This document shows, in pieces, positions 1-64,000 of a stretch of DNA of 64,000 bases. The notes below the pieces were generated by a model. The model searched no databases, was not told the origin of the DNA, and saw nothing but the letters and a program-made list of their open reading frames with translations. Position 1 is the stretch's first letter. The number at the start of each line of letters is the position of its first letter. The stretch spans positions 3,378,553 through 3,442,552 of the forward strand of contig OZ025890.1 in NCBI GenBank assembly GCA_964019415.1, given 5' to 3'. The DNA is from Ianthella basta (Eukaryota; Porifera; Demospongiae; Verongiida; Ianthellidae). A program made the translations under genes and the position numbers.

Positions 1-169
1 TCAGCAAAGCTAGGATGTCGGTATATTTAGATTTTACCGATTCCCAAGAAACGCCCTCCGCCAATTGCTGGACTTTGAATTGGTGTGTAACGTTAAGAAG
101 GAGTTCCACTTCGTCGTCGCTCCAGAAGAATTCTTTCTTCCCACTCGTTCTGCTGCTCTTGGCCGGCAT
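1..169 (-). CDS. Myb/SANT-like DNA-binding protein, 3' part cut by window edge
   Basis: Reading from an ATG at 169 towards the window start gives 56 open codons. After a short basic leader the protein has FFWSDDEVELLL, then a helix ending in W-E-S-V-K-S-K-Y. This is the tryptophan-rich, acidic start of a Myb/SANT or MADF-like DNA-binding domain. Such proteins are the usual second gene of PIF/Harbinger transposons, where they bind the transposase and help it reach the element ends. The ATG lies about 200 bp inside a terminal-repeat-like sequence (positions 363-377), which fits that role. The transposase would lie outside the window. A host Myb-like gene is the alternative. Confidence 0.6.
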   Translation of the reverse strand, partial: MPAKSSRTSGKKEFFWSDDEVELLLNVTHQFKVQQLAEGVSWESVKSKYTDILALL

Positions 170-377
170 ACTGCAGCTGACACCCGATTCACGCAGCGCT
201 AGCGTACACGCGGTCACATTCACACGATCGTCACATGATAGTCATGCGCTCGTAATCGTTTCTAACGTTACCCGTTTTCAGCGTATAAAACGACGTGTGT
301 AAACACAAGTAAACGATGCAGTACAAGAACGATTCGAATACGGACGTTTCCAAAATCGTTCTAGTGTAAACGCCGCC
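1..377. mobile_element. PIF/Harbinger-like DNA transposon, one end
   Basis: The stretch ends in GTGTAAACGCCGCC (364-377) followed by TTA, the usual three-base target of PIF/Harbinger elements. Read inward from 377 the terminus is GGCGGCGTTTACACTAG, a typical Harbinger-like terminal inverted repeat. The subterminal part holds several copies of an AACG-rich word. A Myb-like ORF starts 200 bp inside. The other end is beyond the window, so the TIR pairing cannot be confirmed. Confidence 0.5.
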
Positions 378-815
378 TTATCCACTAAAAGTGAAGTGGA
401 TGACTCCAAGTTTTGCAAACGACTTTTGTTATGTTATGTTATGTTATTATTAAAGGTGACCCCTTCCGCCATGGGCTGGTGTCAATGGGGGACCCAACAG
501 TACAAGGACATGTAAAACAAGGACAGGACAACACAAAACATGCACATAGCAAGACAAAAACTGACAAAACAAATGGACATAACACATACACACAAAGAAA
601 TGACACGAGAAGAGAAGAAGAAGTAGAAGAACATGTAACTACATTCACGCATAAGCAGACATGCACATGCACATACAGCCTAGTTGACGTAGTCTAATTA
701 GGTTTGAATCTGACCACTTCAGGAGTTACTTCAACAGTGGTCCAAAAGCGACAGGGGCCACGATGTAGAATAAGGCCAGGCAGTCCATAAACCCGTACAT
801 ACTCAACACTCTTAC
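378..815. other. No gene recognised
   Basis: AC/GA-rich spacer between the Harbinger-like end and the satellite array. Open frames here are of low complexity (runs of K, T, H or V, C) and show no domain. Confidence 0.5.
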
Positions 816-1618
816 AAGCATCCAGGTACTTTTCTCATGCCCATTCGCAAAGAGAGAGTCTTACTCACCCAAACTTAAGTGCATGACTCCAATGTTGCCA
901 ACAAGTTTTATCAAGCCCATTAGCAAGGTGGGAGTCTTACCCATTCAAACAGGTGCATGAGTACAAGTGTTGCCATCGACATTTTCTATTCCCATTAGCA
1001 AGGGGAGAGCATTTCCACACCCAAAGTAAAATGCATGACTCCAATTGTTGCAAACGACTATTCTCATGCCATTAGCGTTGGGGGAGTCTTATTCCTCAAA
1101 CTCAAGTGCATGACCCACCCAAACTCAACTGCACGACTACAAACGTTTCAAACAACTTTTCTGATGCCTATTAGCGAAGGGGAGTCTTATCCACTCAAAC
1201 TCAAGTGCACGACTGCAATTGTTGGAAATGACTTTAGTCATGCCCATTGGTGGTGGTAGGGGGGGGGGGGGGGAAGGGAGGGGGGGAGGGGGTCTTACAC
1301 ACCCAAACTCAACTGTATGACTCTATATGTTGCAAACAACCTTTCTCATGCCCAATAGCAAGGAGGTAGTCTTACCCACCCAAACTCAAGTACCTGACTC
1401 CAAATATTGCAAAGGACATTTAACATGCCAATTAGCAAGAAGGGAGTCGTAACCACCCAAATTCAAGTGCATGAATCCAAATATTGAAAAGACGTTTCTC
1501 ATGCCAATTAGCAAGGAGATAGTCTCACCCACCCAAACTCAAGTGCATTACTCCAAATGATGCAAAAAACTTTCCTCATACTGATTAGCAAAGGAGGAAT
1601 ATCATCAACCCAAACTCA
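816..1618 (-). repeat. 77-bp satellite, left block (minus orientation)
   Basis: About ten diverged copies of a unit containing TTGCAAACGACTTTTCTCATG, the AGCAAGG word and AGTCTTACCCACCCAAACT. It is the reverse complement of the unit in the right block. The block stops at 1618, inside a unit, where the RLE-type retroelement begins, and resumes in the same register at 6260. Confidence 0.9.
1259..1292 (+). repeat. G-rich tract in the satellite
   Basis: A run of G broken only by a few A residues, including a 15-base G run. It contains several G-blocks that could form a quadruplex. Slippage or sequencing error can also lengthen such tracts. Confidence 0.8.
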
Positions 1619-1845
1619 CGTTAACCTTAAGGTATTATGTACAATACTATAATGGAATAAATTACTGAAAAAAAAATACTGAAATTTAATGGGATAACTA
1701 AGATTTAACAAAGGATAATCACTGGATGTTATGCCTACCAGCCTTCTACACCGAAGTGTTTTAGGAGGCTGGGGGGCCGGAGCCCTATTGATGGCAACCA
1801 GTGATCGCCCTCCCCCATTACTAGTCATCCTACAAAAATGGAAGA

Positions 1846-1890
1846 GCCACAGACAGCTGTTTCGCCCTGATTGGGGCTCATCAGTGTGGC
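1846..1890 (-). ncRNA. Type I hammerhead ribozyme (left arm)
   Basis: This is the reverse-strand mate of 2224-2268 and shows the same core on the minus strand: CTGATGA, a GCCC/GGGC stem II, GAAA, and a very short palindromic stem III before the GTC cleavage site. Stem I pairs GCCACA with TGTGGC. Confidence 0.8.
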
Positions 1891-2223
1891 GTACTGATGG
1901 AATGCAAGATGACTAGTCACTCTTGTATCTGCCACCAGTTAAACACTTGTGGTTTTGACAAGAGCGAATATTAATGGGGGAAGGCTAAGTCATGAGCGTG
2001 ACTTGCGCAGGATTGTTGAGAGGTCGGTTCATTGCAGTAAGCCACTGCAACGGCCAGGCCGGGCTAGATTGGCTTACTGCAATGAACCGATCTCTCAACA
2101 ATCCTGCGCAAGTCACGCTCATGACTTAGCCTTCCCCCATTAATATTCACTCTTGTTGAAACCACAAGTGCTTCACTGGTGGCAGATACAAGAGTGACTA
2201 GTCATCTTGCATTCCATCAGTAC

Positions 2224-2268
2224 GCCACACTGATGAGCCCCAATCAGGGCGAAACAGCTGTCTGTGGC
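2224..2268 (+). ncRNA. Type I hammerhead ribozyme (right arm)
   Basis: Stem I is GCCACA (2224-2229) pairing perfectly with TGTGGC (2263-2268). The core is CTGATGA (2230-2236), stem II GCCC/GGGC (2237-2240 with 2247-2250), GAAA (2251-2254), then CAGCTGTC with cleavage expected after C2262. Stem III is the minimal self-complementary CAGCTG, the form known from Penelope-like elements, where such ribozymes are thought to act as dimers. All conserved core bases are present. Confidence 0.85.
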
Positions 2269-2465
2269 TCTTCCATTTTTGTAGGATGACTGGTAATGGG
2301 GGAGGGCGGGCGATCACTGGTTGCCATCAATAGGGCTCCGGCCCCCCAGCCTCCTGAAACACTTCGGTGTAGAAGGCTGGTAGGCATAATATCCAGTGAT
2401 TATCCTTTGTTCAACCTAGCCCAGCCTGGCCGTTGCAGTGGCTTACTGCAATGAACCGACCTCTC

Positions 2466-2552
2466 AACTAAGATTTAATTAAAAAATTAAATAAATAGGT
2501 GTAACAATTAATTTAAATGTACAATTAATTAAATGTATGCATTTGTACCTAA
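2466..2552. other. AT-rich spacer
   Basis: Repeats of AATTAA and TTAAAT between the foldback and the inverted arm. It follows the target duplication of the foldback and has no coding features. Confidence 0.6.
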
Positions 2553-2825
2553 TTACACTAGGATAAGGGAGCACAAGCATGTGCCCCAAATGAGTGGTCT
2601 AGGGGTTCATGGGACAGGAGGGGTGCTTAGGGAGCTAGTCCCAAGACTGAAGCTGCGTTGCCCCTTTGCACGGCCACAGACAGCCTCTGGAGGAGGTAGG
2701 CGAACAAACTCTCCTCACCCGTTGCATGCCTAAGGCGGTTGCCGAGGTCCCTCACGAACTCCAGGGTTAGCGGGCCACAAGCACCTGAGGTCTCAATGGC
2801 AACTGGGGGAAAGAGTAAGCTGGGC
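2553..2825 (-). repeat. Inverted copy of the retroelement 3' end (left arm)
   Basis: This 270-bp stretch is the reverse complement of 5995-6261, with only scattered differences and a few small indels. The right-hand partner codes for the C-terminus of the RT protein. The left copy is therefore a minus-strand fragment of the same element, complete to its 3' terminus, placed directly before the 5' start of the plus-strand copy. Confidence 0.9.
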
Positions 2826-4071
2826 TAGCAAAACAAGTGGTCAAGATGGCCGCGCGAGTGATTGGCGCGAGCTTGGATGTGGTTCCTAGGTCATCCTGTT
2901 CTATCTGCCTTCGCCCAATCTCTGTCACCTCAGCTGGATTAATCAGGCAGCATGGCCCGGTGCGAGCGCATTGCCCAGGATCCCGCCATCTGCCAGCTAG
3001 CCCCGTTCCTAACCCGCCTTCGTCAGTGGCGCCCACTGCCCCTCCAGAGCCTCCCACGGCCACCCAAGTTACACCCCTTAGCGATCTCCTTTCCCAGACC
3101 TGCCATGAAGATTCTCAAGAGGATTCCCAAGGCTTCAAGGCTGCCAGCGGGTAGGAAGTTGGCGTCCATCCTCGAAGCGGTTCTAGCCATAAATGATCAC
3201 ACCTCATGAGATCGTTTATCCTGCTTCAGTTCTCGTTGCTTAAGGTTGCTACAAAGGGGAGCCTAAGGTGGCTCGTTAGCTATTCTTGTTAACAGGCAGA
3301 TCGAAGTGGAGACAGACCCACCAGATGCCACAGCCGATCGCTGACCTAACAGAGGCCAGTACTTTTCTAAGAATCCGCTTAGGTCCTTGGCAGCCCGAGT
3401 CTCAGCGAAACTAGAGGAGGGGGATTTCAAGGGAGCGGTCAGAATCGCTAGCTTAGAGGAGACACTAGCCCCCCTAGATGACACCACCTTTGCTGCTCTC
3501 CAGGACAAGCACCCCCACCCCACCCCACCCTGACTCATTCTACACCCCTCTGCAGGATGATGTTTGGCCACACCCCATTTCTGTGACAGATAAGAGCATC
3601 TTAAAGGCCATTCGTTCCTTCCCAAACGGTTCTGCAAGTAGGCCCGATGGCCTCAAGCCTCAACACCTGAAGGACATGATTGGTCCCTCTGTCAGCTGTT
3701 GTGGCCTCCTCCCTGCCCTTGGCCATTTTGTGGAACTGGTGCTGGAAGGCAGAACCCCTCCACTTTGGAGGTCTTTCTTCTTTGGGGCTAACCTCACAGC
3801 CCTACAGAAGAAGAGTGGTGGCATCAGGCCAATTGCCATTGGTTGCACCCTACATTGCCTAGCAGCCAAGGTGATGGGAGGTGAGTTGAGGGAAGAGATG
3901 AGGGAGCTCCTGGTGCCTTGGCAGTTGGGTTATGGGGTTCAGAAGGGAGCCGAACCGGCAGTGCATGCCACAAGGCTCTACCTGCACAACCTTGACCTCA
4001 TCAAGGCCCTCCTCAAGTTGGACTTTAGCAACGCCTTCAACTCCATCTGTAGAGACAAGATGTTTAGGGCA

Positions 4072-4511
4072 ATGATATTGTAGAGGCTCATAGTTGCGTT
4101 GATAATACAATGATATGAGATTCTTGAGCAAGACACAACTGATAATGATAAATCAATCAAATGTGGGACGTTTTGACCCGAAGGTCTTTGTCAAGTGCGT
4201 ACAGGATAAGGGGTGAGGTGAGAGGTGGCTATTTATAACATTAAGGGCAATAACAACACAGACTCTTAAGTACACAAAATGCAGTAATCTGATTGGTTAA
4301 GTTACAAAACTTAGAATAAACAACTGTAAGGAGTGGATTGGTTGATTTACAATAACTGTGATGATGTAATGACAGGTAATGTCCTAGTGTGGCCTAATGT
4401 GGGCTGGGTGTGTTACAGCTGACAAGTAAAGTTACATAATAATGTACAAACAAGAAAGTAAATGAAAGAGAAATAATGGATGGAGGGTGGGGGTGATGTT
4501 ACGTTTGGTGT
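4072..4511 (-). mobile_element. 440-bp Penelope-like end fragment inserted in the RT gene
   Basis: Flanked by a 13-bp direct repeat GATGTTTAGGGCA (4059-4071 and 4512-4524). Read on the minus strand it contains a decayed hammerhead (4167-4195), the word TTGCTCAAGAA and an end ...ATGAGCCTCTAC. The same words end the Penelope-like fragment at 46540-46662. Removing one repeat plus the insert restores the RT frame, so this is an insertion into a once-intact gene. Confidence 0.8.
4167..4195 (-). ncRNA. Decayed hammerhead ribozyme
   Basis: The minus strand reads CTTGACAAAGACC, TTC, GGGTCAAAACGTC. It matches the hammerhead layout (CTGATGA, stem II GACC/GGTC, GAAACGTC) with changes in the core, so it is probably inactive. 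Confidence 0.5.
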
Positions 4512-5994
4512 GATGTTTAGGGCAGTCCTGGAGCTAGCCCCCAGACTGTTTCGCTTTGTTCACTCTACCTACTCCTCCCCATCCACTCTGTTTTGGGGAG
4601 ATAAGACCATCCAGTCAGCGGAAGGGGTACAGCAGGGAGACCCTTTAGGACCTTTGCTCTTTTGCCTAACAATCCATCAGCTGGGGCCCCAATTGATCTC
4701 CGAATTCCAAATGTTCTACCTGGATGATGGCACCCTGGGGGGTAGTGCTGATGATCTCAGACATGATTTAGAGGAGGTCGTGAGAGTGGGAGCAGAAATT
4801 GGCCTGGAATTGAATGAAGTGATGTCTGAAATTATCTGTAATTCCTGTAATCGTGACACTATTGGCCCTTTGCTGCTCTCCATTCCAGGGGCTCTGGTTG
4901 TGGAACCCCAAGAGGCCACTCTTTTGGGATCTCCCATAGGTGAGGTCTCCTCCATCTCCAGCACCCTTGCCGACAAATGCAACTCCCTGAAGACCATGGG
5001 GGACAGACTTGCACACCTATCCACCCACGATGCCATTGTCCTCCTCAAGCATTCTTTTGCCCTCCCAAAGCTGATGCACTGCTTGAGGACAGCACCCTGC
5101 TTCTTGTCTTCCAGACTCCACGATTATGATCAGCTCCTGAAGTCCATCGTAAGTGAGATCACCAACATCCATTTTCCAGATGACAGCACCAGCTGGAGCC
5201 AGGCCACGCTCCCAGTGAGGTTGGGGGGCCTAGGCATCAGAAGAGCAGTGCAGCTGGCACCATCAGCTTATTTGGCCTCAATAGCCGCCTCCTCTGATCT
5301 GGTGCGCCGTATTGTGCCTCCTCATCTTCATGATGCACCCCTCCCCAACCAGGGTGAAGCTGAGGCCTGTTGGACAAGGGATCACAGCCTTCCACGACCA
5401 GAAGGAGAAGCCAGGCTACATCAGAGGTCATGGGACAGCATCATAGTGGCTTCAGTCGCTGACAGCCTCCTGCAGACAGCACCCAACTCCACTGCCCGAG
5501 CTCGCTTGCTTGCATGTTCAACTAGAGAGTCAGTAGCCTGGTTGGAAGCTCTGCCAATCTCTCCCCTTGGCCTACGCATGGAAGACCAGACAGTCAGGAT
5601 TGCAATTGGCTTACGTCTGGGAACCCCCTTTGTGCAGCCCCCACACTTGCCTTCACTGTGGTGCAGAGGTCGATGCCCTGTCAACGCATGGCCTCAGCTG
5701 TCAAAGAAGCCAGGGATGTCACTACCGCCATGCAGCACTAAATGATGTCATACACCGATCACTGTCTGCGGCTAATGTCACCTCGCGAATTGAGCCATCA
5801 GGATTGGAACGTGCAGACGGATAATGTCCGGATGGGGTCACTGTGGTCCCTTGGAAGAGTGGGAAGCATCTGGTTTGCGCTGCCACCAGCCCAGACACCT
5901 TTGCCCCTTCGTACCTTCTTTAGTGCCACCAGTGAAGTGGGAGCAGTGGCAGCAGTGGCAGAGAGCAAGAAGAAGTCCAAGTACAGCTGTCTGG

Positions 5995-6261
5995 GCCCAG
6001 CTTACTCTTTCACCCCAGTTGCCATTGAGACCTCAGGTGCTTGTGGCTCGCTAACCCTGGAGGGACCTCGGCAACCGCCTTAGGCAAGCGACGGGTGAGG
6101 AGAGTTTGTTCGCCTACCTCCTCCAGAGGCTGTCTGTGGCCGTGCAAAGGGGCAACGCAGCTTCCATCTTGGGGACTAGCTCCCTAAGCACTCCTCCTGT
6201 CCCATGAACCCCTAGACCACTCATTTGGGGCACATGCTTGTGCACCCTTATCCTAGTGTAA
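5995..6261 (+). repeat. Retroelement 3' end (right arm of inverted pair)
   Basis: Contains the last roughly 70 codons of the RT protein and the 3' untranslated end ...CCCTTATCCTAGTGTAA. It is the inverted partner of 2553-2825. Both arms end at the same outer base, as expected if it is the true 3' terminus. Confidence 0.9.
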
Positions 6262-9200
6262 ACTCAATTGCATTACTCATAATGTTGCAAAAGACTTTTC
6301 TCATGTCCTTTAGCAAGGAGGGAATCTTACTCACCCAAACCATGAGAAAAGTCGTATGCAACATTTGGAGACTTGCACTTGAGTTTTGGTAGGAAGACTG
6401 CCCCCTTGCTAATGGGCATGAGAAAAGTCATTTGCATGATTTGGAGTCATGGACATGAGTTTGGGTAGGTAAGACTCCACCCTTGCTAATGGGCATGAGA
6501 AAAGTCGTTTGCAATATTTGACGTTGTGCACTTGGGGAAAACTGCCCCCTTGCTGATGGGCATTAATAAAGTCGTTTCCAACAAAGGCAGTCGTACACTT
6601 GAGTTTGGATGGGTTAGACCCCCCTTGCTAATGGGCAGGAGAAAAGTCGTTTACAACATTTGGAGTCGTGCACTTCATATTGTGTATGTAAGACTCTACC
6701 TTGTCAATGGGCATGAGAAAAGTCTTTTGCAACAGTTGGAGTCATTCACTTGAGTTTGGCTGTGTAAGACCCACCTTGCTAATGGGCATGAGAAAAGTCG
6801 TTTGCAACATTTGGAGTTGTGCACTTGAGTTTGATTATTTAAGACTTCCCCCATTCTAATGGACATTGTTAAAGTCATTTTCAACATTTTTTTACTCATG
6901 CACTTTAGTTTGGGTGGGTAAGACCCCCCACTATGCGGCATGAGACAATTCGTTTGCAACATTTGGAGTCATGCACTTGAGTTTGTGCGGGTCAAATCAC
7001 CCGACGCGAAGATCATCTAGCCGCCATTTTTTTCACGCGTGCCCTTGCAAATGGGCATGAGAAAAGTTGTTTGCAACAATTGTTACTAGATGAAGCCATA
7101 CATCAAAGGAAACAACTGTGCGTTAATTTGGCAATTGCACTGGATAATGCACAGTTGCCTTATTTGGAAGTGTATAGCGCATTGTTTGTTTTATAACGCA
7201 CTGCTTTGAAAGGGGCTTTTTAGACATATCCAATCATTTTCTAGCTTTATGTAAACCTTTTGTCTGCTGTTTTAACAAAATTCCTTTTTATATTCAGCTC
7301 CTTGTGAGCTTTCACATGAACTTTGGCTCGTCAATGATGAGTGCATGACACTTAGAAATGGTCATCCCCAGAAATTATTTATGCCTAGCGACAGCACTGC
7401 ACATGCATGTTTGATAGCAGAGACTTGGAATTGTGCATGCAATATCTTCAGAGTTTTCTGAATGTGATCTGAAAGAAGGTCCCTCCACTCTCAGGCTAAT
7501 GGGCATGAGACAATTTGTTTGCAACGTTTGGAGTCAGTCACTTGAGTTTGGGTGGGTAAGACTCCTTCCATTGCTAATGGGCATGAGAAAGTTGATTTCA
7601 ACAAATTGAGTCATGAACTTGAGTTTGGGCGTGTAAGAATCCCCTCTTGCTGATGGGCTTGAGAAATGTCGTATGCAAAATTTGGAGTCATGAACTTGAG
7701 TTTGAGTGTGTAAGACTCCCTCTTCTTGCCAATGGGCATGAGAAAAGTTGTTTGCAACATTTGGAGTTATGCACATGAGTTTGGCTGTGTAAGACCCACC
7801 TTGCTAATGGGTTTGAGAAATGTCCTTTGCAACATTTGGAGTCATACCCTTAAGTCTATGTGGGTAAGACTTCCCCCTTGCTAATGGGCATGAAAAAAAG
7901 TTGTTTTCAACTTTTGGAGTGATGCACTTGAGTTTTGTGTGGGTAAGACTCCCCCTTTCTACTGGGAATGAGAAAAGTCGTTTGCAAGATTTGGAGTCGT
8001 GCACTTGAGTTTGGCTGTGTACCCTGGCTGTGCCCTTGCTAATGTGTTCGAGAAATGTCGTTTGCAACAGTCTGAGTTATGCACTTTAGTTTGGGTATGT
8101 AAGACTCCCCCTCTTGCCAATGGGCAAGAGAAAAATTGTTTGCAACATTTGGTGTCATGCACTTGAGTTTAGCTGTGTAAGACCCACCTAGCTAATGTGT
8201 TCGAGAAATGTCGTTTGCAACAGTTGGAATTATGCACTTTAGTTTGGGTGTGTAAGACTCCCCCTCTTGCCAATGGGCAAGAGAAAAGTTGTTTGCAACA
8301 TTTGGTGTCATGCACTTGAGTTTAGCTGTGTAAGACCCACCTTGCTAATGGGTTCGAGAAATGTCGTTTGCAACATTTGGAGTCATGCACTTGAGTTTGT
8401 GTGGTTGAGACTCCCCCTTGCTAATAGGCTTGAAAAGTTGTTTGCAACATTTGGAGTCATGCACGTGAGTTTGTGTGGCTAAGAGTCTCCCCTTTCTAAT
8501 AGGCATGTGAAAAGTTGTTTGCAACATTTGGAGTAATGCACATGAGTTTGAGTGTGTAAGACTCCCTCCTTGCCAATGGGCATGAGAAAAGTCATTTGAA
8601 CATTTGGAGTCATTCACTTGAGTTTGGCTGTGTATGACCCCCCTTGCTAATGGGGTCGAGAAATGTTGTTTGCAACAGTTGGAGTCGTACCCTTGAATTT
8701 AGGTGGGTAAAACACCCCCCTTACTACTGGGTACTAGAAATGTCGTTTGCATCATTTGGAGTCATGCACTTGAGTTTGTGTGGGTATAACTACATCCTTG
8801 CAAATGGGCATGAGAAAAGTCGTTTGCAACATATAGAGTCATGCACTTGAGTTTGGGTGGGTAAGACCCCCCCCCCCCCTTGCTAATATGCATGAGAAAA
8901 GTCGTTTACAACATTTGAAGTCATGCACTTGAGTTTTGAGTGGGTAAGACTCCCCCTTGCTAATGGTCACGAGAAAATTCGTTTGCAACATTTGGAGTCA
9001 TGCACTTGAAAATGGGTGGGTAAGACTCCCCCTTGCTGATAGGCATAGAAAGTCGTTAACAACATTTGGAGTCACGCACTTGAGTTTGGCTGTGTAAGAC
9101 CTCCCTTGCTTGCTAAATGCACTTGAGTTTGGGTGGGTAATAATCTCCCCTGCTAATGGTCATGAGAAAAGTCGTATGCAATATTTGGAGTCATGCACTT

Positions 9201-11372
9201 GAAATTAGGTGGGTAAGACCTCCCTTGCTTGCTAATGGGTTCGAGAAATGTCGTGTTCAACATTTGGAGTCATGCACTTCAGTTTGGATGGGTAAGACTC
9301 TCCCCTGCTAATGGTCATGAGGTAAGTCATTTGCAACATTTGGAGTCATGCACTAAAGCTTGAGTGGGTAATACTCACCCCTTGCTATTGGGGATGAGAG
9401 AAGTCATTTGCAACATCTGGAGTCATGCTGTTGAGTTTGAGTGGGTAAGATTCTACCCTTGCGAATGGGCCTGAAAAATTTATTTGCAATGTTTTGAGTG
9501 ATGCACTTGAGTTTTGGTGGGTGAAACTCGCCCCATGCTAATAGGCATGAGAAAAGACGTTTGCAACACTTTGAGTCATGCACTTGATTTGGTGGGTAAC
9601 ACTCTTCCCTAGACAATGGGCATGTGAAAAGTCATTTGCAACATATGGAGTCATGCACTTGATTTTGGTCGAGTAGGACTCCACCCTTGCTAATGGTCTT
9701 GAGAAAAGTCGTTTGCAACATTTCTAGCCATGCACATGAGTTTGTGTGGGTAAGACTACCCCCTTGCTATTGGGCTTGAGACAATTGGTTTGCAACTTTT
9801 GTAGTCATGCACTTGAGTTAGGGTGGGTAAGACTCCACCCTTGCTAATTGGCATGAGTAATGTCACTTGCAACACTTGGAGTCATGCACTTGAGTTTGGG
9901 TGGGTAAGACTCCACCCTTGCTAATGGTCATGAGAAATGTTGCTTGCAACATTTCTAGCCATGCACATGAGTTTGTGTGGGTAAGACTACCCCCATGATA
10001 ATGGGCTTGAGACAATTGGTTTGCAACATTTGGAGTCATGCACTTGAGTTTGGGTGAGTAAGACTCCACCCTTGCTAATCGGCATGAGAAATGTCGTTTG
10101 CAACATTTGGAGTCATGCACTTGAGTTTGGGTGAGTAAGACTTTCCCCTTGTTAATGGACATGAGAAACGTCGTTTGCAACATTTGCACTCATGCACTTG
10201 AGTTTAGGTGGGTAAGACTCCACCCTTGCTAATTGGCATGAGAAATGTCATTTGCAACATTTGGAGTCATGCACTTGAGTTAGGGTGGGTAAGACTCCAC
10301 CCTTGCTAATCGGCATGAGAAATGTCGTTTGCAACATTTGGAGTCATACACTTGAGTTTGGATGGGTAAGACTCCCACCTTGCCTTTGGGTTCGAGATAA
10401 GTCGTTTCCAACATTTGGAGTCATGCACTTGAGCTTGGGCGAGTATGCTCCCCCCTTGCTAACGGGCATGTGAAATGTCATTTCCAACATTTGGAGTCAT
10501 GCAATTGAGTTTGGGTGTGTAAGACTCCACCTTTGCGGATGGGTCTGGGAAAATTTATTTGCAACGTTTGGAGTGATGCAGTTGAGTTTGTGTGGGTTAG
10601 ACTCCCCCCTTTCTAATGGGCATGAGAAAAGTCATTTTCAACATTTGGACTCAAGCACTTAAGCTTGGGTGGGTAAGACTCCACCCTTGTGAATGGGCAT
10701 GAGACTAGTCGTTTACAACATTTCATGCACTTGAGTTTGGGTGGGTAAGAATCCCCCTTTGCCAATGGACATGAGAAAAGTCGTTGCAACATTTGGAGTC
10801 ATGCACTTGAGTTTGGGTGGGTAAGACTTCCCCCCCCCCTTGCTATTGGGTATGAGAAATGTCGTTTGCATCATTTGGAGTGATGCACTTGAGTTTGGGT
10901 GTGTAAGACTCCACCCTAGCTAATGAGCATGAAACAATTGGTTTGCAACATTTGGAGTCATGCACTTGAGTTTGGGTGGGTAAGACCCCCCCTTGCCAAT
11001 GGGCATGCGAAAAATCATTTGCAACATTTGAGTAATGCACTTGAGTTTGTGTGGGTAAGACTCCCCCCTTGTTAATCGGTATGAGAAGAATCGTTTGGGA
11101 CCATTTGCAGTCATGCACTAGAGTTTAAATGGGCAACACTCCCTCCTTTCTAATGGACATGAGAACAGTCGTTTGGAAAATTTGGAGTCATGCACTGGAG
11201 TTTGGGTGGGTAAGACTCAATTATTGCTAATTGGTATGAGAAATATTGTTTAGGGCCATTTGCAGTCATGCACTAAAGTTGTGTGGATAAGACCCACCCC
11301 CTTGCTAATGGGTATGAGAAGAGTCCTTTGAAACCTTTGGAGTCATGCACTAGTGTTTGGCTGGGCAACATT
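6260..11372 (+). repeat. 77-bp satellite, right block
   Basis: About sixty diverged copies. The spacing between GGAGTCATGC words at 10032 and 10109 gives a 77-bp unit. The unit reads GGAGTCATGCACTTGAG, TTTGGGTGGGTAAGACTC, the CCTTGCTAATGGGCATGAGA block and AAGTCGTTTGCAACATTT. The first 80 bp (6260-6340) are still in the orientation of the left block; from 6341 on the orientation is reversed. Runs of C (8870, 10832) mark slippage in the CCCCC part of the unit. Many short open frames here are only satellite translations. Confidence 0.95.
7085..7495. other. Non-satellite stretch inside the array
   Basis: Unique-looking DNA of about 410 bp between satellite copies. It has a hairpin CAACTGTGC...GCACAGTTG (7110-7155) and an AT-rich middle. 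No gene or clear target duplication was seen, so it is probably an old insertion. Confidence 0.5.
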
Positions 11373-12522
11373 CCATTAATCAGTGACATTCTCAGAAATG
11401 CCAATTTCGGTATCGTTAACATCGGTATATAAGGAAGGAATGGATCAGTGGTTGTTGGCGGTGACCAGTGACTCGGCTGCTAAAGGGTCGGCTAATGATC
11501 TAGAGGTTGCCGGTGCTGGTCTGGTTCACTGGCATTTTCCCCTTTCCCCCTTCTTTTCTTAGCATATGTTGTTCTGAACGTTGTTTTTTAGTACCATTCT
11601 ATTACTTATCCTCACCCAGCATCTAAAATTGTCCTAAATTCATACCTTTATCTTGGACCTGTAGAATACCTGTAGCATATCTGCAATAGAAATCATGCTT
11701 CTTCCTTATATTAATGCTCACAGACGATTGCTTCATTCATCTTGTAACGAAGTATTTGCATTGCCATCAATGGGCACCTGTGCCCTCAAAAGTAATGCTA
11801 ACCAGTCACGGCTATCAACTAACAAAAGTGCAATAAAAGCAACACTGGCTTAGTCAATAGCAAAATCTACAATGCACCTACATACCCCTATCCTGATAAC
11901 TATGATGTGTTCATGTACATGGGTCTTCCTTTGCTCTACGCTGAACATGGAAGAGCATCTCAGACAAGGTTTGCTCAACAGCCAACTTCAGGGCACAATC
12001 TGACATCTGAGGAAATACGAGGTTCGGCAGGTTAATTCATTCATGCATGCCAGAGCAATCCACTCAAGGAATCTATGCAGTGTCAAATGTTTGTGGTCAG
12101 ACTGAACTACCCTGAAAATATAACGTAGGCCTTGGCAATAGTCGCGAAACCATTCATATCGCAATAGCAAGATTTTAGTCGACTTGTCTCATTCACACAA
12201 TCTTGCTTCTTGCACAGTTCATGCACATAGGATATGTGTTTAGCATGACTACATTTGGACTTATAGATTACTGACACCTTTTAAAAAGTACTTATCTTGT
12301 TGCAGTTGAGTTCCGTTTGATCTCTTGTATGCATGTAGAATATAAATGAAATCATTCGTGCAGTAGAGTGCTTTTGTCTTTTTGTCTGATGGGTGTTGTA
12401 CTGGTTGTTGGTTGGCCGTGTTGGAACAGCATTTGGTTGATGCATTAAACGGTTGTGCATGGTGTACGTATGTGAGTTACCGCTTTACTGCTGGTTCTTG
12501 TGTTTGTCTATGGATGCTACAG
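11373..12522. other. Spacer with LTR-like DNA
   Basis: No gene recognised. Positions 11430-11600 share blocks (AATGGATCA, GTGACCAGTG, TGGTTCACTG and a C/T-rich tract) with 29930-30200, so this is a dispersed repeat. The right part lies just before a primer-binding-site-like sequence and is probably part of a decayed LTR. Confidence 0.4.
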
Positions 12523-13490
12523 TGGTAGCAGAGGGTGGCTGCATCTGACTGCAGATGGCAGAGGGGAGCGCGCCAATGTCTGGACAACGCCACATCTGTG
12601 TCCCGAAAACATTCGCTGGAGGAGATGTGTGTGAGTGGCTGACATGGTTCAAGATCTGCGCTAGAGCGAATGCATGGAATGACTAGAGGAAGGCCTTAAC
12701 ATTACCAACCTTATTAGAGGGTGAGGCGCTCACCGTATGGCTCAGTTGAGCAAAGCTGAACAGGCAGATTTCAAGATCGTGAAGAAGCTGATTGCCAAGT
12801 TGTGACCTGCTGGGTTTGTTTCATTGGGCGAGTTGCAAGCTGGAAAACTTCAGCTGGGTGAGTCTGAGTGGGTGTTTCAGCTGCAACCACCAGGGTCACA
12901 CACAGTGTGAGTGCATGATTTGCCACCGCCAAACCCGAAGGGACTTGTGGTGCTGGCAGTGTGGCCAACTGGGTCATTTTGCAAGAGACTGCAGGCAGCA
13001 GGGAAATGACCAAGGGTCATCTGCCGGGGTCAACAGACGCCCCCAACCAACAATAAACCCAAACTGCATTACAGTGGCGCTAAAGCTGCCAGTATACGGG
13101 AGAATTTGGCAGAGTGGAGACTGCTATGATGTTGGACCTCAATTTCACTTATTCAGAAAGATGTGCTGCCACATGCCAATAAAATTACAAGGGTACGACC
13201 CATTTCCCAACTGCAGCTCAAGACAGCCTCAGGTGAGCAACTTCCTGTGTGGGATTTTGTATGTGCACAAGTATAGCTGGATTAGTTGAGGGTGAAGCAT
13301 AATTTTGTTGTGGTGGACAGACTAGTGGTGCCGGCAAACCTGGGAGTAGACTTTCTGCAAAAGAATGGATTGACGCTGAATTTTACCACAAAACCAGTGA
13401 CAGTTTGTAGCAGCTCTGACGTAGATACCAACCTCTCCAAGATTCCACATACACCAGTGGTACACTCGCTCACAGTATGAAAATGCACTC
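12523..13490 (+). pseudogene. Gag and protease relic of an LTR retrotransposon
   Basis: TGGTAGCAGAGGG at 12523-12535 resembles a tRNA primer-binding site. An ATG at 12555 opens a gag-like frame with FAGGDVCEWLTWFKICARAN and LPTLLEGEALTVWL, as in invertebrate Ty3/gypsy-type gag. It is interrupted by stops and a frameshift (about 12740). A CCHC zinc knuckle, CWQCGQLGHFARDC, lies at 12951-12992. After a further frame change, positions 13286-13420 read LGVDFLQKNGLTLNF, the flap/C-terminal block of a retropepsin. No RT or integrase follows. The element is a dead fragment. Confidence 0.75.
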
Positions 13491-13756
13491 AGTGCAATTA
13501 TGAGAAAACGGCCTGTAACCTTTCCGTTACTATATCTGTAAACATGGTGATGGTGTAACTATTCTTCCTGGTTTGAAGCGCAGGAAAGGACTATAGGTTT
13601 CAAACTTGGCCAGGGACTATACCACCGGTATGTATCAGGTATCGGGTATCATTTGTAATGCGGGGAACCGTTAGCCATAGGCTATAAGAGTGGCATCCAT
13701 AACAGAAGAGAAAGGAAAGAAAAGAAAAGAAATAGATTATGAAGAGAAATGATTGG

Positions 13757-16582
13757 CTACAGAGCGAATAATTTGGGAGTTTGTTTTGGGTCAAATGATG
13801 AATTCAGTTCTTTGTGGTAAAGTGAATGTATGAATAATATCTGGCATAGTGCATGGGCATGCAAATGTCTGGGACTATCATGTAATTTATTAGCATTAGG
13901 TAAAGAACTGCTCACATGTAGTAGAGAATTCTGTGAGGTCTTTGACTTTGGCATTTTACTATCAAGAGCTCCATACCACTTGTCCATAATATGTAGGAAC
14001 AGAGTTTGTGTAGAATGAGAGGGACGAAAACCACTTTGAAGAGGATGGAGTAGGTTGTTAGTGTGGAGGTGCCATGAGAGCTGGTGATGGATATGTTTCT
14101 CAATTAGTTTACTTGACACTGGAAGGATGGAAATTGGGCGGTAGTTTGAGGGTGTAGAGCAATCACTCCATGGTTTGTCTTCAGTGACAAGTGTCACTTT
14201 TAGAGAAGGCTGGCAGAACCAGGACCAACGAATCTATTGCGCAGCACACCGTGTGGCCTCCGACGCTGACTGCCGCCGAAGCCATCATCCACCACACTAC
14301 CCTGGAGATTGACAGCTCGGATGAATGACGGGCACCCTATTCTAACTGTGTCTACCAGCTCAGTCACAGCGAACTCGCTGAAACATCACACTACAATCGT
14401 GGGAGTCGTGTGAGACAGCTGCCAGGATCTCCTTGGACACCGAGGAGCCTGAGTCCAGGGTGTCACCCGATGGCACCACTCAAGGCTACCTCGTACCTTT
14501 TCCCTGCTGAGAATTTGCACCTCTCCCAGTGGACTCACCATCACAGCTACCATTTTTGCACATAGGAGTGGGGCAGGAGGTGCAGTCTGCAATGGCCCAG
14601 CTGAATAAGTGAAGATGACCAAGCAACTGAACTCTTGTCTCGCTCCCCCCCTTTGGGGGGTCATGTGGCCATTGAACGGCAGCAAGAAAGATAGACAGAC
14701 AGACAGACAGACAGAGCAATCACTGCCCTTGTGAAGTGACTTGATGCAGGGCACACTGTCTTCCAAGTTGATGGACAGCTGGACGAAGCAATGGAGGAGT
14801 TTATGATTGATGACAAGGGATGGCAAATAACTGAGCAAGCAGCAATTAGTGCACAAGAAGGGATGTCATCAAGGCCAGCCGCACACCAAGGTTTAAGGGA
14901 TGCAAGAGTCAGGTTAAATGATTCAGGGGTAGTCTTGGCAAGCACTAGGGTGGAGATAGACTGAGAGGTACAAGGTGAGACTTCTGATAAAGCGGGAGGG
15001 ATAACACTGCACGAGCTCACGGTAGCAAAATGCTGGTTGAGGGTTTTGGCAACGGTGGTGGAATCAGAGCTTAAGAATGACCAGTTGTCTGTGGGTACCT
15101 TTGAAGAAGTCACTTGATTGAGAGTGTTCCAAAGAGCTGAGGGGTGTGATTTCTTATTCAATAGATGTTGAAAGTAGTCTATTTTGGCCTTACTTTGAAG
15201 CCAGACGACACAATTTCATTGTGCCTTGTAAATGTCCCAAGATGCACTAGGAGTGTGTCAGTAAAACCGGTAGAGCCTATCTCTTCTGTCCATATCTTTG
15301 CGTACTGGTTTACTAATCCAAGGAGAAGGTTTCTTTCTAACTCTGACAGTCTTCAGTGGAGCATGCTGATCTAGAACGTCAAGGAACAGGTGGTTGAAGT
15401 GTCAAGTTTATCGTCTGGATCATCAAACACATTTAGAACACACCAGGGCATAGTTGATATATCATCTTCTAAGCTAGTTTGAATGAGTGACGTGAAATGA
15501 AGGTGGGCTGTGGGCGGGGTAATCTCTAGTTGAGTTTGAGAGAAGTAGGTAGACGGTCAGAGAATGAGGATTCAAGAACAGATGAGCTGGAGATGGGTAC
15601 ATCAGGAGTGGCAGGGAAGAGATCTGGAATTGAGGCAGATGAACTGGAAGAACGCATTGGAGAGGAGATAGGCTGAGTGAGAGAGTGTGACATTATGAAA
15701 TCTTGAGCATTGGTTTAGCACGGGCTTTAGAGAGGTCAGACATGTTGATGTTGAAGTCACCAGACACTACCACATACTTTCTATTGAGCATCATAGATTC
15801 TATATCTTTACATACATCATGAACAGATTTAGTAGGAGCATTTGGAGGACAATAAAAACAGCCGACAGTAAGAAAGGGAGTAGAGCAACCAGCCTTAACA
15901 GAAACTCATAGAAACTCAACACCTGAAGGACAAGTACCACAGTTAATCGGAGAACAAGGCAGTTCATTAGAGCAATAAATGGCCACACCTCCACCACAAT
16001 GCTTGTGATCAAACCTGTACACACTGTATTCTGGAAGGTGGGTCTCTTGGTCACTGACCGAGGAGTCTAACCATGTTTCTGAGCGGGCCAAGATGTGGGG
16101 TTGTTCAGTGGTAACAAGAGAGGCAACATTGTCAAAATGTTTGAGCAGACTGCGAGGGTTGGCGTGAATCGTGTGAATCATGTTGAGTTGGTTCTTCTTC
16201 AGTTGCTTCTCTTCAGTAGCAGCTGGTCCAGGATTGACTTCCACATCATCACACTGTAGCAATAAGGTCCAATGGCGACAGAGGACGCTCAAAATGATGG
16301 AGTGCTGCCAGCGATGTTTCTTCTCAAACTCACATAGGTGTGAACAAGCACTTGATGATGAACAGTTGGGCAGCAGGGTTGGGGAGAGCAATTCAGGGCG
16401 ACGTAGTGATTAATGGTAGCAAAGCTGAGACCCCTTAAGCTCTGAAATAGCCAAAAACATGGACAAATGGCAATTCTGCACTCATCTTTCACCGCTACCA
16501 CACCGCGAGCAGCCATCTTGATTTTGCCACATCCATAATATGTATGATGCAGTAATCCAACTTTACCGGAAACATGACTCAT
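13757..16582 (-). pseudogene. CR1/L2-like LINE with 2A motif, endonuclease and RT, broken
   Basis: Read from 16582 downward. The N-terminal ORF (16391 to 15906) has LLLQC followed by DVEVNPGP (16247-16224), a 2A ribosome-skipping motif known from CR1-type LINEs of sponges and echinoderms. The AP endonuclease follows: IHANPRSL, SETWLDSSV, GGGVAIY and, after a frameshift and a stop, VVVSGDFNINM (about 15750). The linker SALWNTLNQVTSS leads to the RT at 15161-14725 (LDDIPS, PLSSIIN) and, after the 545-bp insert, SNYRPISILPVSSKLIEK and LQSGFRPSHSTQ (14140-14020). Frameshifts and stops make it non-coding. The YADD region is missing. Confidence 0.85.
14168..14712 (+). mobile_element. SINE-like retroinsert with AGAC tail
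   Basis: The 12-bp repeat AGAGCAATCACT occurs on both sides (14156-14167 and 14713-14724). The insert ends in a (GACA)n tail, the mark of a LINE-mobilised 3' end. Joining the flanks restores the LINE reading KSLHKGSDCSTPSNYRPIS, so this is a clean insertion into the RT gene. The 545-bp body shows no clear tRNA box and no coding frame. It could be a SINE or a 5'-truncated LINE. Confidence 0.8.
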
Positions 16583-16635
16583 TTACATGTTTTTGCCCGT
16601 TCTGACACTTCCTACACTGCGTGAATAGGCTAAAG

Positions 16636-17747
16636 GCTTCCCAGGTTGTAGAACCATTGCAGCCTAAGAAAGGTTCCAAGGCAAAGGTGAAATAGGGCAG
16701 AAGAGTCTTACCTGCCACTGTTCTGGAAATTGAAAGCAAAGACGAAATGAAGAAGAAACAAAAAGATTTCTATGAGAAGAATGATTGCAACGAGGAGGTG
16801 CTTGAAGATATTGCTGAAGTTCCACCTCCGAAGAAAAAGCATGCAGAGACAACTGGAAACAAGAAAGGGAAAAAGGGAGTAACCATCCTTTGTGTTACAA
16901 AGCCACCAGAACAAGTGCCGGAGCAAAATCATGAATCCGCAGCACCAGAGCTAGAGCAGGAGCTTTCACCATCACCACTTGAACCTGCAACACAAGAGCA
17001 AGTGATAGTACCATCATCAGAGTCCAGCCTTTAACCTGTGACACAAGCCATAGCTTTGGAATCGCCCCTTTCAGACGTGCTTTCACCAGAAGTACCTACA
17101 CAGAGCACTATGCCTTCAGGTTCTGCCACTGCGCAGCCCATCTGGACTCTAGAACTGCAGAAGGTATTTGATGAGCTGAGGGCACAAAGGTACACCTTGC
17201 AAAGCATTGAAGGTTATGTGCATGAGAAGCTCATGGAAGTTCAAGCAATGCAAGATTTGCAAGCAGCAAGGATTCGTGAGCTTCAAGAAAACTGGAGAAT
17301 CAAGATTGCCAGCCAGCTCCCACTACAAGTACACAGGATGAGCCTACACCCCTAGAGCTGACACCAGCTGTTGGACCTCGAATGTACCATAGGGAGGCCT
17401 TTCATAATGTTGAAAATTTCCCCAGTTCCACAGCACTCCGCCTTGCAATCAGAGTACACTGAAATCACCCGCTGATGTGATTGAAGACAACCAAAAGCTA
17501 CTTCTGTCTACCATTAAAGCTGGCCGCCTGGCTGTTAAAATTAGCTAGAGAAAGCTACTTTGGTGAAGAAGTACTGAAAGAAAGCACAGTATCAAGTCTG
17601 CCAAAGGAAAAGCTTAAAGAAATCAAGGCGCAGCTGTACAAAGTCTATCGCTTCAACAATCTAGTGGAATTTGAGCCACTGTGGCAAAAGTGCCTTATTT
17701 CCATTGGCAAGGCCTGCCAGGCACTAAGAGCAAAAGACAGCAATTAA
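16636..17747 (+). pseudogene. BEN-domain protein gene of element A, broken
   Basis: The frame begins before 16640 with VVEPLQPKKGSKAKVK, a stop, then GRRVLPATVLEIESKDEMKK. This resembles the small N-terminal chromatin-reader-like module of sponge BEN proteins. A Lys-rich linker (EVPPPKKK), an acidic Pro/Glu-rich region with a stop near 17032, and a helical segment (LQKVFDELRAQRYTLQSIEGYVHEKLME, given here by its first part LQKVFDELRA) follow. After frame breaks near 17355-17480, the C-terminus 17540-17730 reads LARESYFGEEVL, LPKEKLKEIKAQLYKVYRF and FEPLWQKCLISIGKACQALR, the pattern of a BEN domain (DNA or protein binding). Role in the element is unknown. Confidence 0.65.
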
Positions 17748-17986
17748 CAAACCTGTGCTTAACCCGTGTACATGAATACATGCAGACTCAAACTTTACTG
17801 TATGGCTAGCATACCTGTTAATATTCTATGAGCATGTGTTGTATTGGCATTTATCATTAATACATAATGTCGCATCCATAATTGAGAATGTGACCAAACC
17901 ATCTTCTAGCTATGCAAATCACCTGCAACTGCATGTCTTTGCCTGATAAGAGTATGGGTAGGTGTCATTGAACACATGTGGGTGTT

Positions 17987-17989
<3 letters not shown>

Positions 17990-18063
<74 letters not shown>
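17990..18063 (+). repeat. (TG)n microsatellite
   Basis: Uninterrupted TG dinucleotide run of about 74 bp between the convergent BEN and transposase genes of element A. Confidence 0.98.
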
Positions 18064-18067
<4 letters not shown>

Positions 18068-18406
18068 ACAAGGCCAGGAGGGGAGTAGACTGTGCAACTT
18101 ACGTGCTCCTTGCAATGATTTGAATAGGCTAGCGTACATTCGCGTATGCACATACGTACATACATGCACGCACACACACATTGTGTGTGAGATTGTGTTG
18201 TGTTGCTTGATTGTGTGTATGCATAATGTCATACCGATGCCATACAATTAGGCAAATACGCAGTGCGTGCGTCACACAGCTAGATGGTTTGGACACAAGC
18301 TCAAGGATATGAAACGTTATGAATTAATAAATTGTCAGTACAACACATGCACATAGAGTATATGGGAGTGTCAAGTTACAATACAAGACATGTCTAATGA
18401 GCGTCT

Positions 18407-19408
18407 TTAAAATCCAGTTGGGCCTCCTTCACATTCAATCACTTTGGGTAGGACTTTGGCCAGGTGATTGATATACTTGCGACACTTTGCTACATCAACT
18501 CCTTCCCAAACTGAAACTATTCCCTGAATGAGCTCTTCTTTGTTCTTCGGTTTCACTTCCCTCCTCAGATGCTCTTTCAGTTCGTGCCAAAGGTTTTCTA
18601 TTGGATTACAATCTGGCGACTCAGATGGGGTTTGCCACCAATTTACTCCCTATTCACGAAAGTACTGTTGAGCTCGAGCAGACGTATGCTTTGGATCATT
18701 ATCCTGGACAAATCTGTGCCCACTTGGGTACAGTGCTTCAATCATGGGAATCAAGGTCTGCTCCAAGATGTTAATGTAAGCCACAGCATCCATGCAGCCT
18801 TCAAAAATGAAAATTCCAGATCTCCTTTTCTTGCTTATGGCCGCCCACACATGGACCTTGGTTGGGTGCTTTGGTCTCGGTTTGTACCTTGGTTTAAGGC
18901 CAGACTTGGTGCAGCAGAGTCGCCGATGGGTCTCTATTTGCACAGTTGTCTCATCTGAATAGATGCAGTCTGAGAAGTCACCTCCTTCATTCTTCCTTGC
19001 CCATGCCAATCGCTTTTCTTTATTTACATCACGGATCATCTGACAGTAGGCACTACCACAGCGTGTCCATCCAAGTTCTGTGTGGCATTTCAGTGCAGTT
19101 CTTTCACATATGTGATGTCCATGCTCTAACAACATTTTCTTCAGCTCTTTTCCAGTGGTTTCATCATCTTCCATCATCTTTGCATCCACCAGTCTTCTTA
19201 CTTCAGCACTTATCTTTGTTTTTCGACCTGTACCTTCTTGTCTACCAATAGCACCACACTCCTTGTACTTCTTCAGAAATTTATGGATGCCTTGTCTTGT
19301 GGTCGGAAAATTCTCCTTTGCCAAAACCTTTGCAATTGTGGGAGCTTTGTACCCATCTTGCCAAAGACTAATGATTCTCTGCCTTTCGTACTCACTGAAT
19401 GAAGCCAT
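18407..19408 (-). pseudogene. Tc1/mariner DD34E transposase with one internal stop
   Basis: From the ATG at 19408 (MASFSEYERQRIISLWQDGY) to the TAA at 18407 there are 333 residues, the normal Tc1/mariner length. The N-terminal paired-type helix-turn-helix is followed by GRKTKIS (GRPR-like box). Catalytic residues: D in IYSDETTVQ, D in FVQDNDPKHTS and E in CNPIENLW, with 34 residues between the last two (DD34E). One in-frame TAG (18651-18653) separates YFRE from GVNWWQTP; otherwise the frame is open to PTGF. The stop lies between the second and third catalytic residues, so the product would be inactive without readthrough. Confidence 0.9.
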
Positions 19409-19519
19409 AGACCGTGACATACAGACCAACCTCTCCACTTTGGCAAAGCAACTTGTGCATGAATAGCTAACACGTTCACTCCCTAGCAACGATGGTGATA
19501 ACGATCTGTCAAACTAGGT

Positions 19520-19775
19520 CGTTCTCCGAACGAAGTCGAGCTAACTTTGTTGGCGAACTTGGGCTGACGAACTTCGTACAAATTTCTGGGCAATTTCGCA
19601 CGAACTTCGGTGCAACTTCGAACGAACTTTAATGCAACTTCGAACGATCTTCGGGACAACTTTGAACGACCTTCGGGGCAACTTTGCTCGAACTTAAGAC
19701 ACACTTCGTACGAATTTCCATCCCACTTCGGGCGAACTTCGTACGAAGTACAAGCAAAGTTCGCGAAGAAAGAAC
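19520..19775 (+). repeat. 22-bp minisatellite, element A end
   Basis: About eleven copies of a 22-bp unit near CAACTTCGAACGAACTTCGG. The same unit forms arrays at 24735-24905 and 25145-25262. It abuts the transposase-side end of element A. Confidence 0.9.
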
Positions 19776-20065
19776 TTCGTATGGTAACATAATCTTTGCC
19801 ACTACCGTATAAAGAGAATTGCAAAATGGTTGGCGAAACGGTTGTCCACAAAGTCCTCCTGCAAGCGGCTAACAATCGAGACCAAACTTTCCCACATTTC
19901 CCACGCCATTATAGGGTCTCAATCTAACGGGCAACGTGTGCCAATAAGCTGCTGCCGAGGAGCGCATGGCAAGAAACATCAATTTGACCGTCTGCCATCT
20001 TTGATCTACGAAGAAAGTATATGGTTTTCAGGCACGCTCCTATGACCAAACTTGATCAAATTTTC

Positions 20066-20163
20066 TCCTTATACTGCTTGGTCAAAAATAGAAAATTAGA
20101 TAACGTAGATGCACCTAGATGCATATGCATACTTTGCAGATTATAGAAAGGCCTTTGATTCTA
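20066..20163 (+). pseudogene. LINE RT fragment, 5' of element B
   Basis: Reads LVKNRKLDNVDA and, after a small indel, YAYFADYRKAFDS, the RT motif A region. It stops at the TA used by element B. The sequence continues after the element at 23616 with PRDRLW, so both parts are one broken RT gene. Confidence 0.85.
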
Positions 20164-20381
20164 CAGTACTGATTAGAAATACTGTAGCATGGTAAACGCA
20201 TTCAGTCTGCACGTATGTGCGGTCTGCGCACGGTTACGCTCACGTAAACGCAAAGTTAACATTTTGATATGTGCAAAATAGCTGTGCAATGACGTATATG
20301 GCCGCCGCTTCGTACGTAAACAATATAATCAAAGTGTGATAACCCCGTGTATATACGAAAGTGAGAGAGCTATGCCTAGAC

Positions 20382-21389
20382 ATGTCTACCTACGTGAGGG
20401 AAAAAATTGTTGCTTTGTGGGAGGAAGGAAAGCCTCTTTCCGAATCCTAAAGACTTTGGAGTCCGAAGGGAGAAGAACTTCATGCACTACTGTACAGAGA
20501 TGGGTGTTCAGGTGGAGAACCAATCGTGGTTTGAGGGATCAACATTGTTCTGGACGTTGCTCAAGGATCACGTCAGAAATAGCTGCTTTTATCGAAAGAA
20601 TCCTGCAGGAAGTCAATGAAATAACCTCTGTAGAACTGCAGAGGTTACTATTCAGGAAGTTCTCCATCAACATTAGTGCACCCACCATACGAAGGTACAT
20701 ACGAATGCACCTGAAGTGGATAGTCGTGCGCATAAGGTTTGGCCCCATGATTTCAGAGAAAAACAAGGCCAAAAGAAGTAAATTTGCACAAATGTGTCTG
20801 GACACAAAGGACACATTTGAGAACGTCATCTGGACAGACGAGAGTTCAGTACAGCTGACATGTCATAGTCAGACAATGAGGGTGAAGATTGGGAAAGAAC
20901 ATGTGCTGAAGCCTGCCCCAAAACATGCTGTCAAGGTGCATGTGTGGGCAGGGATCTCTAAGAGAGGGGCCACCAACATGTATTTTTGACCAAATAATGG
21001 ACGGTGTGCTGTACACCCAAATCTTGGAGAAGCATCTGCTTCCCTTTCTTGAGGAATAGTTTTGGGGCACCGAATATCGTTTCATGCAGGATAATGATCC
21101 CAAACACACTAGTCGGGTTGCCAAAGACTTCTATCAAGAAAAGGGCATCAACCGGTGGCCAACACCTGCCAGTAGTGCGGATTTCAATCCCATTGAATGT
21201 GCATGGAGGGAATTGAAGCATTACATTGCCCGTCATGTCAAGCCCCTGAATAAGAAATAACTGGTCGATGGAATTTGCTTATTTTGGAGAAAGAGGATGT
21301 CATCAGCAAAATGTATCAAGTACATTGATCACACCTTCGCTGTCTTGCCAAAGATTGTGGCAAAGGAAGGAGGGATTACAGGAGAGTGA
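20382..21389 (+). pseudogene. Tc1/mariner DD34E transposase of element B, broken
   Basis: ATG at 20382 (MSTYVREKIVALWEEGKP), a frameshift near 20440, then ILKTLESEGRRTS, the RWRTNRGLR block and SRITSEIAAF (second half of the helix-turn-helix). Catalytic residues: WTDESSVQL, FMQDNDPKHTS and NPIECAW, the last two 34 residues apart. Further damage: frameshift near 20982 and stops at about 21057 and 21258. The stop codon is TGA at 21387. It differs strongly from the transposase of element A, so the two elements are not recent copies of each other. Confidence 0.9.
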
Positions 21390-21499
21390 AACTTTGTAAC
21401 TGTTTTTATGCAGAATATTTGTTACAGTTACTATTTACGAGTTATTATTATATATTGTTATGTTGACCATGTTTGGCATTTGAATGGATCGGACTCACA

Positions 21500-23328
21500 C
21501 TAAACTTTGTGCATATCAATTATGGACCCAGTAGCTGACTCAATTGTTCCAAAGCTATCAACTTTCGAGGGTATTACACAAAACAATAATAATAGAGCAA
21601 CAAGTAGTGTATGATCTGACAAAAGTATATACAGTACAATAACATTATCCAAAAAGATAGTGAGTGTTTGCCTAAAGTTGGTAAAAATGATCCTATTAGT
21701 GGACCTGGCAAGCTGCCGACAGCTGCTGTCAATGGACCGCCTGTACTCTCTCCACATAACTTCCTCAGTCTGTCCTGGCTTCATTGGATAGATAGAATAT
21801 ATGGCGCTTTTGACAGCTGCCATCCTGTTCGGTGACAGCTGCCTCTTCCCTACTCCTGCACAATTTGAAGTGGCTCTCTCAAATTTTGAGAAGCACTTCC
21901 TAACCAACTGCACTGCCAGGTTCTGTTCAGAGTTGGTTGCTTTGTAGCAGTCAGCAATGACATCGCGTTTGATCCTCAAAGGTGATGACGAGCCGTCATT
22001 CTCAAACACTGCTTCACGATCAATTGAGTCTTCTGATGGTCTAAGCTCAGTGTGATGATATGGGGTGTGTGGATGCACTTGACGTTGAAATGGTCCAAGT
22101 GGGTGTGATTAGTAAGGGGTGTGTGGGTGTACAGGACCAGGTGGGTAGGATGACTGTGGGGTGTGTGGGTGTACAGGACCATGTGGGTAAGATGACTGTG
22201 GGGTGTATATGGGTGTACAGGACCAGGTGGGTAGGATGACTGTGGGGTGTGTGGGTGTACAGGACCATGTGGGTAAGATGACTGTGGGGTGTATGGGTGT
22301 ACAGGACCAGATGGGTAGGATGACTGTGGGGTGTGTGGGTGTACAGGACCAGGTAGGTAGGATGAGTAAAGGGGTGCGTGAGTGTACAGGACTGGGTGGG
22401 TAGGATAAGTGTGGGGTGTGTGGGTGTATAGGACCAGGTGGGTAGGATGAGTGTGGGGTGTGTTGGTGTACAGGACCAGGTGGGTAGGATGACTGTGGGG
22501 TGTATGGGTGTACAGGACCAGGTGGGTAGGATGAGTGTGGGGTGTGTGGGTGTACAGGACCAGGTGGGTAGGATGAGTGTGGGGTGTGTGGGTGTACAGG
22601 ACCAGGTAGGTAGGATGAGTGTGGGGTGTGTGGGTGTACAGGACCAGGTAGGTAGGATGACTGTGGGGTGTGTGGGTGTACAGGATCAGGTGGGTGCAGC
22701 ACAGATGGATGGGACTCATAAGGGGTGGAGTATGAGGAGTAATGAGGGGGTGGGTGTTGCACGTGCTGTGGAGATGGGTGTGATGAGTGATGTGGGGATG
22801 GGTACAATGAGTGATTTGGGGATGAGTGATGTGGAGGTGAGTACAAAGATTGGTGCGGGGGCTGGGGTGAACACAGGAGTGAAGAGTGTGGAGAACTGGA
22901 TAGTTGCTGTGACAGTGGGGAAGTAAGTGTGTTTGTAATCTCACTCAAAGCTCTCCTGGGTTCTTCTTCAACCTCTTCACACTGCTCACTTCTTCCTTTG
23001 CTGGCGAGCCATTTCCCAAAAACAGGGGCTTCTTTTGCCTCTTGCTGGCTGTCTTGGGCTTTGGTGCCATTTTAGTAGCACAAGAACTCTTCCTTCTACA
23101 CTGCTTAGGGAGCTTCCAGTCAAGCAGGTCCACTACCTTGGCTTGGTAGCAACAGGAATTAAGCTTCATGGTCACTACACTGTCTTTGATGATGTCTCCA
23201 ATCACGTGCTTGACATTCACGCGATTCGTTGTTCCTTTATCTTTGGAGACCAGCCACTCTACAAAGATTTCGTTCCTTCTCCGAGCCATTCTTCTTCTTT
23301 GAGATACGATAATGCCTTGAAATGACAC
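21500..23328 (-). pseudogene. BEN-domain protein gene of element B, with proline-rich repeats
   Basis: Starts at the ATG at 23328 (MSFQGIIVSQRRRMARRRNE) or the later MARRR. The N-terminal module has FVEWLVSKDKGTTNRVNV and CYQAKVVDLLDWKLP, then a basic linker (PKPKTASKRQKKP). After a frame change near 22950 comes a Pro/His-rich region whose 42-bp DNA repeat encodes 14-residue repeats around YPPGPVHPHTPHSS. The C-terminus (22078 down to 21700) has LAVQLVRKCFSKFE, SNCAGVGKRQLSPNRMAAVK, and WREYRRSIDSSCRQLAR, a clear BEN domain. Frame changes inside the repeat array suggest decay. BEN domains bind DNA or chromatin proteins; the role here is unknown. Confidence 0.8.
22092..22692 (-). repeat. 42-bp coding minisatellite
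   Basis: About fourteen copies of a 42-bp unit containing GTGTACAGGACCAGGTGGGT. The unit is a multiple of three, so changes in copy number keep the BEN-protein frame, apart from a few units of 43 or 45 bp. Confidence 0.95.
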
Positions 23329-23615
23329 TTCCGAGCAGGAAGGTAGGTGTTAATAGCTCGTACCCAATGACGTTGCGAACAAAACTAAATGCAGACTGTA
23401 GCTACGCTGTATCGAATCAAGCGGTGAAGGTTTCTTGACGATTTCAGAAGAGAAAACCCGTTATTAGCCTTCTCTGTTACGAGAGAAGATTGGATACAAT
23501 TATTGTGCTAATAACAGCGTTTAACTCTGTATACGCGCAAAACACGTACGCATGCGCGCAGTCACTAGCGCTAGGTATGCGTTTATTTGGTACAGTATTT
23601 CTAATCAGTACAGTA

Positions 23616-24201
23616 TACCTAGGGACCGACTGTGGCAAAAATGGCTAGAAATGGAATTAATGACCAAATGTTACATTGTTCTAAAGCACTATACAAAAAT
23701 ACATATAGTCAAATCAAGATCAATAATGAATTCACCAGACCACTTACGGTTGATTGTGGCACGAAACAAGGCTGCACTCTCTCCCCAACCCTATTTAATA
23801 TCTATATTTATGACTTACTCGACTGTCTGCAGCAGGAGGCAAATGGAATTGGCTTTGGGGAATGTAACATTACTGCCCTACTTTACGCAGATGATTCAGT
23901 CATATTAGGGGACTCACCATCCACACTACAGATGCTACTGGATGCATTGGATGACTGGTGTGAGCCCAATGGAATGGTGATCAATCGAGATAAAACTAAA
24001 GTTGTACATTTTAGGCATAATAGGAAAGAAATTTGTCAAACTGTGTTTTCATGTGGCGGAACTTTTATTGGCTACACTAATTGCTACAAATACTTGGGGG
24101 TACAATTTACAGAACACCTTAACTGGACAAAGCTTATAGAATGCACTTCTATTTCAGCCAGTAGGGAAGCAAGCTACCTAATAGATGATAATATGATGTA
24201 A
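23616..24201 (+). pseudogene. LINE RT fragment, 3' of element B
   Basis: PRDRLWQK, a one-base loss in an A run (about 23637), then ARNGINDQMLHC, CGTKQGCTLSPTLFNIYI (motif B), ALLYADDSVIL (catalytic motif C, 23876-23908), and INRDKTKVVHF and YKYLGVQF (motif D/E). The frame stops at 24199. The family is jockey/CR1-like or related; clade not assigned. With 20066-20163 it forms one gene split by element B. Confidence 0.85.
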
Positions 24202-24734
24202 TTTGAAAATGGTTGCCAGTAGCCAGAACTAAGAATGAACTTAGTTTATATCCCTGTGCAGCCAACCCCGACTCTATTAAGCATACACCAACTCTTCTAA
24301 AGTTATTTAGATGATTTAGGCCATTACGTACATCCTGTTGGATGTACACTTTACAGCAATTTACTAAGAGAGAATCTTTCATATCTGGAAATCATGGCTA
24401 AATCTGAACTCACGGTAAAGAGTACACAAGACACATTACTGTCACATTACCACAAACATATACTCACTGAATGATGAACTTCATCTGGTGGATACTTAAA
24501 CGTTGGCCCAAAATTGGCTTCAACCTAAGTATTGAAAAGGACCACTGATACATATGGGCAACACAATGACAAGAAACCGGTGAAACATACAACTCACTTG
24601 GCTTCTGGCTATGCCTTCTAGACCATTGGCAACCCTACATCCCCAGCAACTAACTGAACTACAGACTTATGTAACGAACTACTGTCAGTGCTTGAGATAT
24701 CAATCCTTATACGGTAGGCAAAAAATATGTTACC
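24202..24734. other. No gene recognised
   Basis: Probably the decayed 3' tail of the LINE. No domain, terminal repeat or RNA gene was seen. Confidence 0.4.
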
Positions 24735-25262
24735 ATTATGAAGTGAACTTTGTTCGATAACTTTGTGTGAACTTAGTATAAGCTTCGGGCCAGCTTCGTA
24801 TGAACTTACAGCCAACTTCGATCAAACTTCAGACCAACTTTGCTCAAACTTCGAACTAACTTTGCTTGAACTTTAGGCCAACTTCGTACAAATTTTGTCA
24901 TTCCCCAAGGCTGTAGAGCCATCACAGCAAAAATATGGACCAATTACAAATGCATAAAGTGAACTTGATTCTTACCTGCCACTCTTGAAATTGGGAATGA
25001 AGATGAATTGAAGACTGAAGTCATATAGCTTGCAATATGGAGGCCAACTCTTTACTTCCAAAACTACTTGTGCATGATTAGCTAGCATGTTCACTCCCTA
25101 GTAACACTGGTGCTAACGATAGCGATCTATCAGTCTGTCGAACTGCAAATGAAGGCCAGCTTTAAACGAACTTCGCTGCAACTTCGAACAAAATTTGGGG
25201 CAACTTCGAGCGAACTTTAGGCCTACTTTGAATGAACTTCGATCCCACTTCGTGTTCTGTAG
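24735..25262. mobile_element. Short deletion derivative of element A
   Basis: 22-bp repeat array (24735-24905), then the BEN-gene start (GGCTGTAGAGCCATCACAGC... CTTACCTGCCACTCTTG, 24905-25030), fused directly to the transposase-side end (ACTTGTGCATGATTAGCTAG and GTTCACTCCCTAG, 25060-25105) and a second 22-bp array (25145-25262). Both genes of element A have been lost in between. It shows how the two ends of the full element are related. Confidence 0.7.
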
Positions 25263-25282
25263 GCTGTATACACGAAGAAAGG

Positions 25283-26057
25283 AAGTTAATTCTTCTGCCT
25301 ACAGCCTATGTGTACATATATGAGATGCTGCAGGAAATGTGTGAAGGTGCAAAAGAAGCAATGAAAGCACTACCAGCAACAGAGCTTGGTAGCTGGAAGA
25401 AGGCTGTGACAATAGCAGATGCATGTTGGTTGACGAGGGGGCATTTCAGTCAGTATTGTACCTCCATCGTAAAAATTACATGACAAACGCCATATTGTAG
25501 TATGGCCATGCATGCATGCGGGGTAATGATGATGTCATCCATCTGTGCAGATCATGCAATGTGCTGGGCATGTTGGTCGTGCGCATTCACACTAGCAGAG
25601 TGACCTGAAAGGAAAAAAGGCATTTACTAAGGCATTCATAGACAAGCATTTCATGAAACACCCAACTGTCACCTCTGTCACCTGCTGCTGTGCAAAAGGG
25701 AAGCACAGGATTGGATGTAGTTGCCTTACAGAAGGGTTCACCATGAACGCCAGAATCAGCCATTTCCTCGTGTGCATCCAGTCAGAGAAGGATCACACAG
25801 CATACATGCAGTGGATGAGGGAGCTTGGAAAGTACCATGCTCGAGGCATTCACAGCTGGAGTGATGGACAATGCTCTTTCCACCCATCTGTGGTTTGTTC
25901 ATGTGGGAATTGCAAGGATGATGACAACCTCCAATGCACTGGGAAGGCATATGAAAGCAAGAACATTCTCTCCAGCGAGCTCCATGCACTTGAATACGAG
26001 ATAGAATGCGAGAATAGAGCCTCCAGTTCAAGGTGCTTCATCCAATCATGTTTTTGA
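25283..26057 (+). pseudogene. Mutator-like transposase-related protein, internally deleted
   Basis: Reads ELGSWKKAVTIADACWLTRGHFSQYC, here cited by its core ADACWLTRGHFSQYC (25417-25460), then GHACMRGNDDVI, a deletion of about 60 codons, CAGHVGRAH (25564-25590), a stop, VTCCCAKGKH, LGKYHARGIHSW, CSFHPSVVCSCGNC and FHALEYEIEC-like SELHALEYEIECENRA (to 26030). The copy at 58834-59790 has the part deleted here ([19 protein letters not shown]). The order ADGCW, AAEGHLA and D-x-(N/D)-SS is reminiscent of Mutator-like DDE transposases, but the family assignment is inference. Not functional. Confidence 0.6.
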
Positions 26058-26310
26058 CAATGTGATTGGAGCACGATTAACTAATGACTTCCTGACAATA
26101 CATCATCTTGTCATTTGCTATTTTGTCGCTTTCATTACTATTTACTCTGTTTTAATCATGTTGTATCCCAATCTCTTGTCTTGTGCTTGATCTATTTATA
26201 GATCCCATTGCCATGGTAACATGCGTCTAAACAATGTTTCTAAACGTCGTAGACACCCCGGGTGTTGTTTTGCGCCGTGGTCTATTTAGTCTAGCTGTGT
26301 TTGGACGCGC

Positions 26311-26416
26311 GGCATTTGCGCCTATGCTCTAAATAGTGATTTAGAGCATGGGCGTGGCACGCGTGGCATTTGCACCTATGCTCTAAATAGCAATTTAGAG
26401 CATGGGCGTGGCTTGG
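26311..26416. repeat. Duplicated hairpin around ATGCTCTAAAT
   Basis: Two tandem hairpins, each CCTATGCTCTAAAT...ATTTAGAGCATGGG with a 2-4 base loop, joined by a GGCGTGGC linker. They are probably MITE ends or a processed foldback. No gene is seen in 26058-26850 apart from this. Confidence 0.75.
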
Positions 26417-26857
26417 GCCCGTGGTCCATAGCAGAGAAACTGCAGCTGCAATAACAATAGTAGCTAACTCCACAACATATGATGCACAGGTCGCTCGGCT
26501 TACTTGTTTCAGCAACAAACAGGGTAATGCAACAATCTGGCATGCAGCGGCCTACGAACCAGAGCTGAGAAAGGAACTGGTTACGAGCTGGGAACAGGGT
26601 TTAGGACACCGCTCTAAGAAACGCTGTGGCTGATGGGCTGACAGTGAGTAAGCTTACGTTTAGCTTACGCGCCGCATCCACTGCCGACCTTTGGGAACGT
26701 CTGCTGTGAGATGACAAACCCAATAACCAAACGACGTTTTCTCGGCCATTGTCAGAAATTGCTAACTACTTCCGGAAGACGCGTGATGATGCAAGTACGA
26801 GTAGTTAAAACTGATTCGCTGCTGCTCCTTGCGCAATCGTTGGGATCTATAACACTT

Positions 26858-26969
26858 AAATGCTGACCAATCGGTGTCTCTGAATATTTAGACCACTCGG
26901 CACTCGGGCATTTCGTGCCCTCATGCCTCATACTCTAAATCTCAGAAACACCTCTTGGTCAGCATTTAA
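26858..26969. repeat. Small foldback (MITE-like)
   Basis: About 34-bp inverted repeat: TTAAATGCTGACCAATCGGT at the left and ACCTCTTGGTCAGCATTTAA at the right, with a loop of about 40 bp. It may be a short miniature element; target duplication was not resolved. Confidence 0.6.
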
Positions 26970-27818
26970 CTATTACTTATATACAGTGCTCCAATCCTAA
27001 AGGTTCCACTTTTTGCTTTGAGGAAAAAGAGGTAATGTGCCTCTGTGATGAATAACAAAAAATTGTGATACACATTTCTGGGTCAAGTTTGACCAAATTT
27101 TTCATGCGTGGGTGGGAGGAGAGGTCACATGACACATGCTATGAATAAATCATGGCAATTTGAATTTTTTTTCAGTTCATAGCATAATAAAGACAAACAA
27201 ACAAACGTATACAATAACAGAAGTGAAAATTACATCATGTTGATCAATATAGCTACTGGCACACGCATATGCGTGTGCATCCATGCAAGGAAAACATTTG
27301 AAATTATGTTTTTAGATATTATTTCTGGAGGGAGTTATAGCTAAGATCCAAAACTTTTAAGGAAACATCTTTAGTACATCTTCTAATATTTCACCTTGCT
27401 ACAAACTTTATAAACAAAGTTACTTACTAAAAAGTAGTTTTTAGCGCCTAAAGTGTTTAGATAGGATCTAACCAGCGAATAAGAGTTAAGCTCTCATAGT
27501 CTCTTAATGAATGCCTGGATAGTTGCACAATAACATGCCATATGTACTTCAGGTCTCTACTGGTTTGCCTAATGCACCAATGATTATGCAATTGACAGTA
27601 GAGATTTTGAATTCACAGAATTTAAGGCTGACATTCTTAAGTATGTTTTTTTTCTGGAAAAGCTCATTCACAAGCTACTTTGGGTTTGAACTGCACAGCA
27701 AAGGAAGATTCTTTCATTAGGTAGGTTGTTCGCGTAAGAAGTTTGAAATTTTCATCGCATAGTAATAGCTGTGCTATCTCATTGTGGAACCTTTAGGATT
27801 GGAGTACTGCATTGTGTA
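26970..27818. other. No gene recognised
   Basis: AT-rich DNA without domain-bearing frames. The word GTACTGCATTGTGTATTG near 27805 follows ATTGGAGTACTGC, and CAGTGCTCCAATCCTAAAGG at 26983 is its inverted partner (CCTTTAGGATTGGAG at 27789). The block may therefore be one element about 820 bp long with inverted ends. Confidence 0.4.
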
Positions 27819-27826
27819 TTGTTTTT

Positions 27827-28563
27827 AGTGTTGCACTGATATGGGTTTTTACCGATTATCTAATTTCTGATTTTTAAGTGCGGATACCGATCCAATATTA
27901 CGATATTTGCTTCACAGTGTGTACCTTGGTTTCTTTGATCTACTGCCTGAAGCCCTGGTCCTCAGCCACAGAGAACGGCTGACAATCGAGTGCAATCATC
28001 TCACCAGTTTTCCCGTGAATATGCTGTGGGCGCGCATCACTAATACAGCTTAGCCTACAGATTCATATGTGATCTCCACATTCAGGCTCAAAGCGATATT
28101 TGCCAGAAAGGCACTGGACTACTTGATAAAGTCACTGCATTCTGCACCTCAGCCTTTTGTTGCAACTCTCTGTGTAGTTGAGTGTGCTTGTCCTTCAGGT
28201 GCTGCACCAAATTCGCATAATCCCATAATAATATTATAACTCGTGCAATTCCTACCGCCATGCGGATTCCTTCTTGTTGCAGGCCTGGCACAATACAAAG
28301 TTGAGGTCCTCGTCGACAGCGAAGTAGTCCCATGCTGGTGACATCTTTCTTCCTGGCTATTCCATGCGCCGCAAACCCAGAACAAACCAACGGCAAACAC
28401 TGCAACAACGTAACCACTCGACATAACACTTTACTCGCAAACGTCATGTGCTCGAGGTGACATAATTGGTAGGGAATGAAGGAAAAACTAATTACCGATA
28501 ATGTTACAGAGACCCAATATCGGCCGATACCGATTGCCGATCTGATTATCGGTGCAGCTTTAA
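27827..28563 (-). mobile_element. hAT-like element with BED finger only
   Basis: Inverted ends AGTGTTGCACTGAT (27827) and, read inward from the right, AAAGCTGCACCGAT, flanked by the 8-bp repeat TTGTTTTT (27819-27826 and 28564-28571). The CACCGATAATCGG type of end is common in hAT elements, and an 8-bp duplication is the hAT rule. Length 737 bp. Only the N-terminal BED exon remains. Confidence 0.75.
28141..28360 (-). pseudogene. BED-type zinc finger of a hAT element
   Basis: Minus strand reads SPAWDYFAVDED, LCQACNKKES, a stop and frame change, then NLVQHLKDKHTQLHREL. This is the W...C-x2-C...H-x4-H layout of a BED finger, which hAT transposases use to bind their ends. The catalytic part is absent. 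Confidence 0.65.
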
Positions 28564-28704
28564 TTGTTTTTGACAACTCAACACTTTTGATTATTGTGCA
28601 TAATGGTAGCTGTATTTTGGGAGATTGCTTGCTGTACTTTCTGTGTATGTATACTGTGCATGCACAGCTGTTTCATGTCAATGCAATAAACTCTTTAACT
28701 CTGG

Positions 28705-29640
28705 CATGGCATTTGTGGACTTAGAGACGGCATATGACAGTGTAAGTAGGGAGAAGCTTTGGAAAGTGTTAGATGAGTATGGGGTGAAAGGGAAGTAACT
28801 TAGGGCAGTACAGGCACTGTATGTGGATGGGAGAGCAAGGGTGAAAGTTGGGAGAATGGAATCGGAGCTGTTTGTTGTGTGCAGAGGTAGAAAAAGAGGT
28901 AGAAAAGCCATAGAGACAGGGCTGTACCCTATCTCTATGGCTTTTTAATGTGTTTATGGACAGGGTGACGAGGGAGGCAAAAAGGCAGTTTCAGAGTGAG
29001 GTGAGGTTGTCTACTGGGAATGTAGGAGTACTCCTCTTTGCAGATGATATGGTGGTAATGTCTGAATTGGTGGAGGGACTTCAGCATAATATGCAAGTGA
29101 TGAGTGATGTGTTAAGCAAGTGGGAGCTGAAGGTAAATTCGAGGAAGACTAAGGTGATGAGGGTGGCTAGGAAGAGTGAGGATTGGGAAGTTAAGATTGG
29201 TGAGGAGGTAATAGATCAGGTAGATGAAATGAAGTATTTGAGTGTGATAATTAGTAGTGATGGGAGGATGGAGAAAGAAGTGGAGGCAAGGATTGGGAGT
29301 GCAACACGAGTGATTGGGGGCATGAACGAAACCATATTGAAGAGTAAGGAACTGAGCAGGAGCACAAAATTGAAAGTGGTAAATGTGACAATGATCCCCA
29401 CACTATTGTATGGTTGTGAGACGTGGTGCCTGTCAAAGCATCTACAGTCTAGGGTACAAGCCACTCAAATGAATGTCTTGAGGCGGATCAAAGGAGTAAG
29501 TAGACTGGATAGGATAAGGAATGTGGACATCAGGGAGAAGCTATGTCATGTGAGTGTTTTAGATATGATAAAGACCAGGCAGGAGAAATGGAAGGCTAAA
29601 TGGAAGGGATGAGTGGAGGCAAGATGGAGGGGAAAAGACC
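28705..29640 (+). pseudogene. LINE reverse transcriptase relic (RTE-like)
   Basis: FVDLETAYDSVSREKLW (motif A region, 28710-28760), QALYVDGRARVKV, then a small rearranged hairpin at 28900-28948, QGCTLSLWLFNVFMDRV (motif B), VLLFADDMVVM (catalytic, 29027-29060), and the C-terminal YGCETWCLSK and MNVLRRIKGVSRLDRIRN. One stop (28796) and a frame break near 28895 kill the frame; from 28950 to 29610 it is open. A (GACT)n tail at 29690-29712 marks the 3' end of the copy. Confidence 0.85.
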
Positions 29641-29799
29641 TAGCGGAAGACCCAGAATGACCTCCAGTATTGGAGAAACATCTGTACTGATTGACTGACT
29701 GACTGACTGATAGTGTACTATGATTATAACATAATCAAATCATTTACAGTATTTATGACCAGCTTTATAAGCATCTTGAAGCTCAAAAGCTATTGATTG

Positions 29800-29938
29800 A
29801 ATGAGGCTCAAAGCAGATTTAGACCAAATCACACAACACCGGACATTCTATTAGAACAGTTCATGAATGGAAGGAATCTGTTGATCAAGTAGAGACAGTG
29901 ATGTTAGATGTTAACAAGGCACCAGGCCAGGCGCTGAC
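29800..29938 (+). pseudogene. Second RT fragment
   Basis: Reads SRFRPNHTTPDILLEQ and, after one frame change, WKESVDQVETVMLDVNKA. This is the fingers to motif A part of a non-LTR RT (FRP.HST... and LDV.KA). It follows the LINE above but is not continuous with it. Confidence 0.6.
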
Positions 29939-30330
29939 GCAATTTGGAGGCAATTGGCCCTTGTCCGGTTCACTGCCATTTCTCCCCTTCCCCTCTCCTT
30001 CCTACCATGTCTAGTTCTCATTGTCTTTTGTTTGCATAACCATGGTATATAGACCATCTTAGGGTCTGATTAGTCAGTGCCCCATGTGAGAGTTTCAAAG
30101 GAGGCTCTTGATAGAGCACGCCCACATCAGTACTTAAGAGGAGCTAGGGAATGGATCAATGGCTGTTGACAGTGACCAGTGGTTCAGGCTGCTCCTGCCT
30201 GACTGTGAATCAAGAGTGACTCTGCGTTCTGTGCGTTTCCTGAGCTATATTAAGGACTCTATGCCAGTACGCTACCATGTGTAGTTCTCAACGTTGTGTG
30301 CATCCAGTTTAAGGTAGTAGGAATGGCTAA
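29930..30330. repeat. Dispersed repeat R4
   Basis: Shares GGAATGGATCA, GTGACCAGTG and GGTTCACTG.CATTT blocks with 11430-11600. Probably the untranslated end of a retroelement. No coding potential was seen. Confidence 0.5.
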
Positions 30331-31744
30331 AGTGATGAAATCAAACATGCATGATTTTTGGTACAGATGTGTGGTTACTGTTGCTTTACCATGTATCTGA
30401 AGTTATACGCTTGGCATTACTTGCGTGCATGAGTTATGAAAGAAAGATAAACCAGCAATTCATGCAAATGTTTATGGAGCAACTGATGAATTGATGGTCT
30501 ACATTGTAGAGAGGACATATGGCTATGGCTAGAATGTCTGAACGAAAGGTTCAATTGTCGGTTATTGTCACATAAGTGGCCCTTTCCCCATACACCTTTG
30601 ATCAAAAGAAGCACCTTTGTGTCACTCCAAACACCAGCCATTGCCTTACCTGCTTAGAGCATGATACAGGTCGCTACTGAAGAATTGAACTACTGAAGGT
30701 ACTCTATGCTGTCCAACTACCGGGTTTCGCGTGAGACATGTGGCGTGAACAGCCGCTTACGAGTGGTATCATTTTCACTATAGCGAAAGGAATGGTTCTG
30801 GACCGGTTTGGACCACTTCCCAAGGTGGTACTGTTTGCTTTAGAACTGTTCCACACCCATTTATATTATAGAAATAACTGTTCCGGAACCATTCCAGAAT
30901 CTTTCCACAACGTAGGGTAAACGGGCTGTTAGTGTACTATAATTGGCATATTGTTTTCAAAAGTTAAGAAGAACGTAACTGATTTGCTGAACCCTCGAAC
31001 GTTTCGTTGCCAAGCGCACAGCAGATCAGAAGGAATGTAGAAGAACTCAGAAGGACTATTTTGTAGAAGGGCTCGCAGCTCTTGTTCTCGCTGGAGGAAC
31101 CTAGTAACTATACGCAGCTACTTCGACTGCAATGAGGCTAATGCAAAGGATATTTCAGCGTAGCAACCGTCATTCCAACGTCTTGGGTCTCTGAAGATAT
31201 TCAATGACAGGATACAGGTTTGCAGTAAGTAGTTACGTGCGTCAGACGTTGCCAAGTTTGGATTTCTTGCAGAAAACATCATCTTAATTGCAGCTACAAA
31301 ATGGAGACGAAGCAGCCACTGTAAGTGTTGTCGAGATAGCCCTGCTTGCACGGAACGCTTTAGCTTGTTGCAGTGCTGTGCAGCAGTAGAAACATGCTGT
31401 ATTCAGTACAGAAATGACCACTTTCCTGCATTTCTTGCTAAATGATTTCACATTCATCATTCCTTTCTTGCATGACTATAGCATACACACAAGCAAGTCA
31501 TGCTCAACATCATGGGATGCCATGAGCATACACTACTGTGACATCCCATCACATGTCACCTACACATGCACATGCTGTGAGAAAATGATGCATGCAATGT
31601 AGACAGCAGCTGCTCGCCACAAAAGGTGTGAAACAAGTATTTCGAGTTAAAAATCTTGTGGGTCTGCCGCCCCAACTCAAAGTACTTGCTCCTTCTGATC
31701 GCTGCTGTGTTATCAATATATAGTAGCTATTGTAGCTAATTTTG
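30331..31744. other. No gene recognised
   Basis: Spacer on the 3' side of the host gene. Positions 30312-30370 resemble 54740-54790 (GGCTAAAGTG.TGAAATCAAA and TTTTTGGTACAGATG), so a dispersed fragment is present. The last exon of the ASH2-type gene was looked for here and not found. 31625-31700 resembles 61440-61510 (ACAAGTATTTCGAGTTAAAAA). Confidence 0.4.
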
Positions 31745-31982
31745 TGCAATTCAGCAACACACTTGTGAACACACTTCATAGGCAAGAATGAACACATTTG
31801 ATTGAAGCAGACACGAAATGAGTCAAAATATTTTGACACACATTTGCACAACGGCACAGTACATTAACTTACATACTTTATACACAGTTTGCACATTCTC
31901 AGAGTTACCAAAACACAGTCAAGTACATGCACACACATGCACACACACACATGCACACACACACACACACACACACACATGT

Positions 31983-32055
<73 letters not shown>

Positions 32056-32575
32056 CGCGCACACACACCTCCTCCTCCTCGGTTCGCCTTGTCCATAAAG
32101 GACATAGGGCAGGTCCCAGGCCAAAGGCCTGGGGTCCTGTTTCGGAAGCCAGTCCATTCAAAGGGTGGTTTGGCTAGACCCACGCTGGACACACTGGGCT
32201 GGGTGGCTGCTGGGTGCCGTGGCTATTCGTAGCCGTTGTTGGTCGCCCACGGACACCATGGCCACTAAGGACCGTCCCTGGTAGACTGTTACACAGCCGA
32301 CCCAGAAGAGTGGGTGTGGTGGCTAGTTGGTCCTGGTGTTAGGATGCCACGTTATGCTGGTCGCTAGAAGTGGGTGGTCCTCGAACTTGAGACACGCTGG
32401 AATGGGACCCGCCGCCGACGAGGAACAGCGACGCTGGAACTCCAGGTGCCTTGTACACTGGCTGTTCCTTCCATCGAGACGGGATGGTGCCACTTCAACG
32501 CAAAAGTCCGGGTTTGATGTCTTCCCTAGCGACCTCGTGGCGTACCACCCGCCATTTTGGTGACGCCATACACAC

Positions 32576-32633
<58 letters not shown>

Positions 32634-32880
32634 ACACACATGCAAACATATGTACATGCTGTCTCAAAGACATGAACGAAAGGAGAGGGACATGGATGGA
32701 GGGCACACAGATACCTGCAAGTGCTATAGAGCACACCTGCAGGCATTGCAGCAGCTAGGGTTCTGTTGTGGCAGAAGGCAGTTCGCTCGACCGCACTATG
32801 CATACCATCTGGAGAAAATTTCAAAGTGTAACTGTGCCACCCCCTCACCAAATAAATAACTAAATAGTAGCAATAGGTTG
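31745..32880 (-). repeat. Dispersed repeat R1 with CA tracts, copy 1
   Basis: Shares long blocks with 44884-45860 (reverse orientation) and 50150-50890: ATGAACACA...GATTGAAG, the GGACATAGGGCAGG type start, (CA)n at 31931-32070 and 32583-32629, the AAAGGAGAGGGACATGGATGG block and GGTTCTGTTGTGGCAGAA. No protein is encoded. The open frames across the CA tracts are repeat artefacts. Confidence 0.8.
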
Positions 32881-32939
32881 CCCGGAACCAGTTGTATATT
32901 TATCCATTTATCATGCATGAATGTATAATTACATCTCAC

Positions 32940-33008
32940 CTCACACTCCTTAAACAGTGATATAGCTGGATAGTACAACCCCATTGTGATATCAGTGAAG
33001 GCAACACC
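32940..33008 (-). CDS. ASH2L: ASH2L exon: GVAFTDI...SLFKECE
   Basis: 69 bases, 23 codons, phase 0 on both sides. Acceptor ...CTTGTAG, donor GTGAGA. It matches the human [20 protein letters not shown] segment of the SPRY domain. Confidence 0.9.
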
Positions 33009-36000
33009 CTACAAGTAAAAAGGCTGACAATTAGCACTACAAATAATAAACATTTCGTACAAGACTAGTAAGGATGTAGGGATGGCATAGAAAGGGACAG
33101 AAGCAAAAACAAGTGTAGGGGCCGTTACGAATTGGTGCCTAGTCCTACATCCTTGAATTTAGGGAGGATGGTTAAAGCTCCACTGTAACAGCCATTACCA
33201 CATGATGACCTCATACACAGCTCCCCCGGATGCAGGGGAGCTTGGCCAAGCTACTACATATGCAGTAACTTGGTCAAGTGCCCTTTTGCCTAGCAACCAC
33301 CACTAACACCTCATTATCACCTAGCAAAATACACAAATGCCTTCCTTATCAGTTAGCATAAGAATAATTAGCAAATTGATTACAAGAGCAGTAGCAGTGG
33401 ATTCTGTGTGCATGAAGCTTGTGGTAAAGGGTGTCAAGCAATTTGCAAAGGGACGATGTAATTTGTAACCATATGATTATGTGCATGATGCTAAGAATAC
33501 CGTATATCGCAAAATGTTCATGACCAATAATTTTCGCAAATTTTGCACATAGAGCAAATTTGCGAATTTTATATGTATATAATACTTATGGTATAATAAT
33601 AACTTGTGTATGTGCGTAATGTCATAATAAAATGGCGGATCAACAAACAGCGTGTAGCTCTTTCGTTTGCTTGCTACTTACACTAAAAGGGCTTTAATGT
33701 CCACCTTGCAGAGTCTCCTTTGCGAAATCTTTATTTGCGAACATTTCTGACACTAGTCAGGCATCACGTGACCCCTCCTTGCGGAAGGGTCAGGTTAAGT
33801 CTAATACATTGACTTGTGCAGCACGCCACAATGGTTGCGTGCCCAATCAGATTGCAGGAAAGGTGTGAAATAATTATTGCTTGCGTGTCCACAAATGGCA
33901 GCAGACCAGAGCTGGACCAGAGTGTTATACGCTGCGACGGAAGCCATCCAGCGCCTTGGTTATTCTACCATGAAGCCAGAGCAACTTCAGGTCATGTCTG
34001 GCATCGTTTCTGGGAGGGATGTTGTCGCTGTTTTGCCAACCGGCTTCGGCAAGAGCCTGTACTACGCGTGCCCGCCGACAGTGTTCGGCCTGGTGTTGCC
34101 GGTCGAAGGGACATCGATAGTCTTTGCTGTCGCTCCTTTGACGGCTATTATGAAAGATCAGGTAAGTGTCGCGAGCCGTCACACGTGCTTGCAGCCACAA
34201 GCGAGGCATAATGTTGCGCAATAATTACATTCCACAGCGCATAATTGCATTCTGCGTGGACAAGTCAATGTATTAGACTTAACCTGACCCTTCCGTGAGG
34301 AGGTGTCACGCGACGCCTGACTATTCTGACACCCCATTTTGGCAGTGATTCGCAAAATATTTAGGTTGCAAAAAGTTTGCAATATACGGTAGTACCTTGT
34401 GTGTGGTATTCTGATAGTTGCTATTATTGTACTGTGCGTTTCTGATTGTATCTCTTTTTGGTTACTTCCATTTATGTTACAGGTAGAAATTCGTAAGTGT
34501 AAACACAGCTAGGCCTTTGGAAGAGGGCCATGTCCGAAGACAGGCACGATGGAAGGAGGCTAAGTTTGAAGACCTCTTGGCAACAAGCCAACAAGACACA
34601 ACCGGCGTCGTTACTGTCCGTAGAACTTTGAAGCAACATAAAGCTGGAAAGAAAGTGGTGCTGCCAGGAATCGAACCCAGGACATCTGGCTTTAGATGCC
34701 AGTGCTCTAGCCACTGAGCTATGACGCCCTGCCGGTCTTTAAGGGCTGGAGAGTGAGTGGTTGGCGGCGGGGCATCGTAGCTCAGTGGCTAGAGCACTGG
34801 CAGCTAAAGCCAGATGTCCTGGGTACAATTCCCCGTGGCGCCACTTTCTTTCCAGCCCTATGTCTTTCAAAGGTCTATGGACAGTAATGACGCCGGTTGT
34901 CGATGCGTTGCCAAGAGGTCTTCGGACTTAGCCTTTTTCCATCGTGCCTGTCTTCGGCAATGGCCCTCTTCCAATGGCCTAGCTGTGTTTACGCTTATGA
35001 ATTTCTTCCGGTAACTGTTCTTCACACATCAATCAATTCTGTAGTTAGCTACATTTATGTTGTATGCATGCTCAGTTGTTGTGCACATGTTGCAGTAGAG
35101 TGCTTGCTGTTGTAGTGAGTTGAGTGTGGCCAAGTGGTTTATTGATTGTTGTTTCTGTGTTCGTTTCCATGTGATTTGTTGTTGTCAATTCGTGTGCAAC
35201 AGACAAGAACACTATTCTGAGCTCGAATGTGGTGCTGAAGGCCAAGGAGGTAGTGTTGGATCGTCTTCGGGGGGAGGGCGGAGGGGTACTGCTCAACATT
35301 TTGATTCTGCTGCACATTTGTAGAGCCATATGGAAAGCTGCATGCTGGTGGTCATCACTCAGGAGAATTCCAGTGGGAACACTGTCAGTGGAGCTGCTGA
35401 GGGCTTTTCTTGCACTGACCCAATCCTTGAACACCTTCATGCACTTCTTCATGTCAGTAGCAGTTTCTTTCTACATGAATCCACGACTGTGGTTTCCTCT
35501 CGCAAGCAACCCAGGTGACACAGGGAACGAGACTATTAGCAAATTAATAATTACTACAACAGCTGCTACAAAACTGAGCATGCGTAATTACATTCATGCA
35601 ATTACTATAGGAATACTAAAGACAACAAGCATGCAGTAAACACAACACACACCATGCACACTACAGCGACTTAACTCTACAAAGTCATCATCATCCATGG
35701 AAAAATCGAATCTCTAGGACACTGGAGGTCTGTTGTGATTGCCAGCAGGGCGTAAAGATTTTAAAGACTTTGCCATAATAGCCGCAAGCTGGAAACGTGG
35801 GTAGTAGATGCCACAATAATCTGTATAGTCCCTGCAACCAAAAGCCTGCGCATTTATCTGGGCATCTTTTTGTGGTAAGCCACTTACTACACACTTTCAA
35901 AAGTGTATTGCGTACTTTATTGCACTTGTCATCAGGCCTTGGGCCAAAAGCAATATGCCATTGAATGTGTGCAGTAACTAGTACTACTTTGTCTTTTTAA

Positions 36001-38966
36001 TTGCTAAACGAAAACAATAAGCCTTATGTACATTTCGCATTTCCGGAAATGACGATTGCACAATTTCACCCTGTTGGGTGTTGGTGTGTATTTGAAGATG
36101 GAGTACAAACTAGTGGAGAGTGATTTTTCCCTGGCGGGTCGTTGGAAGGATGACAATCAAATAACCTCGAATGAAAAGGTGGCTGTCCTGTCGTGGTGGG
36201 TATCTAAGTGGCCTGAAGGGTGATCTTGTGAAGTGATAAGTTCGGTAGCTCACTGAACTAAAGTAGTGCATGGGCGAGACTCCAAGCTGAGTGGGGCTTC
36301 CACATAGAGCGCGCAGCCTGCATTCGATAGAATAGCTTCTCACTTTGTCCCCAACTAGCACAGGAGTCCAACTGACGAGGGACAAAGTGAGAAGCTGCTC
36401 CTTTGTGTATGGGTGGAAGGTAATAGCTAGCTCTTTGTGCACAGTTCATGTTGTTTGCAACATGCTCTTCACTATGTAGTGCGCTGGTATTTGGTTACAA
36501 GCAATTTGCTTTCAGAATGGAGAAGATAGACACACACAGTGTTGATGTGCACTGTCATTAGACTAGGTTTCCTCGAGCTCGCTACCAGCCTCATCCGTAT
36601 GTCCTTCTACAGAGCTAGAGGGCTCACCTTCACACTTCCTTCGTTTACACAGTAGCAGGAGTTAGTACATTGTCGGAGCCTTTCTTACCCGGGCTAGAGT
36701 GCTCCAAAGGAAACTTCGGCGGCGGAATCTCTAACTTATTACAGGTCACAGGCATCAACTCCTTCGGATTCCACCGCAGTATGCATCAGCTGCAAAAGGT
36801 AGAGAACACACCTTCGTGTGCTCGTTCATATGAAAATAAGCTCTAACAGGCAGAATGTGAAAACATAGTAGGTAACAGTAACCAAATACCAGCGCACTAC
36901 GAAGTGAAGAGCACATTGCAAACAACATGAACCTTGCGCAAAGAGCTAGCTAACACCTTCCACCTGAAGCCTCTCACTTTTTCCCTCGTCAGTTGGACTC
37001 CTGTGCTAACTGGGGACAAAGTGACAAGCTATTCTATCAAATGCAGGCTGCGCGCGCTATGTGGAAGCCCCACTCCACTCGGAGTCCCGCCCATGCACTA
37101 CTTTAGCTCAGTGAGCTACCAAACTTACTGCTTCACAAGATCACCCTTCAGGCCATGAAGAGATCCACCAGAACAGGACAGTCACCTTTTCATTCCAGGT
37201 CATTTGGTTATCTTCTTTTCGCCAACACACCAGGAAAAAATTGCTCTCCACTAGTTTGTACTCCATCTTCAAATACCGTATTGTCTCTAACGTTTCGGCA
37301 GAACAAAACGCAGATCCAAGTCAGCATTTTGGGATATATGGGTTACGACTAGAAGCGTAACATTAGGAAATTATGATGAATAATTAGAGTACGTGATGGA
37401 CTAATAGGAATTCTCGAATTCTCGCTTTCGGTCGAGGCAGCTGTTTGTGCATGGGTATCATGCTTACATGGAGCAGTGGGAGGCTGCAGTTAATACAACA
37501 CTCTACTTCGAATGTGCATTAGGTGAGCGCGACTTCAATGAATAGCCTATGTGAGCAAAATTGAAAACAATTGCCACCAGCGCAGCTGGGCTCTTAGACT
37601 TTTCATTGAAGTCGTGCTCACCTAATTCATGTTCTAAGTAGAGTCTCTATCTGTGGCAATCATTATCATGGTCACAGCAGCCAATGATTCATTAGACTCT
37701 GCAGCAGATGACGACTTATTAGAGTCCAAGACGAACAATAAGGGGCAGCCATTTTTCGTCAAAAATTCAAGTATGATCCGACCCTATGTAGGCTGAACAA
37801 TTAGGGAGTCGAAAAGTTAGGGACAATATGGTACACACCAACACCCCAACAGGGTAAAATTGTGCAATCGTCATTTCCGGAAATGTGAAACATGCATAAG
37901 GCCTATATTAGAGGTTGCCTGCTGCAGCGCCTATATTGTTTTCATTTTGTGATTTTGTTGTATGGCTTCGTGTTACACTTCCGATGGTATGGATGCTTTT
38001 ATAATACGAGAAGCTGTGGCAGTATAACCGTGTGTGCATTTACATTATTATATTGATGGATGTATTGAAGATAGAGAATTTATATTTGCTGGCCACTTCA
38101 TTTGGCTTCACGTGAGAAGGACTTTCAAACCCTGCTTCCAAACATTGCTCCATGCAGAGCAAAGATGCCTTCTGCCTTCAGAAGTTGTGGTCGCTTGTAG
38201 AACAGGTGACCACAGCACTTCTAGAAAGCAGCCGAAAAGTACCCAGCAGGCTTGACTTGGTTTACACAACACCTTCAATCATGGCTGCCTGTCATGAAGG
38301 CCTTCATTTTGCTGTCTTAGACAAGTGATATCATTAAAAATGGCAGCTTGGAGACCACGTGGTTGTGGAGGAGGCCAGAGAATCATGCTATTTCTCAAGG
38401 AATTTGCACATCTGTTTCTGCTGGACTGTGTTCACGACGCCAAATGGAGTGGATGTGTGCGCGATGTGGTTTCTTGTCAGCGAAAAGTGTCACTAGCGTT
38501 GTGAACAGAGATCAACCACCGTAGCTGTAGCGAACCACATACTGTGGTCTTTGGCTGTCTTCAACCATCTTCCACTGCACCCCCTGGGCCTGGCTTGGCT
38601 GAGGAACGGGAGGCCATCTATGGCAAGTCACCCAGCAGCCCCCAAGTCCAGGGTGAAGTCTGGCATGAGGCTTGCTACCTCACCCGCGAAGGACTCCGAC
38701 TGGCTGTAACCAGGCCCCAGGTCTATGGGCTTGGTACCTGTGTAGTAGATGACTGACAGCTTCTCACATGACATCATGCGTGTTACGTACCACTGTGTGG
38801 CACGACTTGGGAGAGAATAGATTTTAGGGACTGTCAGTTAGCTGCCACTAGGGCACTCCTTTAGGTTTGTATGTGCGTGTTTTAGTAATCATGGATCATT
38901 GTCAACATGACCCATCATCCAGCACTACATCTGCTCTATGTCTGTGAGAACAAGGTGTACAGAAGA

Positions 38967-39055
<89 letters not shown>

Positions 39056-42000
39056 GGGTCCTTGGGATGTACCAAGAGTTGTCATAGCGTGTTTGTTGGA
39101 CAGAAAGTGGTTCTGATGCTTAGTGGGGAAAGGATCTGTCTGATAGCTTCTGAGGTGCCTTGGATGTAGGGTATGGTGGTGTGGGCAGTGATGGTTGGTG
39201 CCCGAGAGGGTGAAGGTTGCCTTTGTCATGAGAATATATATCCAGTGCCATGGACAGACTGGGGCGATGAGTGGAGGAGGCATATGCTGTACCTATTGGC
39301 AAAATAGTGAGTATCACTGGCACCATAAGCAGATGGTGGGGTAGGTTTAACTCCAAAATTGCAAGAATTCTTTCAATCTTATCAAAAAATGATATGTTGT
39401 TGCTCATGAAAGCCTTGAAACAGGAGTTCATCCAGGTCTAGGTTAGTATTCTGCCACTCATGGCACTAAACAGATCATCATCAAAAAATCTACTAGGTTC
39501 AAGTTATGACCAATTGTATAAGAGCAGTAAACTTACTTGGAACACTCCATTCTTGTAAAATGCAATCTGAATACAGTAAAAAGAAGCAGGACATAAGGAG
39601 AACAAAACAGCTACTAGCTAATGAATTCAGTGCTGCTCTGTAACCCCACAACACAAGTCTGGACTATGTTGGGCAGAAGCAGGGCTAATGAAGATGAGAT
39701 AAGCATTTCGATTAAATACTTAGGGGCTACCACCCCCAACTTGACATACACTGGTGCACACACTTCATAGCAATGAATGAACAAAAACAAACGATTGAAC
39801 TGAAATGAATACTTAAGCAGAAGTGTAGTAAACAAACATACCCAACACACAGTTTGTACATTCTTATGAAGTAGCCATAAACACACACCTATTCCACTGC
39901 CTCTCCCTCATACACACCACGCACAGACATACACAAACACACACTTGCACACACATATATACACACACCACACATGCACATACACACACATATTCACCAC
40001 ACACACTGAAGCACAAACACAAAATTTACACACATGAGAGAGAGGAAGGAGAGAGGGAGGGAGGGAGAAAATGGAAAGAGAGCACACAGATATGCAAATG
40101 CTTATAGTGCTGACATACGTATGCACAGATTCAAGCAGAACATGAAGGAACTTAGTCACCACAGTGGCTGTGAGTTGTTAAAGGCAGTTTGCTGGAGTGC
40201 ACTATACATGTGCACCATTCTGAGACCATTCAGAAGGGCAACAGCTTGCTTTTAAGCTTTCAACGGTACAGACAGTTGGCAAATCTTAGTGTACACAATT
40301 TTTCGTTTTCGTTGCTCCTGTCGCTTGTCTGAGGCAACGGAGTGAATTGACCTCGAGGCAGGTGACTATTATTGAAGATGATGTACGAACCATGTTGGTG
40401 ACCTGTTGGGTGCTATCCTATTGCTTCTCTGAGCCAGTTAACCAGACTGTGGGAGTCAGTTCCATAAATCACCGAAAGTAGAAGCATCTGTATGCCACAC
40501 TGAGCGACATCATCTCTGGGTTCCTTTCATACATGGTAAGATAGGTATAAAGGTGCTGGGCCAAACTTCTTGAGCAATAATTTGGTAGAGGCTCATTGCT
40601 ACAGCATTGAAAGGACAAGGGGAATTATTGAGCAACACGTAGCAGAGAAAATAGATGGAAATCAATGTAATACGTTTTGATAATTAATTTGATAATTAAT
40701 TTTTGATAATTAATCAATAATTTTGATAATTATTCAAAATTTCTACAATGAGGCAACCATTGAAACAATTTGTAACTGATTTGTAACTGATGAAGGCCTT
40801 CGTGGTTGAAGCGTATTACATTGATTTCCATCTATTCTCTCTGCTACGTGTTGCTCAATAATTCCCCTTGTCCTTTCTCGAGCAATCCATGACGTTAAGC
40901 TCCATTTAGCTGAATGTGACTCAATGTTCATATGATTGAGGACACACTTGCTGGTCAATATTTGTAGTCAACGGCCCATATGGTTGCTGGTACCAAGCCT
41001 TAGCAAGGTAGGTTTCAGCAACCAGAGTAGCAAGGATGAGTAGAGGGAGAGCTTTGGAAAGGTATAGAATGGAAGGAGCACAGTGGATGCAAGATACAAT
41101 CATCTGGATATATAATGGTTGTTGCAGAGAAGTCTACAGATACGTAGGCATTGTAGTGAAGCTTGTCTGTGGAAGCCTTCTTGACAATGCCCAGAGGCTT
41201 CTATCTCACATCTGCTGTGCTGTTAGAGTTGAACCTTTGTTCGTATGTGAAATGGTTTACTACTGTGATGTCACTTCAATGGCTGCCTCATGCAATGGTA
41301 AGAGTCAGAATCATATTGAGTGAATGAAGTAAAGTATGAACAATAATTCCCTGCTCTGTATACTGACCAAGAATACTGTTGAGGATATAACTCCACAGCA
41401 AATGCAACACAACGAGACAAGTAATTCCCTTTTACAACAAAGTTCTAACCCATCTTATTATAATGCACAAAATGCACATTATGTTGAATTACTCCTCTAG
41501 TTTTGGACGAATAGTCATGAAAGACAGTCGGAACATGAAGAGGTGTTGCGAGAGTTACATGGTGGTCCAAAATTAGTTTAAAGTCGTTCTGTCTGAGTTC
41601 TTGCATCTTTCACAGTTGCCGCCATATCTAAGAGAGTGTGTAAAAATCGCATTTAGGTGTTCACAAACTCCTCCTTCAATTTCTACCAATCATCACCAAA
41701 ATCAGAAGATATATCACAACAATCTGGGGGTGACGTTAGGTGATCAGAACCTCCGCCACTGGACTCCATTCAATGAAATGTGTTAACATAAGAAAATTCC
41801 TTTTGTATGGAGTTTCATGGAGCGAATCTATGGAATGCTCCCAATTAAATCGACAATTTCGATTGGCTAAAATGCTCAAACTACGAATGATAGGCAGGGA
41901 ACCCACCCGAAGTGCAGGCATTCAGCTAGTTCCTACATTATCAAACTATTCAACAAATGATCTAATGCTCTAGGATGCTCCAGCATATACATACTAGATC

Positions 42001-45000
42001 TGAAACTACCACAGAAGCTGCTAAGGTCATCACATACGTACTTTGCTTCCCAGGACAGTCTGTTGAAGCTGCAAGCAGGAGAGAACAAATCGATATCTGA
42101 TTATCATTTAAGTAAAGTGCATGTGTATGTCGAACTATTTCACAGCCTCACATGTTCAGCATCTGTATCAAGTTTGTGCTCATAGTAGAAGAAGTTCTTG
42201 AACTTAATCAGTGCTTCATCCTTGTGTGTGGCTGGCAAGTTCACTGCAGCAACAGATCACAGAACATAGTACACACTAACAAAGCTGTACAGTACACGGT
42301 TACCCAGATAATTGAATCCTAGGCTGTGTCATGCTGAATCTTCACTGGGTCACTATGGTGAATCCTCCTATAGAGTCATGCTATAGTATCAGACAGCACA
42401 GTAGAGCTGTCTATGTAAGGATGGTGGTGGTTGTTAGTATGCTGTAATACAAATGAAAAGTAGCGCTATTACTGTGTAGGGTTGAAAACTGGCAAAAGTG
42501 GCCACCTACAAGGAAGTGTCGGTTGTACACTACGCAAGTTCCATTATCTCTGATGCATGGGCATCAGTAGAGAATCTGTCAAGTTGTTGGTAGTAGATGG
42601 TGTTACTGAGATAGCACTCTGCCTCCTTGATGTAGTCACTTGGTTCTGTAAAACAACAGTGGAGCCATGTTAGCACACTTGATCACAATACGTACCACCC
42701 TGGTACCTCAGGCATCATAGTTTCTTCAGGGGTTGTCATTCCTCCTGTCTATGGTTGTTTTGTGGTATCTGTAGCCGTATATTCTTCATTTTTTGGTGTG
42801 TTTCAGCATTTACTGGTTGGTTTTCCAGTATCAGTTCCCTCTCTTTAGGTGCCATCCACAGGCCTGGAGGTCTGAACAGCTTCATTTCAGTGTTGTACTC
42901 CTCTAGGATGTCAAGAACTCCCACAGTTGAAGTCTCCTGAAATAGCATTTCAGGTCACCCTCCAACTAGATGGTTTGTAGTTAGGTGATGTGGGACAAAA
43001 GGAAAGGCCCTTTGGAGAGTAAGTTGGTTTCAGCATCACTAAAGGGTACTTCGGAGACATTGACTACTGTAGAAGGGACACTGGAGTTATACTCTGGGTT
43101 ATGGCACTGTCTTATATACCTGTTTCTGTTGTCAATGGCATTGTCGCTGCTGCTGTTGAAAATCAGCTTAAAGGAGGAGTCCATTGAATTCTGGGAAAGC
43201 CATTCCTGTTGGCAGCATTTGGTGTCTTCAGTGGTTTTTCAATTGTATGTCCAGTCCTCTTCCACTTATATCTTAATTTGTCTATCTGGTGACCTTGAGG
43301 CAGGTCCTCACAAAATTGTAGTGTAAATTGATGTTGATTCATCGCAGGTAAGGTCTATGTAGGTTGTCTGTTGTGGTGGTATTGGTACGTAATTGAGGTA
43401 GCAGACAGCTCTGGATCCCCCAAGGGAGATAAAGCAGTCTTAAATGAGATCTACATGACAGCAGGTAAAAAACTTCAACAGTAACATATCTGCTTTAGAG
43501 TCATAGCCAAAAACTAGTGAGACTAGCATAAGACAAGATTGTGTTAAATATATATACCAATGATCTCAAATCTATATAAATTATAAAATTCACTAGAGCC
43601 AGATTTGTCTATTCGCAAACCCGATTATTCCACAGCATTCACGCAATCAATGCAAAACATGGGAATATTATGGGGTGCCACATGGAGGTGGTCATAGGGG
43701 GGTTGACAGACAACGAATTGCCACACCCGCGAAGAGCATTGCATGTTTTCCTTCTCTTATGGGAAGAGACGTCATGTTTTTCATGTGTTTACAGACTGTG
43801 CATACAAGATTCCAGTCACTTAATGTTTCAGGAATGGGCTGCCAAGCCAGAGGGAGTACTCATGCTCTTCTCTGCAAAAGAGCCGCAGCTAACACTATAT
43901 ATGGCAACATACAGATGTAAATCAGCTACCATATGACTCCAGAAGACAGCAACATGGTAAAGCTATACCTTCTCTGTTTTCATTGTGTCATCATTTTTGT
44001 ACCCAGTCTAAGAGAGCAATCTGTCAATATCATGACAGATACAACTAACTATACAGTCATACCAGCAAACAGGCCAGCATCACCTGTAAAATAGTTGCAT
44101 CCCACCAGCTGGCACACACACACTGTCAAATATAAGCCACACTGGCAATGCCAGGCTGTTGTCAACTCTCCATTGTCGGGTTGCTGGAGAAGGGAAGCCT
44201 GCCAAAGGTGGTCTTTCCTCGCTGTGGCTGCTGGGGACACCAGGGGTCAGGTTATACAGTGGAACCTCACCTTGCGGACACCCCTGAAAAGCGGACACCT
44301 CGATTATGCGGACAATTTCTAAAGTCCCAACGATTGGCACTATTCTACCTGTATAAACGTCCCCTTGAAATGCGGACACCCCATTATTCCATATTGCGGA
44401 CTGCGTACCGCCCTATACAACTCTGTATAAACCCCACCCAATAATCCGGACATTTTGATCAGCTGTCAGAAAATGGCCGCTCCCTGATTTGCACCGCTAC
44501 CACTGACAAGTGACAGGAACAGCGCAGAAGTTGACGAGTGCCGCAAATCGTCTATACTAAGGGTTTAAAGGTGTCTTTAACAATGGAAAGTTCAGCGCAA
44601 ACAGGTACCCTTTAGAATCGTCTTCAGAAATGGTGCGTGAGTCGAGTACACGAGCGAACCACCTCTACCTTTACAAATTCGTCTTATTTTGATACTTTTC
44701 ATGCATACTAGATGATTGTTTTAATGTATGGGCATATAAGCCGTACCTCTGAAATGCGGACACCCCTATAATCAGGACACTTCTCTTGTTCTGAAGGGTG
44801 TCCGCATTATAGGGGTTCCACTGTAGTGGGATTGACGTCGTCCGTCTTGCGGTTCGAAGAGAATTAGCCTTCCATTTCTGCTTTTTAGGGGATGCCGCAG
44901 GCAGCCCCTACATTGTTTTAGTTTTGACATATTGTTGTATGGCTTCGTGTCCCACTTCCAGTGGTATATATGTCGGTATGTATATATACTGTAATACGTT

Positions 45001-48000
45001 AACTGCGGCAGTATAACTGTGCTTGCATTTATATAATAATGTATCAACGGATGTATTGAAGATAGAGAATTTATATTGTCAGCCTTTTGCTTTGCCTCTC
45101 TCGTGCTGAAATGACCGAGGGAAGGACTTTGAAACCGGCTTCCAAACGTCGCTCAGCACGAAGCATAGGCGTCTTCTGCCTCCGAAAGTTGTAGAACAGG
45201 CAACCACACCACCTCTAGTCTGAAGACATACGGAAAGCATTGGGAAAACACCCAGCAGTTTGGCAACTTGCTTCACACAATGCTTTCAATCATGGCCGCT
45301 CCGTTGAAGGACTTCGTTCCCTGTCTTAGAAAAGTGACAGGAGCAACGTAGACCTTGGTGAGCCCCATAAATTCTGTACGCAAATGTTTGCTAACAGTCT
45401 ATGGCGTTTAAAGCTTAAGCGCGAGCAGTTACCTTTCGAAATTTCCTCCAGATGGTGTGCGTAGTGCGGTCAAGCAAACTGCCTTCTGCCACAACAGAAC
45501 CCTAGCCACTGCAATGACTACGGGTGTGCTGTATAGCACTTGCAGGTATCTGTGTGCCCTCCATCAATGTCCGTCTCCTCTCATCCATGTTTTTACAGAG
45601 CAGAATGTTATAGAACTATATAGTACTATAGAACTATATGCACGCATGCAACACTGCTATTCTATAGCAGTGTTGCGTGCGTGTGTGCGTGTAATTGAGT
45701 GCAACTCTGAGAATGCGCAAAGTATGTATCAGGTATGTACGTTAATGTAATGTGCCGTTGTGCAAATGTGTGTCAAATTATTTTTGACTCTATTTATGTC
45801 CACTTCAATCATTTGTGTTCATTCTTGCCTATGAAGTGTGTTCATAAGTCATGCTCTGTCACCTGAAGTGACATTCCTGCCTTTATATGTTACTTAAAGT
45901 GGGCTAGGAGTGCTGGCAGTTCAAGAGACGCAAAAAGGACTAGTGAAGCACTCTCCCTCTGCCGTTAGAGCACTTGTTGCCGCCTTTCAGAAGTGAAAGA
46001 TGGGTAGCAGGCTAGGCTTACACTTACGGAGTGGCAAGGTCACACTTTGGCAGAATGAAGACAAACAACAATTTGCAATCTCAGTAGACCACACTAGACA
46101 GGATCCACCTTTAAAGTGTAAGGAAGAGTTTGAGTGCTTGCGTTTCTTGCTAGCGTACTTTATGGCACACTAGCATTTTTTAACTTCCATAAAGAACAGC
46201 CATAAAGCACGCTGCAGGATTATGCAATATAAAGTACTTGTAGTGGACGAACATGCTGTGTTGCTTAAAAATTAACTGACTGATGTTTCTGCATTTTTAG
46301 ATGTTCCTGCCTGTAGGAACCAGTGGTAGCCAGTCTGATCTGGGAACCTCCACAGGCTTTCTGGTGTGTGTGTTGTTGCTAATCATTGAGTCCTAACTCA
46401 CTTGTGTGTTGTGACCACGAGCGTCGCTGTTCCTGTGCACCGTTACATACTCAAAATTACTTTGATCCGTCCATGCAAGTCACTCTATATCATCAAAACT
46501 TTCTGTACATAAAGCCACTTATTCTCTGTATACTTCAGTTTAGTGACTGATGAATAACCCTCGAGGTCAAAACGTCTCATTAATTTACTTTTACCTCGTT
46601 ATGTGACCTTGCTCAAGAACAATCCAATTCCTGTCTGAACGCCATAGCATGAGCCTCTACCACATCAACCAGGTGATGGTTATAGACAAGTTGGAGAAAT
46701 GACATAGTCCTTAGGAAAGTCAGAGAGCAAATGAATTGCAACCCTGAATGCCACCTAGCTCAAAATGAATGAACCTTCCTACTGAGTTTATGATTTATCA
46801 TGTCACCCCATATGACTAATCAACTGCATACTTGTCACTTCTGTATCATAAACAGCCCTGCTTTTGTCTATATCTGCACACCTAAAGAAGGCCAATTAGC
46901 CAAAACATTGTTTACTTGAGATCACTGATCTAGTTAACACAGTCAGGTGAATTTTGCAAGTCTTACTAGCTACAGCCTTAAAGTTAACTCCAGACTTTAG
47001 CTAGAATGGGTTGGGTATGAGTCCGAAAGCTTTGAAAGTAGTAGTGTTACCTGGTCAATGGAAGTGTAGATGAATTGAGTTACACACAACTACTGAAACA
47101 GGGCAGCACTTCATGGTTGTGATCACAAGCCACTGGATTACTCAATCTGCAGAGTATCAAATATCATTATTGGTGTGCTTTGCTTAGGCAGCATACAAGG
47201 TGACTGCAAGCCTGACATCTCAATGTACTGCTTCTTTAGGATAGCTTGAGCAAAATCAATGTGCTTACTAGTCAGCTAATCTCCACAGGTAAAGCAGTCT
47301 CTGTCTACAAATGTCAACTAAGCATGATTATTGCTTAGTTACAACTTAGGAGATGTGGTATGAGTGGTTCTGTCAATTTCCTCTATACCAATAATGCTGG
47401 ATTAACTATTCCATTGTGACCAGTGTGAAGGAAGGTGCTCTTCATCTTCTTCAGGCTCCTATTCCTTTTCACCAAGTTGCCAGACGTATTTCCAGGCTCC
47501 TTGTCTTCCTACGGTGGCTGCTCATCCTCGCAAGGCTGGTTGACTTCCCAATGCTTGGCTAGCCATGAAGTAGGTCAGAAGAGAAGCACCTTGCTCCTGC
47601 TATGATACAGTTAATGCTGCCTTTGCAGTGAAGAAAGAGTGAGCACACATCTGATATCTTCCTTGGTACGTGCCCGATGATGGCATTCTCTGTAATACTG
47701 CTACGATGGCAATATGGGTCCTTGCCATTACCCTCGTCTCTTTTGCCTGGTAGCTCTTAACCCTTGGTGGGTATCCATATATTACGTACATGATACACAC
47801 AATGGCTTTGAACACAGCTCCCAAATTTAAAGGTTTCAATCACCTCTCTTCTTCTCCATTGCTACATGTGGGTTAATGAGATGTTAGTACAATGTTGCGC
47901 ACAGTAGATAGTGTGATCTAGCGCAGAGCGGGTTAACCATGCCACGGTTATGCAACATGATTCAATACACTGCACATTATGTTAGAATTATAGGAATTAG

Positions 48001-50592
48001 CTCAAAATTTGGCGATTCAAAGTTGGTGATTCTGTGCAAGACCCTGCCAAATATTCTAGCCATTAAATACCATGCTCATGTGTACATAGTATGGCATCTG
48101 CAGTACGTGCTGAGCTGGCACTGTTGCAGCCCATGCATATATATATAATTCAGTTTGTTTGTTCGTTCATGTTTTGGGCAAGAACTACTGCACAGGGTGC
48201 CACCAAACTCTCAGGAATTACAGAGTAGGACTCCAGAAGTGTCCTCCACGGGTTGAAATCACCAGTCTTGCAGTTCCTGAAGAGATATCCTTCAATTTCC
48301 AGTTTTTCATTCATAGATGACGGCCATTTTATTAATTATCACTCCCTTGACTAGCAGATATTGGATGGTTTGATTTGCAGTTGTTCAACGATCGAGTTTA
48401 AATTTGGCCATTGTAATAGCAGCTACCTTCTGTTGCTACCAGCTCACATACTTCAAAATTGGCTGGGACCCACTCGCTGGCGTACAACTCACCGTAGCAA
48501 AAACCCGCAGAAGGCGGACGCCCTGCTAGTATGTAATAAAACAATATTGCCTTGCTGATGTATCTACCAAGGGAAGGACCTGTACTCACATGAATATTGT
48601 GCTTGCATATTCATGCAGCTAATGATAAGTAATAGTGATTGTCTGTGGTTTGCATGTGCATTTTGAATGCATTCATGTGCTACGCAATAAGACCTATGTT
48701 ATCTTACATTTTGACTCCGAGACAGGGAGATGAATAAAGATTCCAAGAGTGTCACCAACAGAGTAGCCATCACTGTAGGACCTTCCTTTGCTTTGATGAA
48801 AAATAGTGCCCTCCTTAGATCTCCAACTGTAGCTGAACCTATCAAATCCACAGGGGGCTTGAAGAGCACCTAAGTTGGCATATATGCAACATGTCTAGTC
48901 AAGATACGAATACATACACCATACCATATATAATTGTGAGAACCCTACAATACAGAAAACAACTTCAACATGTCCTACAGTCTAATGCACTTAATAAACA
49001 TTTATGTACATTTTGACAATACACAGTTGTTCCAATTTCGAAACTTGCACTGGACTTACAGAGGTACAGTAAGTTGCATCTTGCACAGTATACAGGATAT
49101 GCTGACCTAACTTGTATAGTAAACCAACTCTTTTACTTATTGGACAATTGGTGATAAGGTATAAAAGACAACTTCACAATTTTGAGCCTAGTAAACAGAA
49201 GGCATTGATCACCAATGAAGGTGTATTTTGTTTACATGATACTATAAGATGGATCTCGGAGAGAGCATTTAGGCAGGCCGCTCATTAGTATAACTGCATT
49301 CACACATGATTGGGTAAGGTAGTGAATTGAACTGAAATCACAGCATTGACTTCAAGGAGGTACAGGACTTTTGCTTCACAGATCTTCAGGCGTTACAAAA
49401 CTGGCATAACTTAATAAGTGTGGATAGGCGTCAGAAGGTGCCACACAGATAGCATGAATGAGCAAATGCATGGCAATGTAATGAAAATGCCTACACGAGG
49501 AGACTTTGTACAGTTTCAAATTAAGATTATGAAAGGGCCTGTTGAAATTTAATAAAGTGGTGGGAAGAACTGATGAACTTGGGTATGGGATATGTGGCTA
49601 GGTAGCTAGTCATGTTACTCTACGAGGCAGCTCTCCTCAGTACTAGGCCATCTCCACAATTACTTCAAACTGAATTTTGAGGCCTCCTTGAGTGAAAGGC
49701 AACTTTCGCTGGTGCACATCCAGAACTTCTATCAAAACCGTTGCACGAAGTGGAATGATACAGAACACAAGTGTGGAGATCTTTGATGTATATGATGAAC
49801 AACAGACTAGGCAGGTTTTATAGCAGTTATAGTGCATCGATCATAGCAATTGTTTGTTTCATGTTGTGCATGAAGTTCTTCATTCACTGCTGGACTCCAT
49901 ATAAAACAATACTGTGGTATCTTCTTGTGGGCTTAGAGGATACCACAAGAAGATAAACTCGATACTATGACTAGTAACTGCAGTCATCAGCTGGTACTCA
50001 CGCACCAACAAGTCATTACCACATGTTCACTCACTCTGTTGCTATTTCCATTTGGCTTTCAAAGCAGTTTGAATGCTGTCATGACGGTTATTAGACATGC
50101 TGAGTTGATAGTAGCTTGATCCTTCTTTTGGATGATCAAGCACACCTGGCGCAAGCATAGGGCAGGACACCAGCCATAGGCTGGGGCAGTATTTCACAGG
50201 CCATGCTGTCAGAAAAGGAGTCAGACTCACACCCAAAGTCCCTGGGTTATCAAGTGGCTGCTGGGTGCCATAGCCATTATAGCCATTCAGGTCGTCCTGG
50301 CAGCCAGCTCAGGGTGCCCAGGGGGTGCACTGATGAGATGGTGTAGCAGGCGAAGAGCAATTTACGAGGTTTGCTGGGCTGCATTGTTCTCTGGCTTGTG
50401 CGAATGACGACGGCGGTAGTTGCTGCTGATGAGGACTTCTAACGTCGGCTCCGCAGGTGTCTTGCGTGCCCAGAACGTCATTTGCCAGCAGAAATGTCAA
50501 CACATCTCCACAAAATGCCGAGTTTGCTGTCTTCTCCCTCGACCTCGTGGCCCTTCGCCACCATCTTGATGCTGATGTCACACACACACACA

Positions 50593-50654
<62 letters not shown>

Positions 50655-53600
50655 TACGCTAAACACACACATGCAAACATACGTACATGCTCTCCAAAAG
50701 ACATGGATGAAAGGAGAGGGACATGGATGGAGGGCACACAGATAGCTGCAAGTGCTTTACGGCACACCCGTAGTCATTGCAGTGGCTAGGGTTCTGTTGT
50801 GGCAGAAAGCGGTTCGCTCAACTGCACTATGTGCACCCTCTGGAGGAAATTTCAAAGGGTAACTGTACACGTTTAAGCTTTAACGCTACAGATAGTTAGC
50901 AAAAGTTTTTGTACAGAATTCGTGGGGCTCACCAAGTACTACCTAGCTCCTGTCACTTCTTTGAGATAGGGAACTGAAGTCCTTCAACGGGGCAACCGAG
51001 ATTGAAAGCGTCGTGTGAACCAAGTCACCGAACTGCTGGGAGCTATCCCCCTGCTTTCTGTACGTCTTCAGACCAGAGGTGGTGTGGTTGCCTGTTCTAC
51101 AACTTTCGAAGGCAGAAGACGCCTATGTTCCATGCAGAGTGATGTTTGAAGCCGGTTTCAAAGTCCTTCCCTTGGTCCTTTCAGCATGAGAGAGGCAAAT
51201 AAAACTGCTGATGATATAAATTCCCTATCTCCAATACTTCCGTCTATACATTATCTTATTGTTTTTCAAGGTTAACAAGACTAAATAAAATATGTACTGG
51301 TTGACATTAAACAAACTTGACAGAACATCATAATCATGCACTTAATAATAATAAATGATTGAAACAAACTAAAATCCTAACAATAAATCATGCAGGCTAG
51401 CAGTTAATCTATTGTCTTATTATAATAAAAGTAACGCACATTTTCGTTGATCGGGATATACTCCTTCAATTCTGGACGGAACATCATGAAACGTGCTAGT
51501 ATCACAATGAGGCTTAGCATGAGTAACCTTGCTGAGTTGAAATTTAGTTTTAACGCCATTCCATCCGATTTCTTGCCACTTTCACGGTCGCCGCCATATC
51601 TATGAGATAGGGGAAAGATCGCGTTTCGTTGTTCACAAACTCCTCCTTGCCACCAATCTTCACCAAACTTGGAAGAGTACATTACAGCAATATGAGAGGT
51701 GCATGACCTAAGGTGGTTGGCGCCCTTGCTGCTGGACTCCTTTCAACAAAATGGATTAACATAAGTAAATTCTGAACATACAGAGATTTACTGAGCGAGT
51801 CTACAGAATGCTCCCAATTAAATGGACGCTTCTGATTGGTTAGACGCTCAAATTTCAAACGATAAGCTGGGAACCCACCCGAAGGATGGGCATTCTGCTG
51901 TCACACTACGACAGAAATGACGACGATGGCCACGGTACAGTCACGTTTCGCCGGTCGCACTACGCGTTACAAAACGTGAACGTCAACGTGAGTGTGTTGT
52001 GACGTGAACGTCGCCGTAACAGCTGCTGCCATGGCTGTGGTCACTGTGACGACCAAGGTGACAGTTGGACGAAGTGTAAAAACAATTTTTAGTTGATCTA
52101 GCAACACAAAAGCGAGCAATGGCTGCAGGAAGGAAGAAGACGAAGGCGAAGTGGGATTCAGATGTGGAATGGAAGATTATCGATATATGGGCTGATATTT
52201 TGGAGGAGTTCGACGGCAAGATGATCACTAGGAAGATAAAGGAGACCATAGTGACCACGCGCTTGAACACATACATCTCAGAGAAACTCAAAAGGACAGA
52301 GCAGTACTCGGAGAAGGCCGTATGTAATAAGATAGATTGGAAGATAAAGAAAGGGAAGCAAATGTACGTGTGTTATCCAAAGAAAGGGGAGACGGGAAAA
52401 GAGTGCACCCAGGAAGAGGCTGAGATGGATCTAGAAGTGGCGGAGTTAGCCTGGCCGAACTTCAAGACATTCTACTCCTGTTTTAAGGACCACCCGGCCT
52501 TGGGGCCAGGTTCAGTGGACGACTCCATAGTGACGCCTGGTCCCAGTGTTGCAAGGGAAGAAGTGGTGGCCAGTGTTGTGGAGCAGGAGAACGATGGAAA
52601 TGAGGAATACACTTCAAGAACATCTAGATGCCCAAGCAGGACATCAAACAGGAGCACTGGTGCTGGTGGCAGCAATGAAGATGATGATGATGATGTTGAT
52701 AATGAGATTGCCAATCCTCCACAGAGGGCCAAAGAGGGAGAAACGTCCCTTGTGGCTAGAGTTGGCAAGAGGAAGGGGAAGCAGACAGGTGCATCCCAGT
52801 TCTTGACGGTATTCAGTGATCTACTAGAGCAAGCACAGATGAGGCAAATGGACCATGAACGAAAGATGCAGCAAGAGGCTCTTGCATTTCAACAGTGAAT
52901 AGAACAAGACCGCATCAAGTTTGAGGCAGAACTGTCCACCAATCTGCAACAACAAAGTTTTCAGTTTCTGATGAACTTGATGCAGCAGAGCCAGTTGTTT
53001 CAAGACGAGTTGCTGACGAAACTATTTGAAAAGAAGGACTGACATTGTTAACTACATTGTTTTCTTGCTTTTACCAGCTACAGTCATGCAATACATGGAT
53101 GTAGCTTATTATGAACCCGCGTTATATTATGACTATAATTATTATTCTTTGGCTTATTATATGGAGTGTGCTTACATCTTGCAATCATGTTATTTTGCCA
53201 TGTATATTCGCAGCAGAATATATTGTACATAATAGCAAATCAATGAGGTCATAGCTATCAAATGCAATATTTCAGGTCAGTGTTCAAAAGTTACAATATT
53301 AGCTAGTTACTGTGGAGCTAGCCTGTGGCGATGAAGAAACTTCGCAATGGTTTCACGCACACTGGCTGCTGAACCAATCACAGTGGTGGCATTCAAACTT
53401 GCAGGAGTAGTGTTGATGTATGCACCTTCATCTGGAAGCCAACCATCCTCGAAAGCACACTGGTGTCTTTCACATATATTGTGTAGGCCACAGCATACAA
53501 CTGCCACTTGCCTGGCAAACACTGGGTCTCTCAAGCTGCACTGGCCATCCATGATCTTCCAGCATCCTTTCAATCGGCCAAATGCTTGCTCCACTACCCT

Positions 53601-56600
53601 CCTTGTGCGAATCAAACTGTAGTTAAAACTGCGATGGTATGGAGCTTGAACCACATCATAGCACTTCAGGCAAGTGGGATCAAGAGGAAAGGCTGAATCT
53701 GCCACAACAAATGGCTTCACATGCAGACCTGAGATAGTCCTGGGTGAATGTGCAAACCATTCCTTCCTTGCAACCTTCTCGTACATTGCACTGTGGCGAT
53801 ATGTGTATGAGTCCCCAACGGATCCAGGCCTGCCGGTGTTGACATAGATAAAAATCCCTCGAGGATCCACGCATCTCAGCACTATAATGGCGGTAAACCT
53901 TTTGTAACAGAAGTACGCGTCCCCAAAATCAGATGGCTTCATGATGGGCATGAAAGTCCCATCCAAAGCCCCACCACAATATGGTACCCCAATTCAAAGT
54001 CCACCACCACCTGGTCCAGCTTTAGGCCAGTGGGGAAGAGGATGACCTCGGGAACAAGGCTTTCCCGGAGAATTGCTATGCCTTCATGAGCTACAGCGAC
54101 AACTGTTGCCTTGCCAATTGCATACATTGCTGCCAGCTCAGAATAGCTGCTGCCATGAGCTAGCCAGTGCAAAACAATGGCTAGTCTCTTAGCTGGTGGA
54201 AGTGGAAGTCTCAAATGGGTTGTTTGCTTCTTGAAATCCTTGCCCCATCTTTGACAAATGTACCAAAATGTATCTTTTCTCACTCTAACGTGTTGAAGGT
54301 ACTGCTGCTCCTCCCAGTCAGGGTAGATCCTTCCCATAGCTCACCACAGAAGGCACACATCCTTTTCCCAAAACCCCCTGCTCCCTTGGAGCTGACCAAA
54401 AACGTCGAGGAGATCGCAGGGAGTGAATCAGCTGCTCAAACGGAGGAAGAACCAAGAGCACTGACCAAAAACTGGACGTAGACGGTCCTGTGCAGCTCCT
54501 GCGTACACCCTGGTGAAGAAGACGGTACCCGCGGGTCTGACTGCGATTCTGGCGCTCGTGAGAGCTAGCGCGAGGCTGGGAGAGCAAAAGAAGGTAGATC
54601 CACAAGAGTACAATGTCTTTCATTTTTTCTTGTGTGATTGATTGTTTATAGCGACGTTTCGTACTGTGAACGTAATCGTAGCTGTCGCCGCCATTTTGGA
54701 TGTAGTGTGACTACAGCCTAATAAATGCAAGCACAGTTAGGGAAGGCTAAAGTGCTGAAATCAAATCTACACAGTTTTTGGTACAGATGCTGATGTAGGA
54801 ATCTAATTCGCACATCCAAGATTTAAAGCAGATCAATCCTTCCCTGCTTGAGTTATTGGAGAGTGAAAAAGTGTTCCATTAAAGGTGGCAGGTAATAAAT
54901 TGATGAGACAAGTATTTATTGATGGCACAAAACTGGCATTTCCAACCCTTCTCAGCTACATTCTGTACTCCACGCTGGATCAGGAAACTGTTAAAGTTGA
55001 TCTCCTCGTCTCCGGCCCCAGAGGTGCTTTCTAGCTAGGTTCCCCAGGCCGTTTTTTGTGGTAAAAGTGTATGGAGAGATTGTCCCTCAAATCAACTGGT
55101 GCAGACGCTGAAGCTAAGCCAATTCAATCTAAAACATCTGAAACAACTGTAGTCTGTTGACAGGAGTGCCTAAAGTGATGCACAGAACACCCTCAAGAAC
55201 ATGCTAATGCAAATGAAAGTGAAAACCCCAATGGAGAAGAGGAAAGAAATTGTCTATGAAGTTCCATGTCGTGACTGTGAGATGAAGTACATTGGTGAAA
55301 CCAAGAGAAGCATGAAGCAAAGGATGACCGAACACAGATATGCAATAAAAACAGGAGACATGCAGAATGGCATAGCTGTCCACGTCCAGAAACACCAACA
55401 CAGCATCGACTGGGATTCCGCCAGGGTATGCGCCACAGCAAGGGGATACTGGAACAGGAGGACCCTCGAAGCCATCCAGATCCACAAGGAACCACACACG
55501 ATGAACCTGGATCATAGCCTACACCTGTCACCTGCCTGGAGCCCATTTCTAGACCCCACCTAGGTCCACTTATTACCACCCCACCACTCCAGACTTTGCA
55601 CCACTCACACACCCTTAAGCTGTTAACACCCCCTTAAAACACTAATCACATCGCCATTTACACCCCCCTTTAGCAGTTAACATCCCCTTAGAACTTCTGT
55701 ATCTTCAGTTTATCAGCTGATGAAGGCCTACATGGCCGAAACGTCCTGAATTACAGTTCCTGCTACGCAAGGGCTCGAGTAACTACCTACTAAACACATA
55801 AAGTGATGCCCCGTTTTCAGCGAGCGAATTAAAGCTAATTGATCTGGTGTAAGATTACACCAACATCGTGTCTCGCTGATTTCGCAAGGAAGAGTCCAAT
55901 CGTCGTGTTGCTCGGCTGTAGTGGAGCTCCTTTGGACACTAGATCCTTCATTTTGGTGCCGCTAGGCTCGTAAAGCATTCAATTGCCACCTACCTGTGGA
56001 CTGAACTGCAGCCATTTTGGCAAGAGAGACACTTTGAAGTTGAGGTGTGAAAATCAATCTATTAGCAGTCTGGGTCAGTCTAAAAACTTAAATCGCTTTT
56101 TCTAATCGTAATGCCAGGGTTTTAAGCACCAGTAGAGTCTCTTTGAAGCAGTGGAGTAGAAGAATATATGTTTTCTCTTTACATCCATTGTGCTAAGTAC
56201 TCACTGCCATAGCAGTGTATGGAGCAAAAGTGTTGCTGAGCCTAGCTATAGTCTGCAGCATTGCTAAAGCTTCAATTTGGTTTGGTTCACCATAATGTGC
56301 ACAAGCATGTGCAGATATCTATGGCAGGACATCTGGAAAATCGCACTTGCAAGCCAGTTATTGCAAAATTTGAAACTTTTAAATAAAAAGAGCATAACTC
56401 TGCAACAAAAGAAGAAAATGGAGGTGGCCTGCCATATAATTGTGCACACATGCATGTAGATTGTGTATGCCATGTTTGGTTCTTCTCAGCTATCAGGGCA
56501 CAACTAGATAGAGTTTTCCTGAAGCTACTTGACCCTTCAAAAGGTAAATATGTTTCACTTTCAATCAGAATATCTCAATAAAGGGAGTGACAATCAATTA

Positions 56601-59600
56601 ATCATGCACACCAAATTGCAGGAAATTTACTTGATAATTACACTTGAAAAAATCAAGACATTTGGTGGTAATACAATAGAGCTACATTTGGTGGTAATAC
56701 AATAGAGCTACATAGGCAAAAGCAATGTACCCCAAAGGAAGCTTTTAGTCATCCCTAGCACCTTAAGTATTATACTAGACGAATGTAAAACATTTGGGGG
56801 TGAGCAGGAGTATGAATGGGCATGTTGGCAAATAATGGTTGAGACAGTATGATGTGCACTAAGGTGTGCAATGCAGTGTATGTGTCCTGCCATGAAGTGC
56901 TAAGTCAGACATGATGGATGAACAGCCTGGTAGGCAGCAGGTCCTGGATAAAATTATGCTTAGCCATCAATGGGATGTGGCTAGGGAATTTGCCTACTTG
57001 GGACTGTAGTGAGCAATTATTTCTATAGCTGGAATGCCCAGAGGAGACGACAGAGACCATTATGAGCTGCATAGCTATGTGCAGGTGTGAGAGCATGCAG
57101 GAAGAAGCGACACGACTGTGATGGGCAATGTTATAGGCGTCAGTGGAAATGGCTGGTGTATGTTAAGATGCATTGGAATGAGTAGCAATTATTATAGCAA
57201 AACTCAACATCATGAAACTCAAAGGAAAAAGGAACAGCGCATGCATGGCCATGTGTGAAATTAATGTCCAGGAAAGTAACAGTAATTTGTCCAATTGCAA
57301 TTGCCCAATAGAAGGGAGGGACAAAGTTGGCTACAGCGACAGCAAGCAAGAGAAGGTAACTGTCGAAGCTACAGCACACTGCGCACCTGGCCCATGCAGT
57401 CCTTGAGAGCCAACTGGTCCAGTGCACCCACACGCTTGATCCTGACAGGCCGCCCTCCAGCGGAATCGTATGTGAAGCGCTACTGGACCGATTCAACTTC
57501 AGCCACAATGAGCAAGAGCTAGTGGGCAAAACGCTAAACGCCAGCGGCATGGCAGACTCCTGACTCGGCTTGAGCCGAGAGGCAGCATGAACTTGTGCAC
57601 TATGGAGGGTATTGTGCAAGGTAAGCTATTGTGCAATGTGACGTATGCACAATGGATAGTCAGACAAATATTGGTTCCCCAGGGCCATAATCTACGTACG
57701 CACCACATATGGAAACTAAATGAGACGTACCAAAACTTCCGGTTTCGCACCACCCAGAAGAGAGAGGCTTCGCCTCACTCGGCCCAATAAGCATACATTT
57801 ATACCACCGGAAGAGTAACACAAAGCCATACAACAAAATGTCAAAACAAAAACAATATAGGGGTGCCTGTGGCAGCCCCTAAAAAGGTAGTATACCTAGT
57901 CCTGCATTCAGAACTAAACCTATACACAGACTATCAGTACAAAAGGGGGAGCATTTTTATCAATAATAAATGTAAGAGCAAACATACCACTAGCCTGTGC
58001 CCAGCCAACACGCATTGCACAGTCTTCTTCAGGCATGGACTTAATGAGCACTTCATAGAACCAGCTTCCACTGCTTACACCTAAGCAGAGAAATAAGTCA
58101 GTGTTAAATAAAGAATAAAGAACAAGTATATGCCATGATTCAGCATCAGCCATATGTTGTCACAGTTAATTATGAATGTGATGAATTGTCTATAATAATT
58201 ATGCAAAGGAAATGTGAAGTTAAGAAATGAAAAGGTAAGGTTTGAATGCTTATAATTTCCTAACCATGACACATATAACCTTGATTCTTTCAAGATTAAT
58301 AGACCCATGTTTTCCATGTATTTTGGTGTGTCAAGTTAATTAATTGCTTAATCAGTTCTTGTGATGTAGGCAAAGTAGTTCCACATGCAACATCTGGTCA
58401 AAATTGCTGAAGTAAGAAAAACACAAAGGCACAACACTTTTTGGAAAGAAAAAGCAGTTAATTACCTTCAGCATCGTCTGCGAAGTACCTGCTTCGTAGC
58501 GCTGTCCGTAGCAGCCAGAAAAAGGCCTCAGCGATACTGAATTCCAACTTCGGGTCTGCCCATGCCAATCATTTAAGGTGCTTAACACCTCATTGCACCA
58601 TGAGGTGTTAAGTAAACCTATTAGCTGTTATGTGAAAAACATTTGACCTCAAGGTCAGTGCTCAGTGTAAGAGTAGCAGATGTCGAAACGAAGAGAAAGT
58701 GAAGCAGCAGAATCTAGCAAGAATCAGCTATAGTAGACATGCTGTGCACATTGTTGGAGCAGGCATTCGTTCTTCTCTCTTGCCATTTGGCTTCGTTGTG
58801 GAGGAGGTGCAGCGCAGTACCGAAGTAGGATGATTGCAAAATACTTTGCCTGATGGTTTGACATTCTGGAGCACAGAAGCTGTCTGGGAGCATGTTACAT
58901 CATCCAGAATGATGGGAGTGATTGGACAGGTGTCAGTGTCTTGTGCCACTTACGATTTAGGATCGCAGTACTTTCCTACGCCCAAGACAGGCAGAAAAAT
59001 CAACATAGTGCCAGAAGCCCTCCAGAACTTCCTCTTCTTCACTGAATTGTGTGCACTGGACAAATTCGAGGCTGCAGTAAGCACTTACAGGCACTGCAGC
59101 ACAGAGGGATGCAAAGGCTTGCTTGTACCTGTGCAGGTGGAGAGATCTGGCTTGGGTGGTGGAGCAAGAGTTGAGTACATGTGCAGTGGGTGCAGAGCAC
59201 AGCATCCCCAATTTGATTCAATTCATCTACATATATCCTTGATTCTTGCTGGCATGTTGTATCAGTGGCAGTTGCACTGGCATTCCTAAGGAGAATACCC
59301 ACTTGGGTTACCACAACACACTTACACGTGGCCTAGGAATTCCAGCCACACACCGTACCAGTTTCTACTATGTTGTGAGAGATTCTTATTTGGGTATCAA
59401 GAGGCTCTTAGACAACATCTGCTCCCTTGCCAAGGATGAGATCAAGCATATATCTCCAGATACCCTTGGCAGCTGGCACAGAGCGGTGACCACTGCAGAT
59501 GGCTGCTGACTGACACAAGGGCACTTCATCTAGAATTGCACTTTTATTATAAAGAACTATCTGAGAAACAGCATCCTGAGGCATGGCCACCTGTGTATGA

Positions 59601-60304
59601 GAGGATGAGATGAAGTCATTGAAGAACCATTGTGGCCAGGAACATGGTAGCAAGCAGCTGAAGGTCACTTGGCTGGCATGTTATTTCAGAAGGCAATGGA
59701 AGAAAGTTGTGAAATTGCACTGAATTGGCAAGATAGCAATTCATCTTCAGCAAAGGCAGTGTGAGATGTTTTCCCTTCTACACAAATTATGTACAGGGCT
59801 GGGCTGGGCTGGGAAATTGGGCCTGAATGATGGCCTTCAATTCAGGAGGGTATATACATGTGGGCTTCTCTCCTTCAAAGAATCCCTGACCAACTTTACC
59901 ACCAACCTGCACCATATCGACAGATGAAATAAGCAAGCATTATGCATTTAGATTTAGCCTAATTGAATTTGTATCAATTTTAAATATCTCAAGGAAGGAG
60001 CCTAGCTCAAATTACCCATAGGATGCCGTAAAGTCGTTTGTACAGCATTGCCAGCCCCTTTCTTCCTGTTTCACCCGGATAAGCACTTGAAAGAAGGTGT
60101 AGCAATGCTTCAGGACAGTCATTCAATCTAAAACATATGCAAGAGAGCTATTTTCTGGAGTGAACTAAGACTGCAGGGACAGAAGTCTTACCTGCTCTCA
60201 GCAAACTTTGCACGAAAGGCAGCCACAGGCATCTCCATCACCGTATCACCCATCGCGTCACTTTCACACGTACACTGCTCACTCAGCAACACCTTCCTCA
60301 TCAT
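32940..60304 (-). CDS. ASH2L: ASH2-type SPRY protein gene (nine exons, 3' end not found)
   Basis: Exons in transcription order: 60304-60192, 60127-60016, 59906-59795, 58555-58466, 58080-57988, 48869-48708, 42243-42152, 39566-39537, 33008-32940. All have AG/GT borders and all phases agree across eight junctions. The last five encode [65 protein letters not shown] and [20 protein letters not shown]. That is the ASH2L SPRY domain in order (human has [19 protein letters not shown]). ASH2L is a core nuclear subunit of the SET1/MLL complexes that methylate histone H3 lysine 4. The first four exons show no PHD or winged-helix motif and are less sure. The final exon (NFGP region) lies beyond or was missed. 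Introns of up to 9 kb are filled with transposons. Confidence 0.85.
33045..33215. repeat. Copy of the 62.8-kb foldback MITE
   Basis: Carries GTAAGGATGTAGGGATGGCATA, GGACAGAA.CAA, TAGTCCTACATCCTTGAAT and GATGGTTAA.GCTCCACTGT, as at 62820-62975. It lacks the complete right arm. Diverged, so an older copy. Confidence 0.75.
33500..34389. mobile_element. TIR element carrying a RecQ-type exon
   Basis: Ends CCGTATATCGCAAA (33500) and, inward from the right, CCGTATATTGCAAA, flanked by TA (33498-33499 and 34390-34391). An inner inverted pair (33756-33815 with 34254-34320) has GGGTCAGGTTAAGTCTAA in both arms. The 890-bp unit has no transposase. Between the inner arms lies a helicase exon, so it looks like a non-autonomous element that captured a gene piece. 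Confidence 0.7.
33895..34161 (+). pseudogene. RecQ-like helicase first exon, captured
   Basis: 89 codons from ATG to a clean donor (CAG|GTAAGTG). The protein has a Q-motif-like [14 protein letters not shown] start, Walker [15 protein letters not shown] (33000-scale position 34048-34090) and [10 protein letters not shown] (motif Ia region). This is the N-terminal part of superfamily 2 RecQ-type DNA helicases. The rest of the helicase is not found downstream. It may be transcribed in the element but cannot be a helicase alone. An intact gene with later exons outside is excluded only if none lies within the intron or beyond. Confidence 0.75.
34490..34735 (-). mobile_element. tRNA-derived SINE, minus copy
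   Basis: The tRNA-like head (34656-34731, minus strand) shows TAGCTCAGTGGCTAGAGC (A box) and GGGTTCGATTCC (B box). The anticodon-type loop is ATCTAAA, which would read CTA. The body continues to GCCTAGCTGTGTTTAC near 34500. It faces a second copy head to head. Confidence 0.85.
34765..35020 (+). mobile_element. tRNA-derived SINE, plus copy
   Basis: Head 34766-34842 with GTAGCTCAGTGGCTAGAGC and GGGTACAATTCC (diverged B box). Body shared with the minus copy: TTTCCAGCCCTA, GACAGTAATGACGCCGG, GGCCTAGCTGTGTTTACGC. Only about 30 bp separate the two heads, so the pair is a 500-bp palindrome. Confidence 0.85.
35021..36020. other. No gene recognised
   Basis: An intron stretch of the host gene. A frame near 35229-35639 is open but shows no domain, and I could not identify it. 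No repeats were recognised. Confidence 0.4.
36021..37902. mobile_element. Foldback element with long inverted arms
   Basis: Left arm 36021-36500 and right arm 36848-37902 (minus the nested insert) are inverted copies. The outer blocks contain CATTTCCGGAAATGACGATT and the GTTGGTGTGTATTTGAAG words, the inner ones GGACAAAGTGAGAAGC and ACCAAATACCAGCGCAC. The middle (36500-36848) shows no transposase. The element is non-autonomous and was later hit by another element in its right arm. Confidence 0.8.
37276..37831. mobile_element. TA-flanked MITE nested in the foldback right arm
   Basis: Ends CCGTATTGTCTCTAACG (37276) and, read inward from the right, CCATATTGTCCCTAAC, flanked by TA at 37274-37275 and 37832-37833. 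Removal restores the arm (CTTCAAATACACACC), which matches the intact left arm. Inside is a 40-bp inverted repeat (ATTAGGTGAGCGCGACTTCA and its partner near 37600). No transposase. Confidence 0.85.
37903..38335 (+). repeat. R1 copy, partial
   Basis: Shares TTGTATGGCTTCGTGT, the GATGTATTGAAGATAGAGAA block, AAGGACTTTCAAACC.GCTTCC and TTCAATCATGGC with 44920-45300. Confidence 0.75.
38336..38969. other. No gene recognised
   Basis: Intron DNA of the host gene. Short open frames show no domains. Confidence 0.4.
38970..39053 (+). repeat. (TG)n microsatellite
   Basis: TG dinucleotide run of about 84 bp in an intron of the ASH2-type gene. Confidence 0.98.
39537..39566 (-). CDS. ASH2L: ASH2L 30-base micro-exon: [10 protein letters not shown]
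   Basis: Ten codons between acceptor ...TTCAG and donor GTAAGT, phase 0 on both sides. It matches IIFYKNGVNQ of the human protein and joins exactly to the next exon (GVAF...). Confidence 0.9.
39760..40330 (-). repeat. R1 copy, diverged
   Basis: Carries ACACACTTCATAG.AATGAA, GCACACAGATA.GCAA and TTTAAGCTTT.AACG..ACAGA, in the order seen at 50680-50890. The CA tract is broken into short pieces (39880-40000). Confidence 0.65.
40610..40876. mobile_element. Penelope-like foldback with decayed hammerhead
   Basis: Arms 40610-40674 and 40811-40876 are inverted copies (both carry the GAGCAACACGTAGCAGAGA block). Left of the arm is GGTAGAGGCTCAT, the inverted form of the ATGAGCCTCTAC end seen in the other Penelope-like fragments. 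A hammerhead-like core starts the right arm at 40787. Between the arms lies an AT-rich repeat of GATAATTAAT (40670-40740). Confidence 0.65.
40780..40820 (+). ncRNA. Decayed hammerhead ribozyme
   Basis: CTGATGA (40787-40793), AGGCC, TTC, GTGGTT, GAAGCGTATT. Compared with the intact motif at 55717, the changes in stem II and in GAAAC/GTC fit decay, mostly C to T and A to G. Probably inactive. Confidence 0.5.
41440..41935 (+). repeat. Dispersed repeat R2, copy 1
   Basis: Shares CTCCTTCAATT.TGG..ACAAACTCCTCCTT-type blocks, GCCGCCATATCTA and GAATGCTCCCAATTAAAT with 51405-51894. No coding features. Confidence 0.75.
42152..42243 (-). CDS. ASH2L: ASH2L exon: [18 protein letters not shown]...DAEH
   Basis: 92 bases, phase 1 to phase 0. 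Acceptor TTGCTGCAG, donor GTGAGG. It matches the human [20 protein letters not shown] segment of the SPRY domain. Confidence 0.9.
42375..42510. repeat. Dispersed repeat R3, copy 1
   Basis: CTGTCTATGTA.GGATGGT.GTGGTTGTT, GTATGCTGTAATACAAA and AAAAGT.GCGCTA are shared with 61930-62075 and, in part, 63090-63160. Confidence 0.75.
42530..43230 (-). pseudogene. Penelope-like RT N-terminal relic
   Basis: Minus strand, several frames: [20 protein letters not shown] (from 43070), [31 protein letters not shown] (42870-42830), and [21 protein letters not shown] (about 42640-42580, cited by [13 protein letters not shown]). The order LS..E..LLSKG, FKKP.GW.PPK and DYIKEA..QL is that of Penelope-like RT N-termini. 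The RT core is missing. Assignment rests on motif order only. Confidence 0.6.
43340..44254. other. No gene recognised
   Basis: Intron DNA. Open frames near 43670-43936 carry no domain I recognise. Confidence 0.4.
44257..44823. mobile_element. pogo/Tigger-like MITE
   Basis: Ends CAGTGGAACCTCACCTTGCG and, inward from the right, CAGTGGAACCCCTATAATGC, with TA at 44255-44256 and 44824-44825. Several GCGGACACCCC words repeat inside. The CAGTGGAACC end is typical of pogo-type elements. It has no transposase and is 567 bp long. Confidence 0.85.
44884..45860 (+). repeat. Dispersed repeat R1, longest plus copy
   Basis: Begins GGGATGCCGCAGGCAGCCCC and runs through TTGTATGGCTTCGTGT, GAACAGGCAACCACACCACC, CCATAAATTCTGTAC and CTGCCTTCTGCCACAACAGA to GAAGTGTGTTCATAAG. 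The same order, inverted, is at 50690-51230 and 31760-32880. A small piece is at 57800-57885. No gene. Confidence 0.8.
45861..46299. other. No gene recognised
   Basis: Intron DNA without domain-bearing frames. It may be the internal part of the Penelope-like copy that ends at 46662. Confidence 0.35.
46300..46662 (+). mobile_element. Penelope-like 3' end with hammerhead
   Basis: Contains a hammerhead-like core (46547-46576), then CTTGCTCAAGAA and ends GCATGAGCCTCTAC. The same words, in the same order, occur on the minus strand of 4072-4511. It is a pseudo-LTR fragment; no RT is attached. Confidence 0.6.
46540..46585 (+). ncRNA. Hammerhead-like motif, partly decayed
   Basis: CTGATGA (46547-46553), AACC, CTCGA, GGTC, AAAACGTC. 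Stem II is weak and GAAA has become AAAA, so activity is doubtful. Confidence 0.5.
46663..48707. other. No gene recognised
   Basis: Intron DNA. CACCTAAAGAAGGCCAATTAGCC at 46880 may be a further hammerhead remnant. Other short frames lack domains. Confidence 0.4.
48708..48869 (-). CDS. ASH2L: ASH2L exon: [21 protein letters not shown]...
   Basis: 162 bases, phase 1 to phase 1, acceptor CCAACTTAG, donor GTAAGA. It contains [25 protein letters not shown] and [11 protein letters not shown], the most diagnostic part of the ASH2L SPRY domain. Confidence 0.95.
48870..50149. other. No gene recognised
   Basis: Intron DNA. TTTTGAGCCTAG.AAACAGA (49177-49205) is shared with 61915-61945. A 13-bp inverted repeat TATCTTCTTGTGG lies at 49919-49955. 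Confidence 0.4.
50150..51250 (-). repeat. Dispersed repeat R1, longest minus copy
   Basis: Inverted relative to 44884-45860 and colinear with 32080-32880. It includes (CA)n at 50578-50651, GACATGGATGGAGGGCACAC, GGTTCTGTTGTGGCAGAAAG, GACCAGAGGTGGTGTGGTTG and AATTCCCTATCTCCAATAC. Confidence 0.8.
51405..51894 (+). repeat. Dispersed repeat R2, copy 2
   Basis: Colinear with 41440-41935 up to GGGAACCCACCCGAAGGATG and the CATTC word, where the Harbinger element begins. Confidence 0.75.
52119..53042 (+). pseudogene. Harbinger Myb/SANT protein with one internal stop
   Basis: ATG at 52119, [20 protein letters not shown], then a Myb/MADF-like region ([25 protein letters not shown]), an acidic patch ([10 protein letters not shown]) and a Gln-rich coiled tail. 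TGA at 52896-52898 is followed in frame by [12 protein letters not shown] to FEKKD and TGA (53040). Apart from that stop the gene is open for 307 codons. It would bind element ends and bring the transposase to the nucleus, as known for this family. Confidence 0.8.
53307..54337 (-). pseudogene. Harbinger transposase with one frameshift
   Basis: ATG at 54337 ([18 protein letters not shown]), a helix-turn-helix ([16 protein letters not shown]), then the catalytic domain: DGTFMPI (first D), [23 protein letters not shown] (second D), [15 protein letters not shown] (E), and HNICERH. A frame change near 53985, at the GVPY..GALDGTF junction, splits it. Otherwise the 340-codon protein is complete to the stop at 53307. 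DDE_Tnp_4 family, cut-and-paste transposase. Confidence 0.9.
54740..55189. other. No gene recognised
   Basis: 54740-54790 is the dispersed fragment also found at 30312. The rest leads into the Penelope-like fragment and may be its decayed RT part. Confidence 0.35.
55190..55563 (+). pseudogene. Penelope-like GIY-YIG endonuclease domain
   Basis: Open frame [22 protein letters not shown], cited by its core [20 protein letters not shown] (55246-55305), then [26 protein letters not shown] and [10 protein letters not shown]. The VY-x8-YIGET pattern with C-x2-C inside is the GIY-YIG endonuclease of Penelope-like elements, and the arginine and glutamate positions (KRSMKQR, RRTLEAI) fit. The RT upstream is missing. 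A hammerhead lies 150 bp downstream, as in other Penelope-like 3' ends. Confidence 0.85.
55706..55752 (+). ncRNA. Type I hammerhead ribozyme (Penelope-like)
   Basis: CTGATGA (55717-55723), stem II GGCC (55725-55728) with GGCC (55734-55737), GAAA (55738-55741), C, GTC (55743-55745). Stem III is the minimal ACGT type; stem I pairs ATCAG with CTGAA over four pairs, then loops. All core bases are intact. Confidence 0.8.
55760..57987. other. No gene recognised
   Basis: Intron of the host gene. 56645-56710 has a direct repeat of ACATTTGGTGGTAATACAA. 57800-57885 is an R1 fragment. A possible exon-like block at 57387-57480 was not accepted. Confidence 0.4.
57988..58080 (-). CDS. ASH2L: ASH2L exon: [20 protein letters not shown]...
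   Basis: 93 bases, phase 1 to phase 1, acceptor TCTGCTTAG, donor [25 protein letters not shown] and RVGWAQASG match GAWYFEITVDEMPPDTAAR and LGWSQPLGN of human ASH2L. Confidence 0.92.
58466..58555 (-). CDS. Candidate upstream exon of the ASH2-type gene
   Basis: 90 bases, phase 1 to phase 1, donor GTAATT, acceptor ATGGGCAG. It encodes [16 protein letters not shown] and [17 protein letters not shown] could stand for APQLKIS of ASH2L, but the rest is not similar. Phase agreement on both sides is the main support. Confidence 0.5.
58834..59790 (+). pseudogene. Mutator-like transposase-related protein, copy 2
   Basis: From 58834: [31 protein letters not shown] and [15 protein letters not shown] (zinc-ribbon-like), a frame change near 59225, [34 protein letters not shown] with a stop in place of W, LTQGHFI, GHLCMRG, and after further breaks [14 protein letters not shown] and [12 protein letters not shown] (59665-59755). 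It lies in an intron of the ASH2-type gene, opposite strand. Compared with 25283-26057 it keeps the middle but lacks the C-terminal Cys/His part. Not functional. Confidence 0.65.
59795..59906 (-). CDS. Candidate upstream exon
   Basis: 112 bases, phase 0 to phase 1, acceptor ATGGTGCAG, donor GTACAT. It encodes [16 protein letters not shown] and [16 protein letters not shown]. No domain recognised. It directly abuts the Mutator-like copy, so its donor is less sure. Confidence 0.45.
60016..60127 (-). CDS. Candidate upstream exon
   Basis: 112 bases, phase 2 to phase 0, acceptor GTTTTAG, donor GTAATT. It encodes [18 protein letters not shown] and [17 protein letters not shown]. Leucine-rich and helical by look; no family recognised. 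Confidence 0.55.
60192..60304 (-). CDS. Candidate first coding exon
   Basis: ATG at 60304 (or 60301) after an upstream in-frame stop: [20 protein letters not shown] and [16 protein letters not shown], donor GTAAGA, phase 2. It joins in frame to 60127-60016. It is the likely start of the gene if no further 5' exon exists. Confidence 0.5.
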
Positions 60305-61919
60305 AACATATTATCGTGAGCACAATATATTAAATGCCAGCCAAATCCTTTTTCTTTAACTGGAAAAATATTGAACGTTTTCAGATAATAGCTACACAGG
60401 TTAACAGAAGTCTTACAACTATACACCTGGACAGAAAATGGAATCAAACAAAACAGGTCACTTGAGCTCCTACTACCACCTTAAATCCTGCTTAATACAA
60501 ATAATTAAAAGGTAAACTACACAAATACACTTGCGGTATTACCCAATATGTCATTGCATCAAAGTTACTGTACATCATTTCCCATCAGGGACATTCATTA
60601 TTCCCACTTTCACCATGGCAATTACAACCATAGACAAAGCACAAAACTACACTGCAGCTGGTTCACTAAATGACCCTTCATTAAGGCCATGTTCACACTT
60701 AGGTAAGCTGCTAGAACCCATGTTTCATTCTATTCCAGTGGTTGATAACATAAAACGAATCTAGAATAACTTAGTTATCACCCCGTGATACCTTAGTTTT
60801 CACCAGATCAATTTGTTGCAGCTGGCCACTGCACAGAGGCTGAGCTAGGTAGAAAAAAGGCAAATCACTAGAAACTGTATTATTGTACTTCCCTTGTGTT
60901 GAACAAATATTTCATGTGTTCCTTTTGATATGAGATGCCTATCGTGAGCAATCCTATGTAAAAGCTTGTGCTGCAAAAGAGGAATCTAGTTATTGCAATA
61001 TAACTCTCCAATGGATGGCTGCAAGCGACCAGGAAAGGAATAGGATGGCAGTTGTTTGCGTTTCAGCACTGCAGAAAAGGTGACCAGTTTTGCACGCCCT
61101 CCCCATGCTTCCTGCTATATTTGTTGTACATGAGGAAGTTCCCCTCTTCTCTGCCATCTACCGCCTCAGCGACATTGGGGTATAAGGCGTAGACTCAATT
61201 TCAGAGTCAGCTTTAGCAGTTCAAATGGTGTGCAATGTGTGCAGATACCTGCAAGCTTGAACGAGAAAGAGAGGGCTGCCTACCATACAGAATATTACAG
61301 CGTGTATGTGCATAAACTTGCCACATGTTATGTGCTTCCTGGCAAGTCGTAATACATGGCAAACCTACTCTGGCACTTTGGTGTATATTCATTTTGGACA
61401 CACTCACTGTCAGGTCTCAAGTCTCCAAAATAAGTATTCTGAGTTAAACAAGTATTTCGAGTTAAAAAACTTGTGGGGTGCCAGGGCACCCCTGAACTCG
61501 AACTGCTTGCTAGCAATTTCCCCATGTATGTTCAGTAAATCATATAGTTGGGGGTAAGTTTCAAGTCTCCAAAGCAGCCAGTCATGGAGTGAAATCACCC
61601 CTACCAAACTGTCAAATGTTTGCTAACTGCTTTTTGATCTATATGACGTTCTAAACGGGAAAGTAATTGTTACTTTGTGCCTGGAGGAGGAGTGTGCTGG
61701 CTGAAAGGCTACCCTATGATGACCCTATGAGCAAACCATGGCTATATATGCCATGATTCGCTGGTCTGCCTATATTGGCCAACAGGTCATTAGACTTCTG
61801 TTGTATTTAGGGCTGTACCTCGCAGAACAGTTAACTAAGCTTCCTACTACAATACTATTACTTAAACATGTTCTGGAAACACGTTACGCTCTTTGGATAC
61901 ATGGCAAAATGTGAAGAAA
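60305..61919. other. No gene recognised
   Basis: Upstream region of the minus-strand gene. 61440-61510 is a dispersed fragment also at 31625-31700. No promoter motif was identified with confidence. Confidence 0.4.
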
Positions 61920-62075
61920 GATGATTTTGAGCCTAGCAAACAGAGAGCATTGAGCGTGCTGTCTATGTAGGGATGGTAGTGGTTGTTTTGTATGCTGTAA
62001 TACAAACGAAAAGTCGCGCTACTCCTGAATAGGGCCGAAAATCGGCAAACGAAGCTTACCACGAGGAAGCAGGGA
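61920..62075. repeat. Dispersed repeat R3, copy 2
   Basis: Colinear with 42375-42510 (CTGTCTATGTAGGGATGG, GCTGTAATACAAACGAAAAG). A piece also occurs at 63090-63160, next to the foldback MITE. Confidence 0.75.
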
Positions 62076-62804
62076 CTGAATAGTGCACATAGCTAACCTT
62101 ACTTTCCAGCAAAGGTGCGCCTACACGTAGATTCTCATTCCCTCGACATTTCTCACGTTTCGTCTTCTTCTTCTTCTTCTTCTTCGACAGCCGTAGTGCA
62201 CAAACCAGAGGGACCAGGAAAATACTTCTCGCACCATATTGCACCATTTTTGGCTGGCTACATTCCTTTGTAGGTTAGAAGTTGGCGCGAGTTAGTGTGG
62301 AAGACAGCGCTTGCCTGACTCCTGCTGTGTTGGTGCTTGGCCAAGCGGGGCGGATGCCATTTTCAAATTCTGTAATCACTATACGTATGTGTGTTTCTCT
62401 ATGCAAGTATTGTTTAATTTATTCTTGTCTAACTGTTTAATCGTGCTTGTAATCTTTACTCTTAACTAGACGGTCACCTTTGTATCAGCTGCTTTCATGC
62501 AATCTGTTTGGTGTAACTCTCTTACAAATAATAATGATGATTATGATGATGATAAATTACGTAATTAAAACGGATGAAACCGGCGTGACTGGTGCCATTG
62601 CTATCAGCTGCATACAGCCATCAGGAGGCTCCTTCTTCCGTAGTTTTGCACCACTGTGGAATTCTTAGCCTTGCTCTATGACTTAGCGTGGCATTGGCTT
62701 GTGGAATGAATTACTTACAATGTCAATACAATTTCTCAAATGCAAATTGCAGCTAATTCTATCAGGAGCTATACAAGAAAGTTAAATAGCTACTAGAAAT
62801 AATA

Positions 62805-63055
62805 ATAATTTTCTACAAAACTTGTAAGGATGTAGGGATGGCATAAAAAGGACAGAAACAAGTAAAGGCTGTTACACAGTGGAGCATTAATCGGGGTCCC
62901 TACATGCAAGAATGTTGCGCCTTATAGTCCTACATCCTTGAATGTAGGGACGATGGTTAATGCTCCACTGTGTAACAGCCTTTACTTGTTTCTGTCCTTT
63001 TCATGCCATCCCTACATCCTTACTATTTTGTAGAAAATTTTTATTATTTCTAGTT
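62805..63055. mobile_element. Foldback MITE
   Basis: Arms 62805-62900 and 62950-63055 are inverted: AAGGATGTAGGGATGGCATA at left and TGCCATCCCTACATCCTTAC at right, and the block GGCTGTTACACAGTGGAGCA with its partner. About 250 bp in all. A partial copy is at 33045-33215. No ORF. Confidence 0.9.
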
Positions 63056-63160
63056 TCTGCACTTTTTATAGAGCATGAGCTAGAAGGCATATCAGACAGC
63101 ATGGTAGTACTGTCTATGTAGGGATGGCAGTGGTTGTTTGTATGCTGTAATAACATGGCA

Positions 63161-63599
63161 TAACTGTGTTCGATGTTCTGCACAATCTTCATCTAATTTA
63201 AGGAATGGGTATTAGTCAGCGCTGGTAGTAATTTGATGTAGCCATAGTCCTTTGGATATACAAAAACTGTACAAAATAGCGTAAAAATTCCTTTACAGTT
63301 ACCAGCAGATACCCAAAAACGGCCGCTGTGACAGGGACAGAGTCAGCGCTGCGATTGTTGTGATTGATCGCTGACTCCTGAGACTCCCAAGATTGGCCTG
63401 ATAGAAGAAGAGAGAATCCGAGTTGACAAAGGTCGAGGAGAATGAGCATGAACATAAGCGAGTCTCCCTTCGGCAGGAGCAGTGTGTCACAGGCTCCGTG
63501 TTCTGTCTGTCTGTGACAGGTGCCTCTTCGCAGGGATGGAATGATTCACGTGCACGGACCAGTTAGCTGGTCGACGCTGTGCAGGCTCCAGTAACTCAC
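63161..63599. other. No gene recognised
   Basis: Open frames on the minus strand around 63216-63490 have no domain. A TCTGTCTGTCTGTGACAG microrepeat lies at 63501. Confidence 0.4.
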
Positions 63600-63611
63600 C
63601 CAGTACCACAA

Positions 63612-64000
63612 AACTGGAAGCACAGGCTACCCAAGTGCTAGAGTTAACAGATCACATCCCCTCTACCTTGAGCATTCAGACATCACCACCCGATGCCAAC
63701 TTCTCCCTACTACCCATGTAGGGATCTTGAAGAGGCACCCACGCGGCTTGCGTGATCCAGCTGCTAGGAAGTTGGCCTCCATTTTTGACGAGGTAACAAA
63801 AATCAACACTGCTTACTCTTGGCCGCATCTCCTACACTTCTCCAGACACTGCCTTCGATCACCCACGAGAGGAGGCGTTCACTGGAACCTAGCCAAGCAC
63901 GTCAATCAGCAGTTGGCCGAAGAATTGGGTCCATCACCTCCAGTTGACCAGCCTATTTCTGAATGCCCTGCCGAAGGGCACTGCACTCCTCGAGAGCCTC
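63612..64000 (+). pseudogene. RLE-type RT element, 5' part, cut by window edge
   Basis: The frame HPLYLEHSDITTRC leads to VGILKRHPRGLRDPAARKLA (63728-63787), SIFDEV, WPHLLHFSRHCLRSPTRGGV and LAKHVNQQLAEE, open to the end. It aligns with LKRIPKASRLPAGRKLASIL of the element at 3110-3170, so it is the N-terminal domain of the same RT type. The RT part is beyond the window. Marked pseudogene because the upstream frame is closed; it may be intact further on. Confidence 0.7.

Follow-up and report, generated by a model that had tools for sequence, protein, structure and literature searches.

Tc1/mariner elements usually consist of one transposase gene within 1.3-2 kb, a pattern that is not strictly defining. 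The elements described here, two of which lie in a 64,000-nucleotide window of the Ianthella basta genome (the whole stretch of DNA that was analysed), resemble those of the Sleeping Beauty group: the transposase is of the DD34E type and has HTH parts, the ends are inverted and a TA is duplicated. They differ in being 3.2-3.8 kb long and in carrying a second conserved gene. According to the relevant passages of PMC12242761, Tc1/mariner elements typically encode the transposase alone. The same passages describe the nearest precedent, the TBE elements of the ciliate Oxytricha, as Tc1/mariner transposons with accessory proteins under purifying selection, namely a zinc-finger/kinase protein of 57 kDa and another of 22 kDa in which no domains are predicted, neither of them a BEN protein. 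TBE elements are telomere-bearing, whereas the ends of the present elements, inspected by eye, contain no telomeric repeat, and the accessory gene belongs to the BEN type.

VANDAL transposases and the VANC proteins of Arabidopsis come from families unrelated to the Tc1/mariner-BEN pair, and VANC has no BEN domain. What they share with the pair is a transposon-coded protein acting on specific element sequences, for which the pertinent part of PMC5735166 offers an anti-silencing model. In PIF/Harbinger elements, as described in passages of PMC9710019, a transposase is likewise accompanied by a partner that binds subterminal DNA, as the BEN protein may do here; however, Harbinger represents another transposase superfamily with a Myb/SANT/MADF partner, unlike the DDE_3/Sleeping Beauty-like transposase and BEN protein of the present elements. 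Finally, BEND3 and BANP share the BEN domain with these elements and, by profile search of solved structures, provide its nearest solved relatives (6.5e-13 and 1.1e-5, respectively). They are host genes, and differ further in that BEND3 has four BEN domains and BANP combines a coiled coil with a DNA-binding domain at its C-terminus (excerpts of PMC11472053). Among the papers listed by literature searches, none describes a BEN gene inside a Tc1/mariner element, and an earlier mention may exist in Repbase reports or in subscription journals, most of which lay outside the search; the BEN passages of PMC4574769, PMC4190172, PMC5704228 and PMC11075544 describe none.

Anatomy of the two elements

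Element B (20164..23613, no strand assigned) is a complete Tc1/mariner insertion of 3450 bp, as delimited by its inverted arms, the near-identical ends of its relatives and its empty site. The arms (20162-20189 and 23588-23615) span 28 nt, are 93% complementary and include the flanking TA duplication (20162-20163 and 23614-23615). The left terminal inverted repeat, CAGTACTGATTAGAAATACTG... (20164..20189, plus strand), continues into a CpG-rich subterminal stretch that reaches about 20281, and the right one (23588..23613, minus strand) is preceded by such a stretch from about 23456. Joining the flanks into the empty site brings back the frame of a LINE reverse transcriptase, which reads ...ADYRKAFDSIPRDRLWQK...; the fragment at 23616..24201 (plus strand) forms the right flank of the insertion and about 20100-20163 the left. 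Element B is a dead Tc1/mariner transposon with a LINE as its insertion target, and both of its genes reside, as the initial annotation had it, inside matching terminal repeats with a TA duplication.

The transposase gene of element B (20372..21386, plus strand), recognised by its match to an intact 340-aa relative, is frame-broken, and its two pieces (C23:3398924-3399535 and 3399510-3399938) are 77% and 80% identical to that relative. The intact protein scores 57.7 bits against DDE_3 (cut-off 28.6) and displays the triad D157, D242 and the E of NPIE, with 34 residues between the last two as counted by eye; no PDB entry other than Sleeping Beauty SB100X (E 2.7e-22) matches at E up to 0.01. Gene 1 is an ordinary DD34E cut-and-paste transposase. 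Convergent with it is the BEN gene (21503..23289, minus strand), which is defined by its ORFs and a PF10523 match and comprises, all on the minus strand, an N-terminal module (23100-23289), a linker of 42-nt repeats (about 22112-22746) and the BEN domain (21677-22051). The window copy of this gene is broken: judging from the ORFs, its reading frame shifts near 22948 and meets an in-frame stop near 22107.

The family of element B is young. Both genes are present in 11 of the 12 fetched copies with recognisable ends. The 11 two-gene copies measure 3.2-3.8 kb, beyond the single-gene Tc1/mariner pattern, and share 97.3-99.8% pairwise identity; the DD34E transposase is open in all of them and the tail-to-tail BEN ORF in seven. 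Transposase-only copies with these terminal repeats had been named as the counter-case, and among the 31 facing end pairs drawn from the end matches listed (100 of 139) there is none with the size of an element that has an intact transposase and lacks the BEN gene. One end pair, L010 at 1657 bp, represents an internal deletion in which part of the transposase is retained, and the fetched MITE-type copies contain little beyond both ends, about 117 + 272 bp of B.

Element A (16630..19809, no strand assigned) is a related two-gene element, placed by boundaries common to its relatives and MITE-like copies and by the relative L019. Only its right end, at about 19809, is resolved; on the left it is interrupted at 16630, where it abuts another repeat (16539-16629), and a BLAST comparison of its two flanks brought up no inverted repeat above 10 nt. 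Matches to its relatives begin at 16630 or at most 6 bases off, with one exception 116 bases further in. Position 16630 was nonetheless rejected as the true end, because in L019 the N-terminal module runs on upstream, which indicates that element A is interrupted there in the window.

The transposase gene of element A (18413..19399, minus strand) has one in-frame TAG and a DDE_3 score of 77.3 bits, the part at 18653-19489 scoring 30.7 bits against the cut-off of 28.6. At 36-41% identity to the intact relative of B, and 29% to B's own matched part, it is too different for recent copying, as had been argued. The convergent second gene (16630..17747, plus strand) is broken, with a truncated N-terminal module, a linker, frameshifts and stops, and probably carries a divergent BEN domain at 17481-17747 (plus strand). 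This C-terminal domain had no match in the Pfam search and matches the BEN profile weakly (hhalign E 0.0013 in a single comparison, probability 18%), whereas the element B ORF at 21503-22078 (minus strand) reaches 28.1 bits for PF10523, above the cut-off of 23.2. The description of both elements as a DD34E transposase with a convergent BEN gene is thus sound for B and for the transposase of A, and probable for the second gene of A.

Association and co-inheritance of transposase and BEN genes

Across the genome, 49 of 55 long clade transposase places, defined as merged places spanning at least 900 bases whether or not the ORF is intact, are accompanied by a BEN-type gene no more than 3.5 kb away on the other strand, in tail-to-tail order at 40 places and head-to-head at 9, against a chance expectation of about 0.4%. 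Merging used 57 of 139 transposase rows, duplicates and short low-scoring fragments being left out, and 22 of 29 rows of a further search, others being merged by eye without duplicates; the E limit was 1 for all BEN queries and 10 for the Pfam search. When long ORFs are compared, a BEN-type neighbour accompanies 38 of 41 in the clade and 0 of 16 from other Tc1/mariner families in the same genome (Fisher p 1.7e-11; 83 of 146 rows entered, from scoring 150 of 221 candidates). A further clade member (C2:6528362), whose ORF has at least 300 aa, faces a BEN place within 3.5 kb and stands outside the 38/41 count. These figures bear out the suggestion that the pairing is maintained. No BEN was found at 33 of all 118 merged clade transposase places, 6 of them among the 55 long ones. 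A 333-aa transposase family that had appeared to be BEN-less in protein queries was rejected as such, the Pfam search revealing a convergent BEN at three of its four places.

Viewed from the BEN side, 32 of 35 domains above the Pfam cut-off adjoin a clade transposase. All queries together gave 135 merged BEN-type places, of which 56, mostly short fragments, have no such neighbour. The first count speaks against, and the second for, the contrary possibility raised in the initial annotation, that the BEN genes are ordinary single-copy host genes without terminal repeats.

Purifying selection acts on both genes. In a comparison of nine sequences, the BEN gene differs between families with a pN of 0.13-0.41, below a pS of 0.60-0.89 that is near synonymous saturation, and the dN/dS check proposed for the BEN ORF gave 0.11 for element B and its young relative. 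The two genes have also been co-inherited for a long time: the main groups of the transposase and BEN trees are compatible, with mostly moderate support in both, and the distances correlate at 0.58, a value reached by 72 of 40320 permutations (8 families, treated as independent). No relatives were found for the transposase and its alignment in prokaryotic and viral contig collections, or for the BEN alignment in the viral collection, these collections being uninformative for animals.

Tc1/mariner elements are textbook one-gene transposons, and a deep animal clade with a near-constant BEN second gene would show that Tc1/mariner, too, can evolve a transposase partner or a counter to host silencing. 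Given that nearly all BEN domains above the cut-off in this genome lie beside clade transposases, BEN counts in invertebrate genomes may in part be transposon counts. We consider it rather a long shot that BEN is partly a transposon domain, the two-gene lineage's own reader of unmethylated CpG in the element ends, with many animal BEN genes being cargo or recruited. HARBI1 and NAIF1, for which recruitment from a Harbinger element has been proposed, would offer a parallel for animal BEN genes, multi-copy ones included.

The BEN protein and its possible roles

The second protein begins with a conserved N-terminal module and ends in the BEN domain; the repeat linker between them contains a D-box-like motif, RxxLxxIxN. 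The N-terminal module, which the initial annotation called reader-like, as a Tudor/chromo module with an SH3-like barrel would be, is conserved in sequence. It has no Pfam match, and a PDB profile search with its alignment produced nothing convincing, the best E being 0.0034 with no single stretch passing alone. Single-sequence AlphaFold2 models of the window's own pieces have pLDDT values of 53 (N-terminal piece) and 45 (BEN region). PF10523 scores are 28.0, 25.0 and 25.4 bits in group I (gathering score 23.2); in the head-to-head group, L059 scores 15.7 bits, below the cut-off, and others at most 25.6 (C14). BEN domains bind DNA sequence-specifically through helix alpha-5. In our own alignment, most group I families retain the residues at the BANP positions D312, S313, R316 and R320 (positions from passages of PMC11472053 and PMC10206803), and the CpG-reading arginine is shared by group I and L059, element A having a glutamine instead.

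The element ends are rich in CpG: in 12 copies the observed/expected ratio is 1.12-1.25 on the left and 1.37-1.62 on the right, whereas flank windows average 0.41 (5 of the 7 fetched MITE-type loci were measured). Another cause of this richness is possible, for example promoter composition.

BEND3 and BANP bind unmethylated CpG (passages of PMC11472053), and this kinship, together with the CpG-rich ends, leads to the prediction that the BEN protein binds those ends, aiding transposition or blocking silencing, to which we assign a probability of roughly 0.6. The long-lasting association of the two genes likewise points to a role for the second protein in helping the element's movement or its escape from silencing. 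The clade consists of two-gene Tc1/mariner transposons with a resident BEN-domain protein, which would bind CpG-rich subterminal DNA at both ends. Both genes of the tail-to-tail families start next to the element ends, so that binding there could keep promoters and ends accessible and free of methylation, and transposase might engage the ends more easily, in the manner of the Harbinger Myb-like protein or VANDAL VANC. The nearest precedent counts against this reading, as tests of two TBE accessory proteins in E. coli revealed no specific binding to DNA (passages of PMC12242761).

Conceivably, the BEN protein is instead a transposition cofactor, serving nuclear import, end pairing or target choice as in PIF/Harbinger, with no anti-silencing role; this we regard as possible, though with less confidence than end binding as proposed above. 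It would fit a two-gene design with one DNA-binding partner and MITE-type copies reduced to little more than their ends, but most Tc1/mariner transposases require no partner, and no BEN-type neighbour was found beside the 16 other long Tc1/mariner ORFs. Transposition of Harbinger3_DR depends on the Myb-like partner, which binds to a subterminal motif of 9 bp (passages of PMC9710019). It is unlikely, in our estimate, that the BEN protein limits the element by repressing the transposase promoter, favouring low copy number and host tolerance, although BEND3 does repress transcription (passages of PMC11472053). Consistent with such a repressor, full-length B-type copies are modest in number, with 11 transposase places at 98-100% identity.

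BEN genes are known from many animals, and one might be a passenger, captured from a host and hitch-hiking without benefit to the element; the merged BEN-type places without a transposase neighbour, although most are short, speak for this. It is highly improbable in view of purifying selection across families near synonymous saturation, the pairing at nearly nine-tenths of long places, the existence of two gene arrangements and the location of just 3 of 35 BEN domains above the Pfam cut-off away from a clade transposase. Coincidence or assembly artefact, with an unrelated transposon and gene side by side, can be set aside for the B-type family, since the 11 fetched B-type copies have the same ends and gene order in differing flanks and the pairing far exceeds its chance expectation.

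Element B and its family

Both genes of element B, a Tc1/mariner copy at 20164-23613, were initially annotated as lying between matching terminal repeats with a TA duplication, and this is borne out: complementarity between its inverted arms (20162-20189 and 23588-23615) reaches 93% over 28 nt, TA stands on either side, and joining its two flanks regains a LINE reverse transcriptase reading, ADYRKAFDSIPRDRLWQK. The plus-strand transposase (20372-21386) is frame-broken and the convergent, minus-strand gene carries one frameshift and one stop, so element B is a dead copy. That gene terminates in a BEN domain (PF10523) scoring 28.1 bits against the Pfam cut-off of 23.2, in agreement with its earlier naming.

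In a DNA search of the 209-Mb genome, the left end of element B has at least 40 scored places. Twenty regions were fetched, 13 around copies of the close B-type sub-family and seven around MITE-type copies, which keep little besides the two element ends. Twelve sub-family copies have recognisable ends (in L014 the right end is altered), and 11 of these hold both transposase and BEN, a co-occurrence that the initial annotation had proposed to test; the twelfth, L010, is an internal deletion, and the remaining region, L021, holds a damaged copy. The 11 two-gene copies are 97.3-99.8% identical in pairwise comparisons and lie in different flanking DNA. Their transposase frame is open throughout (339 aa in L017; 340 aa, as the matched frame, in the rest), and the BEN frame is open in seven (513-563 aa) and broken in L011, L012, L013 and L020. 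B-type is a genuine family with recent copies. The TA found at both ends of these copies is not independent evidence, since the search expression demanded it; the independent evidence is the empty site of element B.

Copies that share these ends and hold only the transposase would speak against a maintained pair. A degenerate end pattern gave 139 genome matches, against none for a reversed control, and none of the 31 facing pairs among the 100 matches listed was seen to be such a copy. Twenty-two of these pairs measure 356-942 bp, one 1657 bp (the deletion copy L010), seven 3.2-3.4 kb and one 5.2 kb; the eight largest all belong to the 11 fetched two-gene copies, and the shorter pairs were assessed by size alone, apart from L010 and the fetched MITE-type loci. 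We place the probability of the anatomy above 0.95.

In five of the seven fetched MITE-type loci the two ends lie close together, corresponding to about 117 bases at the left and 272 bases at the right of element B. The facing pairs of 880-942 bp (for example C1:16234718-16235627) represent another group of MITE size, whose ends are related (TACAGTAGCGATTAAAAATA / TACTGTACCGATTAAAAATA and variants).

Pairing of transposase and BEN across the genome

Searches of this one genome with the B-type and A-type transposases, three BEN-type queries and the Pfam BEN model, all run without regard to introns, were merged. A BEN-type gene lies downstream of and facing 62 of the 118 transposase places and head to head with 23, and none was found for 33; restricting the count to the 55 places that span 900 bases or more leaves 40, 9 and 6, respectively, where chance would supply a BEN-type neighbour to about 0.4% of places. 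An opposite-strand BEN-type gene lies within 4 kb of 38 of 41 DDE_3 ORFs of at least 300 aa in the clade (the B-type, A-type, 333-aa and head-to-head transposase families; 39 of 42 with one member that was left out), versus none of the 16 from other Tc1/mariner families (Fisher p 1.7e-11), although a very divergent BEN gene beside the latter could escape the protein queries, which were drawn from this clade, the Pfam model being general. With 49 of the 55 long places paired, the earlier proposal that the pairing is maintained gains firm support.

The alternative that BEN genes are host genes outside elements fails for 32 of the 35 domains over the Pfam cut-off, which lie beside a clade transposase (as do 40 of all 46 Pfam matches listed), but it keeps some room in the 56 of 135 merged BEN-type places that have no opposite-strand transposase within 3.5 kb. 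These places are mostly short (nine span more than 700 bases) and may be decayed elements, elements with an unscored transposase, or genes outside elements. One of them, C9:4140155-4140523, has a BEN domain 56% identical to that of the element within an open frame of 525 aa; the merged transposase searches found no transposase within 3.5 kb. The host may have recruited this copy, or it may be an element that has lost its transposase.

Gene order, selection and element A

The genes are tail to tail in the B-type, A-type and 333-aa families, with the exception of one A-type fragment place, and head to head in another group, whose transposases are 35-44% identical to B-type. The head-to-head gene of locus L059 encodes 339 aa and has the N-terminal module, what looks by eye like a coiled coil, and a C-terminus resembling BEN. 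This C-terminus scores 15.7 bits, below the Pfam cut-off, but aligns with the domains of group I, the BEN families that include B-type (29% identical to the first of them). The two gene orders imply either a rearrangement of the pair inside the element or two separate acquisitions of a related gene. Same-strand BEN fragments of the head-to-head group, with no transposase found nearby, are scattered over tens to hundreds of kilobases at C5:4333886-4769998 (N-terminal part) and C7:5473493-5551301 (BEN end). By eye, loci L050 and L043-L047 have an apparent BEN-gene intron after the basic N-terminal tail that is absent from the young B-type family.

Between families, pS and pN are 0.52-0.96 and 0.12-0.32 for the transposase and 0.60-0.89 and 0.13-0.41 for the BEN domain. 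The dN/dS of BEN, whose calculation had been suggested, is 0.11-0.17 where dS is finite, and that of the transposase 0.15-0.19; these ranges exclude the near-identical pair L041-L049, in which the BEN value of 0.88 on about 1% divergence reflects too little difference to judge. Trees of the transposase and of BEN, built from eight families, show compatible main groups; branch support is for the most part moderate. The two sets of distances correlate (r 0.58, reached by 72 of 40320 permutations).

Element A (16630-19809) is a related two-gene element whose best nine relatives have transposases 70-91% identical. Open frames on both sides in A-type pairs on C5 (transposase 406 aa, BEN side 406), at C3:11230930 (377 and 358) and at C18:5119333 (376 and 357) indicate that this pair, too, is maintained. 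The initial assignment of a BEN gene to both elements stands for element B; for the A-type it is probable, on the strength of weak matches together with the gene's position and architecture.

A repeat that is abundant and up to 91 bp long (16539-16629; relatives 83-89% identical) abuts the interrupted left side of element A, and 22-bp tandem repeats (19548-19761) occupy its transposase-side end. An A-type element lies within 2.5 kb of three of 14 B-type copies (the 11 full copies, L010, L021 and element B), always on the transposase side, with intervals at window 19809-20164, C5:1482844-1485254 and C1:1126637 to about 1127176 (L019); by rough arithmetic this closeness is far above chance, a figure inflated by repeat-rich regions. 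Just past element B is a second A-type end or MITE (24704-25252).

The BEN protein and the CpG-rich ends

For the leftmost 120 bp of the 12 B-type copies, CpG observed/expected ranges over 1.12-1.25, and for the rightmost 160 bp over 1.37-1.62, compared with 0.39-0.84 inside and 0.29-0.71 in the flanks, where 2.9% of 1281 120-bp windows come to 1.25 or more. The ratio is 1.42-1.94 at the left ends of three other families. Five MITE copies were measured: four have 1.47-1.60 on the left and 1.52-1.57 on the right, and L028 has 1.17 and 0.63. In tail-to-tail families the CpG-rich ends adjoin both gene starts.

Transposases of this kind are established cut-and-paste enzymes in this superfamily. 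Judging from the nearest relatives of the BEN domain and the CpG-rich ends, the BEN protein might bind the element ends, a proposal to which we give roughly even odds, and it may act as a cofactor or in anti-silencing. Those relatives, in a profile search of the PDB, are BEND3 (best 6.5e-13) and BANP (best 1.1e-5), and the 22 sequences listed at E values up to 10 include neither NACC1 nor BEND6 nor any BEN chain from Drosophila. Both BEND3 and BANP bind unmethylated CpG, according to PMC11472053.

In our own alignment to the numbering in PMC11472053 and PMC10206803, equivalents of BANP D312, S313, R316 and R320 are kept in group I, except in L050 (N for D312) and L048 (T for S313). L059 retains the D312 and R316 equivalents, and in element A the R316 position is occupied by glutamine. 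The motif [WF]LxxG[SFY]PA can be made out by eye in the linker of those group I families whose sequence covers the linker start. A second, Lxx[LIVM][TS]N, occurs in 7 of 7 sequences, L059 included, and in 4 of the 7 fits the D-box consensus, RxxLxx[LIVM]xN.
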